NCBI GenBank assembly: GCA_016125135.1
Contig: WGMJ01000008.1
Coordinates: forward strand, 1 to 44,413
Direction of reading: 5' to 3'
DNA length: 44,413 nt
DNA from: Alphaproteobacteria bacterium
Lineage (GTDB): Bacteria > Pseudomonadota > Alphaproteobacteria > Micavibrionales > Micavibrionaceae
The notes beneath the pieces are model-generated. The model was not told the origin of the DNA. It did not search any database and was given only the letters and a program-made list of their open reading frames with translations. Of this stretch, positions 1 to 44,413 are shown in pieces. The position numbers were made by a program, and so were the translations under genes. Position 1 is the first letter of the stretch; every line of letters starts with the position of its first letter.

Positions 1-2
1 AT

Positions 3-260
3 GATTCCGGCCTGATGCATTGCGCGGCGGCTTGTGGCGTGACGACCTTTGGTTTATTCGGCCCGACACTTTCAAACGTTTATAGCCCGTTTGGCCCCCG
101 CGCGGCTTTTATCCGCACGCCGGAAAGCTACGAAGAGCTAACAAGCTTTGAAGGATATGATGCCAAAACGCTGGATAGAAGCCTGATGGGCACACTCACG
201 GTTGATATGGTGAAGGGCGGCATTGCCGTATTTTTGCAAGGGTTACAACAACGTGGCTGA
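3..260 (+). CDS. Glycosyltransferase family 9 (heptosyltransferase-like), C-terminal fragment
   Basis: The reading frame is open from the left edge and ends at TGA 258-260, so only the C-terminal part (about 85 residues) is present. The first visible residues, DSGLMH followed by CAAACGVTTFGLFGPT, match the nucleotide-sugar binding signature of GT9 heptosyltransferases, where the D-S/T-G-x-x-H segment contacts the sugar nucleotide. The family transfers heptose or related sugars onto the LPS inner core at the cytoplasmic face of the inner membrane. The acceptor cannot be deduced from this fragment. The stop overlaps the start of the next gene, suggesting co-transcription. Confidence 0.8.
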   Translation, partial: DSGLMHCAAACGVTTFGLFGPTLSNVYSPFGPRAAFIRTPESYEELTSFEGYDAKTLDRSLMGTLTVDMVKGGIAVFLQGLQQRG

Positions 261-831
261 TTATAAGCTTCTTTTTTCAATTGTAGCGATCGCCATTTCA
301 GGCACAAACCTTGTTTATTATCTTTATACAGTTTATCGCGGTAATACGCGGCCGCATCTCTACAGTTGGCTTATCTGGGGGTTGGTTACAAGCGTTGTGG
401 CTATTGCGCAATATGCAGAGAAGGGCGGTGCTGGTGCTTTTGTAACAGCTTTTGCAGGTTTTGCCTGCTTTACGCGTGTTATTGCGGCCCTTACACACGG
501 TGAGAAAGAAATTACACGCAGCGATACAATTTGTCTTGTGGTTTGTTGTGTTGCGATTATTTTATGGCCGCTGACAAACAGCCCGCTTTGGTCGGTTTTA
601 CTGGTAACGGCCATTGATGTTGCGGGGTTTTACCCGACGGTCAGGAAGTCATGGCATAAACCGCAAGAAGAGAACGCGCTTAGCTATGTTCTTTTTGCTG
701 TTGTGTATTTTCTGAGTATTACAGGGCTGCAGAATTATAATTTTACGACCCTCTTTTACCCCGTTGTCATGGTGGCGGCAACGCTTGGCTTCGTGGCATT
801 TCTGCTTATAAGACGAAAAGCGATCAAATAG
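253..831 (+). CDS. Polytopic inner-membrane protein of unknown function
   Basis: The protein has about 192 residues if it starts at GTG 253, which is preceded by an AAGGG ribosome binding site about ten bases upstream and overlaps the upstream stop by eight bases. An ATG at 223 in the same frame is possible but has no clear ribosome site. Hydrophobic stretches cover most of the length (for example around IVAIAISGTNLVYYLY, LIWGLVTSVVAIA and the C-terminal VVMVAATLGFVAFLL), giving roughly six or seven membrane segments and a basic C-terminal tail. I do not recognise the family. Overlap with the glycosyltransferase hints at an envelope role, but that is inference only. Confidence 0.7.
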   Translation: MADYKLLFSIVAIAISGTNLVYYLYTVYRGNTRPHLYSWLIWGLVTSVVAIAQYAEKGGAGAFVTAFAGFACFTRVIAALTHGEKEITRSDTICLVVCCVAIILWPLTNSPLWSVLLVTAIDVAGFYPTVRKSWHKPQEENALSYVLFAVVYFLSITGLQNYNFTTLFYPVVMVAATLGFVAFLLIRRKAIK

Positions 832-832
832 A

Positions 833-2101
833 TTATTCATGGAACTCCGCCATTTCCGGTATGCGGTTAAACGCAACCTTGGTACCAATGTAACCTGCTG
901 CTGTGCGTGGGGCGGGGCCGTATTGCACAGTTTCTGCGCCGTAGCGTTTGTTCAAATCATCAATGACTTGCGAGAGGCTTAGGTTTTTCTGTTGTAAATC
1001 CTTGTAGCGTTCGGATGTGCTATCAAACAGGTCAGGTGTAATTTGCCGTGTATTCACAAGCCCGTGCATGGTCACGGATACTTTTTTCAGGCGGCGGGGC
1101 TTTAATACATCCAGCATCCCGCCCCAAAGCTCATCAAGCGCTTTCAGGAAGGTGAAGTTATCTTGCGAAGGCTGCAACTGAACGCCGCCACTCCATGCGC
1201 GTTTATCGTCTGTCCGTACACTTAAATCAAAGCGCGTAGCGTGCATTTCCATCCGGCGCAGGCGTGAAGCGGCTTTGACAGTCAGGCGGCGCGTTACCTG
1301 CTTTGCCTGTGTAGGCGCGCGCAAAGCGGTATCAAGAATACGGGAATGGCCAACCATGGAGCGGTTTGTTTCACGGTCAGGTACGTCAAACCCGTGTAAA
1401 TTATACCAGAAACGCTCACCTTCAACACTACCCCAAACTTTGCGGGCGTGTTTGGGTGAAATATTCCAGAGGTCTTCGACGCTTGTAATGCCAGCGCGGT
1501 TCAAACGTTCTTCCATGGCAACGTTAATACCGGGTAGATCGCGTAGTTCCAGCGCAAAAAGTTTTTCTGTCAGATTCTGGTGCGTTAGAATAACAAGTCC
1601 GTTAGGCTTCTGCATATCGCTAGCAACTTTTGCCAAAAAGCCGTTCGGTGCAATACCAATCGAGCAGGTAATATGTGTGCCAACATTTTCAGCAAGCGCT
1701 TTTTTAATGCGCAAGGCTACCTGGGTTGCTGATTCACTATTTTGTTTGTTCGGCGGCAAGCGGCTTGAAAGTTCGTCAATCGACCAGACTTTATTGATAG
1801 GCGTGTGTTTAATAACTTCATTAATAACGCGGTGATGATAATCAACATATTTATCATGACGCGCGAGGACAGTATGAAGTTGCGGGCACATTTTGCGGGC
1901 ATCATAAATTTTTGTGCCTGTTTTGATTCCGTATTTCTTCGCTTCGCGTGAGGCGGCGATTGCGCAGGTGCCGTCTGTCATCATTGGCACAATGGCAATT
2001 GGTTTGCCGCGCAGTTGTGGGTTCTCCTGCTGCTCTACACTGGCGAAGTAGCTGTTAAGATCGAGAAAAAGCCATTTAGGGCCTGAGACGGGCTGAAACA
2101 T
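833..2101 (-). CDS. Y-family DNA polymerase (DinB/UmuC type), SOS-regulated
   Basis: This 422-residue translesion polymerase carries the family's acidic active site: DLNSYFASVEQ near residues 14-24 (metal ligand D14) and SIDE at 107-110 (D109, E110). A helix-hairpin-helix region follows (LPGIN, around 190), and the C-terminal third is the little-finger type region. Such enzymes copy damaged templates without proofreading. The start at 2101 follows GAAAGG-type ribosome bases. Its promoter (TTGTAT at 2159-2164, TATAAG at 2136-2141 on the minus strand, 17-base spacer) is flanked by two LexA boxes, so induction by DNA damage is likely. The D-L-N active site and fused C-terminus differ from classical Pol IV, so I leave the symbol open between dinB-like and umuC-like. 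Confidence 0.88.
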   Translation of the reverse strand: MFQPVSGPKWLFLDLNSYFASVEQQENPQLRGKPIAIVPMMTDGTCAIAASREAKKYGIKTGTKIYDARKMCPQLHTVLARHDKYVDYHHRVINEVIKHTPINKVWSIDELSSRLPPNKQNSESATQVALRIKKALAENVGTHITCSIGIAPNGFLAKVASDMQKPNGLVILTHQNLTEKLFALELRDLPGINVAMEERLNRAGITSVEDLWNISPKHARKVWGSVEGERFWYNLHGFDVPDRETNRSMVGHSRILDTALRAPTQAKQVTRRLTVKAASRLRRMEMHATRFDLSVRTDDKRAWSGGVQLQPSQDNFTFLKALDELWGGMLDVLKPRRLKKVSVTMHGLVNTRQITPDLFDSTSERYKDLQQKNLSLSQVIDDLNKRYGAETVQYGPAPRTAAGYIGTKVAFNRIPEMAEFHE

Positions 2102-2119
2102 GAGGGGTTACCTTTCTTT

Positions 2120-2168
2120 TTGTTCTTTATATGTTCTTATACTATTTTAATGAGAACAATACAAGAAC
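2120..2168. promoter_or_regulatory. Divergent SOS promoter region with two LexA boxes
   Basis: Two alphaproteobacterial-type LexA boxes are visible: GTTC-N7-GTTC at 2122-2136 and its reverse complement GAAC-N7-GAAC at 2154-2168. On the minus strand they flank a promoter with -35 TTGTAT (2159-2164) and -10 TATAAG (2136-2141), spacer 17. On the plus strand a second promoter candidate is TTGTTC (2120-2125) and TATTTT (2143-2148), spacer 17, so one box covers a -35 and the other sits at the start point for both directions. The architecture fits LexA repression of both the polymerase and the gene at 2251. Confidence 0.75.
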
Positions 2169-2250
2169 AAAATAAATCCTTGAGTTTCCAAGGCTCCGGT
2201 CGCTAGGATGTTTTCAATAATTAAAAACAAAGACAGGTAGGAGGGTAAAA

Positions 2251-2976
2251 ATGCTGGCGCAGATTTTCGCAAGCCTCAGAAACGGAGAGGATACATCCGG
2301 CATCGTTATATCCGAAAGCCTTCTTACAAGCTGGTTCCGGATCGGTGACCCTTCTTACAAAGCCTGCGATAATTTTTTATCCCATCCGCGTTTTATTCTG
2401 TATCAGGAACTGGATTTCACAACGGTCTATGACTACAAGCACTATCAATTTGCGGCATGGGAAAGCGATGGACAAGATCGACATGAGCGGTCAGATGGTC
2501 TGGTGTGTATGTTCTCGCCGCTTATTGCAACGGGGTACAGAAAGAACGGAGACAATGCCGAGTTTGCAATCGGTGTACAAAGAAAGCTGGACTGGAAAGT
2601 GCTCCCGCCGGATCCAAAATCCATGATGCTTGTTCCCGAGATTGCTTCAAAGGATTTATATAACCCGCTTATTTTTGCAATGAGTGGCACGATAGATGAT
2701 ACGGGTAGAGTACGTATTCGCAAACTCATGCTTCCGCAGTTTGATAACGAAGGCAATTTCAAAAAGTTGAAAGCTGAAAAACCAAGCGCTGAAAATATTA
2801 TACGCGGGCTTTGGTATGGTGTGCGGGCAGCCAAATTTGTGCTTGATAATAACCGGAATATTCCAATGCACTGGCTTTACAAGGAAGTGCCGAAAAGAAG
2901 CCTTGCCGAAATGGCTGCCGAGTTGAAGCTAGTGCTTCCGGCACCTCAGTATGCGGCCGCTTCTCCAGCGCCTTAA
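2251..2976 (+). CDS. Unknown protein, probably SOS-induced
   Basis: This is a 241-residue soluble protein with a strong ribosome binding site (AGGAGGG) about five bases before the ATG. I recognise no domain. Visible features are an aromatic, acidic N-terminal half, a basic stretch (RVRIRKLMLP) and an Ala/Pro-rich C-terminal tail. No signal peptide or membrane segment is seen. It diverges from the Y-family polymerase and shares the region with two LexA boxes; the plus-strand promoter candidate would give a leader of about 95 bases. The shared operator suggests a role in the DNA-damage response, which is inference. It is not imuA, imuB or dnaE2-like by sequence. Confidence 0.75.
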   Translation: MLAQIFASLRNGEDTSGIVISESLLTSWFRIGDPSYKACDNFLSHPRFILYQELDFTTVYDYKHYQFAAWESDGQDRHERSDGLVCMFSPLIATGYRKNGDNAEFAIGVQRKLDWKVLPPDPKSMMLVPEIASKDLYNPLIFAMSGTIDDTGRVRIRKLMLPQFDNEGNFKKLKAEKPSAENIIRGLWYGVRAAKFVLDNNRNIPMHWLYKEVPKRSLAEMAAELKLVLPAPQYAAASPAP

Positions 2977-2989
2977 CGCCGATCCCAGA

Positions 2990-3005
2990 TTTAGCCAAGG
3001 CTAAA
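2990..3005. promoter_or_regulatory. Palindromic operator candidate upstream of mntR
   Basis: TTTAGCCAAGGCTAAA is a perfect 7-base inverted repeat around a central AA, in the 67-base gap before mntR. A TTGACA hexamer follows at 3010-3015. Manganese regulators of the DtxR/MntR family bind short palindromes of this general form, so an autoregulatory MntR site is plausible. No good -10 hexamer is visible. Confidence 0.5.
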
Positions 3006-3043
3006 CAGTTTGACAATCCATTCGTTTTGGGGGAAAGTGCCCT

Positions 3044-3463
3044 ATGACAAAAACCAGCCTTGCCAAACCCGAGATACAAGCGGCACGTTTTAGCCGTATC
3101 CGGGAGGCGCACCAGACCGAAACCACCGAAGACTATGTCGAGCTGATTGCTGACCTTATAGATGTGCAAGGGGAAGCGCGCCCTGCCGATCTGGCCGAAC
3201 GTTTTGGTGTATCGGCACCGACAGTAAATAAAACAATTCAAAGGCTTGTGCGCGACGGGTTTGTAACCCAGCGGCCTTACCGCGCACTGTTCCTCACAGA
3301 AAAAGGTGAAAAACTGGCCGCAGAAAGCAAGGCGCGGCACGAGATCGTTCTGGCTTTCCTATTAAAGCTGGGCGTACCGGCAGAAACGGCCGAAGCCGAT
3401 GCCGAGGGGATCGAGCACCATATCAGCCCCGAAACCCTTCAAATCTTTGAAAGATTCCTTTAA
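3044..3463 (+). CDS. mntR: Manganese-responsive transcriptional regulator MntR (DtxR family)
   Basis: This 139-residue protein has the DtxR/MntR plan. A winged helix-turn-helix lies around residues 45-75 (PADLAERFGVSAPTVNKTIQRL). A dimerisation segment follows with the metal-ligand pattern RHE (98-100) and E-x-x-E-H (121-125, DAEGIEHH). It lacks the C-terminal SH3-like domain, as in MntR. These proteins bind DNA when loaded with Mn(II) and control Mn uptake or efflux genes. No transporter gene lies nearby, so its targets are elsewhere apart from the palindrome just upstream. The ribosome site GGGGGAAAG precedes ATG 3044. Confidence 0.88.
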   Translation: MTKTSLAKPEIQAARFSRIREAHQTETTEDYVELIADLIDVQGEARPADLAERFGVSAPTVNKTIQRLVRDGFVTQRPYRALFLTEKGEKLAAESKARHEIVLAFLLKLGVPAETAEADAEGIEHHISPETLQIFERFL

Positions 3464-3479
3464 AAACCCACCGATTTTA

Positions 3480-3509
3480 TTGACATAATGATTGTTACTG
3501 TGGTAGTTT
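3480..3509 (+). promoter_or_regulatory. Promoter for the HEXXH gene, probably leaderless
   Basis: TTGACA (3480-3485) and an extended -10, TG-G-TAGTTT (3501-3509), are separated by 18 bases. The predicted start point falls at about 3515-3517, coinciding with ATG 3517. The core ATTGACATAAT recurs at 33055-33065. Confidence 0.6.
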
Positions 3510-3516
3510 TCAGGCC

Positions 3517-5070
3517 ATGGTTTTGCTAAAAAAGCGATATGTGCACCCGGGCGGTTACGGTAATACGGGCCGCTTTGATGATTGCGGGCTAGATGAGCAT
3601 CTGGCTGAAGCCTGTATCGCGGCTATTAAAGAGACGTTTCGTGGTGAATGGGAAGTCTTTAAAGAGCGTAGCAGGTATTCAAACGCGCTTCCTGATCCTC
3701 TAAAATCCTCAACGCGTGAATATGTTCAGGAAAAAATGAGCGCGCGCGAGGCAACAAGCACGCTTTTGTATGTTACGGATGACTATTCCTATGATAACGA
3801 GGTTGCTGGCAAAATTATACTAGAAAGCGGATTTTTTTCTGATGCGGAGCGTCGCAAAGATTTCTGCTCCCTGACAGAGATCGATAACTTAAGCTTTCCG
3901 GATGACATCCAAGATGCAATTGATGATCTTTATGATGATCTGAATGAGCTGGGTTATCTGGTAACGCATAGTGACCGTGCACTCAAGGAGATCTTTCAGC
4001 ATCTGCCACCTGAAACCGCAGGGCTTGCTATTTTTCTTGAGTTAGCGCAAGGGAAACCTTTATTGCCCGATGTGTTCCGGCAACCACTGGCATTTTACCT
4101 TACGCAGAATGGCGGAACAGATCTTGTATGTAGGGTTATCGAGCTTGCCAAAATGTCAAAAGGGCAAAGGCAATACCGCTATCAGTCGGACGAAGCCCTT
4201 ATAGAGCATATAAATGACTTGCAAGACCATCTTAAACAGGTTGTTTTTGTCCAATTAGGGATGATTGATAGAGAAAATCTACCCGAGGAAATTTTCAAGG
4301 ATTTTTTATATGCGCATGCGAATGCGCCTGTGGCTGGGTTCAGGGAAAGATATAACCTTGATTCACCGATGCTGAAGAGCTTGAAGAACTTCCACGAGCA
4401 GAAGCAGAAATATTTATTGCAGATGATTGACCAAGATCCGGATTCGGCCCTTGCGCAACGCTATCTACAAGCGATGCAGAATTGGCCCGAGATGGCCGAA
4501 GTGGAAAAAGAAGCATTCCTTAATCAGCATCTTGCAATGCTGTCCAATCTATACGGCACAAAATTCTGTCCTGAGATGAGCATTGTTGATGTCGTCGATG
4601 AAAAGGCTAAAAATGATTTTTTGGGGCAGCAAGCGCCGGCCGAAACAGATGATGAGAAAGTGGAAAACGCGCTCGGGAAGATAAAAATAAAAAGAAGTGC
4701 ACTTCCAAATTTTGTAGACTCATTGGCCATCGTGACGCATGAATTTATTCATGGGTTTGAAGATTGGATGTCATACCGGCAGGATAAAGATTTTTTACGT
4801 GGCATATCCAAAGAAGCAAGAATGCTTTTTCCGCGTATAAAAGCAGGTTCATGGCAGGAGGCGACAGCGCTGTCTATTACTTTCAATGGCGGGGATGATT
4901 ACTATGAGAGCGAAGAAGGCTCTACCCGTTGTGAAAGGCAGTTCCGTGAACGTCACGCGGGCTTTGTCGAGGATCTTTATGGCTCGCAATTTTCTGCAAG
5001 GCTTGCAGTCATACAAGGCAATGCCCAGCAGAAAAATCTTGAACAAGCATTTGTACTGAAAGTTGCCTAG
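3517..5070 (+). CDS. Unknown protein with a zinc-metalloprotease HEXXH motif
   Basis: This is a 517-residue, largely acidic protein without signal peptide or membrane segments. HEFIH at residues 408-412, set in a hydrophobic helix (SLAIVTHEFIHGFEDW), is a zincin zinc site with glutamate as the catalytic base. A downstream ERQFRERHA segment (E478, H480) offers a third zinc ligand, as in gluzincins. The first 350 residues show no domain I know; they contain helical, charged stretches. It is transcribed from its own TTGACA promoter placed so that the message may start at the AUG. Its 3' end overlaps convergent queA by four bases. Intracellular peptidase, secreted effector and toxin are all open; the lack of a Sec signal argues against Sec export. 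Confidence 0.72.
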   Translation: MVLLKKRYVHPGGYGNTGRFDDCGLDEHLAEACIAAIKETFRGEWEVFKERSRYSNALPDPLKSSTREYVQEKMSAREATSTLLYVTDDYSYDNEVAGKIILESGFFSDAERRKDFCSLTEIDNLSFPDDIQDAIDDLYDDLNELGYLVTHSDRALKEIFQHLPPETAGLAIFLELAQGKPLLPDVFRQPLAFYLTQNGGTDLVCRVIELAKMSKGQRQYRYQSDEALIEHINDLQDHLKQVVFVQLGMIDRENLPEEIFKDFLYAHANAPVAGFRERYNLDSPMLKSLKNFHEQKQKYLLQMIDQDPDSALAQRYLQAMQNWPEMAEVEKEAFLNQHLAMLSNLYGTKFCPEMSIVDVVDEKAKNDFLGQQAPAETDDEKVENALGKIKIKRSALPNFVDSLAIVTHEFIHGFEDWMSYRQDKDFLRGISKEARMLFPRIKAGSWQEATALSITFNGGDDYYESEEGSTRCERQFRERHAGFVEDLYGSQFSARLAVIQGNAQQKNLEQAFVLKVA

Positions 5071-6092
5071 GGCAATAACAGGCTTGTATCGCCGTAAGAA
5101 TAGAAACGGTAATTGTTTTCAATCGCGTGTTTATAAATCCCCTGCATGCGTTCCATCCCTACAAAAGCGGCAACCAGCATCAGCAAGGTTGATTTCGGCA
5201 AGTGGAAATTCGTGAGCAGGGCATCGGCAATTTTAAACTGGTAGCCGGGCTTTATAAAAATATCGGTTTCACCTGTGCCTGCTTCTAATATTCCGTTTTT
5301 ATCAGCGAGGCTTTCAATTGTGCGCATTGCGGTGGTGCCCACAGGGATAATACGCCCGCCATTCTTTTTTGTTTCATTGATCAGTGCAGCTGCTTCTTCG
5401 GTTACATGGTAACGCTCGGCATGCATAATATGCTCTTCTATATTTTCTGTACGGACGGGTTGGAATGTACCTGCCCCAACATGGAGCGTCAGCGTGGTTG
5501 ATTGCACGCCCTTTTCATGCAGTTTTGCCAGTAATTCTTCAGTATAATGAAGGCTGGCCGTGGGCGCTGCAACCGAGCCATCATATTGTGCGAAAATTGT
5601 TTGGTAATTGCTTTTGTCTTCTTGTTCGTCAGCACGGTTGATATAGGGCGGCAACGGCATGTGCCCGACTTGCTCGAGTTTTTTGTAAAGTGCGGCTTCA
5701 TCACAATTAAAACGTACTTCAACAGTACCAAGGATTTCATTCTTTGAAATAATTTCTGCTTCAAGCCCCGCATCGAACAAAACAGCTTGCCCGCGTTTCA
5801 AACGTTTTGCAGGACGCGCATAAACTTCCCAGTTATTATTGGTCATAGGTTTATGCAACAGAAACTCGACTTTCATTTCTCCACGCATGCCAAACAGCCG
5901 CGCAGGTATAACGCGCGTATTGTTGAACACAAGCAAATCATCCGCATTCAGGAAATCAGGCAGGTGTGAAACGGTGCTGTCAGTGATGTTTTGCGGGGTG
6001 CTGACAAGGAGTTTTGCGCTGTCCCGCGGGCTTGCGGGGTGCAGGGCGATTCGGCTTGTCGGCAGGGTATAATCGAACGCATCTATATGCAT
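5067..6092 (-). CDS. queA: S-adenosylmethionine:tRNA ribosyltransferase-isomerase QueA
   Basis: QueA transfers and isomerises the ribosyl group of S-adenosylmethionine onto preQ1 in tRNA, giving epoxyqueuosine at the wobble position. The start at ATG 6092 gives 341 residues beginning MHIDAFDYTLP, aligned with the family start. The longer open frame up to 6224 has low-complexity, non-family sequence and is rejected. Family blocks seen include RIALHPASPRDSAKLLV near the N-terminus, LVFNNTRVIPARL, the central SLHYTEELL and LHVGAGTFQPVR, and FHLPKSTLLMLVAAF near the C-terminus. It faces the HU gene across about 220 bases and converges on the HEXXH gene. Confidence 0.95.
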   Translation of the reverse strand: MHIDAFDYTLPTSRIALHPASPRDSAKLLVSTPQNITDSTVSHLPDFLNADDLLVFNNTRVIPARLFGMRGEMKVEFLLHKPMTNNNWEVYARPAKRLKRGQAVLFDAGLEAEIISKNEILGTVEVRFNCDEAALYKKLEQVGHMPLPPYINRADEQEDKSNYQTIFAQYDGSVAAPTASLHYTEELLAKLHEKGVQSTTLTLHVGAGTFQPVRTENIEEHIMHAERYHVTEEAAALINETKKNGGRIIPVGTTAMRTIESLADKNGILEAGTGETDIFIKPGYQFKIADALLTNFHLPKSTLLMLVAAFVGMERMQGIYKHAIENNYRFYSYGDTSLLLP

Positions 6093-6150
6093 AAGCGCAT
6101 CATAACGGGTTTTAAAAGCTAAAAAAGCCTGTTTTATGCCCAAAAAACGT

Positions 6151-6177
6151 GCTTTTTCGGTGAAAAAGCGCTTTTTT
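6151..6177 (+). repeat. Inverted repeat with trailing T-run upstream of queA and HU
   Basis: GCTTTTTC (6151-6158) and GAAAAAGC (6162-6169) form an 8-base stem with loop GGT, followed by G-CTTTTTT. It lies in the 221-base gap between queA and the HU gene. The stem is AT-rich. It could terminate stray rightward transcripts or fold in the queA leader; I cannot decide. No convincing HU promoter is visible in the rest of the gap. Confidence 0.4.
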
Positions 6178-6313
6178 CCTCTCGACAAAACGCTAAAAAC
6201 CCTTGAAATTAGGGCTATCAGCACAACACGTGTTTATAAAACCCTTATTTTACAGGGCTTCATAGCGCCTCTGTTGTCTGGCATTTAACCACTTCTTATG
6301 AGGAGAAGAAAAC

Positions 6314-6631
6314 ATGGCAGCAGCTAAAAAAGCCGCAACAGCATCACAGCCAACTGTGACACTGAAGCAAATCTCTGCAGAACTCGCAGAGAAATCAGAC
6401 ATGACGAAAAAACAGTGGAACGAACTGACAGATTCACTAGTTTCAGCAATCGTCAAGAACCTGAAAAAAGGTAACCGTATCCGTATGGCTGGTCTGGGCA
6501 TCTTGCAAGTTCGTAAGCGCGCAGCACGCATGGGCCGTAACCCAGCAACTGGCGAAACGATCAAAATTCCTGCGAAGAAAAAAGTTGCTTTCCGCGCAGC
6601 AAAAGAACTGAAAGAAGCAGTAGGCGCCTAA
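6314..6631 (+). CDS. HU/IHF-family DNA-binding protein
   Basis: This small basic nucleoid protein of 105 residues has an Ala/Lys-rich N-terminal extension (MAAAKKAATASQ) ahead of the standard HU fold: helical dimerisation region, then the DNA-binding arm GNRIRMAGLGILQVRKRAARMGRNPATGETIKIPAKK, where the RNPATGE-x-I-x-I-P-A turn at the tip is diagnostic. HU dimers bend and compact DNA. A strong ribosome site (GAGGAGAAG) precedes the ATG and a strong terminator follows, so it is a single-gene unit. The extension of about 15 residues is longer than in classical HU of about 90 residues. Confidence 0.93.
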   Translation: MAAAKKAATASQPTVTLKQISAELAEKSDMTKKQWNELTDSLVSAIVKNLKKGNRIRMAGLGILQVRKRAARMGRNPATGETIKIPAKKKVAFRAAKELKEAVGA

Positions 6632-6658
6632 TAAGCGTTTTTGCTTTTTGCAAAAAAG

Positions 6659-6695
6659 AAACCCCGCAGTTATTCGCTTGCGGGGTTTTCTTTTT
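6659..6695 (+). terminator. Rho-independent terminator after the HU gene
   Basis: AAACCCCGCA (6659-6668) pairs with TGCGGGGTTT (6679-6688), followed by a T-rich tract (TTTTCTTTTTG). The stem's A-run also makes it a candidate terminator for the convergent oligopeptidase gene. Confidence 0.85.
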
Positions 6696-6707
6696 GTTTA
6701 TTTATCT

Positions 6708-8873
6708 TTAAGGAGTGGGGGCCGCTACTGTCGGCGCGCTTTTGGGTTGCGTCTTCAGCGAAACGTCATATCCCAGCCTGTCTTCGAATATATGGATTGC
6801 CGCCGAGCGCTGGCGCGCCTTCTTGCGGACGGCCTCGAACCGCGCTGCCGATCCACCATGGCCGCTCGACATATCTGTACGAAGGAAGAAGGGCCCGCCT
6901 TGTCCGACCTCTCTAAGTCTGGCAATAAACTTTTGTGGTTCCCAGTAGCCAACGCGCGGGTCTGTCAGGCCTGTCTCTGCGTAAATCAGCGGGTATTGCT
7001 GGTCCTTCACGTTGCTGTAAGGGCAATAATCTTTCATGCGGAAATAGGCATCTTTACTTGTAATCGGGTTGCCCCATTCGTCCCATTCGCCGGCGGTTAG
7101 CGGAAGGCTTGCATCGAGCATTGTGTTCATAACATCAACGAATGCCACACCGGGTAACACAGCGCCCCAAAGGTCAGGCCGCTGGTTTGCGGAAGCGCCC
7201 ATTAACATGCCGCCTGCAGAAGCGCCTTCAATAATGATTTTGCCCTTTTGCCCGTAGCCCATGTCTACAAGTGCTCCGGCAGCATCGGCAAAATCATTAA
7301 AGGTATTTTGTTTGTGCTCTCTCCGCCCGTTAATATGGTGCACTTTACCCATTTCACTCCCGCCACGTATGTGGGCGATTGCATAAACAATGCCGCGGTC
7401 AACCAGCGAAATATTGCTGGGCGAGAAAGAGGTGTCCATGCTCAGGCCATGGCTGCCGTAGCCGTAGAGGTAAAGCGGTGCTGTCCCATCGGCTGGTGTA
7501 TCATGGCGACGGAGAATACTGACAGGTACCTGCGCACCATCACGGGCCGAAATTAAGTGATGCTCTATAACATAGTCATCAGGGTTGTGGCCGTTTGGCA
7601 GGACTTTCTGCTTAAGGAGGTCCTCTTGTTTTGTTACAAGATTAAAGTCATATACTTTCTCGGGCATGGCCATTGTTTCGTAATGAACCCGTATTTCCTG
7701 CGTATCATACTCGTAGCTTCCGGCCAGTGTAACTTCGTAAGTGCTGCCCGGGAAATCAAGATCATACCCATTGCCGGCATAGTCAGAAACGCCAACAAAC
7801 GGCAAGCCGTCCTTATAGCCTGTTGAAATAATATGGTCCTTCAGGGTCCGGATACTGGTTGTATATACCCGTGGGTTATAGGGAACAAAATCAACCCAGT
7901 TAGATACACCGGTTGCGTCAACGGGCGTGCGCATAATCTTATTATTTGTAGCGCCGTCTCTGTTTGTAAGAATAAAGAACTCGCCGTCATGGTGATCAAC
8001 GCTATATTCATGCCCTAGCTGGCGTGGTACGAAAGTGGTTGCCTTTGTGCCAAAGGGGGCGTTGGCAGGAATATATTGTGTTTCGCTGGTATCACTGCTT
8101 TCGTTACTGTTAATAAGAACATATTCGCCTGACTGTGTTTCACCCAACGACATATGGTAGGTTTCTTCCGGCTCTGTATAGACCACAACGTCATTGGCGG
8201 GGTCAGTGCCCAACTGGTGGCATTTTACGCGGCGTGCTTTCCAGTCTTTATCCATCTCGATGTAGTAAACACAAGAGGAATCTGCCGACCACACAACGCT
8301 GCCTTTTGTATTAGGGACTGTTTCAGGGTATTCAACACCGGTTTCTATGTTTCTAAAACGCAGGCCAAAAAATTCCGATCCTTCGCTATCAACAGTATAG
8401 GCAACCAGTTCCTGGTTGGGGCTATGTTTCATTGTGCCCAGTTTAAAGAAGTTTTTTCCAACACTTTCCTGATCACCGTCAAGGATCATCTGCTCCTGTC
8501 CGGTTTGAAGATGGCGGCGTTTAAAGAAAGGATATTGTCCGCCTTTGCGAAACGCGCTCCAATATTCCCATTCGCCATCTTTTTTCGGGATGGATGAATC
8601 ATCTTCAATAATGCGACCGCGAATTTCTTGTTCTACGGTGTCGGTCAGAGGTGCGAATTTGCTTTCAAAATCCGTAACGTATGCATTTTCTGCTTCAAGC
8701 GCTGCACGAATTTCCGGCTCGAGGAGCGTCGGGTCCTGGAGCATGGCTTCCCAGTCTTTGCTCCGCATCCAGTGGTAAGGGTCAATAACGGTATCGCCAT
8801 GATGTGTAGCGCTATGGAATTCTTTTTTTGCGGCTGGCGGCTGTACCGGCGTTGATGGTGACGCTTGGCTCAT
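6708..8873 (-). CDS. ptrB: Oligopeptidase B (protease II, prolyl oligopeptidase family S9A)
   Basis: This 721-residue cytoplasmic serine peptidase cleaves short peptides after basic residues. The N-terminal part is the seven-bladed propeller and the C-terminal part is the alpha/beta hydrolase. The catalytic triad is visible: S552 in EGASAGG, D638 in TGLTDPRVGYWEP and H672 in SSGHGG, spaced 86 and 34 residues apart as in the family. The block GEWDEWGNP is typical of oligopeptidase B. A Pro/Ala-rich N-terminal leader and a C-terminal Pro/Ala tail flank the conserved part. It is monocistronic and converges on HU. Confidence 0.93.
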   Translation of the reverse strand: MSQASPSTPVQPPAAKKEFHSATHHGDTVIDPYHWMRSKDWEAMLQDPTLLEPEIRAALEAENAYVTDFESKFAPLTDTVEQEIRGRIIEDDSSIPKKDGEWEYWSAFRKGGQYPFFKRRHLQTGQEQMILDGDQESVGKNFFKLGTMKHSPNQELVAYTVDSEGSEFFGLRFRNIETGVEYPETVPNTKGSVVWSADSSCVYYIEMDKDWKARRVKCHQLGTDPANDVVVYTEPEETYHMSLGETQSGEYVLINSNESSDTSETQYIPANAPFGTKATTFVPRQLGHEYSVDHHDGEFFILTNRDGATNNKIMRTPVDATGVSNWVDFVPYNPRVYTTSIRTLKDHIISTGYKDGLPFVGVSDYAGNGYDLDFPGSTYEVTLAGSYEYDTQEIRVHYETMAMPEKVYDFNLVTKQEDLLKQKVLPNGHNPDDYVIEHHLISARDGAQVPVSILRRHDTPADGTAPLYLYGYGSHGLSMDTSFSPSNISLVDRGIVYAIAHIRGGSEMGKVHHINGRREHKQNTFNDFADAAGALVDMGYGQKGKIIIEGASAGGMLMGASANQRPDLWGAVLPGVAFVDVMNTMLDASLPLTAGEWDEWGNPITSKDAYFRMKDYCPYSNVKDQQYPLIYAETGLTDPRVGYWEPQKFIARLREVGQGGPFFLRTDMSSGHGGSAARFEAVRKKARQRSAAIHIFEDRLGYDVSLKTQPKSAPTVAAPTP

Positions 8874-8971
8874 ATTAAACTCTCCCTGACTATGAATATG
8901 GCCTAACTTAAGTGACCATTTTACGGAAGGTCAAGGAAAAACCGGTTCGCGACGCGGTATATTAACCTTTA

Positions 8972-9568
8972 TTAACGCGGAGGCGCTGGTGGTGCCCAGT
9001 CAGGCGCGACATCGGGGTCACCTTCTTTTATTTTTCTTACAAATGCGCTGCTGGAGTAAAACTCCTTCTCGGCACAAGGAATCAGCATTACAAGGTCAAC
9101 ATATTCGGAACCATGTACCTTTGTGCCGAAATAATCATCACCTTTGAAAAGTATATTGGCATGAATAGCTTGTAAAATTGTTTCATGCGCAAATTCATCG
9201 GAAATTATAACTGCGTCTACACTTTCATCGCTGGCAACCTCGCCAGTACGCTTTAGCTCATGTACGTAGGGTTTTTCTTCACCCTTTAATTCGCGGATTG
9301 TGCGATCCGAAGCAACAATAACAATCAGATGATCACAATTCGCTTTTGCGTCGTTGAAGAACGAGGAGTGACCCGGGTGAACAAGGTCAAAAGCACCACT
9401 TGTAATGCCGATAATCGCTTGCGGATTTTCCACGCGCCATGCAGCGACTTGTTGTACAAGGCCTTCAAGGTCACGTGCCTTCTTTGTATAGGAGAGAATG
9501 GGACCTTCGCGCTTTGCAGCAACAACTTGCCCGAATTCGTCTCTCATTCCTGCTGGCCTGTCCGTCAT
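8972..9568 (-). CDS. Cytidylyltransferase-fold nucleotidyltransferase (HldE/RfaE C-domain type)
   Basis: This 198-residue protein has the nucleotidyltransferase signature GAFDLVHPGH (HxGH nucleotide site) at about residues 57-66, then IVIVASDRTIRELKG, FKGDDYF and SSSAFVRKI, in the order seen in HldE domain II and glycerol-3-phosphate cytidylyltransferases. Such enzymes activate a sugar or alcohol phosphate with a nucleoside triphosphate. The N-terminal 45 residues and the Pro-rich tail (PDWAPPAPPR) are outside the fold. There is no linked sugar kinase or isomerase, so the substrate is unknown. ATG 9568 lacks a good ribosome site; an internal ATG at residue 8 is an alternative. Confidence 0.8.
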   Translation of the reverse strand: MTDRPAGMRDEFGQVVAAKREGPILSYTKKARDLEGLVQQVAAWRVENPQAIIGITSGAFDLVHPGHSSFFNDAKANCDHLIVIVASDRTIRELKGEEKPYVHELKRTGEVASDESVDAVIISDEFAHETILQAIHANILFKGDDYFGTKVHGSEYVDLVMLIPCAEKEFYSSSAFVRKIKEGDPDVAPDWAPPAPPR

Positions 9569-9609
9569 GAGGGCAGACTAGCGAAAATGGCGAAGGGTAT
9601 GCAAGTAAA

Positions 9610-9636
9610 TTGGCGGGCAGGGGGGGATTCGAACCC
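9610..9636 (-). repeat. Second copy of the tRNA-Ser 3' end
   Basis: These 27 bases are identical to 9703-9729, the acceptor 3' strand and T-arm of the adjacent tRNA-Ser including CCA, in the same orientation and 93 bases further downstream. The rest of a tRNA is absent. A 7-base hairpin (GCACGAC/GTCGTGC, 9640-9656) lies beside it, and a further T-loop-like TTCGAA segment is at 9675-9680. A duplicated tRNA 3' end is typical of an integration scar (att site) or a decayed tRNA copy. Confidence 0.75.
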
Positions 9637-9703
9637 GCCGCACGACTTTGTCGTGCTGTTATAAACCTGGGGGGTTCGAATAACTGAGTCTTGGAGAGTA
9701 ATT

Positions 9704-9795
9704 TGGCGGGCAGGGGGGGATTCGAACCCCCGATGAGCTTGCGCCCATACCGGTTTTCGAGACCAGCGCATTCAACCACTCTGCCACCTGCCCGC
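9704..9795 (-). tRNA. tRNA-Ser (anticodon CGA)
   Basis: This is a 92-base class II tRNA with encoded CCA. The acceptor stem GCGGGCA pairs with TGCCCGC. The anticodon stem CTGGT/ACCGG encloses loop CTCGAAA with anticodon CGA, reading UCG serine codons. A long variable arm (TATGGGCGCAAGCTCATC) identifies serine, and the T-arm carries GGTTCGAATCC. A minus-strand promoter sits just upstream. Confidence 0.95.
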
Positions 9796-9806
9796 ACGAA
9801 ACCCAT

Positions 9807-9835
9807 CATGTAGCAAAGAGTTGCTGTTTTTTCAA
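9807..9835 (-). promoter_or_regulatory. Promoter of tRNA-Ser
   Basis: On the minus strand, TTGAAA (9830-9835) and TACATG (9807-9812) are separated by 17 bases, placing the start about five bases before the mature tRNA end. Confidence 0.5.
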
Positions 9836-9914
9836 TCAGTCGGCCTCAGAAGGGTTATTTTTCTTTATTCACGTTGTTTTTTTGCCTATGTTATATCCAG
9901 AAAAAGGAAAAGCG

Positions 9915-10661
9915 ATGCCAATACAATACTGTTCTATTACCGGTGCAGATGACGCGGTTGATGTAAGTGATTTAAACGCTATTGCGCAACAATACCCGTT
10001 TGTTGAATGGGCTATTTTATTGCTGCAGGCGCAGGCAGGGCAGTCACGCTTCCCGACAACTGAGTGGATCGAGAGATTCTCTTTGAATAACGAATGCGCC
10101 AACGCGGCCATGCATTTGTGCGATGACGCGTTTCTGGGGTTTGTTGAAGGCAAGCGCGAAGTATTCGAACTGATGCAGGGTTTTAACCGTATCCAGCTCA
10201 ATCTGAAATTCGGGGATGTCAAAGGCAGGTTTGACGAAGGGGAACTTGTTGCACGAGTGAAGGAAGCGCCGCGCTGGCAATTTATTCTCCAGTACGCAAA
10301 GGGCAACGAACATTTGCTACCTAAATTTGTGGACGTACCAAACCATGCTGTATTGTTTGATGAGTCAGCGGGGCGTGGCGAGCTGCCTGAAGGTTGGCAG
10401 GCGCCTATTGCAGGGCATTTCTGTGGTTATGCTGGCGGGTTGAACCCAGCCAATGTCGGGCAGAACCTTGAAATTATCTCGAAAGTGGCACCGAACTACA
10501 CAACATGGATCGACATGGAAACGGGCGTTCGTGATGTCGAAAAAGAAGGCGACAAGATAATCAGGGATGAGTTTAATTTGGATAAAGTGCGCAGTGTTCT
10601 TGCAACCGCGCAGCCTTATGTTGTTTCAGCGCCTGCAAACACGCTTGTTGCCAAAAGATAA
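9915..10661 (+). CDS. Phosphoribosylanthranilate isomerase-like (TrpF-like) TIM-barrel protein
   Basis: The start at ATG 9915, preceded by AAAAGGAAAAG, gives 248 residues. It resembles a stretched TrpF: a cysteine early in strand 1 (YCSIT, C6), an aspartate in LFDESAGRGELPEGW (D149, matching the TrpF LLD...GGTG...W block), the phosphate-binding GYAGGLNPANV (171-181) and WIDMETGVRD (198-207, matching VDVSSGVE). Both catalytic Cys and Asp are therefore retained, but spacing and much of the barrel diverge. No other trp biosynthesis gene is nearby. It may be a paralogue with a different substrate rather than the housekeeping TrpF. Confidence 0.68.
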   Translation: MPIQYCSITGADDAVDVSDLNAIAQQYPFVEWAILLLQAQAGQSRFPTTEWIERFSLNNECANAAMHLCDDAFLGFVEGKREVFELMQGFNRIQLNLKFGDVKGRFDEGELVARVKEAPRWQFILQYAKGNEHLLPKFVDVPNHAVLFDESAGRGELPEGWQAPIAGHFCGYAGGLNPANVGQNLEIISKVAPNYTTWIDMETGVRDVEKEGDKIIRDEFNLDKVRSVLATAQPYVVSAPANTLVAKR

Positions 10662-10668
10662 TTACAAA

Positions 10669-13338
10669 TTATACGAGTGATTTAAGGGCGTAAATAAGCT
10701 CCAGCGCTTCACGCGGACTTAGTGCATCGGGGCTGATGCTGTTCAGCTTTTCAATAAGCGCGGTGTTATCATTTATTTGTGGTTTGTTAAAATCAGGCGG
10801 CGATTGCAACGTGGCTGTTGTATTTTCACTACTTCCCTCGTTCTTCTTCTCAAGCGCGGTGAGCACATCCTGCGCACGGGCGGTTACACTTGCGGGTAAG
10901 CCTGCCAGCTCGGCAACATGAATACCGTAAGACCTGTCAGCAGCGCCGGCTTTTACTTCATGAAGGAACACAATATCACCGTTCCATTCCTTCACCGCCA
11001 TTGAATAAGAGGTGAGGGCGGGTAGCGTTTCTTTTAACTGGTTTAATTCGTGGTAGTGAGTTGCGAAGAGTGTACGACATTGCAGCTTTTCGTGTAGGTA
11101 TTCAAGCGCGGCCCAGGCAATTGATAGCCCGTCAAAGGTGGCTGTGCCGCGGCCTATTTCATCGAGAATAACAAAAGAACGCGCGGTTGACTGGTTGAGG
11201 ATTGCGGCGGTTTCAACCATCTCGACCATAAAGGTAGAATGGCCTCGTGCAAGGTCGTCGGATGCGCCAACACGGCTAAAGAGCCTGTCAACAAGCCCGA
11301 TGCGGGCCGCTTTCGCGGGAACAAAAGACCCCATCTGCGCCAGAATAATAATGAGTGCATTCTGCCGTAGGAACGTTGATTTACCCGCCATGTTCGGGCC
11401 CGTTAAAAGCCAGATGCGCTCTGCATTATCAATCTTACAATTATTCGGGATAAAGCCTGCAGCCTTCTGGCGCAAGGCATGCTCCACAACGGGGTGCCGC
11501 CCGCCTTGAATATCAATGAGTGGTTCATCACAAATCTCGGGGCATACATAGTTCTCTTCACGGGCCAGTATTGCAAGGCTTGTAAACATATCAAGCTGGT
11601 TCAGCGCTTCTGCCGTTTGTGAAAGTGATGCGGCAAGCTCCATGGTTTCTTGCACAAATTCATCAAACAAAGCGAGTTCGATGCCCAGTGATTTCTCGGC
11701 GGCAGAAGAAATATCACGCTCGAGGGTGGCAAGGTCAGGCGTTGTGAAGCGTACAGCATTGGCCATTGTCTGGCGGTGAATGAAATCGGTATTATTCATC
11801 ATCACATCAGCGCGCTTGGCGGGCACTTCGATAAAATAGCCCAGCACGTTGTTGTAAGTAATCTTCAAACTATCGATACCGGTTTTTTTAATATACTGGC
11901 CCTGCAATTGCGCAATCAAACGCTGCGAGTCATCCCGCATCAAGCGCAGCTCATCCAGATTTTTTGCGTAGCCTTGTTTAATGAACCCACCATCACGCGC
12001 AAGGAAGGGCAGGTTCTCCGATAAAGCGCGTGTCAGCTTGTCGGCAAAGGCCTGTAGTGCAGGTGGCAGCGCGAGCCCTGCGGCGATGGATGCGAATTCC
12101 TTGTTTTGCTCAAGCAGTAATGTGCCTTGTAATGTTTCGGCGCGGCGCATGCCGTCTTTTAGCGCGGCAAGGTCACGTGGTGAGCCACGGCCAACGCTCA
12201 GGCGGGCAAGTGCGCGCTCCATGTCAGGGCTTGTGCGTAATGTTTCGCGCAATGTTTCGGCGAGTTTATTATTCTCGAAAAACAGCGAAACAGTTTTCAG
12301 GCGGTTATTCACTGCGCGGATACTGCAAAGCGGCTGGGCAAGGGCGCTGGCAAGTAATCGTCCGCCGCCTGCGGTCAGTGTGCGGTCAATTACAGAGAGT
12401 AAGCTGCCTGCTTTTTCACCGGTGATTGTTTTGTGTAGTTCAAGGTTGCGGCGCGTTGCAGGGTCAATCAGCATAAAATCATTGTTATGTTGCTGAGAGG
12501 GAGCGGCGAGGCGGGGTAGCTTCTCTTTTTGTGTATGCGCGGCATAGCGTAAAAGCGCACCGGCAGCAGATATTTCAGCGGGCGTAAAATCACCGAAGCT
12601 ACTGAAGTTTTTTGTATCATAAAAAGTGCAAAGGTTTTTCTCGGCAGTTGCTGTATCAAAATAAAGCGGGGATTGGCGGGTAAATACGCCTTCAAAGCGC
12701 GTTTCCAGTGCTTCCTGCTTGGGTAAATTATCACTGAGCAGAATTTCCTTCGCATCAAGCGCGGCGAGGGCGGGTAGCAGATCTTCCAGTGTTTTACAGG
12801 CGCGGGTGAAGAAGGCACCGGTTGAAAGGTCAAGCCAAGCCAGCCCCCATTCATTTTTGATCAGGCTGATTGCGCTGAGGAAGTTATTGGCCTTGGCATC
12901 AAGTAAATTATCTTCGGTCAGGGTGCCGGCTGTTATCACACGCACAACATCACGCCTCACAAGTGCTTTATCCCCGCCGCGTTTTTTTGCCTCTTCGGGC
13001 GTTTCCATCTGCTCGCAAATAGCAACCTTGAAACCCGCTTTAATCAGCTTTGCGACATAGGGCTCGCAGGCATGAAAGGGAACACCGCACATGGCAATAT
13101 CATCGCCCTGGCTTTTGCCACGGCGTGTCAGCGTGATATCCAGCACGCGCGAGGCCTTCTCGGCATCTTCATAGAACAGCTCGTAAAAGTCACCCATGCG
13201 GTAAAAAAGCAGACAATCAGGGTATTGCAGCTTGGTGGCGTGGTATTGCGCCATCATGGGTGTATGGCCCGCCGCGATGAAATCCTCAACGGTTTCAGGC
13301 TCCAGAACACTGGCAAAAAGGGCAGTTTGTTGGGGCAT
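10669..13338 (-). CDS. mutS: DNA mismatch repair protein MutS
   Basis: This 889-residue protein recognises base mismatches and small loops and uses ATP to recruit MutL. The N-terminal mismatch-binding domain has the Phe-x-Glu motif in FYRMGDFYELFYEDA. The C-terminal ABC-type ATPase shows Walker A TGPNMAGKST (K653), Walker B VILDEIGRGT and the switch histidine region LFATHYHEL. The full-length family size is about 850-900. The gene diverges from the unknown gene at 13426; a short inverted repeat lies just ahead of its start. Its stop is eight bases from the convergent TrpF-like gene. Confidence 0.97.
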   Translation of the reverse strand: MPQQTALFASVLEPETVEDFIAAGHTPMMAQYHATKLQYPDCLLFYRMGDFYELFYEDAEKASRVLDITLTRRGKSQGDDIAMCGVPFHACEPYVAKLIKAGFKVAICEQMETPEEAKKRGGDKALVRRDVVRVITAGTLTEDNLLDAKANNFLSAISLIKNEWGLAWLDLSTGAFFTRACKTLEDLLPALAALDAKEILLSDNLPKQEALETRFEGVFTRQSPLYFDTATAEKNLCTFYDTKNFSSFGDFTPAEISAAGALLRYAAHTQKEKLPRLAAPSQQHNNDFMLIDPATRRNLELHKTITGEKAGSLLSVIDRTLTAGGGRLLASALAQPLCSIRAVNNRLKTVSLFFENNKLAETLRETLRTSPDMERALARLSVGRGSPRDLAALKDGMRRAETLQGTLLLEQNKEFASIAAGLALPPALQAFADKLTRALSENLPFLARDGGFIKQGYAKNLDELRLMRDDSQRLIAQLQGQYIKKTGIDSLKITYNNVLGYFIEVPAKRADVMMNNTDFIHRQTMANAVRFTTPDLATLERDISSAAEKSLGIELALFDEFVQETMELAASLSQTAEALNQLDMFTSLAILAREENYVCPEICDEPLIDIQGGRHPVVEHALRQKAAGFIPNNCKIDNAERIWLLTGPNMAGKSTFLRQNALIIILAQMGSFVPAKAARIGLVDRLFSRVGASDDLARGHSTFMVEMVETAAILNQSTARSFVILDEIGRGTATFDGLSIAWAALEYLHEKLQCRTLFATHYHELNQLKETLPALTSYSMAVKEWNGDIVFLHEVKAGAADRSYGIHVAELAGLPASVTARAQDVLTALEKKNEGSSENTTATLQSPPDFNKPQINDNTALIEKLNSISPDALSPREALELIYALKSLV

Positions 13339-13349
13339 ACAGCCTTTAT

Positions 13350-13391
13350 AGCCAATTTTGGCTTGTTTTGCAGAAAAATATCAAATAATAT
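13350..13391 (+). promoter_or_regulatory. Inverted repeat and promoter between mutS and the gene at 13426
   Basis: AGCCAA-TT-TTGGCT (13350-13363) is a 6-base inverted repeat 12 bases upstream of the mutS start. Overlapping it, TTGTTT (13363-13368) and TAATAT (13386-13391), 17-base spacer, form a rightward promoter candidate for the 13426 gene. Confidence 0.45.
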
Positions 13392-13425
13392 GGAAAGAAA
13401 AACAAAGATATAAACAGGGAAATCA

Positions 13426-13980
13426 ATGAATACGTCCTCAAAAAACCTATCAGCTGATGCACGCCGCAGAATTACTGAGGCTAAGGCCATTATTCTGAGC
13501 GTCGATTTTAGGGAGCTTGGCGGGGCCGAGGCACATGATGAATTTATGCGTGTTACGAAGTTATTGCGTTTGAATGTAGCAGATCAAAACGATGGCCTTG
13601 ATATTGATGAGATTGCCGTGAGCGATGCTTTGTTACAGCAGGCGGATCCCGAACTGACTGCTGCTGGATATAAAGCTAATCGCCATTTAATGGCGTTTGA
13701 TACAGCATCTGAGAAATTAAAAGAAACTGTTCAATATATGCAGCAGGCGGCAAAAATGTGTGAGGCAGAAGATAGTGCCCAAACATTGGAAAATTTTATG
13801 GCCGAGCTGGGTGCAAAAATTGAAGATGTTAATGAATGGGTTGCAAAAGCAGGCCTTCCCGGTGTGTCAGAGAAGTTTTGTCAGGTCAGTCGCGTTCATC
13901 CGCAGTTCGTACAATCGCTGGCTAAATTAAGTATGTTGATAAACGAAACAAACGGCAGCCAGACTTTACGGCTCGCCTAA
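13426..13980 (+). CDS. Unknown alpha-helical protein
   Basis: This 184-residue, acidic, soluble protein is predicted mostly helical by eye (long runs such as ASEKLKETVQYMQQAAKMCEAEDSAQTLENFMAELGAKIEDV). There is no signal peptide, membrane segment or recognisable domain. The ribosome site AGGGA lies five bases before ATG. It diverges from mutS and converges on kup with nine bases between stops. No function can be assigned. Confidence 0.7.
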   Translation: MNTSSKNLSADARRRITEAKAIILSVDFRELGGAEAHDEFMRVTKLLRLNVADQNDGLDIDEIAVSDALLQQADPELTAAGYKANRHLMAFDTASEKLKETVQYMQQAAKMCEAEDSAQTLENFMAELGAKIEDVNEWVAKAGLPGVSEKFCQVSRVHPQFVQSLAKLSMLINETNGSQTLRLA

Positions 13981-13989
13981 AAAACTATC

Positions 13990-15879
13990 TTAAAACTCGA
14001 TCGCTTTACTCAACTCCACAACCCTGTTCGGCGGGATGCGGAAATATTCATATGTATTGGCCGAATTGCGGTTCAGGAAGTCAAAAAGCTTTGCGCGGAT
14101 CGATGAAATATTACGCCGTTCGGCCGGAGTCATACGGATGCGCCCCATAAAGAACGTGGTGTTATCAATATCAACGTGCAAATCATGCGCTTCAGCCAGC
14201 TTCAGCCCCAGCGGTATGTTTGGCTCCTGCATATAGCCGTAGCGCAAAATGACCTTATAAACGCCGGGCATCAGGCCCACGACGCTGATCCGGTCTTTCG
14301 GGTATACGCGCGGCACGTGTTCGTTAACAACGCTCAGGAATATCACTTGCTCATGGCGGACCTTGTTGTGATCAACGTTCAGGCTGAAGGTCATTGGCAC
14401 ACGGTCAAAATCGGTCGAGAAATACATGTAAACTGCCGAGCCGGGCACTTTGGGGAGCATGTCGATATCATGCTTGCGGAAATACTGGCCCCATGGTGCC
14501 GCGTCTTTGGCAATCTGGTTGTACATGACTTTGCGGCCCTTTTTCCATGTCGTCATGATGGTAAACAGCAATGCACCAATCAGGATTGGTAACCATGCAC
14601 CGTGCGGGATCTTCAATATGTTCGCGCTCAGGAACGGAATTTCAAAACTTAGGAAAAGGATAGTAATGGCAATGGTGAGCCAGAGTGGCCAGCGCCATAC
14701 TTTGTAGGTTACAAACGCAAAGAGCGTTGTAGCAACAACCATGTCGCCCGTAACCGCGAGACCATAAGCTGAAGCGAGGTTCTCAGACGAGCGGAACATC
14801 ATAACGAGGAAGATAACGGCAAGGAACAACATCCAGTTAATGCCGGGCATGTATATTTGCCCTTCTTCACTTGCTGTCGTGTGCTTGATTTTATAGCGCG
14901 GCAAATAACCCAGCTGCATTGCCTGATGCGTGACCGAGAACACACCCGAAATAACAGCTTGGGAAGCAATAACTGTTACAATCGTTGCGAAGAAGATCAT
15001 CGGATAAAGGCCCCATTCAGGCACCATCAGGTAGAACGGGTTTTCAACAGCTTCAGGGTTTTTCAGGAGCAAGGCAGACTGGCCAAGATAATTCAGCGCA
15101 AGGCCGGGCAAAACAATTGTAGACCAACCAAGACGAATAGGGCCACGGCCGAAATGCCCGAGGTCGGCATACAGCGCTTCGGCCCCTGTTACACAAAGAA
15201 CAACCGAACCAAGCACCAGCAAAGACTGGCCAGTGCTTTCAAAAAGAAACTTGATGCCATAGAGCGGATTAATAGCCTTGAGAACATCAGGCATGCTGAT
15301 GATATGCCAGATACCAAGCGCACCCAGTACAACAAACCAGAGCAGGGTAATCGGGCCAAACAAAACACCGACGCGTGACGTGCCCTGACTTTGAACCGCA
15401 AAAAGGAATGTCAGGATTATAATCGTGAGCGGCACAATAAACTGGTGTAATTGCGGTGCGGCAACTTCAAGACCTTCAACAGCGGAAAGAACCGAAATGG
15501 CAGGGGTAATCATGCCGTCACCAAAAAAGAGCGTGGCTCCCAGCAGGCCCAAACCGGTTAGAATTGCTTTTTGTGTCCTTTGCCCTTTAACGCGGTCAAG
15601 CAACAGCGCGAGCATTGAGAGAATTCCACCCTCACCACGGTTATCGGCCCGCAGGATAAAGATGACATATTTGATTGTCACAACAGATATCAGTGACCAC
15701 AAAATCAGCGAAGCAATGCCAAAGACGTGGAACTCGTCAATTTTTACACCATGCTCGCCGGCATGGAAGGCCTCTTTCACAGCGTAAAGGGGGCTTGTAC
15801 CGATATCGCCGAAAACCACGCCCAGCGCAGCAAGGGCAAGTATAGGTAAGGGTTGTTTTTGTGTTTGGGAAAGCGCCAT
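13990..15879 (-). CDS. kup: Low-affinity potassium transporter Kup
   Basis: Kup is an inner-membrane K+/H+ symporter of about 630 residues. The start LALAALGVVFGDIGTSPLYAVKEAF is the family signature, followed by twelve hydrophobic segments to about residue 450 and a hydrophilic cytoplasmic C-terminal region. RADNRGEGGILSMLALL lies in the second conserved loop and FGDGMITPAISVLSAVEGLE after it. It lies 12 bases downstream of dut on the same strand, so co-transcription is likely. Confidence 0.95.
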   Translation of the reverse strand: MALSQTQKQPLPILALAALGVVFGDIGTSPLYAVKEAFHAGEHGVKIDEFHVFGIASLILWSLISVVTIKYVIFILRADNRGEGGILSMLALLLDRVKGQRTQKAILTGLGLLGATLFFGDGMITPAISVLSAVEGLEVAAPQLHQFIVPLTIIILTFLFAVQSQGTSRVGVLFGPITLLWFVVLGALGIWHIISMPDVLKAINPLYGIKFLFESTGQSLLVLGSVVLCVTGAEALYADLGHFGRGPIRLGWSTIVLPGLALNYLGQSALLLKNPEAVENPFYLMVPEWGLYPMIFFATIVTVIASQAVISGVFSVTHQAMQLGYLPRYKIKHTTASEEGQIYMPGINWMLFLAVIFLVMMFRSSENLASAYGLAVTGDMVVATTLFAFVTYKVWRWPLWLTIAITILFLSFEIPFLSANILKIPHGAWLPILIGALLFTIMTTWKKGRKVMYNQIAKDAAPWGQYFRKHDIDMLPKVPGSAVYMYFSTDFDRVPMTFSLNVDHNKVRHEQVIFLSVVNEHVPRVYPKDRISVVGLMPGVYKVILRYGYMQEPNIPLGLKLAEAHDLHVDIDNTTFFMGRIRMTPAERRNISSIRAKLFDFLNRNSANTYEYFRIPPNRVVELSKAIEF

Positions 15880-15891
15880 GGAAATTACGCG

Positions 15892-16377
15892 TTATTTTGT
15901 ACCTGTAGAACCAAAGCCGCCCGATCCGCGTGACGTTTCGTCAAGTGTCTCGACCGTCTTCCACTCGAGTATTTCGTATTTGGCAATGACCATCTGGGCA
16001 ATGCGGCTACCGCGGACGATCAGAAACTCCTCGGGCCCGTGGTTGATAAGAATAACTTTAATCTCGCCGCGATAATCCGCATCAATGGTGCCGGGGCTGT
16101 TCAGAACAGTTACACCGTTTTTAGCTGCAAGGCCCGAGCGCGGGCGCACTTGCGCTTCGTATCCTGCGGGTAATGCAATGGCGAGGCCTGTGGGCACCAT
16201 TGCGCGTTCACCTTGTTTTACGATCACTGGTTCTTCAATGGCTGCGTATAAGTCAACACCTGCAGATTGTGCTGTTGCATAAGCAGGCAAAGGCAGATCT
16301 TTTGCGTGCGGCAAAACCTGTACAGGCAATGTAAAAGTGTTTGGCGCATTCTGCGTTTTCAAAGCGGCTTGTGACAT
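15892..16377 (-). CDS. dut: Deoxyuridine 5'-triphosphate nucleotidohydrolase (dUTPase)
   Basis: This enzyme hydrolyses dUTP to dUMP and pyrophosphate, keeping uracil out of DNA and feeding dTMP synthesis; it is a homotrimer. The five conserved motifs are visible in order: [17 protein letters not shown] within [38 protein letters not shown], and the glycine-rich C-terminal [11 protein letters not shown]. The start at ATG 16377, after AAGGAC, gives 161 residues; the upstream frame to 16431 lacks family similarity. It is first in a dut-kup unit. Confidence 0.95.
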
Positions 16378-16435
16378 AACTTGAGTCCTTGCGTTGAACC
16401 CTTTGCATAGCACAACGGGGAAATTAAACAAACAA

Positions 16436-16461
16436 AAACGGCCTGCTTTAGGGCAGGCCGT
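16436..16461 (-). terminator. Terminator of the Ala-rich protein gene
   Basis: On the minus strand ACGGCCTGC and GCAGGCCGT form a 9-base stem followed by TTTTTG. It follows a second hairpin and ends the leftward transcript from 16830. Confidence 0.8.
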
Positions 16462-16466
16462 CTGTG

Positions 16467-16492
16467 AATAATCCGGTAATTTCCGGATTATT
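16467..16492. repeat. Perfect inverted repeat after the Ala-rich gene
   Basis: AATAATCCGG (16467-16476) and CCGGATTATT (16483-16492) form a 10-base stem with a 6-base loop. It starts five bases past the stop at 16498 and lies just before the terminator stem, giving two tandem hairpins. It may protect the 3' end of the message. Confidence 0.7.
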
Positions 16493-16497
16493 ATAAA

Positions 16498-16830
16498 TTA
16501 GTGAGCAGCTTCTTCTGCAGTGTCAGCAGCTTTTTCAGCTTCGCCAGCAGCATCAGCAGCAGCGTCAGCGGCTTCTTCTGCATGGTCAGCATGTTCTGCA
16601 GCAGCATCAGCAGCTTCTTCTGCATGTTCTGCAGCAGCTTCAGCTGTTTCGTTTACTTGCTGGGCTTGTGAAGGTGTGCCTTCAGCTTGTTGCTCGATAG
16701 AAGCTTCGCCAGCAGCTGGGTTCATGCTGTTAGCGTCAGTTGCTGTACCTTGTTGGCCGCTGAAAATGCCGTAAGCGGCAAGAGCGATAACAACAGCAGC
16801 TGCAAGAACTGTAAGGATTGTTTTGTTCAT
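16498..16830 (-). CDS. Small Ala/Glu-rich membrane-anchored or exported protein
   Basis: This 110-residue protein has an N-terminal hydrophobic segment (TILTVLAAAVVIALAAYGIF, residues 4-23) that could be a signal anchor. A Gln/Pro linker follows, then about 50 residues of Ala/Glu/Asp/His repeats (EEAADAAAEHADHAEE...). The repeat has strong helix and coiled-coil character and is mirrored in the DNA: a 17-base segment recurs with a 33-base period (16589 and 16622). I do not recognise the family; by appearance it could be a periplasmic or lipoprotein-like structural protein. It has its own leader with a palindrome and a double-hairpin terminator, suggesting strong, independent expression. Confidence 0.75.
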   Translation of the reverse strand: MNKTILTVLAAAVVIALAAYGIFSGQQGTATDANSMNPAAGEASIEQQAEGTPSQAQQVNETAEAAAEHAEEAADAAAEHADHAEEAADAAADAAGEAEKAADTAEEAAH

Positions 16831-16860
16831 AGTAGTTTCCTTTAATGAGGTTGGTTAAAT

Positions 16861-16879
16861 AGTCGGCCTAAGGCCGACT
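16861..16879. promoter_or_regulatory. Palindrome in the leader of the Ala-rich gene
   Basis: AGTCGGCCT-A-AGGCCGACT is a perfect 9-base inverted repeat with a single central base, 31 bases upstream of the start at 16830. It could be an operator or a leader hairpin. A promoter candidate lies further upstream (minus strand, TTGCAT near 16925), but its -10 is weak. Confidence 0.5.
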
Positions 16880-16962
16880 CGACCATTAGACTGAGGGTAA
16901 AATAGCTATATTGCGGAAAAATGCAATAGGCTTTTTCATAAACTGTACGAAATGGCCGTACG

Positions 16963-17715
16963 TCAGGCCTTAAGCCCTTGATGTAGCGCAACAATGCCAA
17001 ATGTAAAATCTGTATAGGCGGGCTTCGAAAAGCCGGCGCTCTGGAGCCGCATTTTCAGTTTTTCCTGATTGGGAAACTGGCGGATGCTTTCAACCAGATA
17101 CTGGTAGCTTTCTTTGTCTTGCGCTATCAACTGTCCCATTTTCGGAATAATGTGGAATGAATAGGCATCATAGATTTTTTCAAGCATAGGAACGACCGGC
17201 TGGCTGAATTCCAGACAATAAAAACGGCCACCGGGCTTTAAAACACGGTAGGCCTCGTGCAGCGCATTATCAATGCGGGTGACGTTCCGCAGGCCAAAAG
17301 CAATGGTGTAGTGGTCGAAACTGTTATCTTCAAAGGGCAGGTCTTCTGCATTCCCGACTGTCCAGTCAATTCCCTTTATAATGCCTTTATTTATAGCGCG
17401 GTCGCGGCCAACTTCTACCATCGAGGGGGTCAGGTCGCAAACCGTGACATGGGCTTTCCGGCAGCTTTCCTCGAACAGGCCAAAGGCAATATCGCCTGTG
17501 CCACCTGCTACATCCAAGCATTGCTGGCCCGCTTTCGGGCGCACGGTTTTTATAAAACGGCGCTTCCACAGCCTGTGCAACCCGCCCGACATAACATCGT
17601 TCATCAAATCGTATTTTGCGGCGACATTCGTAAATACCCCGTGGACAAGACGTGTTTTTTCGTCTTCCTCAACTGGCTGATTGCCAAACCACCGGCTTTC
17701 GGGATTTAATGTCAT
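16963..17715 (-). CDS. ubiE: Demethylmenaquinone/2-polyprenyl-6-methoxybenzoquinol methyltransferase UbiE
   Basis: This SAM-dependent C-methyltransferase acts in ubiquinone (and menaquinone) synthesis. The start at ATG 17715 gives 250 residues beginning MTLNPESRWFGNQPVEEDEK, the family start; the frame runs open to 17913 but that part overlaps murJ and is not family-like. YDLMNDVMSGGLHRLWK, the SAM motif LDVAGGTGDIAFGLF, FGLRNVTRIDNALHEAYRVLKPGG and LEFSQP are the UbiE signatures. It diverges from murJ with only 19 bases between start codons, so the promoters of each must lie inside the other's gene. Confidence 0.95.
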   Translation of the reverse strand: MTLNPESRWFGNQPVEEDEKTRLVHGVFTNVAAKYDLMNDVMSGGLHRLWKRRFIKTVRPKAGQQCLDVAGGTGDIAFGLFEESCRKAHVTVCDLTPSMVEVGRDRAINKGIIKGIDWTVGNAEDLPFEDNSFDHYTIAFGLRNVTRIDNALHEAYRVLKPGGRFYCLEFSQPVVPMLEKIYDAYSFHIIPKMGQLIAQDKESYQYLVESIRQFPNQEKLKMRLQSAGFSKPAYTDFTFGIVALHQGLKA

Positions 17716-17734
17716 TCCAAAGGGATAAATCACT

Positions 17735-19351
17735 ATGCTGATAAAAGCAATGGCAACAGTGGCCGGTTTTACAGGGCTTAGCCGCATCGCAGGCATGGTG
17801 CGCGATATTCTGACCGCCAGTATTTTAGGGGCAGGGCCGGTGGCTGATGCGTTTGTGGTTGCGCTTAAGCTCCCCAATTTCTTCCGCCGCATTACGGCTG
17901 AAGGCGCTTTCAATGTTTCCTTTGTACCACTCTATACAAAAGTGCGAGAGGAAGAGGGCGTAGAAGCCGCCCGCAAATTTGCGGGCAACGCCTATAGCAT
18001 CATGGCGATCAGCCTGCTTGTGCTGTGTGCCGTCTTTGTTGTTTTCATGCCGTGGGTAGTGCGGGTGACAACGCCGGGCTTTTATGAAGATCCCGAACGC
18101 TTCAACCTTGCGGTTGAAATGTCGCGTATTTCATTCCCGTATCTTTTATTTGTTTCGCTTGCCGCATTGCTCGGTGGTGTGCTGAACGCACATCGTCATT
18201 TCGCACCCTTTGCGGCCGCGCCATTATTTTTTAGTTTCAGTTTAATTGGCAGCTTGTTGATTCAAAAATACTTTTCGTTTTTCGAAACGGCTGGTCATGC
18301 AATGGCGTGGGGTATATTTATTTCTGGCATTCTTCAAATGCTGTTCCTGATGATTTTTACAAAACGCTACGACTTGAAAATCAAATTCGAGATGCCGGTT
18401 TTCGATGAAAAAGTGAAAAAGCTTTTCAGGCTTATGGGGCCGGGGGTTATCGGGGCCAGCGTGGTGCATATCAATCTTCTGCTCGATATGGTTATTACAT
18501 CATTCCTTGCGGCAGGCTCTATGTCTTACCTTTATTATGCCGACCGGCTGAACCAGTTGCCACTTGGTCTTGTCGGTATTGCGATAAGCACGGCGCTGCT
18601 GCCACTACTCTCTTATAGTCTTGTCAGCCAGAAGGTTGATGAAGCGCGGGGCCTTTTTAACCGCGCGCTTGAATATTCGTTAATGCTCTCTGTCCCTGCC
18701 GCTGCGGCGCTTATGATTATGCCAGGACCGATTATCGAACTGTTGTTCCAGCGTGGCGCTTTCACGGAAGGCGATACAACTATTACCGCACAAGCGCTGG
18801 CGGCTTATTCACTGGGTTTGCCCGGTTATATTGGCGCTAAAATTTTTGCAACAGCTTATTGGGCCAAGCATGACACCATGACACCCGTGCGGGTGGCAAT
18901 TATTGCGACCGTGCTGAATATCGTTATGGCGGCTAGTTTTGCACTGCTGCTTGGTCTTGGCGTGGTTGGTATTGCGCTGGCAACTGGTATTACAGGGTGG
19001 GTCCAGCTTTTCCTAATGAACAAAGGCCTGAAAACGATGGAGGCTGCGCATTTCGACGAGAAATTCCGCAGTAATATCTTCAAGATATCCATGTCGGTGT
19101 TGTTAATGGCGCTCGCGCTCTTCGGCTTGCAAATTGTACTGCAACATTTCATGGCTGACGGGTTTACACATCTGGCGGCGGGTGTTTTAGTGCTGGTGGG
19201 TGCTGGCGGCGTTGTGTATGTCGGGATGATCTTTTTAACCGGCGCCATCAAACTAAGTGAAATTCTGGAATTCTGGAATAAACGCAAATTCGCAAGAGCG
19301 GAGCTAAAGAAGAATGACGAAACGAATACTCTCGGGAATGCAGCCGACTAA
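17735..19351 (+). CDS. murJ: Lipid II flippase MurJ
   Basis: This 538-residue MOP-superfamily membrane protein moves lipid II across the inner membrane for peptidoglycan synthesis. The N-terminal GLSRIAGMVRDILTASILGAGPVADAFVVALKLPNFFRRITAEGAFNVSFVPLY is the MurJ signature, with the conserved Arg residues of the central cavity. About fourteen hydrophobic segments follow, and the C-terminal tail is charged. The ribosome site AAGGGA precedes ATG 17735. Its last 38 bases overlap trpS, implying translational coupling. Confidence 0.95.
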   Translation: MLIKAMATVAGFTGLSRIAGMVRDILTASILGAGPVADAFVVALKLPNFFRRITAEGAFNVSFVPLYTKVREEEGVEAARKFAGNAYSIMAISLLVLCAVFVVFMPWVVRVTTPGFYEDPERFNLAVEMSRISFPYLLFVSLAALLGGVLNAHRHFAPFAAAPLFFSFSLIGSLLIQKYFSFFETAGHAMAWGIFISGILQMLFLMIFTKRYDLKIKFEMPVFDEKVKKLFRLMGPGVIGASVVHINLLLDMVITSFLAAGSMSYLYYADRLNQLPLGLVGIAISTALLPLLSYSLVSQKVDEARGLFNRALEYSLMLSVPAAAALMIMPGPIIELLFQRGAFTEGDTTITAQALAAYSLGLPGYIGAKIFATAYWAKHDTMTPVRVAIIATVLNIVMAASFALLLGLGVVGIALATGITGWVQLFLMNKGLKTMEAAHFDEKFRSNIFKISMSVLLMALALFGLQIVLQHFMADGFTHLAAGVLVLVGAGGVVYVGMIFLTGAIKLSEILEFWNKRKFARAELKKNDETNTLGNAAD

Positions 19352-20330
19352 TAATCTCCATTTAGGAAATTATTTAGGTGCGCTGAAAAACTGGGTTGCC
19401 TTGCAAGAGCAAGATTTCGAAGCCTTTTATATGGTGGCAGATCTGCACGCCATCACGGCGCCTTATGATGAAACAAAACTTGCACAAGCCTCGCGCGAAG
19501 TCGCGGCGGCCTATATTGCGGCTGGCGTTGATATCAACAAGTCATGTGTTTTTGTGCAATCAGCTGTGCGGCTTCACTCTGATCTTAACTGGCTGTTTTC
19601 ATCCATTGCGCAGCTCGGCAAGCTTGACCGCATGACGCAATTCAAAGAGAAGAGCGGTAAGAATTCCGAGCGCGCACCGCTTGGCCTTTATGCATATCCC
19701 GTTCTTATGGCGGCCGATATTATGCTTTATCACGCAACGCATGTGCCTGTGGGTGATGACCAGCGCCAGCATTTAGAGCTAACACGCGATATTGCAAGCT
19801 CGTTCAACCATAAATACAAAACTGAGTTTTTCCCTGTGCCTGAAGCAGTAATTGTTGGCGCGGCGACACGCGTAATGTCGCTGCGCGACGGCACCAAGAA
19901 AATGAGCAAATCGGAAGAGTCCGATAATTCGCGTATCAACATGACGGATGATGCCGACACAATTGCGAGCAAAATTAAAAAAGCAAAAACCGACCCCGAG
20001 CCTTTGCCTGATACAGCAGAAGCGCTGAAGGCGCGGCCCGAGGCTGATAATCTTGTGAATATATATGCAGCGCTTTCGGAAGAAACAAAAGCAGCGGTGC
20101 TCGCCCGTTTTGCTGGCAAACAATTTTCCGCGTTCAAGCCCGCGCTGGCCGATCTGACAATTGCAAAACTTGCACCGATTAACACGCGTTACCGCGAGCT
20201 TCTCAATGATACGGCTGAACTGGATAATATTCTGCGCAAAGGGGCCGAGAAAGCGCGCGCAGTTGGTGTTCCTATTCTCGAAAAAACCTACGATATAATG
20301 GGTTTCTGGCGCGGGGCACGTGGCGGGTGA
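19314..20330 (+). CDS. trpS: Tryptophanyl-tRNA synthetase
   Basis: This class I synthetase of 338 residues charges tRNA-Trp. The ATP-binding HIGH-type motif is HLGN in GMQPTNNLHLGNYLGAL (near residue 17) and the second signature is KMSKS at about residue 198-202. VGDDQRQHLELTRDIA is characteristic of TrpS. The start ATG lies within the end of murJ (38-base overlap), giving a murJ-trpS pair that is common in alphaproteobacteria. The length is normal for the family. Confidence 0.96.
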   Translation: MTKRILSGMQPTNNLHLGNYLGALKNWVALQEQDFEAFYMVADLHAITAPYDETKLAQASREVAAAYIAAGVDINKSCVFVQSAVRLHSDLNWLFSSIAQLGKLDRMTQFKEKSGKNSERAPLGLYAYPVLMAADIMLYHATHVPVGDDQRQHLELTRDIASSFNHKYKTEFFPVPEAVIVGAATRVMSLRDGTKKMSKSEESDNSRINMTDDADTIASKIKKAKTDPEPLPDTAEALKARPEADNLVNIYAALSEETKAAVLARFAGKQFSAFKPALADLTIAKLAPINTRYRELLNDTAELDNILRKGAEKARAVGVPILEKTYDIMGFWRGARGG

Positions 20331-20360
20331 CTTTTGATGATGTTTGGAGTATAAGGAATT

Positions 20361-21005
20361 ATGCGCTTTTTACTTGTCTTGCTTGCCCTTTTACCACTTC
20401 CTGCTTTTGCGGACTATAACGTCTGGCAGGATGCCAGGACAGGCGTGTCACTCTCATACCCTGATACATGGAAGCAAATTAACAATAAATTGCCTTACGG
20501 TGTTATTACGCTTGCGGCCCGTACAAACGGCGAGCCTGTTGAATGTGCTTTGATGGCAGAAAAAGATGCACGCTGGGCAATGTATCCGGCCCATTTAAGA
20601 GACTCTGTACAAAAATTTGCCTACAACACATCTGTGTGGCCAAAATATTTCGGCGGTCGTCCGGCATTGAAAATTGTCCGCACCTATGAGCCCGCAGGCT
20701 TGGGTCGCGGTTGGGGCACAGCGGCAATAGCAGCTTATGCTGAACATGATGCCGCAGGTGTTCCGCATTATCGCTCGTCACTTGTGGTGATGGCACTTTA
20801 TAATAAAACAGCCTACACAGCTGATTGCTCGGCCCCTTTGGGCGAGTTCGAGCGCTGGGAGCCTGTCTTCCGCGCTTTCATGAAATCAATTGATCATAAG
20901 AAGGAAGTCCATGAGCTAACCATTGGCGAATATGTTGACTTCCTGAAGCCCGAAGGCAGTGTCGAGTTTCCTGACCTCGAGCGTATGACAACAAAACGCT
21001 ACTAA
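20361..21005 (+). CDS. Exported protein of unknown function
   Basis: This 214-residue protein has a clear signal peptide (MRFLLVLLALLPLPAFA, cleavage before DYN) and is probably periplasmic. The mature start, WQDARTGVSLSYPDTWK, resembles the opening of PsbP/DcrB-like domains (a strand with a YP-x-x-W turn), but the rest is not recognisable. Two cysteines (in VECAL and TADCSA) could form a disulfide. The ribosome site AAGGA lies eight bases before ATG. It lies between trpS and a TauE permease on the same strand, 22 bases before the latter. Confidence 0.75.
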   Translation: MRFLLVLLALLPLPAFADYNVWQDARTGVSLSYPDTWKQINNKLPYGVITLAARTNGEPVECALMAEKDARWAMYPAHLRDSVQKFAYNTSVWPKYFGGRPALKIVRTYEPAGLGRGWGTAAIAAYAEHDAAGVPHYRSSLVVMALYNKTAYTADCSAPLGEFERWEPVFRAFMKSIDHKKEVHELTIGEYVDFLKPEGSVEFPDLERMTTKRY

Positions 21006-21027
21006 TTTAACCACGTAACCGGAGCCT

Positions 21028-21954
21028 ATGCAGATCTACTTACCCATCGCCGAACTTGCGGTGCCTGCCGAATTAATTGCAGGCCTCGGGTTTGTTGTGG
21101 GGACGCTTTCGGGCATGTTTGGTGTTGGTGGCGGGTTTTTAGCCACGCCGTTTCTTATCTTTCTCGGTGTCCCGCCAACGGTTGCCATTGCTACGCAATC
21201 ATCCCAGCTTGTGGGCACATCGGTTTCTGGCGTTCTTTCAAACCGCGAGCGTGGCAATATCGATGCCGATCTAAGCCTTATGATGATTGGCGGTGGTGTG
21301 GCTGGTGCTCTTCTCGGGCTTTTGCTTTTTAGTGCGCTTGAATATCTTGGCCATTTCGATGTTGTTGCACGTCTTCTTTATATCATTCTTATGGTTGTTG
21401 TGGGGTTGGTGTTTCTTATCGAAGCGGGGTTTAAAGCTATTCGTAAATTTGGATGGTTCAAGGCGTTGCATCCGCATCATGACAAGCCGCCCAAACCGCC
21501 AAAGGGGAGCAACTGGCCCTACCAGCATTATTTTGCCAAAGCGAATTTGCATTTAAGTGTGCTGTTGCCGGTTATGCTCGGTATGTTGGGCGGTATCATG
21601 ACATCGCTTCTTGGTCTTGGCGGTGGTTTTATTCTGATCCCCATGATGGTGTACTGGCTTAAATTGCCACACCGCATGATTGCCCCCACATCGCTTTCTC
21701 TCATGTTGGCGACAGCGCTCGTTTCAACATTCCTGCATGCTGTTTTAACGCAGACCATTGATGCTGTGCTGGCAATTTTACTGATGCTCGGCAGTGTTAT
21801 TGGTGTGCAGGCAGGTACAAAACTTTCAACCCATGTATCACCCGCGCTGGGCAGGCTTATTCTTGGCCTTATTCTGCTGGTTGTGGCTTTTTACATGGTT
21901 GACCAGTTCACACGCGTTCCACAAGACAGGTTCAATATTACATGGGTCAAATGA
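21028..21954 (+). CDS. TauE/SafE-family anion permease
   Basis: This 308-residue polytopic inner-membrane protein belongs to the TauE/SafE (sulfite exporter) family. It carries the duplicated family motif: GTLSGMFGVGGGFLATPFLIFLGVP near the N-terminus and GGIMTSLLGLGGGFILIPMMVYWLK in the second half. A longer cytoplasmic loop with a His/Pro-rich stretch (HPHHDKPPKPPKG) separates the halves. Family members export sulfite, sulfoacetate or related anions. Overlap with the next gene (ATGA) matches the common pairing of this permease with a TIGR02186 protein in alphaproteobacteria. Confidence 0.88.
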   Translation: MQIYLPIAELAVPAELIAGLGFVVGTLSGMFGVGGGFLATPFLIFLGVPPTVAIATQSSQLVGTSVSGVLSNRERGNIDADLSLMMIGGGVAGALLGLLLFSALEYLGHFDVVARLLYIILMVVVGLVFLIEAGFKAIRKFGWFKALHPHHDKPPKPPKGSNWPYQHYFAKANLHLSVLLPVMLGMLGGIMTSLLGLGGGFILIPMMVYWLKLPHRMIAPTSLSLMLATALVSTFLHAVLTQTIDAVLAILLMLGSVIGVQAGTKLSTHVSPALGRLILGLILLVVAFYMVDQFTRVPQDRFNITWVK

Positions 21955-22700
21955 AAACATTCCTGTTCGTACTTTTCATGTTTTGTGCGCCCTTGGCGGC
22001 ACAGGCCGAGACGGGCTTTATCTTCTCGATCCTGAAAGACCGTGTGGAGATCAGTTCGGGCTTCCATGGCGGCAGCATTGTTGTGTTTGGCGTTAAACCA
22101 GCCGATGGCAATGTTGTGCTGGTTCTTAAAGGGCCGGAAACCCGCGTGCTCGTGCGTGAAAAAAATCAGGTGCTGGGCCTCTGGATGGATACATCCGGCG
22201 TAACCTTCCATAGCGTGCCAACGCTTTATGATTTTGCATCAAGCACAACCGAGTTTTCGACTGAAGAAAAAGACATTCTACGCGCCCAAGGTATCGGGCT
22301 TGATGCATTGGTGTTTGAAGCTTCGCAGAAAAAAACGCCGGAAGATTTGTTGAAATTCCAGGAAGCCTTTATTCGCAAAGCGCAGGCTGAAGAGCGTTAT
22401 GCCGCGCAACCAAAACGTCTTGAAACGATCAAGGATCAATTGTTCAAAATCAGGTTCACACTTCCTGCTACTTTGCCTGAAGGGTTATATTCGGTCGAAG
22501 GGTATCTGCTGCGCAATAATGTGATCGAGGCCAAAGACGTCCAGCATTTCGATGTCAAACCTATAGGTTTTGCAGCCGATATACGTCGCTTTGCGTCTGA
22601 CTCAAGCTTTCTCTATGCCTGCTTTGTAACAATTATCGCCTGCCTTGCGGGGCTTCTTGCCAGATTTCTCGCCGGCGCTAGATTAAAGATAGAGAAATAG
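21951..22700 (+). CDS. Alph_Pro_TM / TIGR02186-family membrane-anchored protein
   Basis: The start at ATG 21951 overlaps the permease stop by four bases (ATGA); an in-frame ATG at 21942 is less likely. The roughly 249-residue protein has a signal peptide (ending AAQA-ET), a periplasmic domain beginning GFIFSILKDRVEISSGFHGGSIVVFG and one C-terminal membrane helix (YACFVTIIACLAGLLARFLA). This matches the uncharacterised alphaproteobacterial TIGR02186 family found beside TauE-type permeases, suggesting a shared transport role. Confidence 0.82.
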   Translation: MKTFLFVLFMFCAPLAAQAETGFIFSILKDRVEISSGFHGGSIVVFGVKPADGNVVLVLKGPETRVLVREKNQVLGLWMDTSGVTFHSVPTLYDFASSTTEFSTEEKDILRAQGIGLDALVFEASQKKTPEDLLKFQEAFIRKAQAEERYAAQPKRLETIKDQLFKIRFTLPATLPEGLYSVEGYLLRNNVIEAKDVQHFDVKPIGFAADIRRFASDSSFLYACFVTIIACLAGLLARFLAGARLKIEK

Positions 22701-22703
22701 AAA

Positions 22704-23036
22704 ATGCAGTTTCTTGTAATCGGAATGGATGGTGACGATGAAGGTGCTTTGGCGCGCCGCATGGCTGTGCGTGAAGCGCATATCCAGCTCGGCGATGAGT
22801 TACTGGCATCTGGCAATATGTGGTATGGCGCAGCAATCCTGCGAGATGATGGAACAATGGGCGGCTCGGCGCTTTTCATGGACTTCAAGGACGAAGCAGA
22901 ATTGCAAGCATGGATAGATAAAGAGCCTTACGTAACAGGCGATGTATGGAAGTCTGTGACTGTCCATAAATGTAACACGCGGGATCCTTGGGAATTCAAC
23001 AGGTCTAAAGAGTTCTTTGAAGGGCGGAAGAAATAG
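22704..23036 (+). CDS. YciI-like protein
   Basis: This 110-residue protein has a dimeric alpha/beta ferredoxin-like fold by similarity to YciI: MQFLVIGMDGDDEGALARRMAVREAHI at the start, then LLASGNMWYGAAILRDDGTMGGSALFMDFKDEAELQAWIDKEPYVTGDVW, the typical strand-helix-strand ending with DPYV-x-x-x-V-W. Function in the family is mostly unknown; some members are dehydrochlorinase-like. It is three bases after the TIGR02186 gene and three before the nfu-type gene; the latter two share an almost identical GAAATAGAAAATG start context. Confidence 0.82.
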   Translation: MQFLVIGMDGDDEGALARRMAVREAHIQLGDELLASGNMWYGAAILRDDGTMGGSALFMDFKDEAELQAWIDKEPYVTGDVWKSVTVHKCNTRDPWEFNRSKEFFEGRKK

Positions 23037-23039
23037 AAA

Positions 23040-23588
23040 ATGTTTATACAAACTGAAAATACGCCCAACCCGGCAACGATTAAATTTTTGCCAGGTAAAA
23101 CCGTGATGGAAACCGGTACGGCTGATTTCCAGTCGGCAGAGAAGGCGGGCAACTCGCCCTTGGCGCAGCGCTTGTTCATGCTGCCGGGGGTCGCGAGTGT
23201 GTTTCTGGGGCGTGATTTTATATCCGTGAGTAAAAAGGAAGAAACCGAATGGGCAGCGCTGAAATCCCGTGTGCTTTCGGCAATTATGGATCATTATTTT
23301 AGTGGCGAGCCTGCCATTATTAAAACAACAGAGACTACAAACGCAGAGCCGCGCGATGAAGTAACGCAGCGTATTATTGACCTGATTGACGAACGTATTC
23401 GCCCTGCGGTTGCACAAGATGGTGGTGATATTGTGTTTGAAGCATTCGAAGATGGCATCGTTTATCTGGAAATGCGCGGCGCTTGCGCTGGCTGCCCTAG
23501 CTCGACTATGACGCTAAAAGCCGGTATCGAGAATATGCTCAAGCACTATGTGCCCGAAGTTAAGGAAGTAAGGCCGGTTGTCCTGTAG
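23040..23588 (+). CDS. NifU-like Fe-S scaffold/carrier protein (Nfu type)
   Basis: This 182-residue, two-domain protein has the Nfu N-terminal domain (MFIQTENTPNPATIKFLPG to about 90) and a NifU C-terminal domain with the cluster-binding CAGC (C149, C152, in RGACAGCPSSTMTLKAGIE). Nfu dimers carry a 4Fe-4S cluster to target enzymes. This architecture is the standard alphaproteobacterial/mitochondrial Nfu1 form. Its 3' end overlaps the convergent deacetylase-like gene by 29 bases. Confidence 0.93.
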   Translation: MFIQTENTPNPATIKFLPGKTVMETGTADFQSAEKAGNSPLAQRLFMLPGVASVFLGRDFISVSKKEETEWAALKSRVLSAIMDHYFSGEPAIIKTTETTNAEPRDEVTQRIIDLIDERIRPAVAQDGGDIVFEAFEDGIVYLEMRGACAGCPSSTMTLKAGIENMLKHYVPEVKEVRPVVL

Positions 23589-24657
23589 TTTCGCTGCTTG
23601 CAGCAGGCGCGGCATCATTTTTTACAAATAAGAATCCAAGCCAGCGCCAGCGCGTTGTTTTTTCAGCATCCACTTCCGGCCATGTGCAGTTTATACGTGT
23701 GCGCTCATTTTCGAATGCGTCTGAAAAGCGGATTTCAATTCTACCCTGCCCGAGAGGCGTCATGGTTAGTTCCCCCATCTCCTGTCCGTAACATTTCAGG
23801 TTTTGCATTTTTTTCATCCAGGCATTCGGAACACTAAATCCAATCACAGGCGGGTTAGTTGTCAGATAGGATGTATCAGGCTGGATGTCAGTTGCAGGAA
23901 AAGGCAATGTTTCAATAATGGTTTGTAGCCTGTTGATATCATCATAGCCGTCCGTTATCGGAAAGCGCGGAAGTGCATATGTGTTACTCAATGCTGAAAC
24001 CGCTCCGCCCTGCATGCCGAAGGCAGCAACGAATCCCTGTTGTTTTACAAGGGATTGCAGGTTTGCGGTGTATGCACCGTAAGGGTATGTGAAATAGGCC
24101 GCGTTAAAGCCCATCATTTCGTGGAATCGTGCGCGTGCACTGGCAATCTGGCGCTTGATCTCGGCTTCAGGCAGGGCGGGTAGCGTAACATAGTCATAGC
24201 TTGTTATTGCAAAGTTAACGGCAGGATCATTTGAAATACTCTTGAGTAGCCGCCATGTTTCACTGCGTTCGGAATCAGGGAGTCGGTCAATTCGCGAGGG
24301 GGTCACAATAAATGTAACAGGTATTTTTTCTTTTTTGATAAAGGGGATAATTTCGGAAAGAAAAGAAAGGGACGTATCTTCAACCGTCACAACAACTGAT
24401 ACAGGCATAACGGGGCGCTGTACAGTTATAACGCTAGCAAGCGCTTTTTCCAGTGAGTAGAGTTTCGTGCTTTCATCGCCTTGCTTCAGGTAGCTGAAGT
24501 GTTTTTTCAATATGCTCCGTGCGTCATCATCCGCCATGCTACTGTAGGCAAGGACAACGAATTTACTTTCATCGGGTGTCGCATATGCTGACGATATACC
24601 GAAAAGGCATAATACAAAAAACAGTAGCGGGAAAAGGCGAAACATGGGTATAAGCAT
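23560..24657 (-). CDS. Degenerate polysaccharide deacetylase-like (NodB fold) exported protein
   Basis: From ATG 24657 the protein has 365 residues with a signal peptide (MLIPMFRLFPLLFFVLCLFG...SAYA). ATG 24645 is an equally possible start. The NodB fold is recognisable: VSVVVTVEDTSLSFLSEIIPFIKKEKIPVTFIV, then ITSYDYVTL, then AAYFTYPYGAYT. The catalytic set is altered: the first Asp of the TFDD motif is Glu (TVED, 91-94) and the metal-binding His motif is missing (ITSYDY at 151-156), while the YPYG loop is intact. A C-terminal region of about 120 residues has no clear match. Loss of hydrolase activity is likely. It is divergent from tsaB with start codons about four bases apart. Confidence 0.75.
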   Translation of the reverse strand: MLIPMFRLFPLLFFVLCLFGISSAYATPDESKFVVLAYSSMADDDARSILKKHFSYLKQGDESTKLYSLEKALASVITVQRPVMPVSVVVTVEDTSLSFLSEIIPFIKKEKIPVTFIVTPSRIDRLPDSERSETWRLLKSISNDPAVNFAITSYDYVTLPALPEAEIKRQIASARARFHEMMGFNAAYFTYPYGAYTANLQSLVKQQGFVAAFGMQGGAVSALSNTYALPRFPITDGYDDINRLQTIIETLPFPATDIQPDTSYLTTNPPVIGFSVPNAWMKKMQNLKCYGQEMGELTMTPLGQGRIEIRFSDAFENERTRINCTWPEVDAEKTTRWRWLGFLFVKNDAAPAASSETTGQPALLP

Positions 24658-24661
24658 ATCT

Positions 24662-25279
24662 ATGGCATATATTCTGGCTTTTGACACCTGTTTTGCCGCT
24701 TGTAACGGTGGAATTCTGAACCTGCAAAACGGGAAAACTGCGGTTTTCCATGCGCCCATGGAGCGCGGGCAGGCAGAAAACCTTGTGCCACTCATCGAAA
24801 CGCTTATGCGTGAAAATAAAGTTGAAATGAAAGATATCGCGGCAATCGGCGTGACGGTCGGCCCCGGTAGTTTCACGGGCACACGTGTGGGGCCTGCAAC
24901 AGCGCGCACGCTGGCACTGGCCCGCAATATTCCGGTTATCGGCGTTGAAACATTCGATGTTTATTACGAAGCATTCGGTAAAGGCATCGATGACGTGCTG
25001 GTTGCGATTGATACCAAGCGTGATGATTTCTACGCGCAAATTTACAAGCAGGGAAAAAAGCAATCTGCTTTTATTCTGAAAGACCTTGAATTTGACGGCA
25101 CGATTATCCGTGAATCATATCTGGCGGATGATCTGCCCGATTTTCTTTTGCCGCTCGTTGCGCAACGTTATCGCGAAAGCGGTGAAACAAAATTCGATCT
25201 GGCGAAAGTGCCGCAACCTGCTTATTTGCGCGAGGCCGATGTCACAATGCCGAAGAAGGCCGTAACTACTGGCTCGTAG
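24662..25279 (+). CDS. tsaB: tRNA threonylcarbamoyladenosine biosynthesis protein TsaB
   Basis: TsaB is a partner of TsaD and TsaE in making t6A37 on tRNAs that read ANN codons; it is a catalytically inactive ASKHA-fold paralogue of TsaD. The start at ATG 24662 gives 205 residues beginning MAYILAFDTCFAACNGG. An in-frame ATG at 24644 has a better ribosome site (AAAAGG) but adds six non-family residues. The signature GVTVGPGSFTGTRVGPATARTLA is intact. The C-terminus overlaps the convergent fliP by 14 bases. Confidence 0.92.
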   Translation: MAYILAFDTCFAACNGGILNLQNGKTAVFHAPMERGQAENLVPLIETLMRENKVEMKDIAAIGVTVGPGSFTGTRVGPATARTLALARNIPVIGVETFDVYYEAFGKGIDDVLVAIDTKRDDFYAQIYKQGKKQSAFILKDLEFDGTIIRESYLADDLPDFLLPLVAQRYRESGETKFDLAKVPQPAYLREADVTMPKKAVTTGS

Positions 25280-26072
25280 CAGGGAAGGCTGCTCCAGCTT
25301 CAGGTGTGCCGGGCGGCTGCAGGTCAGGCGGTATAGAGTCAAAGCTTTGCACAAGCGATCCGGCAATCAGGTTCCAGCCATCGACAATCACAAAGAAAAT
25401 AAGCTTGAACGGCAATGAAATCAGGATGGGCGGGAGCATCATCATACCCATCGACATCAGGATGGATGAAGTCACCATATCGATAATCAGGAATGGGAGA
25501 AACAGCATAAAGCCAATTTCAAAAGCGCGGCGTAGTTCCGAAATCATGAAGGCAGGAATAACAATATGTAGCGGTATAGCCTGCGGTGTTTCGTAAGGGC
25601 CTGTCTTGCTCAGGTCAATAAAAAGCTTCAGGTCGTTCTCGCGGACATGTTTTAACATGAATTCCTTGAAAGGTTCGGTGGAGCGTTCGAATGCAACCAT
25701 CTCGTCAATCTCTTCATTAATGAGGGGCTTGATGCCTTGCTCGTAGGACGTCTGGAATGTCGGGGCCATGACGAAGAATGTGAGAAAGAGCGCGAGCGAG
25801 ATCAACACGGGGTTTGGCGGTGTTTGTTGCAAACCAATCGCTGTACGCAGGAATGACAACACCACAATAATCCGTGTGAAGGATGTCATCATAATCACGA
25901 TAGAGGGGGCAAGTGAAAGAACGGTGAGCAAAGCCACCATCTGGATCACGCGGCCCGTTACGGTGCCGTCCGCGCCGCCTTGCATGTCGAGCGAAATGGT
26001 CTGTGCCTGTGTTAGCAGTGGCGCAAAGAAGGCCAGCAGAAAAAGGAAAATCGGGAGCGAGCGTTTAATCAT
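25266..26072 (-). CDS. fliP: Flagellar export-gate protein FliP
   Basis: This 268-residue protein of the flagellar type III export gate assembles as a pentamer with FliQ and FliR. It has a cleavable signal peptide (up to LLTQAQ), as in FliP, then SIVIMMTSFTRIIVVLSFLRTAIGLQQTPPNPVLISLALFLTFFVMAP, a periplasmic loop, and the C-terminal pair FLPFLIIDMVTSSILMSMGMMMLPP. It overlaps fliO by four bases (ATGA) and ends a four-gene leftward operon starting at 26997. Confidence 0.96.
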   Translation of the reverse strand: MIKRSLPIFLFLLAFFAPLLTQAQTISLDMQGGADGTVTGRVIQMVALLTVLSLAPSIVIMMTSFTRIIVVLSFLRTAIGLQQTPPNPVLISLALFLTFFVMAPTFQTSYEQGIKPLINEEIDEMVAFERSTEPFKEFMLKHVRENDLKLFIDLSKTGPYETPQAIPLHIVIPAFMISELRRAFEIGFMLFLPFLIIDMVTSSILMSMGMMMLPPILISLPFKLIFFVIVDGWNLIAGSLVQSFDSIPPDLQPPGTPEAGAAFPATSQ

Positions 26073-26332
26073 AGGGGTTTCTGGATATTGCTTTCGACTA
26101 CAGTTTCGCCGTTCGGGCCTAAAATAACAAGATGCTCAGTGCCGTCACGTTGCAATAATACAGCCTTATGACGTGTATCGAGCATCAAAACTTCAACAAT
26201 ACGCAAACGGCGGTCTTTTCCTGTTAAGGGGGTCGTGAAGCCGCGCTTCTCGTTCCACCAGCGTAAACCGAGTGCCAGCAAGCCCATCAGGGCCAATACA
26301 ATCAGCAAGCCGGCGGTAAATTTGATAATCAT
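26069..26332 (-). CDS. fliO: Flagellar biosynthesis protein FliO
   Basis: This 87-residue protein has one N-terminal membrane helix (FTAGLLIVLALMGLLALGLRWW) and a small cytoplasmic domain with the FliO pattern RRLRIVEVLMLDTRHKAVLLQRDGTEHLVILG. FliO stabilises FliP during assembly of the export gate. It is short, as alphaproteobacterial FliO proteins often are. It is coupled to fliP by a four-base overlap, which strengthens the call. Confidence 0.85.
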   Translation of the reverse strand: MIIKFTAGLLIVLALMGLLALGLRWWNEKRGFTTPLTGKDRRLRIVEVLMLDTRHKAVLLQRDGTEHLVILGPNGETVVESNIQKPL

Positions 26333-26335
26333 TGT

Positions 26336-26617
26336 CTATTTCCCGTCTTCTGTGTTTATCAGGGTCTCGCGCTTTTCGCGCACAACAACTTCCAGCATTT
26401 CCAATTGTCCTAACATGTGGCGTAATTTTGTTTCGGCTTGTTCTTTGATTTCCGGCGAGCCTTTGACAACGGCCGCGCAAAGCTTATTCATCTGGTTTTC
26501 AAAATCCCCCAGAAGTGGCACATCCCCTGCATGGGCTTTTTCAATCGCGCCCTCCAGCATTGAAATCTGGCGGTCGAGTTCGGTTATCAAAGCAGTTTCA
26601 GCGGAAGGAATACTCAT
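26336..26617 (-). CDS. Unknown helical protein inside the fliOP operon
   Basis: This 93-residue protein is all-helical by eye and has no membrane segment (ELDRQISMLEGAIEKAHAG, then KEQAETKLRHMLGQLEMLEVVVREKRETL). Its start overlaps the stop of the upstream FlhB-like gene by four bases and its stop is three bases before fliO, so it is translationally embedded in the flagellar export operon. Size and helical hairpin character recall small flagellar chaperones such as FliT or FlgN, but there is no sequence match I can defend. Confidence 0.72.
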   Translation of the reverse strand: MSIPSAETALITELDRQISMLEGAIEKAHAGDVPLLGDFENQMNKLCAAVVKGSPEIKEQAETKLRHMLGQLEMLEVVVREKRETLINTEDGK

Positions 26618-26997
26618 TCAGACTCTTCAATAGGAAAAACAGCATCAAACGGATTGGGCTGGTTATTGGCCCGATACACATAGGATAATACTTCAGCCAC
26701 CGCGAGGAAAGCCTCCGATGGAATGGGGCTATCCAGCTCTATCTGTGCCAGCATCTCCGCAAGGGCCTTATCCTCGCGGACCTTGATGCCATTCGCGAAG
26801 GCGAGCTGCAAAATCTGCTCGGCAATTTTTCCCCGCCCGGCGGCAGAAATGCGCGGGATATCGTTCGGGTCATCATTGGTCTCGATAGCCACGGCGACCG
26901 CGCCATCAGATTTTTCCTTCAAATTCAATGGTTTGAGGGGGTCATCCGCGGGCGCACCTGAATCGGTTATGTCTATACGGGGCGGTTTATCTGGCAT
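26614..26997 (-). CDS. FlhB C-terminal-domain homologue (FhlB-like)
   Basis: This 127-residue soluble protein has a disordered acidic N-terminal half followed by a copy of the cytoplasmic C-domain of FlhB: AEQILQLAFANGIKVREDKALAEMLAQIELDSPIPSEAFLAVAEVLSYVYR. The same pattern ends FlhB itself in this window (LKIREIATEHKIIIYENPPLARTLYDTVEVDEAIPQSLFKAVAEVITYVYQ). It lacks the membrane domain and the NPTH autocleavage site. Such proteins (called FhlB in Helicobacter) can substitute for the cleaved FlhB C-domain in export-substrate control. It is first gene of the leftward fhlB-like/unknown/fliO/fliP operon. Confidence 0.85.
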   Translation of the reverse strand: MPDKPPRIDITDSGAPADDPLKPLNLKEKSDGAVAVAIETNDDPNDIPRISAAGRGKIAEQILQLAFANGIKVREDKALAEMLAQIELDSPIPSEAFLAVAEVLSYVYRANNQPNPFDAVFPIEESE

Positions 26998-27056
26998 GGT
27001 TTCTGCAAAGTTGTTCTCAGGTCAAACAAGAATAACACAAATTTAGGTAGGGAAAC

Positions 27057-27476
27057 ATGACCGAGAGTATAAGCCTCCTCCAGGCATTGGGGGCCAAAAT
27101 GAACTATCTGGACCAGCGCCAAAAGGTGCTTGCCCAGAATATCGCGAATGCCGATACACCAATGTACCGCCCGTCAGATATGAAGAAGACGGATTTCGGT
27201 CGTGTTCTGCGCAATGTAACGGGTGAGCGGACAATCCGTGTTGAAAACACAAACGCAAAACACATGCCGCCTGCATCCGAAGCCGCTGTGAATGACCCGA
27301 AGCAAGGCAAGTCAAAAGACATGTACGAAGTCGCACCTGATAATAACGGCGTTATTCTGGAAGAGCAGATGCTCAAGGCAAACCAGACCAATATGGATTA
27401 CAACCTGATGCTGAACGTCTATGCAAAAAATATGGGCATGCTGCGAACAGCTATCACAAGTGGCGGGAGGAACTAA
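27057..27476 (+). CDS. flgB: Flagellar basal-body rod protein FlgB
   Basis: This 139-residue proximal rod subunit is exported through the flagellar system. The N-terminal rod motif is LGAKMNYLDQRQKVLAQNIANADTPMYRP (ANADTP is characteristic), and the C-terminal heptad-rich helix NQTNMDYNLMLNVYAKNMGMLRTAI is typical of axial proteins. The ribosome site AGGTAGGGA precedes ATG. It begins the rightward flagellar operon, sharing a 59-base divergent region with the FlhB-like gene; no convincing sigma-54 or CtrA site is visible there. Confidence 0.95.
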   Translation: MTESISLLQALGAKMNYLDQRQKVLAQNIANADTPMYRPSDMKKTDFGRVLRNVTGERTIRVENTNAKHMPPASEAAVNDPKQGKSKDMYEVAPDNNGVILEEQMLKANQTNMDYNLMLNVYAKNMGMLRTAITSGGRN

Positions 27477-27478
27477 TA

Positions 27479-27898
27479 ATGGGTGACTTATTTGCAGCTA
27501 TGACAGTGTCTTCAAGCGGTATGCGCGCGCAGAGCGAACGCGTCCGTGTGATTTCAGAAAACGTCGCCAACGCCGATACAACACCGCAAAAGCCGGGCGA
27601 GCAGCCTTACCAGCGTCAGGTGATTACTTTCAAGAATGTTCTTGACCGTGAGTCAGGCAACAAAATTGTAAAGGTTGATGATATCGAAAAGGATACGAAA
27701 AAACCTTTCATCCTGAAATATGACCCCGGACATCCGGCCGCCGACGAAGCAGGCTATGTGAAAATGCCGAATGTGAATTCCATGATCGAAATGATGGATA
27801 TGCGCGAGGCACAAAGATCATACGAGGCAAACCTGAGCATGATCGAACAAAGCCGGAATATGATGATGCAAACCATCAATTTGCTCAGAGCGCGGTAA
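27479..27898 (+). CDS. flgC: Flagellar basal-body rod protein FlgC
   Basis: This 139-residue rod subunit has the N-terminal signature AMTVSSSGMRAQSERVRVISENVANADTTP and the C-terminal helix VNSMIEMMDMREAQRSYEANLSMIEQSRNMMMQTINLLR, both diagnostic of FlgC. The start is two bases after flgB and has a strong GGAGG ribosome site. It polymerises with FlgB, FlgF and FliE in the proximal rod. Confidence 0.96.
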   Translation: MGDLFAAMTVSSSGMRAQSERVRVISENVANADTTPQKPGEQPYQRQVITFKNVLDRESGNKIVKVDDIEKDTKKPFILKYDPGHPAADEAGYVKMPNVNSMIEMMDMREAQRSYEANLSMIEQSRNMMMQTINLLRAR

Positions 27899-27901
27899 AA
27901 C

Positions 27902-27930
27902 TTGATAAAAAAATTAAGTGAATTATTTAT
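27902..27930 (+). promoter_or_regulatory. Possible internal promoter before fliE
   Basis: TTGATA (27902-27907) is followed after 16-17 bases by an AT-rich TATTTAT (27924-27930). The 65-base gap between flgC and fliE is the largest inside the operon, so a secondary promoter for fliE-fliQ-fliR-flhB is plausible but weakly supported. Confidence 0.35.
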
Positions 27931-27963
27931 ATTTAGTGCTAGAATCGTAAGAAGGACCAGAAA

Positions 27964-28281
27964 ATGGCTATAAACAATATCTCAAATCCTGCACAGGCTG
28001 CCAGTCTTTACGCAAATTCTGCCAAATCGCTGCAAAATAGCGGCGGTATGGAAGGCGATGACGGCATCCTTTTTGGCGATATCCTTAAAAATGCCGCTGT
28101 TTCCGCTATTGATACGTTAAAAGCCGGTGAAAAAGCCTCGGCACAGGCCGTCACCGGAGAAGCCGATATGAACGATATCGTCCGCGCTATTGATGCCGCC
28201 GATATGACGCTCCAGACCGTTGTGGCTGTCCGTGACCGCCTTGTGACGTCGATTCAGGAGTTATTGCGCTTGCCGATTTAA
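27964..28281 (+). CDS. fliE: Flagellar hook-basal body protein FliE
   Basis: This 105-residue protein has the FliE C-terminal pattern DMNDIVRAIDAADMTLQTVVAVRDRLVTSIQELLRLPI, where the repeated hydrophobic helix ends in the L-x-R-M/L-P-I terminus typical of the family. FliE joins the MS ring to the rod. The first half is Ala/Ser-rich. The ribosome site is GAAGGA. Its stop codon is embedded in a 7-base hairpin. Confidence 0.93.
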   Translation: MAINNISNPAQAASLYANSAKSLQNSGGMEGDDGILFGDILKNAAVSAIDTLKAGEKASAQAVTGEADMNDIVRAIDAADMTLQTVVAVRDRLVTSIQELLRLPI

Positions 28282-28319
28282 TAAAATCGGACGAAAATAG
28301 CGGGATTGGAGAAATCCCC
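28273..28319 (+). promoter_or_regulatory. Tandem hairpins at the fliE stop and fliQ start
   Basis: CCGATTT/AAATCGG (28273-28290, loop AATA) encloses the fliE stop codon. Then GGGATT (28302-28307) and AATCCC (28313-28318) form a second stem whose 5-base loop GGAGA is the fliQ ribosome binding site, with ATG two bases after the stem. The arrangement could tune fliQ translation relative to fliE. Confidence 0.55.
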
Positions 28320-28586
28320 ATGACCGAAGCCGAAGTAATCGACATGATCCGTGAAGCCCTGCTGGTAACGCTGCAGATCTCGACCCCTGTTATGCTTATT
28401 GGTTTGACGGTGGGGGTGCTTATCGGTCTTTTGCAGGCGCTAACACAAATTCAGGAAATTACCCTTGTGTTCGTTCCCAAAATTATTGCGATCTATGTGG
28501 GGCTTTTTGCTTTGCTCCCCGGCATGGTCACGGCCCTTGTGGTGTTTACTGAAAGAATTGCAGATAAAATAATCGGTATCTCGTAA
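28320..28586 (+). CDS. fliQ: Flagellar export-gate protein FliQ
   Basis: This 88-residue protein has two membrane helices and the FliQ pattern EALLVTLQISTPVMLIGLTVGVLIGLLQALTQIQEITLVFVPKIIAIY. FliQ subunits wrap the FliP-FliR gate core. The ribosome site is presented in a hairpin loop. The stop shares its last base with the start of fliR. Confidence 0.96.
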   Translation: MTEAEVIDMIREALLVTLQISTPVMLIGLTVGVLIGLLQALTQIQEITLVFVPKIIAIYVGLFALLPGMVTALVVFTERIADKIIGIS

Positions 28587-29368
28587 TGGGTTATTCTTCG
28601 CTCGAGGAATTTCTGGCAACAGGCGTTTTTATTTTCATGCTTGTCTTTGTGCGCATCGGCACGGCCATGATGCTACTACCGACTTTTGGTGACGCAACGA
28701 CCCCTACACAAATCAAGGTGATGGTTGCACTGGGGTTGTCGCTCGTTATGTTTCCTGCGCTCAAAGCATATATGCCCGCAACGGTGCCGCCTACACCGCA
28801 ATTCCTGATGTTACTTGTCAGCGAGTTCATGATCGGCTTTTTTATAGGTACTGTGGGCCGCACGCTTATGTCGGCGCTTGATACTGCGGGTATGATTGTT
28901 TCCATGCAATCCAGCTTGGCCAACGCGCAGATTTTCAACCCGATGTTCGCGTCGCAAGGCTCTATATTCGGTACGTTCTTTGGCGTTGCGGGTGTTATTC
29001 TTCTGTTTGCAACACAGCTGCACCATTTACTGATCGCCGGCATTACCGAGAGTTATTACTATTTCCCTGTCGGCGAAATGCCACTCACAAGCGACATGAT
29101 GCAAATGCTGGTGCGTGTGATTGGCGGTTCGTTTGTTGTTGCCATTCAAATGACAGCCCCGTTCCTGATTGTTATTATGATGTTGTATGTCGGGATGGGT
29201 GTGTTAGCGCGTCTGATGCCGCAGCTCCAGATATTCATGATTATTATGCCAGCACAGATTCTGCTTTCATTTTTTATTCTGCTCGGCACAACGGGGGCTT
29301 TGCTCACGTGGTGGCTGACATATTTTGAAGACGCAATGACGTTCTTCCTGAAAACGCTGGAAAGGTAG
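28586..29368 (+). CDS. fliR: Flagellar export-gate protein FliR
   Basis: This 260-residue protein has six or seven hydrophobic segments. Family features include VFVRIGTAMMLLPTFGD near the N-terminus, SEFMIGFFIGTVGRTLMSALDTAGMIVSMQSSLANAQIFNP in the middle and LARLMPQLQIFMIIMPAQILLSFFIL in the C-terminal third. One FliR completes the helical FliP5-FliQ4-FliR1 gate. It is translationally coupled to fliQ. Confidence 0.96.
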   Translation: MGYSSLEEFLATGVFIFMLVFVRIGTAMMLLPTFGDATTPTQIKVMVALGLSLVMFPALKAYMPATVPPTPQFLMLLVSEFMIGFFIGTVGRTLMSALDTAGMIVSMQSSLANAQIFNPMFASQGSIFGTFFGVAGVILLFATQLHHLLIAGITESYYYFPVGEMPLTSDMMQMLVRVIGGSFVVAIQMTAPFLIVIMMLYVGMGVLARLMPQLQIFMIIMPAQILLSFFILLGTTGALLTWWLTYFEDAMTFFLKTLER

Positions 29369-29371
29369 GCC

Positions 29372-30460
29372 ATGGCAGAAGGCGGCGATAACGAACAGGA
29401 TGACAGCCAGAAAACCGAAGAACCCAGTGCCAAGAAGCTGGAGGAATCGCGCAAGAAGGGTAATGTTGCTCTTAGCCGCGAGATCAATAACTGGGTCATG
29501 CTTCTCATGGCGACTATTCTTATTGGCACCGCCAGTGGGCCGGTTATGTCGCAAATTTCAGAAGCCATGAAAGTGTTTCTCGAGCAAGCGCATGCGCTGC
29601 CCGGTGTTCCCGGGGGCCTCAAAATTATCATGGGCGACACATTCACACGTGTACTGACAATCATCGCGCCTATTTTTATTATGCTTGTGATTGCAGCTGT
29701 TATGGGGCCACTTTTACAGGTTGGTCCGCTTTTTGCCCCCGAAGTTATCAAGCCGGATTTTTCAAAAGTTTCTATTTTTAAAGGGTTCAAGCGGCTGTTT
29801 TCCATGCGCTCGATTGTCGAGTTTCTAAAAAGCCTTCTGAAAATTTGTGTTATCGGCATGGTCGGGTTTTTCCTGATACTGCCCTTCACTAAAAGTATGG
29901 AGCATATGATCAGCCTCGATATGAAGCATCTGCTCGACGAGACCGAGGGCATGGCTTTAAGGCTGATGACAGGGGTTCTGGTTGTTCTCCTTTTTATTGC
30001 CATTCTTGATTATCTTTACCAGCGCTTCGAATATATGAAGAAAATGCGCATGACGCGTGAGGAGGTCAAAGAGGAATACAAGCAGGCTGAAGGTGACCCG
30101 CATATCAAAGGCAAGCTGCGTCAGTTGCGTATGGAGCGCGCGCGCCAGCGTATGATGCAAAACGTTCCTAAGGCCACAGTCGTTATTACCAACCCGACCC
30201 ACTTTGCGGTGGCTTTAAAGTATGACAGCGAGAAAATGGAAGCGCCTGTTGTCCTTGCCAAGGGTATGGATTTTCTGGCACTTAAAATCCGTGAGATTGC
30301 AACCGAGCATAAAATCATCATTTACGAGAACCCGCCACTCGCCCGCACGCTTTATGATACGGTCGAGGTTGATGAGGCGATCCCGCAATCGCTTTTCAAG
30401 GCGGTGGCTGAAGTTATCACCTATGTTTACCAGAAACAGGGCAAATTGAAGCCAAAATGA
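29372..30460 (+). CDS. flhB: Flagellar export switch protein FlhB
   Basis: This 362-residue protein has the N-terminal EEPSAKKLEESRKKGNVALSREI motif, four membrane helices to about residue 215, a linker with EVKEEYKQAEGDPHIKGKLRQ, and a cytoplasmic C-domain with the autocleavage site NPTH (N274-P275). Cleavage switches export specificity from hook to filament substrates. The C-terminus is homologous to the separate protein at 26614-26997. An intrinsic terminator follows immediately. Confidence 0.97.
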   Translation: MAEGGDNEQDDSQKTEEPSAKKLEESRKKGNVALSREINNWVMLLMATILIGTASGPVMSQISEAMKVFLEQAHALPGVPGGLKIIMGDTFTRVLTIIAPIFIMLVIAAVMGPLLQVGPLFAPEVIKPDFSKVSIFKGFKRLFSMRSIVEFLKSLLKICVIGMVGFFLILPFTKSMEHMISLDMKHLLDETEGMALRLMTGVLVVLLFIAILDYLYQRFEYMKKMRMTREEVKEEYKQAEGDPHIKGKLRQLRMERARQRMMQNVPKATVVITNPTHFAVALKYDSEKMEAPVVLAKGMDFLALKIREIATEHKIIIYENPPLARTLYDTVEVDEAIPQSLFKAVAEVITYVYQKQGKLKPK

Positions 30461-30470
30461 GGCTGAATAT

Positions 30471-30491
30471 CAGGCGCAAAGCCTGTTTTTT
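30471..30491 (+). terminator. Intrinsic terminator between flhB and cckA
   Basis: CAGGC (30471-30475), loop GCAAA, GCCTG (30481-30485), then TTTTTTC. The stem is short but the T-run is good. It would reduce read-through from the flagellar operon into cckA. Confidence 0.6.
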
Positions 30492-30519
30492 CTAGGCCGC
30501 TTGTGGCAGAATCTTCTCC

Positions 30520-33021
30520 ATGGCAAATCCCGATACAGACCATAGCGAGTTTATTGCCCGTTACCACAAAACAGGCATTCAAAGGCCAGCAGCCGTACAA
30601 CGGGAAAGCCGCGCGTTTCTGGGTCTGTATGTATGCATTTTCCTGATCACGGTTTGCATGGTTCTGCTGAACCATGAATTATTTGCCTCGCAATTATGGC
30701 ACGCCATTCTTCTTGACCTCCGGATGTTCCTTATTTTTGGAGCAGGTTTTTTTGTTCACAAACTACTCACTGAAAAAGGACCTGTCGCGCGTGAAAGCGG
30801 CATTATACGGCAGGTGCTTGAAGGAAGCCGCGGCGCACGCTTTGTAACAGATGGCGTTGACCGCGTTGTATATTCCAACCAGAAATTCGACGAGTTGTGC
30901 GGCAAGCAGACAACAGAGTCATTGGCCGATTTCACAGGCTTCTTTGCAGGTAATGAAGAAGCGCTGGCACATTTTGGCGCATTGGCCGATCAGGCGCATC
31001 GTGGTCTTACCGATACAATCAAACTACAGCTTCGCCGCAATGACCGTGACCTGTGGCTTGAAATTACAGCACAGCCTGTGCCGGGCTGGGCGGGCTATAT
31101 CCATTGGCGGGTTGATGATATTACAGACATGATTGAAAACGAGCGTTTGATCCGTGAAGAACGCGAGAAGCTGATTGATTTCACCGATAACGCGCCCGTC
31201 GGGTTCTATTCAACCGATGAAGATGGTAAACTGCTTTTTGTAAATGCAACCTTTGCCCGCTGGGTTGGCGAGAATATAAACACTATCCTGAAATTCGGGC
31301 GCTTGCATAATTACCTAGCCGAACCACCAAAAGATGCAGCGCCTTATGATATCCTGCCGCAAGGTGGCCCGCGCCAGATGGGCGAGATAAAATTAAAAGG
31401 GCCTTTTGGCCGCGTCTTTACCGCATCTGTTTCGCAATCGGTGGTGCAGGAGCCTTCGGGCCGCGTGCGTACACGCGGCGTGGTGCATGACCTCACCTCC
31501 GAGCGTGCCATGCGTATGGCCCTACAAGCATCCGAAGATAAATTCCAACACTTCTTTGAAGAGGCGCCGCTGGGTATCGCGTTTGTTGATGGCAAGCGGG
31601 TGCTGCAAGATTGTAACAAGGCGCTTGCTGTGATGCTGGGTGGCAAGCCGTCTGATTTCGAAGGAAATCTGCTCGATGATTTATTGGAGGCAGAAGATCT
31701 GCCAAAAATATCACAGCTTCTTTTAAGCCCTGACGCGCCCGCCGAAGTTACGTTGAAAGGTAAGACACACAATGTGGCGGTGCGTGTTTTTGCCAAACAC
31801 TCGCCCGAAACAACGAATACTGTTTTCCACTTCCTTGATCTCTCGCAGCAAAAAGCACTGGAAGAACGCTTCGCGCAATCGCAGAAAATGCAAGCGGTAG
31901 GCCAATTGGCAGGCGGTGTGGCGCATGACTTTAATAATTTGCTGACCGCCATTATAGGCTTTTGTGATTTGCTATTATTACGCCACCGCCCGGGGGATCC
32001 GTCTTTCGCCGATATCATGCAGATCCAGCAAAATTCAAACCGCGCGGCAAATCTTGTGCGTCAGTTGCTGGCCTTCTCGCGCCAGCAAACATTGCGCCCG
32101 CAAGTGCATGACATGACGGATGTTATTACAGAGGTCTCGCATCTTGTCCGCCGTTTGATTGGCACGAATATCAAGCTGGAAATGCTGCACGGTATTGATC
32201 TCGGCTTCGTGAAGGTTGATGTCGGGCAAATGGAGCAGGTGATCGTGAACCTCTCTGTGAACGCCCGTGACGCAATGGAGGGCCAAACAGATGCGCAGCT
32301 GACAATTGAAACGACGCGCTTTACAAATAACGAGAAGCTCCGCCGCGGGGCGGAAGATATGCCTGCGGGTGACTGGGTTGTGATTAAGGTAAGCGATACG
32401 GGTTGCGGTATTCCCCCTGAGAATATGGACCGCATCCTCGAGCCGTTCTTTACCACAAAAGAGATTGGTAAAGGGACAGGGCTAGGGCTTGCCACTGTTT
32501 ACGGTATTATCCGCCAAACGGGCGGTTATCTGCATATTGAAAGTAAAGTAGGCGAGGGCACAAGCTTCCTGATTTACCTGCCACGTCTTAGCGAAGAAGA
32601 AGCGGTAACGCAAAAATCGGAAGAGCGCAGCGAGAATAATGCGCCGGCTGATTTAACGGGCAGCGCAAAAATTCTGTTGGTCGAGGATGAAGATGCCGTG
32701 CGTACCTTCTCCACCCGTGCTCTCACAAATAAGGGGTATGAGGTGCTGGGGGCTGACAGTGGTGAGTCTGCCCTGCAGCTTCTTGAAAGCGAAGGCGACC
32801 CGCATATCGACCTTGTGATTACAGACGTCATGATGCCGAATATGGACGGGCCCACCATGGTGAAACATCTGCGCGCTAAAAAACCGACGCTGAAAATCAT
32901 CTTCGTGTCAGGCTATAGCGAAGATCGTTTGAAGGAGCATATGGGCGAGGGAATCTACTTCTTGCCCAAGCCGTTTACGCTCAAACAGCTCGCCGCCAAG
33001 GTCAAAGAAGTGCTGGAATAG
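30520..33021 (+). CDS. cckA: Hybrid sensor histidine kinase CckA
   Basis: This 833-residue master cell-cycle kinase phosphorylates ChpT and, through it, CtrA and CpdR. Two membrane helices lie at about residues 28-80. PAS-type regions follow (for example EKLIDFTDNAPVGFYSTDEDGKLLFVNATFARWVG and FEEAPLGIAFVDGKRVLQDCNKALAVMLG). The HisKA box has H469 in LAGGVAHDFNNLLTAIIGF, typical of CckA. The HATPase has NLSVNARDAM, DTGCGIPPE and GTGLGLATVYGI. The C-terminal receiver has D769 in VITDVMMPNMDG and lysine in FLPKPF. It follows flhB in the same direction after a terminator. Confidence 0.92.
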   Translation: MANPDTDHSEFIARYHKTGIQRPAAVQRESRAFLGLYVCIFLITVCMVLLNHELFASQLWHAILLDLRMFLIFGAGFFVHKLLTEKGPVARESGIIRQVLEGSRGARFVTDGVDRVVYSNQKFDELCGKQTTESLADFTGFFAGNEEALAHFGALADQAHRGLTDTIKLQLRRNDRDLWLEITAQPVPGWAGYIHWRVDDITDMIENERLIREEREKLIDFTDNAPVGFYSTDEDGKLLFVNATFARWVGENINTILKFGRLHNYLAEPPKDAAPYDILPQGGPRQMGEIKLKGPFGRVFTASVSQSVVQEPSGRVRTRGVVHDLTSERAMRMALQASEDKFQHFFEEAPLGIAFVDGKRVLQDCNKALAVMLGGKPSDFEGNLLDDLLEAEDLPKISQLLLSPDAPAEVTLKGKTHNVAVRVFAKHSPETTNTVFHFLDLSQQKALEERFAQSQKMQAVGQLAGGVAHDFNNLLTAIIGFCDLLLLRHRPGDPSFADIMQIQQNSNRAANLVRQLLAFSRQQTLRPQVHDMTDVITEVSHLVRRLIGTNIKLEMLHGIDLGFVKVDVGQMEQVIVNLSVNARDAMEGQTDAQLTIETTRFTNNEKLRRGAEDMPAGDWVVIKVSDTGCGIPPENMDRILEPFFTTKEIGKGTGLGLATVYGIIRQTGGYLHIESKVGEGTSFLIYLPRLSEEEAVTQKSEERSENNAPADLTGSAKILLVEDEDAVRTFSTRALTNKGYEVLGADSGESALQLLESEGDPHIDLVITDVMMPNMDGPTMVKHLRAKKPTLKIIFVSGYSEDRLKEHMGEGIYFLPKPFTLKQLAAKVKEVLE

Positions 33022-33055
33022 TATTTTCTTGTTCAATTTCAATAAGTTAAATTTA

Positions 33056-33084
33056 TTGACATAATTTATAAATGGTTGTAATCT
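33056..33084 (+). promoter_or_regulatory. Promoter of the receiver-PEP fusion gene, near-leaderless
   Basis: TTGACA (33056-33061) is followed by TGTAAT (33077-33082, spacer 15) or TAATCT (33079-33084, spacer 17). Either puts the start point within about three bases of ATG 33092. The core ATTGACATAAT is identical to that at 3479-3489 and nearly identical to 41678-41687. Confidence 0.6.
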
Positions 33085-33091
33085 GTTGCCC

Positions 33092-35326
33092 ATGTCCGAT
33101 GACCTACCAGACGAATTCGAAGAAGCCGCGCAAGGCGCGATGCCTGAATTTCAACCCACAAACGCGCCTGCGAAAAAATTTCTTGTCATTGATGATAAAA
33201 TGGAAATTTTGTGGAGCATGTTCGAAAGCGATCTTTCAGAGCATATCGACATTGAATTCCAAATGACAAATGCAGCATGGGATGCAATGCAGATCATGGA
33301 AGCTGACGGCGTTCCCGACGTCATTATGTTGGATGCATTCAATCTACGTGATGTTTACTTTGGGTATAATAACGCCTGCCAAATTATAGAATGGCTAAAA
33401 GAGAATCACCCTGATCGGCCTTTGCCGGATATTATATTCAGTTCCGGAGAACTTGATTATTCGGAAGATAATGCTACACGGCTATATGCAACACATGGCG
33501 TAGTTGCAGGCATCACATGTAAGAATGAATTTTCTCGTGTTGAATGGGGGCTCGACGGGCGTGATCCCTCGCATCTTTCTTATTCACATACAGGAACCGC
33601 TATTAGAAAAACCTTAAACGTTCGTTGTGGTCTGGATCTTCCTTTGACAAATGAAGGACTGAAAAAGAAATTCTACGAAACAATGAAGAGTTCCGGTGAT
33701 TTCACGCTCGAAATGCTTGAGAGCATGGTCGATGCGGGAGAAATGACGGCGCTTGAAGCATTGCAAAAGGTAAAGCCTCGTCTTTTGCAAGAAATTGATA
33801 ACTACATAGCGGGACAAAAAGAGCCGCCGGTTGCATTTAACGCACAGCCAGTTGATGGATTTCTGGAGGCTGTTGGTAATTGGTCAGCAGGCCCAGCAGC
33901 TTTATCATTAACAGAGGCGGATGATTTTATTACAAAAGCTGAGAAGCCTATTCTCGTTGTTAATCAGTTCACGCCTGAGATCTATCCGTATCTGACGAAG
34001 GTCGCAGGGGTCATTGTAAAATCGCCGGAGCTTTGCGGGCATGCTGCCATAGAACTGGGCGCGTGGGGCGTTTCAGCGCTTATCGGTTATGGGGGTGGCG
34101 ATCTGGACAACGTTAAGAGCGGCGAACCGCTTGCGCTTGATACAAGATTTAAAGGTCTCTACAGAACCAGTATAGACAAATCCAGACTCGATGATTTTCG
34201 TTACAACCAATGCCCTTTTTATAACAGCACGGAAAGCTACTATATTTACAGGTGGCAGCAGCAGCTTATGCAGGAATACGGCATAAAGGATGCGCGGCAA
34301 ACCTATACGATAGATTCTATGCAGCAGGTCGACGATATCAACTTTGGCCACTGTGGAGCAGGGTTGGTTCGCTCGGAGAGTTTGATCAAGGAAGACGCAG
34401 AGGCATTGCGCGCCGTTAAAGAGATCATATTAAGCAATGGCGGCACCGCAGATAAAAACGAATTCTTCAGGTCTGTCCAAGAGAATGTTCAAAAACTGCT
34501 TTCCCGTGGGCGTGATGGCAAGATGTTGCGCTATCGTTTGCTTGATATTCCACCATCGGAAATATTTTCATCACAAGAGCTTGACCAGATAGAAAAATCA
34601 TACGGAGACAGAAATATTCGTGGTGTACAGATGGGCCTTGCTGTGCCTGCGCTTTATGAAACACAGATAAGGGCTGTTTTTGCTGCCATCCAGCAGATTG
34701 TACAAGAGAATATACAATTCCGTGCCGATTATCCCGATGCTACCCCTAATCGTGAGCAGATTGAAATCTTTGTTCCGACTGTAAAAACAGCCGAGGAACT
34801 CGAACAAATAAAGATCATGGTTGCCGATATCGCAGCTGAATATGGGTTAACTAAAGCCAATTATAGTTTTGGTACCATGGTTGAAATGCTGGGCGCCTGT
34901 GATGACATCGAGGATATTGCAAAATTATGTGACTTCATTAGCTTTGGTATCAATGATCTGACAGAAGCTGTATTGGGCGTAAAACGAGATGACATGCTGG
35001 CACGTATAGAAGCTGCGCAACGTTCTCGCCAGACTAAAGAGCCGTATCAGATGATTTACCCGCAAGTGCTCGAAAAGATGCACGAAACAATTACAAGGGC
35101 GCGCGTTGTCAAGCCGGAGATTTCAATAGGCGTATGCGGTAGTGGCTCATCTGATGTGAAGTCATTTGTTGCGCTGCATGATCTTGCGGTTGATAGCATT
35201 TCCATGCAACCGGGTGACGATAATTTTACCATTCTGCCCATTCTCGCCGCGTTCGAAATGGCCGAGCAGTACGAAAAACGCAAACAAAAGCTTGAAACTA
35301 CGCCACCAGCGCATAATATGCCCTGA
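33092..35326 (+). CDS. Receiver domain fused to PEP-utilising phosphohistidine and PEP-binding domains
   Basis: The protein has 744 residues from ATG 33092. Residues 27-160 look like a response-regulator receiver: D34-D35 (VIDDK), phosphoacceptor D81 (VIMLDAF), S117 (IIFSSG) and K144 (ITCKN). Residues about 255-350 match the swivelling phosphohistidine domain of PPDK, PEP synthase and PTS enzyme I, with H317 in CGHAAIELG. Residues about 395-725 match the PEP-binding barrel: R427 (GLVRSE), R482 (YRLLDIPP), E598 (GTMVEML), N621 (FGINDLTE) and C682 (GVCGSG), the equivalents of the PPDK active-site residues. The N-terminal ATP-grasp domain of PPDK and the HPr-binding domain of enzyme I are both absent. 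This suggests PEP-dependent phosphorylation of its own histidine coupled to a receiver. Product and partner are unknown. It lies downstream of cckA and two bases before a HAD gene. Confidence 0.82.
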   Translation: MSDDLPDEFEEAAQGAMPEFQPTNAPAKKFLVIDDKMEILWSMFESDLSEHIDIEFQMTNAAWDAMQIMEADGVPDVIMLDAFNLRDVYFGYNNACQIIEWLKENHPDRPLPDIIFSSGELDYSEDNATRLYATHGVVAGITCKNEFSRVEWGLDGRDPSHLSYSHTGTAIRKTLNVRCGLDLPLTNEGLKKKFYETMKSSGDFTLEMLESMVDAGEMTALEALQKVKPRLLQEIDNYIAGQKEPPVAFNAQPVDGFLEAVGNWSAGPAALSLTEADDFITKAEKPILVVNQFTPEIYPYLTKVAGVIVKSPELCGHAAIELGAWGVSALIGYGGGDLDNVKSGEPLALDTRFKGLYRTSIDKSRLDDFRYNQCPFYNSTESYYIYRWQQQLMQEYGIKDARQTYTIDSMQQVDDINFGHCGAGLVRSESLIKEDAEALRAVKEIILSNGGTADKNEFFRSVQENVQKLLSRGRDGKMLRYRLLDIPPSEIFSSQELDQIEKSYGDRNIRGVQMGLAVPALYETQIRAVFAAIQQIVQENIQFRADYPDATPNREQIEIFVPTVKTAEELEQIKIMVADIAAEYGLTKANYSFGTMVEMLGACDDIEDIAKLCDFISFGINDLTEAVLGVKRDDMLARIEAAQRSRQTKEPYQMIYPQVLEKMHETITRARVVKPEISIGVCGSGSSDVKSFVALHDLAVDSISMQPGDDNFTILPILAAFEMAEQYEKRKQKLETTPPAHNMP

Positions 35327-35328
35327 TT

Positions 35329-36015
35329 ATGGACCTCAAAAAACTAAAAAAACTGGAAGGCATTACATGGGATCTGGACGGATGCCTGTACGAATTCCAG
35401 CAGCATCAGGTAGACGAGTTTATTGCCGGTGTGGGCGTGATTATGGCGCGATTGCTAAACGGGCAGATAACAGAGCAGGAAGCTGCAGCGCTAGCGCATG
35501 AATCATTCCGCAAACATGGTTCTGCCGCGCATGATTTCGAAGTAATTCACGGTGTTACCATCGGCCAGTGGTTCGACGAAGTCCACGAAATGTTCGACGA
35601 GAAAGCGCTTACTTTCGACGCAACACTGAAAGACAGGTTCAACCAGCTTCCAGGCATGAGCCATGTTCTCAACACGCAATCTTCCATGTCATGGGGCGGG
35701 CGTGTCCTCGCCCATATCGGTGTGCGCGAATTTTTCAAGGCGATTATTGATTATGCCGCGGCAAACTTCCAGTCGAAGGAAGAGTTCAGCCGCTCGCATG
35801 AACTGGCGGTCGCCGCCCACGGAAAACCTGTCGATGTACTTGCTATGGTTGAAGATAAAAAAACGAATCTCGTCATCCCGAAAGATATGGGCAAAACGAC
35901 TCTGCTGATTCACTATGGCCGCGCGCTGGAAAACCCGCCAAGCTATATCGACTTCCAGTTCGCCACCCCGCGCAACGCGTTGGATGCCATTATTTACGCC
36001 AAGAATTTCGGCTAA
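35329..36015 (+). CDS. HAD-superfamily hydrolase (pyrimidine 5'-nucleotidase-like)
   Basis: This 228-residue protein has HAD motif I as WDLDGCLYEF (nucleophile D and acid D two residues later) and a helical cap. Late motifs are less standard: MVEDKKTNLVIPKDMGKTTLLIHYG occupies the place of the motif III/IV region, with VEDK and PKDMG acidic positions, as in SDT1-type nucleotidases. It likely dephosphorylates a small metabolite. The start is two bases after the receiver-PEP fusion stop and lacks a good ribosome site, implying translational coupling and a shared pathway. Confidence 0.78.
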   Translation: MDLKKLKKLEGITWDLDGCLYEFQQHQVDEFIAGVGVIMARLLNGQITEQEAAALAHESFRKHGSAAHDFEVIHGVTIGQWFDEVHEMFDEKALTFDATLKDRFNQLPGMSHVLNTQSSMSWGGRVLAHIGVREFFKAIIDYAAANFQSKEEFSRSHELAVAAHGKPVDVLAMVEDKKTNLVIPKDMGKTTLLIHYGRALENPPSYIDFQFATPRNALDAIIYAKNFG

Positions 36016-36127
36016 TCAGCTGTTAATTTTCCATAACGCAAAGTCGTGCGATTTTTATAGAAATTAACCAGGCCCCTGTGTTATGTACACTCCCTATAAT
36101 CTAACAAACTTATAAGGAGATTCGGTA

Positions 36128-37036
36128 ATGGGTATTGGTAAAAATGCTTTACGCTTTACGGCGGCAGCGGCGGCAGCGCTAACACTTGCAGCTTGTGGCG
36201 AACGCTTTGAAGAAAACGAAACAGGTTTTCGTATCGGCGGTGACGGGGCAGTGAGAGAAGATATTACAGGGCCGGACTGGATCTGTTTCGTGTTTTGTGA
36301 CCCTCTTGCAAGAAGTATAAAATACAAGACGTTTACAGACACATTCACAATTTCAACAAATGAAGGGGCTGCAGCACAAGGCGAAGGCGGTGCACAAGTC
36401 TCTCAAGCACGTCCGCTTCTACTCAGGACACAAGACGATAAATTTGTTGATAATATTTCAATAGCTATTTCGTATGAAGTTGTTGCTGAAGCGCCAACTG
36501 AATATAAACGTAGACTGCGAAGCGAGTTTCGTGCCGAGTCTTCGGATGTAAACGAAAACATGTTGTCTATCAGAGATGATATTCAGATTGAAGCTATTCA
36601 GCCTATCGTTGATGCTATTAGAGGCGCTGATGCCTTAAGTATTCAAGATCAGGGTGATGAGATTGGCGCCATAATTGCGGTAGCTTTACAGGCGAATATT
36701 AACAGACGTCTTGGCGTGCCAGAGGGAGAGGTATCCCCAGTCCGCATCAGAGCCGTTCGCATTGCTGGTGTATCTTTCGATCCAGAAACTGAAGAAGTGC
36801 TTCGTGAGGTATCACTTGCTGCCGAGCGCGGAAGAATCGCTGGCGTAGCACGTTTACAAGCGGAAGGGCAGGCTGCGTCGGCTCGTGCGCAAGCGGGCGT
36901 TTCTGTCGGTATTGCGGACCGTCTCCGTGGTCACGTGCCAGAGGGACAGCTATCAACTGCAATGTGTTTAGACATGGTTCGTCAGAACATCTTGCCGCCA
37001 ACAACTAACTGTTTCCCAGGACTGGTTACAAGATAA
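36128..37036 (+). CDS. Lipoprotein with SPFH/prohibitin-like domain
   Basis: This 302-residue protein has a lipoprotein signal (LTLAAC, lipidated C23). The body contains a beta-rich domain (RTQDDKFVDNISIAISYEVV) then a long Ala/Glu/Arg helix (FDPETEEVLREVSLAAERGRIAGVARLQAEGQAASARAQAGV), the order seen in SPFH/Band 7 proteins, where subunits oligomerise on membranes. Two cysteines (CFVFC) follow the tether and two more lie at the C-terminus. SPFH proteins are normally anchored by an N-terminal helix, so a lipid anchor facing the periplasm is unusual. It has its own terminator. The SPFH assignment rests on pattern only. Confidence 0.65.
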   Translation: MGIGKNALRFTAAAAAALTLAACGERFEENETGFRIGGDGAVREDITGPDWICFVFCDPLARSIKYKTFTDTFTISTNEGAAAQGEGGAQVSQARPLLLRTQDDKFVDNISIAISYEVVAEAPTEYKRRLRSEFRAESSDVNENMLSIRDDIQIEAIQPIVDAIRGADALSIQDQGDEIGAIIAVALQANINRRLGVPEGEVSPVRIRAVRIAGVSFDPETEEVLREVSLAAERGRIAGVARLQAEGQAASARAQAGVSVGIADRLRGHVPEGQLSTAMCLDMVRQNILPPTTNCFPGLVTR

Positions 37037-37050
37037 TAAATATTACTTTA

Positions 37051-37080
37051 TAAAAAAGCGGGGTTTGCCCCGCTTTTTTT
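37051..37080 (+). terminator. Rho-independent terminator after the lipoprotein gene
   Basis: AAAAAAGCGGGG pairs with CCCCGCTTTTTT around loop TTTG, ending in a T-run. It separates the lipoprotein gene from the recA promoter. Confidence 0.9.
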
Positions 37081-37122
37081 ATGCTCGGATTTGGCAGTTT
37101 TTCAGGCTTTCCCACATTTAAT

Positions 37123-37174
37123 GTTCTTTTTTTGTTCTTTTTGATTGACCACGAGAACAAAGTGTGAATAAACT
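37123..37174 (+). promoter_or_regulatory. recA promoter with LexA box
   Basis: GTTC-N7-GTTC at 37123-37137 is a perfect alphaproteobacterial LexA box. A degenerate second one in the other orientation (GAAC-N7-GAAT) starts at 37155. A promoter candidate is TTGACC (37145-37150) with TAAACT (37169-37174), spacer 18. Together with the box pair at 2122-2168 it defines an SOS regulon. Confidence 0.7.
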
Positions 37175-37229
37175 GGTTCATAAGCTTGGAATACAGGCTT
37201 TTATATGCCACAAGAAAAGGAACAGAATA

Positions 37230-38378
37230 ATGTCAGTTACACCCTTCAGGAACGAAAACATGGAAAAATCATCAGCCGAAAAAAGCAAAGCACTAGAGGC
37301 CGCCCTCACACAAATCGAGCGCGCCTTCGGTAAAGGCTCTGTTATGAAGCTCACCGGCGAAAACCAGAAAATGGAAGTTGAAGCCATTTCAACAGGCTCT
37401 CTCGGGCTTGATCTGGCGCTTGGCATCGGCGGGCTGCCACGGGGGCGCATCATCGAAATTTTTGGGCCAGAATCATCAGGTAAAACAACACTGGCTCTGC
37501 AAGTAATGGCCGAAGCACAAAAACTGGGCGGCACATGTGCGATTGTTGATGCCGAGCACGCGCTTGACCCGACTTACGCTAAAAAACTTGGCTGTAATGT
37601 TGACGAGCTTCTGATTTCACAACCCGATACAGGCGAGCAAGCACTCGAGATTGCCGACACGCTTGTGCGTTCCGGTGCAATTGATGTGCTGGTTATCGAC
37701 TCGGTTGCGGCTCTTGTGCCGAAAGCCGAACTTGAAGGCGAAATGGGCGATAGCCATATGGGCTTGCAGGCACGGTTGATGTCACAAGCGCTACGCAAAA
37801 TCACAGGTTCTATTTCACGCTCACGCACGGTGGTGATTTTCATCAACCAGATCCGCATGAAAATCGGTGTTATGTTCGGCTCACCCGAAACAACAACAGG
37901 TGGTAACGCGCTGAAATTCTACGCCTCTGTCCGTCTTGATATCCGCCGTATCGGTTCAATCAAAGACAAGGAAATTGCCGTTGGTAACGAAACCCGCGTG
38001 AAGGTCGTGAAAAATAAAATGGCGCCTCCTTTCCGTCAGGTCGAGTTCGATATCATGTACGGGGAAGGGATCTCCAAAGTGGGCGAGCTTATTGACCTTG
38101 GCGTGAATGCCAACCTCGTTGAAAAATCAGGCGCATGGTTTGCCTATGATGGCCAGCGTATTGGCCAAGGGCGCGAAAACGCAAAACAGTTTCTGCGGGA
38201 TAACCCTGAGGTTGCGCTCAAGCTTGAAAACGAAATCAAGAAGAATGCAGGCCTTGTGTCTGACGCGCTTTTGGTGGGGCCTGAAAATGAGCAGGAAAAA
38301 GCCGAAGCCGAGGCGGGCCCTTCCGCTGATTCCGATGACGAAGCAACACCAAGCAAGCCATCGAAGAAACGCGCTTAG
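37230..38378 (+). CDS. recA: Recombinase RecA
   Basis: This 382-residue strand-exchange ATPase forms filaments on single-stranded DNA and triggers LexA self-cleavage. The start at ATG 37230 (AAGGA eight bases upstream) gives [20 protein letters not shown]; the open frame extends to 37164 but that start overlaps the promoter. Walker A is GPESSGKTT, Walker [12 protein letters not shown], and the L1/L2 regions [22 protein letters not shown] and [23 protein letters not shown] are intact. The C-terminal tail is acidic then basic, as usual. Confidence 0.97.
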
Positions 38379-38380
38379 TG

Positions 38381-38425
38381 TCATCCCCGCGGCACGCCGT
38401 AGGCGCGTTGGCACGGCGGGGATCC
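38381..38425. repeat. REP-like inverted repeat after recA
   Basis: ATCCCCGC (38383-38390) and GCGGGGAT (38416-38423) enclose a GC-rich, partly self-complementary core and are flanked by TC and CCAT. This TCATCCCCGC...GCGGGGATCCA form is the style of dispersed palindromic elements in proteobacteria. It lies two bases past the recA stop. Confidence 0.55.
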
Positions 38426-38491
38426 ATAAATCGCGGACGCAGCGCGCACCATAGTTTTTGTCGCTCCGGCTGCTACTGGCTCGGCAAACAG

Positions 38492-38558
38492 AAAAACCCC
38501 TTCAACTGCGTCCACCGAAGCTTTGAGCGTAGGTGGATATTCTGAAGGGGTTTTCTTA
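38492..38558. terminator. Large bidirectional terminator between recA and the GST gene
   Basis: AAAAACCCCTTCA (38492-38504) pairs with TGAAGGGGTTTT (38543-38554), enclosing an inner stem TCCACC/GGTGGA (38511-38516, 38532-38537). T-runs on both strands suit convergent recA and GST transcripts. Confidence 0.75.
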
Positions 38559-38571
38559 TTTCTAACAGCGC

Positions 38572-39213
38572 TTAAGCGGCTTTTTTATGAAGCTCGATAC
38601 CTTCTGTTTGCAAGGCTTTCTGGAAAGCTGGATGGCTGCCTGTTTTTTCTACCCACGCCTTTGTTTTCGGGCCAAGCGTTACCGCGCCATTAAAGCCGTA
38701 TGTCCAGCGTGAAATAACAGTGCCAAGGAAGTCAGCCGCTGTTGGTTCGTTGCCGCATAGGTAAGTTGTTTCCGAGAGTTGTTTTTCAACTTCATCGAAG
38801 CCTTTTTGAATATTCGTAAAAGCATATTGACGAATCTCTTGTTGAAACTCTTCATTTTTTGTAATGCGCGCGGCACCAAAAGCGGGTGAGAATCGTGGGT
38901 GCAATGTACTGTTAAAGAACATCAGCCACTCTAAAGCTTTCGCACGATTTGGTGCGCCGACTTCCGGCATAAGATTGCTTTTGTGTTTTTCAGTCAGCCA
39001 TAAAATAATTGCGGCACCCTCACGGATAACTTCTTTGCCATCGACAACAAGTGTTGGCACTTGGCCGCGCGGGTTAATTTTCTGGAACTCGGGGCTATTT
39101 TGCTCGCCTTTTGAAAGATGAAGCTCTTTTAACTCGAACGGAACATTCAGTGCATTTAAAATTGCGTGTACGGCTAGTGAGCAGGTGCCTTGTGAATAAT
39201 AGAGCGTGTACAT
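38572..39213 (-). CDS. Glutathione S-transferase family protein
   Basis: This 213-residue protein has a thioredoxin-like N-domain (MYTLYYSQGTCSLAVHAILNALNVPFELKEL) with the bacterial beta-class style CSLAVH site, a cis-proline in GQVPTLVVDG, and IREGAAIILWL (glutathione gamma-glutamyl contact region). The helical C-domain has AADFLGTVISRW. It probably conjugates or reduces electrophiles with glutathione; the substrate is unknown. It is monocistronic and converges on recA. Confidence 0.9.
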   Translation of the reverse strand: MYTLYYSQGTCSLAVHAILNALNVPFELKELHLSKGEQNSPEFQKINPRGQVPTLVVDGKEVIREGAAIILWLTEKHKSNLMPEVGAPNRAKALEWLMFFNSTLHPRFSPAFGAARITKNEEFQQEIRQYAFTNIQKGFDEVEKQLSETTYLCGNEPTAADFLGTVISRWTYGFNGAVTLGPKTKAWVEKTGSHPAFQKALQTEGIELHKKAA

Positions 39214-39288
39214 GGAAGTATCTCCTAGGTTTTGTTGAATGGAACATAGATATAGTTTTTAAATTAATTTTGTCTAAAAAATAAAAAA

Positions 39289-39786
39289 TTAATTCTGATT
39301 ACGTAATGTGCGTGATTTCTCGCGGTTCCACTCGCGGTCTTTGGTGGCGGCGCGTTTGTCGTGCAGTTTCTTACCCTTGGCGAGTGCAATCTCCAGCTTG
39401 GCCATGCCACGTCCGTTAAAGTAAAGGCGGGTGGGGACGATCGTATAGCCATCCCTGTTCACAGCGCCCATCAACTTATGAACCTGCTTTTTGTGCAAAA
39501 TCAGTTTCTTCGGACGTTTCGGGTCATGCTGTAGATGTTTACCGGCCTGCTGGTATTCAGGAATATGCATATTATAGACCCATATCTCGCCGCCTTTTTC
39601 ATCGGCAAAGGCTTCACCCAGCGAGCATTGACCAAGGCGGAGCGATTTTACTTCTGTCCCGTGCAGAACAATTCCGGCTTCAAAGCGTTCTTCAATATGA
39701 TATTCAAAGCGCGCCTTTCTATTGTCAGCGACCGTTTCATTGACGCTGAGCATTGGTTTTTTACGGGCGGTGTCCTTTTTAGCCAT
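39289..39786 (-). CDS. smpB: SsrA-binding protein SmpB
   Basis: This 165-residue protein partners tmRNA in rescuing stalled ribosomes. Signatures are ADNRKARFEYHIEERFEAGIVLHGTEVKSLR near the N-terminus, the EIWVYNMHIPEY strand and KLEIALAKGKKLHDKRAATKDREWNREKSR at the C-terminus, whose basic tail reads the empty mRNA channel. Its start is 44 bases from the divergent lytic transglycosylase gene. No tmRNA gene is seen in the window. Confidence 0.96.
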   Translation of the reverse strand: MAKKDTARKKPMLSVNETVADNRKARFEYHIEERFEAGIVLHGTEVKSLRLGQCSLGEAFADEKGGEIWVYNMHIPEYQQAGKHLQHDPKRPKKLILHKKQVHKLMGAVNRDGYTIVPTRLYFNGRGMAKLEIALAKGKKLHDKRAATKDREWNREKSRTLRNQN

Positions 39787-39830
39787 TTGATATATTTACC
39801 ACCAAGTGGTAAAAATGACTACCGAAAACC

Positions 39831-41630
39831 ATGCCTTTTCTAATAGCGCTTTTTGTTCTTTTCATTGTCCCACTGCAAGCGCAGGCGGGAAATGCAACCG
39901 AACTCTGGATTCAGGTTGTTAAAAATAACCGGGCGCAAAATTTTAGTACGCTCGAGAATTTCCTGTTGCAATATAGTGACTGGCCACAAGCTTCGCGCCT
40001 TCTCAAAATGGCAGAAGAAACCATGCCGTCAAACTATCCTGACCAAAAAGTATTGCGCCTTTACCGTGATCTGCAGCCGCAAACAACACGCGGCGTGACT
40101 GCCTATACACGTGTTCTGACAGAGCAAGGTGAAGCGGGTAAAGCGCAAGCGGTGCTGAAGGATTTCTGGGAGAAGAAAACGCTCTCGACCGATGATCAGG
40201 CTGAAGCGTTCCAGCGCTTCCGCAAAAATCTGAGTGGAGACAATCACCAGCGCCGTGTCGATATGTTGTTATATTCAGGGCAGTATACGTCAGCCCGCGC
40301 GCTGGCGCGTATGCTGGGGCAGGGTTTCCCGCAGCTTGTCGAGGCGCGTATTACAATGGCCGAGAACAAAGCGGGGGCTGAAGGTGCGATTGCCCGTGTG
40401 CCCGCAGCTTTGCAAAGTGATGCCGGTTTGTTGTTCGAGCGGCTGCGTTATCGCCGCGTGCGGGATCTGAATAGCGGTATGCAGGAAATTCTGGCGCGGC
40501 AACCTTCTATCCAGCGTATTGCCAACCCGGAAAGCTGGTGGCGCGAGCGGCATATTCTGGTACGCCGTATGATGGAGCGCCGTAACTTTGGTGAGGCCTA
40601 CAAGCTTGCGGCTGCGCACGGGCAGGCTGAGGGCGCACCCTTTGCCGATGCCGAATGGTTGGCAGGCTGGCTTTCACTGCGTTTCCTTGATAAGCCTGAG
40701 CGCGCCGCAGGGCATTTCGAGAAAATGTATAAGGCTGTAACAACGCCCGTTAGCAAGTCGCGCGGCGCATACTGGCTGGGCCGTGCGCTTGAAGCCATGG
40801 GCCGTAAGGATGAAGCGGTACAGTGGTATGAAAATGCGTTTCAATATCCCACAACTTTTTACGGGCAACGCGCCGCCGAGCGCTTGAACCGCAGCAAGCT
40901 TCCATGGAAATGGGCGGATGGTGGCGATACATCGGGCGCACGAGCGCAAATTAAGGGCGAGCCGCGTTATATCGCCGCACAAATTTTAAAATCGCGCGGC
41001 ATGACACGGGAAGCAGCCATGTTTATTGACTCGCTGGCTGAAAATATTATTTCACCGGCGGGCTATGCGGCGCTTGGCAAAATGGCTGTCGAGCTCGGTG
41101 TGCAATATGAAGGTGTTGTTATTGCCAAAGAAGCTGCGCGTAAAAATATTTTCCTGCGCGAGGTTGGTTACCCCACACGCACAGCTGCAAAAACAGTGCG
41201 TTCTGTTGATCCCGCGATGGTGCATGCATTGATACGTCAGGAAAGCCAGTTCGATAGCCGCGCACTTTCATCGGCAGGGGCGCGCGGCCTTATGCAATTG
41301 ATGCCGGCAACCGCACAGGAAACAGCGAAGAAGCATGGCATTGGCCACCGCAAGGAATGGCTGACCGACCGGCCCGAGCATAATATCCGCCTTGGCACGC
41401 TTTATTTTAAAGGCCTGCTTGACCGTTACGACAATGCTTACCCGTTAGCCGTGGCCGCGTATAACGCAGGGCCGGGCAACGTGAATAAATGGCTGAAGCT
41501 GTTTGGGGACCCGCGCACAAAACAAATTCATTGGCTTGATTGGGTCGAGCTGATTCCCATTTCTGAAACGCGCAACTATGTGCAGCGTGTACTTGAAAAC
41601 CAGCGTATTTATCAGGACGAGGCGCTGTAG
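39831..41630 (+). CDS. Soluble lytic murein transglycosylase (Slt70-like)
   Basis: This 599-residue periplasmic enzyme cleaves peptidoglycan glycan strands, forming anhydromuramyl ends. It has a signal peptide (MPFLIALFVLFIVPLQAQAG), then a long helical superhelix of repeats (residues 30-420). The C-terminal lysozyme-like domain has catalytic E471 in ALIRQESQFDSRALSSAGARGLMQLMPATA and the motif AVAAYNAGPGNVNKWL. Domain order and size match Slt. It diverges from smpB. A parS site follows six bases after the stop. Confidence 0.93.
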   Translation: MPFLIALFVLFIVPLQAQAGNATELWIQVVKNNRAQNFSTLENFLLQYSDWPQASRLLKMAEETMPSNYPDQKVLRLYRDLQPQTTRGVTAYTRVLTEQGEAGKAQAVLKDFWEKKTLSTDDQAEAFQRFRKNLSGDNHQRRVDMLLYSGQYTSARALARMLGQGFPQLVEARITMAENKAGAEGAIARVPAALQSDAGLLFERLRYRRVRDLNSGMQEILARQPSIQRIANPESWWRERHILVRRMMERRNFGEAYKLAAAHGQAEGAPFADAEWLAGWLSLRFLDKPERAAGHFEKMYKAVTTPVSKSRGAYWLGRALEAMGRKDEAVQWYENAFQYPTTFYGQRAAERLNRSKLPWKWADGGDTSGARAQIKGEPRYIAAQILKSRGMTREAAMFIDSLAENIISPAGYAALGKMAVELGVQYEGVVIAKEAARKNIFLREVGYPTRTAAKTVRSVDPAMVHALIRQESQFDSRALSSAGARGLMQLMPATAQETAKKHGIGHRKEWLTDRPEHNIRLGTLYFKGLLDRYDNAYPLAVAAYNAGPGNVNKWLKLFGDPRTKQIHWLDWVELIPISETRNYVQRVLENQRIYQDEAL

Positions 41631-41636
41631 CCAAAT

Positions 41637-41652
41637 TGTTTCACGTGAAACA
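41637..41652. promoter_or_regulatory. parS centromere site (ParB binding)
   Basis: TGTTTCACGTGAAACA is a perfect 16-base palindrome identical to the conserved bacterial chromosomal parS consensus bound by ParB. It is intergenic, six bases past the transglycosylase stop. It implies this part of the chromosome is in the segregation centre, usually close to the origin. parA and parB are not in the window. Confidence 0.88.
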
Positions 41653-41678
41653 TTTCCTATCATAAGAATTATTTTCTA

Positions 41679-41707
41679 TTGACATAACATTAATCTTTTA
41701 TTAATAT
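41679..41707 (+). promoter_or_regulatory. Promoter overlapped by a CtrA-type site
   Basis: TTGACA (41679-41684) and TAATAT (41702-41707), spacer 17, form a near-consensus promoter. TTAA-N7-TTAA at 41690-41704, the CtrA recognition pattern, fills the spacer and runs into the -10. In that position a bound CtrA would block RNA polymerase. One such 8-base match per window is expected by chance, so the case rests on its placement. Confidence 0.6.
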
Positions 41708-41734
41708 GATTGGCAGGGAATATGCAAGACCGCC

Positions 41735-41794
41735 AAGTGTGATGGGTAACAAGTAAGTTAAGTGTGATAGCTAAAACGACAAACGACAAACGAT
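41735..41794 (+). repeat. Short direct repeats in the leader
   Basis: AAGTGTGAT occurs at 41735-41743 and 41760-41768, and AAACGAC at 41774-41780 and 41781-41787 is followed by AAACGAT (41788-41794). They lie in the roughly 145-base leader of the gene at 41859. A six-codon open frame from ATG 41722, with AGGGA upstream, overlaps the first repeat. Its meaning is unknown. Confidence 0.5.
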
Positions 41795-41858
41795 AAAAAC
41801 GGATAACAAGAAGCGCTACAAAAAGTGGCCAGCCGAAAAGTAAAGAAGGGAAAGTGTT

Positions 41859-42071
41859 ATGCTGAGTAGATGGGAAACATATAGCGATATCGTTACAGTG
41901 CTTGCATTCGAGGCAGATGTCTCGGCCGTGCATTACCGCCATGAAGATGGCCGCGAAGGTTATACAGGTACAGGGCTTTTCCCGCATGATCTTGAAGTGG
42001 GCCAGCAATATAAAGGCCAGTTTTCACGAGATGATGACACGCCTTACTGTAGTTTTGAAAAGCAAAGGTAA
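41859..42071 (+). CDS. Small unknown protein downstream of the CtrA-type promoter
   Basis: This 70-residue protein is rich in Tyr, His, Asp and Glu (AVHYRHEDGREGYTGTGLFPHDLEVGQQYKGQFSRDDDTPYC), probably a small beta-rich soluble fold. There is no signal or membrane segment. The ribosome site GAAGGGAAAG is good. It is followed three bases later by another small gene. I do not recognise it. Confidence 0.65.
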   Translation: MLSRWETYSDIVTVLAFEADVSAVHYRHEDGREGYTGTGLFPHDLEVGQQYKGQFSRDDDTPYCSFEKQR

Positions 42072-42074
42072 AAC

Positions 42075-42323
42075 ATGTCTGATATCTGGCAGTCAGACAA
42101 ATTCCAAGGTGTGCAAAGGGACTTTAAACGCGCTGTCGGCTTCCGCAGCCTTATCAATATGACAGAGTATGTAAGGAATTTTGCAGAGCGTGAGCAGCAA
42201 GAAGTTGCCGAAGTGCTTGAGCGCATTGCTATATCATTGGAAAATGAGGGCGGGCCAGAATATAATTCCTATAAAGTTGATTTCGAAGAACGAGTCAAAA
42301 GTGTATTGGGAATTACGCCTTAG
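42075..42323 (+). CDS. Small helical unknown protein
   Basis: This 82-residue acidic protein is largely helical (YVRNFAEREQQEVAEVLERIAISLENEGG) with an N-terminal SDIWQSDKFQGVQRDFKRAVGFRS segment. The ribosome site AAAGG precedes the ATG. It is co-transcribed with the 41859 gene from the CtrA-type promoter. I recognise no domain; size and helix content would suit a protein-interaction partner or adaptor, which is speculation. Confidence 0.65.
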   Translation: MSDIWQSDKFQGVQRDFKRAVGFRSLINMTEYVRNFAEREQQEVAEVLERIAISLENEGGPEYNSYKVDFEERVKSVLGITP

Positions 42324-42369
42324 TAATTATCGCGTGGCATTTTCCACAAAAACAAAATATTACCGCCCG

Positions 42370-42912
42370 CTAAATCCGATACAAAAACACCGGCACATTC
42401 ACGCCGGCTTTTACATTATCAGCTTCAATGGTCTGCCAGCCTTCAACAGGAAACGAGCAGGAAACAACAAGGCTTCCTTTTTTCATTGTTAAAAATGCAG
42501 GTTTTAGGGCCTCGAGATCACGTGGCAGTAGGTAGCAATAAATGATATCGAAGCCGGAAAGATCAACACCAAAAAAATTGGCGTTGAAAATTTTTATACG
42601 GCGGTGAAAGAATGTACGCAGTTTTGAAATAAAATAGGGAACGGGCGAAATTTCGTAACCAGTCAGTTCTGCTTGTTTGTAGCTACGGGCGAGGGATAAA
42701 AGCGGCCCGCCCCAGCCCGAACCAAGCTCGGCGATTCTATAAGGTTTGGTTGTATCTGTATGCGCCAGCAGTAGCTTTTTAACACGCCCGTAAACCCACG
42801 GCATCACCGGCATGGAAATCACGAAGCCCTTACGTTCGAAATAAAGAATAGAGATAATGCCGGCAAAAAGGGCCAGATAAAATAAAACAATGAGAAGATC
42901 GGCAAGGGGCAT
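42370..42912 (-). CDS. Membrane-anchored class I SAM-dependent methyltransferase
   Basis: This 180-residue protein has one N-terminal membrane helix (LADLLIVLFYLALFAGIISILYF) followed by a Rossmann methyltransferase domain: SAM motif I as IAELGSGWGGPLLSLA, motif II LTGYEISPVPYFI, then FDIIYCYLLPRDLEALKP and KKGSLVVSCSFPV. It is short for the class and ends soon after strand 5. The substrate is unknown; the anchor suggests a lipid or membrane-protein target. Confidence 0.8.
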   Translation of the reverse strand: MPLADLLIVLFYLALFAGIISILYFERKGFVISMPVMPWVYGRVKKLLLAHTDTTKPYRIAELGSGWGGPLLSLARSYKQAELTGYEISPVPYFISKLRTFFHRRIKIFNANFFGVDLSGFDIIYCYLLPRDLEALKPAFLTMKKGSLVVSCSFPVEGWQTIEADNVKAGVNVPVFLYRI

Positions 42913-42965
42913 GGAACCAAGTTTCTATCTGGTGTATAGGATAACGTAATTCAAAGGAGAATAAT

Positions 42966-43328
42966 ATGAGTTATGTCGATGGATTTGTCATTCCGCTTGG
43001 TGAAAACGGTGTAGAAGATTACCGCAAGATCGCAGAGACCGCCCGCACAGTGTGGCTTGACCATGGCGCAGTGGATTATAAGGAATGTGTGCTGGAAGAT
43101 ATGAAAGAGAGCGAGTTCGGCATGGGTTTTAAACAGCTGGCTGGTGCCAAGGATGGCGAGACGGTTGTACTTGCCTATATTGTTTTCAAGGACCGTTACC
43201 ACCGTGATGAAGTGAATGCAAAAGTAATGGCCGATAAAAGGCTGACAGAAGCCTGTGATCCGAACAACATGCCGTTTGATTGTAAACGCATGGCCTATGG
43301 CGGCTTTAAAACAATTGTAGGTGAGTAA
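42966..43328 (+). CDS. DUF1428 (YbaA-like) family protein
   Basis: This 120-residue protein begins MSYVDGFVIPLGENGVEDYRKIAETARTVWLDHGAVDYKECV and contains YIVFKDRYHRDEVNAKVMADKR and MPFDCKRMAYGGFKTIV, the conserved blocks of DUF1428, a ferredoxin-like alpha/beta dimer related to the antibiotic-monooxygenase fold. Function in the family is unknown. The ribosome site AAAGGAG is strong. It diverges from the methyltransferase gene. Confidence 0.88.
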   Translation: MSYVDGFVIPLGENGVEDYRKIAETARTVWLDHGAVDYKECVLEDMKESEFGMGFKQLAGAKDGETVVLAYIVFKDRYHRDEVNAKVMADKRLTEACDPNNMPFDCKRMAYGGFKTIVGE

Positions 43329-43331
43329 GTT

Positions 43332-43781
43332 TTAAAACTCGGGGAAAGGCTCTAGGGCTTTTTCTTTTGGCTGGTGTGTATGTGAAGCTTCCCAGGCCTC
43401 GCCGATTTGCTCAAGATCATTCACGGCATTGGCGAAGCAATGTGTTGCGGCAATAACGCCCGAGGCTAGCCCCTCTGCAGTATCTACACAGATTTTAATA
43501 AGGCTGCGTTGGTCAGGCGGTGTGGCCGCAATTTTCTCGGCCGTCAGGAAGGCATCAATACAGAGTGTCACTTCAGGCGCCAGAACATCTTCAACAATTA
43601 CAATGACTGTTTCAGTGACGCAGGTCGCGGCTTCGCGGGTAAAATCGGCTTTCAGATCAGGTGGTGCGCTGCCGATATGGATTAAACCCTCACCAATCAG
43701 GATGGCTTTGTGGCCCGCCGCGTGTAAATGAGCAAGCAAGTTTTTTGCTGTTTTATTTTCAGGCTGTTTTTGCTGTCCCAT
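43332..43781 (-). CDS. Unknown cytoplasmic protein
   Basis: This 149-residue protein has an Ala/Thr/Glu-rich composition and predicted helices, with no signal peptide. Three or four cysteines are spread through hydrophobic segments (AATCVTETV, VTLCIDAFL, IKICVDTA, ATHCFANAV), an unusual feature for a small cytoplasmic protein that could mean metal binding or partial membrane association. It converges on DUF1428 with three bases between stops. It is not recognised. Confidence 0.65.
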   Translation of the reverse strand: MGQQKQPENKTAKNLLAHLHAAGHKAILIGEGLIHIGSAPPDLKADFTREAATCVTETVIVIVEDVLAPEVTLCIDAFLTAEKIAATPPDQRSLIKICVDTAEGLASGVIAATHCFANAVNDLEQIGEAWEASHTHQPKEKALEPFPEF

Positions 43782-43860
43782 GTTATGTATTTAATCATGG
43801 CGGCGGGGCCGAGGTCAATAATTCTAAGAAGGTGAACGGGCTTTTAGGTTCGGGGAGTGC

Positions 43861-44196
43861 TTAGGCGGCCTTTTTGCCTTCATAGGCCATTTCTGTAGAG
43901 CACACAACGGGCGTAATGTGGACGCCAAGTTCACGCCATTCTTCTTCGCGGTCTATATCACAGTCTTCAAGTGTGTCTTCAAGTTTGGCAAGCGCTGCGT
44001 CCATAGCCGCTTCGCTTTCCCAATGGGTGACATTCACAAATTTGAAATAAGAGTTTTTGCTTTCAACGTGATAAATATGCCCGTTGATCATGCCGGGTTG
44101 CAGGCGCATAAGCTGGATATTCTCGCGCAGGCTATGCACAAAGTCATCGGCGTTGCCTTCCGGCACTTCATAAAGGGTTATGCTTGTAATTGTCAT
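43861..44196 (-). CDS. Antibiotic biosynthesis monooxygenase (ABM) domain protein
   Basis: The start at ATG 44196 gives 111 residues; the open frame to 44349 covers the tuf terminator and tuf end and is rejected. MTITSITLYEVPEGNADDFVHSLRENIQLMRLQPGMINGHIYHVESKNSYFKFVNVTHWES is the ABM ferredoxin-like pattern, with the late strand carrying a conserved Trp. Members are small dimeric oxygenases or stress proteins. There is a short Lys/Ala tail. It lies downstream of tuf on the same strand beyond a terminator. Confidence 0.78.
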   Translation of the reverse strand: MTITSITLYEVPEGNADDFVHSLRENIQLMRLQPGMINGHIYHVESKNSYFKFVNVTHWESEAAMDAALAKLEDTLEDCDIDREEEWRELGVHITPVVCSTEMAYEGKKAA

Positions 44197-44250
44197 AGGC
44201 GTATCATCCCATAAAACAGGCGAACCGGCAATAAGTTGCTTATGCAGGAT

Positions 44251-44280
44251 AAAAAAACCCGCCGGAAAGGCGGGTTTTTG
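44251..44280 (-). terminator. Terminator of tuf
   Basis: AAAAACCCGCC (44253-44263) and GGCGGGTTTTT (44269-44279) form an 11-base stem with loop GGAAA. On the minus strand it is followed by a T-run and lies 23 bases past the tuf stop. Confidence 0.88.
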
Positions 44281-44302
44281 GGATCTCCGGAAAAGGAGAA
44301 TA

Positions 44303-44413
44303 TTACTCGATAATTTTCGCGACAACGCCGGCGCCGACAGTACGGCCACCTTCGCGGATCGCGAAGCGAAGACCTTCGTTCATCGCGATCGGTGCAATGA
44401 GCTGTACTTCAAG
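44303..44413 (-). CDS. tuf: Elongation factor Tu, C-terminal fragment
   Basis: The last 36 codons are present, and the gene continues past the right edge. The reading is [22 protein letters not shown] then [14 protein letters not shown] and a TAA stop, the invariant EF-Tu C-terminus (domain 3). EF-Tu delivers aminoacyl-tRNA to the ribosome. The reported frame is complementary to 44303-44413, with the stop at 44303-44305. Confidence 0.97.

Follow-up and report, generated by a model that had tools for sequence, protein, structure and literature searches.

A receiver domain fused to the phosphohistidine and PEP half of a PPDK-like protein in an alphaproteobacterial order

The fusion gene and its domain layout

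The window, the whole 44,413-nucleotide stretch of DNA analysed here, harbours an open reading frame in which a receiver domain is joined to the half of PPDK that carries the phosphohistidine and the PEP site (Table 1). The frame extends from the ATG at 33092 to the stop at 35326, with an alternative in-frame TTG at 33086. In the encoded protein, Pfam recognizes PEP-utilizers_C (E-value 1.4e-31, residues 416-707) and PEP-utilizers (4e-5, residues 285-350) in addition to a sub-threshold aldolase match within the barrel, while the first 280 residues are without a Pfam match. PPDK_N (PF01326), PEP-utilisers_N (PF05524) and Response_reg (PF00072) are not listed for the protein up to an E-value of 10, a range in which the HMMER filters discard most matches above 0.1. 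A preceding reading of the DNA from the sequence only had reported the loss of the ATP-grasp domain and of the HPr-binding domain, in agreement with neither being matched by Pfam; of the three domain profiles that it had proposed for a search, PF00391 and PF02896 were found, while PF00072 remained unmatched and the receiver became visible by fold and profile comparison. No output domain was found in the fusion protein.

Table 1. Coordinates of the fusion gene, its predicted domains and the gene that follows it.
Feature	Position	Strand	Basis and remarks
REC-PPDK-half fusion protein	33092..35326	+	744 aa plus stop; open frame, Pfam, structure model
Predicted receiver domain, residues 28-155 (D34/D35 acid pair, D81 phospho-acceptor, S117/S118, K144)	33173..33556	+	AF2 fragment, Foldseek, VIA-align, hhalign
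Helical linker, residues ~189-260, corresponding to the segment that joins the ATP-grasp to the swivelling domain in PPDK	33656..33871	+	VIA-align, phmmer
Swivelling phosphohistidine domain, residues ~265-350, with H317	33884..34141	+	PF00391 4e-5
PEP-binding barrel, residues ~398-730, with R427, R482, R510, E598, N621, D622, C682	34283..35281	+	PF02896, PPDK alignment, VIA-align
HAD-like gene, 228 aa	35329..36015	+	PF00702 9.4e-4, under the curated cut-off

The domain order of the fusion protein is receiver, linker, phosphohistidine domain and PEP domain as compared with ATP-grasp, linker, phosphohistidine domain and PEP domain in PPDK. As similarity to PPDK begins at around residue 190, just after the receiver, the receiver occupies the place of the ATP-grasp domain. 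The full-length structure model has a pTM of 0.56, with residues 311-317 and 331-378 at a pLDDT below 50.

Neighbouring genes and genome content

A gene for a PAS-HisKA-HATPase-REC protein is located 70 bases upstream of the fusion gene, which corresponds to the cckA that the sequence-only reading had placed beside it. On the other side, the HAD-like gene begins two bases after the fusion gene stop and is a possible operon partner. A link to cckA was rejected, as related kinase/receiver genes adjoin the family gene only in the loci L081 (a histidine kinase gene) and L076 (a receiver-ATPase gene), while in the fetched loci beyond these two and the window no gene of the kinase/receiver cluster is found beside the family gene. 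Equally rejected was a link to the HAD gene, which is without a matching gene in the other fetched loci and unlike the N-terminal extension of L080. This member (G112, 2508-5222) possesses approximately 170 extra N-terminal residues that appear HAD-like by eye, match the Pfam Hydrolase model with an E-value of 0.24 and show zero detectable similarity to the HAD protein of the window. Gene calls around the family gene followed a simple longest-ORF rule, which in L068, L075 and L079 chose wrong-strand frames over the family gene, so that these neighbourhoods are unreliable. The loci L065 (11984-15111) and L083 (1355-4681), from two genomes, share three consecutive gene clusters that lie no more than about 5 kb from the family gene, by eye two glycosyltransferase-like genes and one small lipoprotein-like gene.

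The source genome, which is 99.8% complete, displays 47 PF00072 matches, 44 of them above the cut-off, which makes an ordinary kinase partner possible. A search for HPr (PF00381) at an E-value of 0.01 gave zero matches in the source genome, whereas 7 of the 14 control genomes had one. Its PEP-utilizers_C genes are confined to those of PPDK, the window protein and a paralogue, without an enzyme I-type gene among them, and the PPDK gene is located on another contig than the fusion gene. With no HPr match and only these three PEP-utilizers_C genes, the usual acceptor for the H317 phosphate was not found.

A receiver fold without a Pfam match

Searches with the full-length model list PPDKs and no receivers; because PPDK fills the list, the receiver was folded and searched alone. 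The AF2 model of the fragment (residues 22-186, folded with eight relatives) reaches a pLDDT of 85 and a pTM of 0.83 and consists of five alternating strands and helices in (beta-alpha)5 order. In the models, D34 and D35 follow strand 1, D81 ends strand 3, S117 and S118 follow strand 4 and K144 follows strand 5. Upon comparison of this fragment with the PDB, 40 of the 50 Foldseek matches listed can be recognized as response regulators or receivers from their titles or known names, phosphorylated Spo0A being one of them, and the other 10 are all 6oec chains, in which a coiled coil is fused to the receiver 3H5I. Among these 50 matches listed, E-values are modest (best 5.7e-4, five rows below 0.001) and the TM-score to the receiver query ranges from 0.41 to 0.54; VIA-align aligned the fragment with Z-scores of 10.3-12.0 across 112-126 residues.

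Profile comparison by hhalign points in the same direction. A profile of 17 family N-termini matched a profile of 30 receivers of the own genome at 97.3% with an E-value of 2.5e-11, which applies to one comparison, while four other parts of the fusion protein reached 0.2-6.0% against the receiver profile and 20 receiver profiles with shuffled columns did not exceed 1.0%. When the profile was restricted to the seven VDD-type members, the match to the receivers was weaker (96.2%, E-value 2.2e-9, 83 columns). As the AF2 fragment, the fold searches and the controlled profile comparison agree, the predicted N-terminal receiver domain is well supported although Pfam is silent, and a chance or misread receiver motif is ruled out by the fold, the controlled profile comparison and conservation. 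A receiver fold had been claimed for residues 27-160, and it is a receiver that the fragment model and the fold searches give. The residues named for it, D34, D35, D81, S117 and K144, are all present, but the serine conserved in the relatives is S118; the window protein has the complete receiver set DD, D, T/S and K with D34, D35, D81, S118 and K144. Since the Pfam receiver model is silent on this protein, counts of receivers that rely on the model would miss the family.

The PPDK-type PEP half

In phmmer searches against solved structures, the nearest relatives are PPDKs, with similarity from residue 178-211 onward. H317 and the five residues previously assigned to a PPDK-type PEP site, R427, R482, E598, N621 and C682, all align on PPDK residues, so that the assignment by sequence holds in its entirety; R510 aligns with a PPDK arginine that contacts phosphate. 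Structural alignment by VIA-align lets PPDK chains start at model residue 187-205 and run to residue 724, with Z-scores up to 35.5. With the NCBIfam PPDK model TIGR01828, the fusion protein scores 128 bits, far short of the cut-off at 843. Residues and fold support the prediction that the barrel binds Mg-PEP and phosphorylates H317.

Distribution of the family

A profile of residues 26-332 (E-value 1e-8) matched 18 of the 142 genomes of the order, source genome included, in 12 of 54 genera; among the 20 match rows, the window's own included, G046:C145 and G097:C43 are partial. The survey across genomes proposed with the initial reading thus finds the fusion to be recurrent, and an origin as a single-genome fusion or assembly join is ruled out by these matches. 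The source genome holds two copies, the paralogue being 29% identical to the window protein. Among 385 genomes drawn from the class, only the source genome matches the same profile at the same threshold with up to five candidates scored per genome, and it is again the only match of a whole-protein profile (E-value 1e-70, up to two candidates scored per genome) among the 385 class and 398 phylum genomes; these scans could miss a member as divergent as L192, which is absent from the order-scan matches.

Scanning of the named genome collection with the single protein gave zero matches, while the C-terminal alignment retrieved 28 loci. Nine of these are family members (L084-L092, L085 partial) labelled Alphaproteobacteria, Proteobacteria, uncultured proteobacterium or Micavibrio sp.; eight are contigs already found in the other scans and only L084 is new. 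The remaining 19 match only in the linker-His-PEP part, like PPDK. So far, the family has been found only in the source order and in L084, a locus of unstated order. A viral origin of the fusion protein was rejected, as the 13 pattern matches contained zero relatives. In a quick tree whose branches are long (5.0 for L192, 2.4 for the window protein) and in which false joins are possible, 21 family rows and L192 fall on one side of a branch with an SH-aLRT of 98 and the PPDK and EI-like rows on the other.

Two loci displayed features of their own. The member L084 (134-2527, contig CAIXHP010000029.1) starts without the first receiver acids, and by eye the opposite-strand frames beside it (3147-6378) resemble portal and head proteins of phages. 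The copy of G136 is apparently split over two contigs, L079 (8268-9410) and L078, with one in-frame TAA.

Conservation and selection

The family evolves rapidly around few fixed residues. Among the 17 full-length members, an alignment from which rows L077, L078 and L082 were dropped beforehand and to which L079, L084 and L192 never belonged, mean pairwise identity in the receiver is 25% and only D35, D81 and P112 are invariant of its 128 positions; in the swivelling domain only G306 and H317 are invariant of 86 positions, and in the PEP part 23 of 333. Realignment of 15 of these members over residues 26-332 gave seven invariant positions including D35, D81 and H317. Considering all sequences that cover the respective position, D35 and D81 are kept in 17 of 17 and H317 in 19 of 19, while, with partial rows counted, R427, R482, E598, D622 and C682 are present in all 20 rows and N621 is present in 19 of them. 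The window protein is 22% identical to the other members in the receiver and 29% in the PEP part.

Other functional positions vary. The D34 column holds D in seven, Q in nine and N in one of 17 sequences, the position of R510 is an arginine in only 5 of 20 rows, and at the receiver lysine K is found in 2 of 18, the window protein and L046; a smaller alignment, of L065, L084, the window protein and two others, has K in L065 and L084 as well. The dN/dS ratios of two close pairs of relatives are 0.16 and 0.08 for the receiver, 0.25 and 0.06 for the swivelling domain and 0.14 and 0.05 for the PEP part, demonstrating purifying selection on all three parts in these pairs. L192 (G032, 945-3041) is a very divergent relative in which D35, D81 and the histidine are kept, while K, S and S replace R427, N621 and C682. 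Judged by these replacements, it is a possible non-catalytic descendant, and with its PEP site eroded, PEP is an improbable phosphate source for the receiver of L192.

A possible route from PEP to the receiver aspartate and its alternatives

Receivers obtain phosphate from histidine kinases or small acyl phosphates, while PEP feeds sugar uptake through its protein phosphotransferases. Transfer of phosphate from PEP to histidine is the reaction of this half in PPDK, upon which the phosphohistidine turns to the N-terminal nucleotide domain, with intermediates that are the subject of the structures 5jvn and 5lu4 according to their titles. The fusion protein is built like PPDK, with the N-terminal ATP-grasp domain swapped for a receiver. 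In such a protein, the C-terminal barrel would take up Mg-PEP and phosphorylate H317 on the swivelling domain, which would then turn to the N-terminal domain as in PPDK, here a receiver, where the phosphate may move from H317 to D81 with D35 presumably holding the Mg. As the receiver replaces the nucleotide domain, both phosphate residues are fixed in a fast-evolving family and HPr was not found, transfer from H317 to D81 is the simplest proposal. Joint conservation and the absence of HPr make the transfer plausible, yet the loss of the receiver lysine and of R510 in most relatives, the eroded PEP site of L192, the 47 PF00072 matches in the genome and the failure to find an output domain count against it, and we place this route only just short of an even chance. 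The receiver might in consequence convey the cell's PEP/pyruvate state with no histidine kinase involved; candidate outputs are dimerisation, action through a partner protein and passing of the phosphate to a histidine phosphotransfer protein. That the protein is a self-contained, PEP-powered response regulator, possibly relaying to a histidine phosphotransfer protein and independent of a histidine kinase, is a tentative proposal to which we assign somewhat less than an even chance.

The fusion protein could alternatively be a response regulator with an enzymatic output, in which a histidine kinase phosphorylates D81 and thereby switches the PEP module, whose H317 then feeds an unknown protein or small acceptor. 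Fusions of receivers with metabolic enzymes are well established (PMC5847659), the window protein with its full DD, D, S and K set lies next to cckA, a kinase and a receiver-ATPase gene adjoin members in L081 and L076, and L192 still has its receiver although its PEP site is eroded. Against this stand the restriction of such neighbours to just three of the loci compared, window included, the lack in most members of the lysine that is normally part of the switch and the lack of an HPr in the genome to accept the H317 phosphate; we consider this explanation less likely than the route from PEP. The missing lysine, together with the reduced acid pair in most members and the change of R510 in 15 of 20 rows, would fit a non-catalytic sensor, in which the PEP half binds PEP or pyruvate and, with no phosphate being transferred, signals by touching the receiver fold. 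While fast divergence and the eroded L192 are in line with such a sensor, D81, H317 and C682 do not vary in any row counted, when little else is fixed, and a sensor would not need H317; we regard this explanation as unlikely. Finally, the fusion protein could be an accessory to PPDK that draws phosphate from PEP, possibly as part of a mixed dimer with PPDK, while its receiver would serve as a sink for phosphate or as a brake on the interconversion of PEP and pyruvate. The genome has a PPDK gene and PPDK is the nearest relative of the PEP barrel, but the gene is on another contig and none of the present analyses points to mixed dimers; such a role appears highly improbable.

A chain that combines a PEP site with a phosphohistidine and a receiver aspartate would unite two phosphate currencies. 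If the route from PEP via H317 to D81 holds true, it would constitute a direct metabolite-to-aspartate signal, linking central metabolism straight to aspartate signalling with no need for a histidine kinase. With respect to its experimental accessibility, the fusion protein is small enough for work with purified material.

Relation to known systems

The sequence-only reading knew of no described system with this architecture, a statement that is too strong as REC-PPDK combinations have been published (PMC5847659); pyruvate phosphate dikinases are also listed among the enzymatic partners of receivers lacking the aspartate (PMC4395418). For a receiver joined to the His-PEP half, no description came up in searches of open-access literature. 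The Bacteroides-type combination (PMC5847659) has, as the fusion protein does, an N-terminal receiver and part of PPDK. Four proteins of about 1000 amino acids from the order of a Bacteroidales genome (L178-L181), scanned out of many PPDK_N proteins of this size with the fetched L182 left out, all have receiver matches and PPDK_N but no PEP-utilizers, and are probably the type of protein meant in that paper. They contain the opposite, ATP-grasp half of PPDK, complementary to the half in the fusion protein.

PPDK itself (TIGR01828; PDB 5jvn, 1kbl) has the linker, the swivelling phosphohistidine and the PEP site in common with the fusion protein, which differs by a receiver instead of an ATP-grasp match and by its position on a separate, long-branched side of the tree. 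With enzyme I of the PTS and with PtsP, the PEP barrel and the phosphohistidine domain are shared, while the PPDK domain order, the lack of a match to the HPr-binding domain and the lack of an HPr in the genome set the fusion protein apart. Cumulatively, the fusion of a receiver with a His-PEP half is a real, unusual variant of receiver-enzyme fusions. As in response regulators with enzymatic output, an N-terminal receiver precedes a C-terminal enzyme module; unlike in these, the enzyme module has a phosphohistidine of its own which could in principle donate to the receiver.
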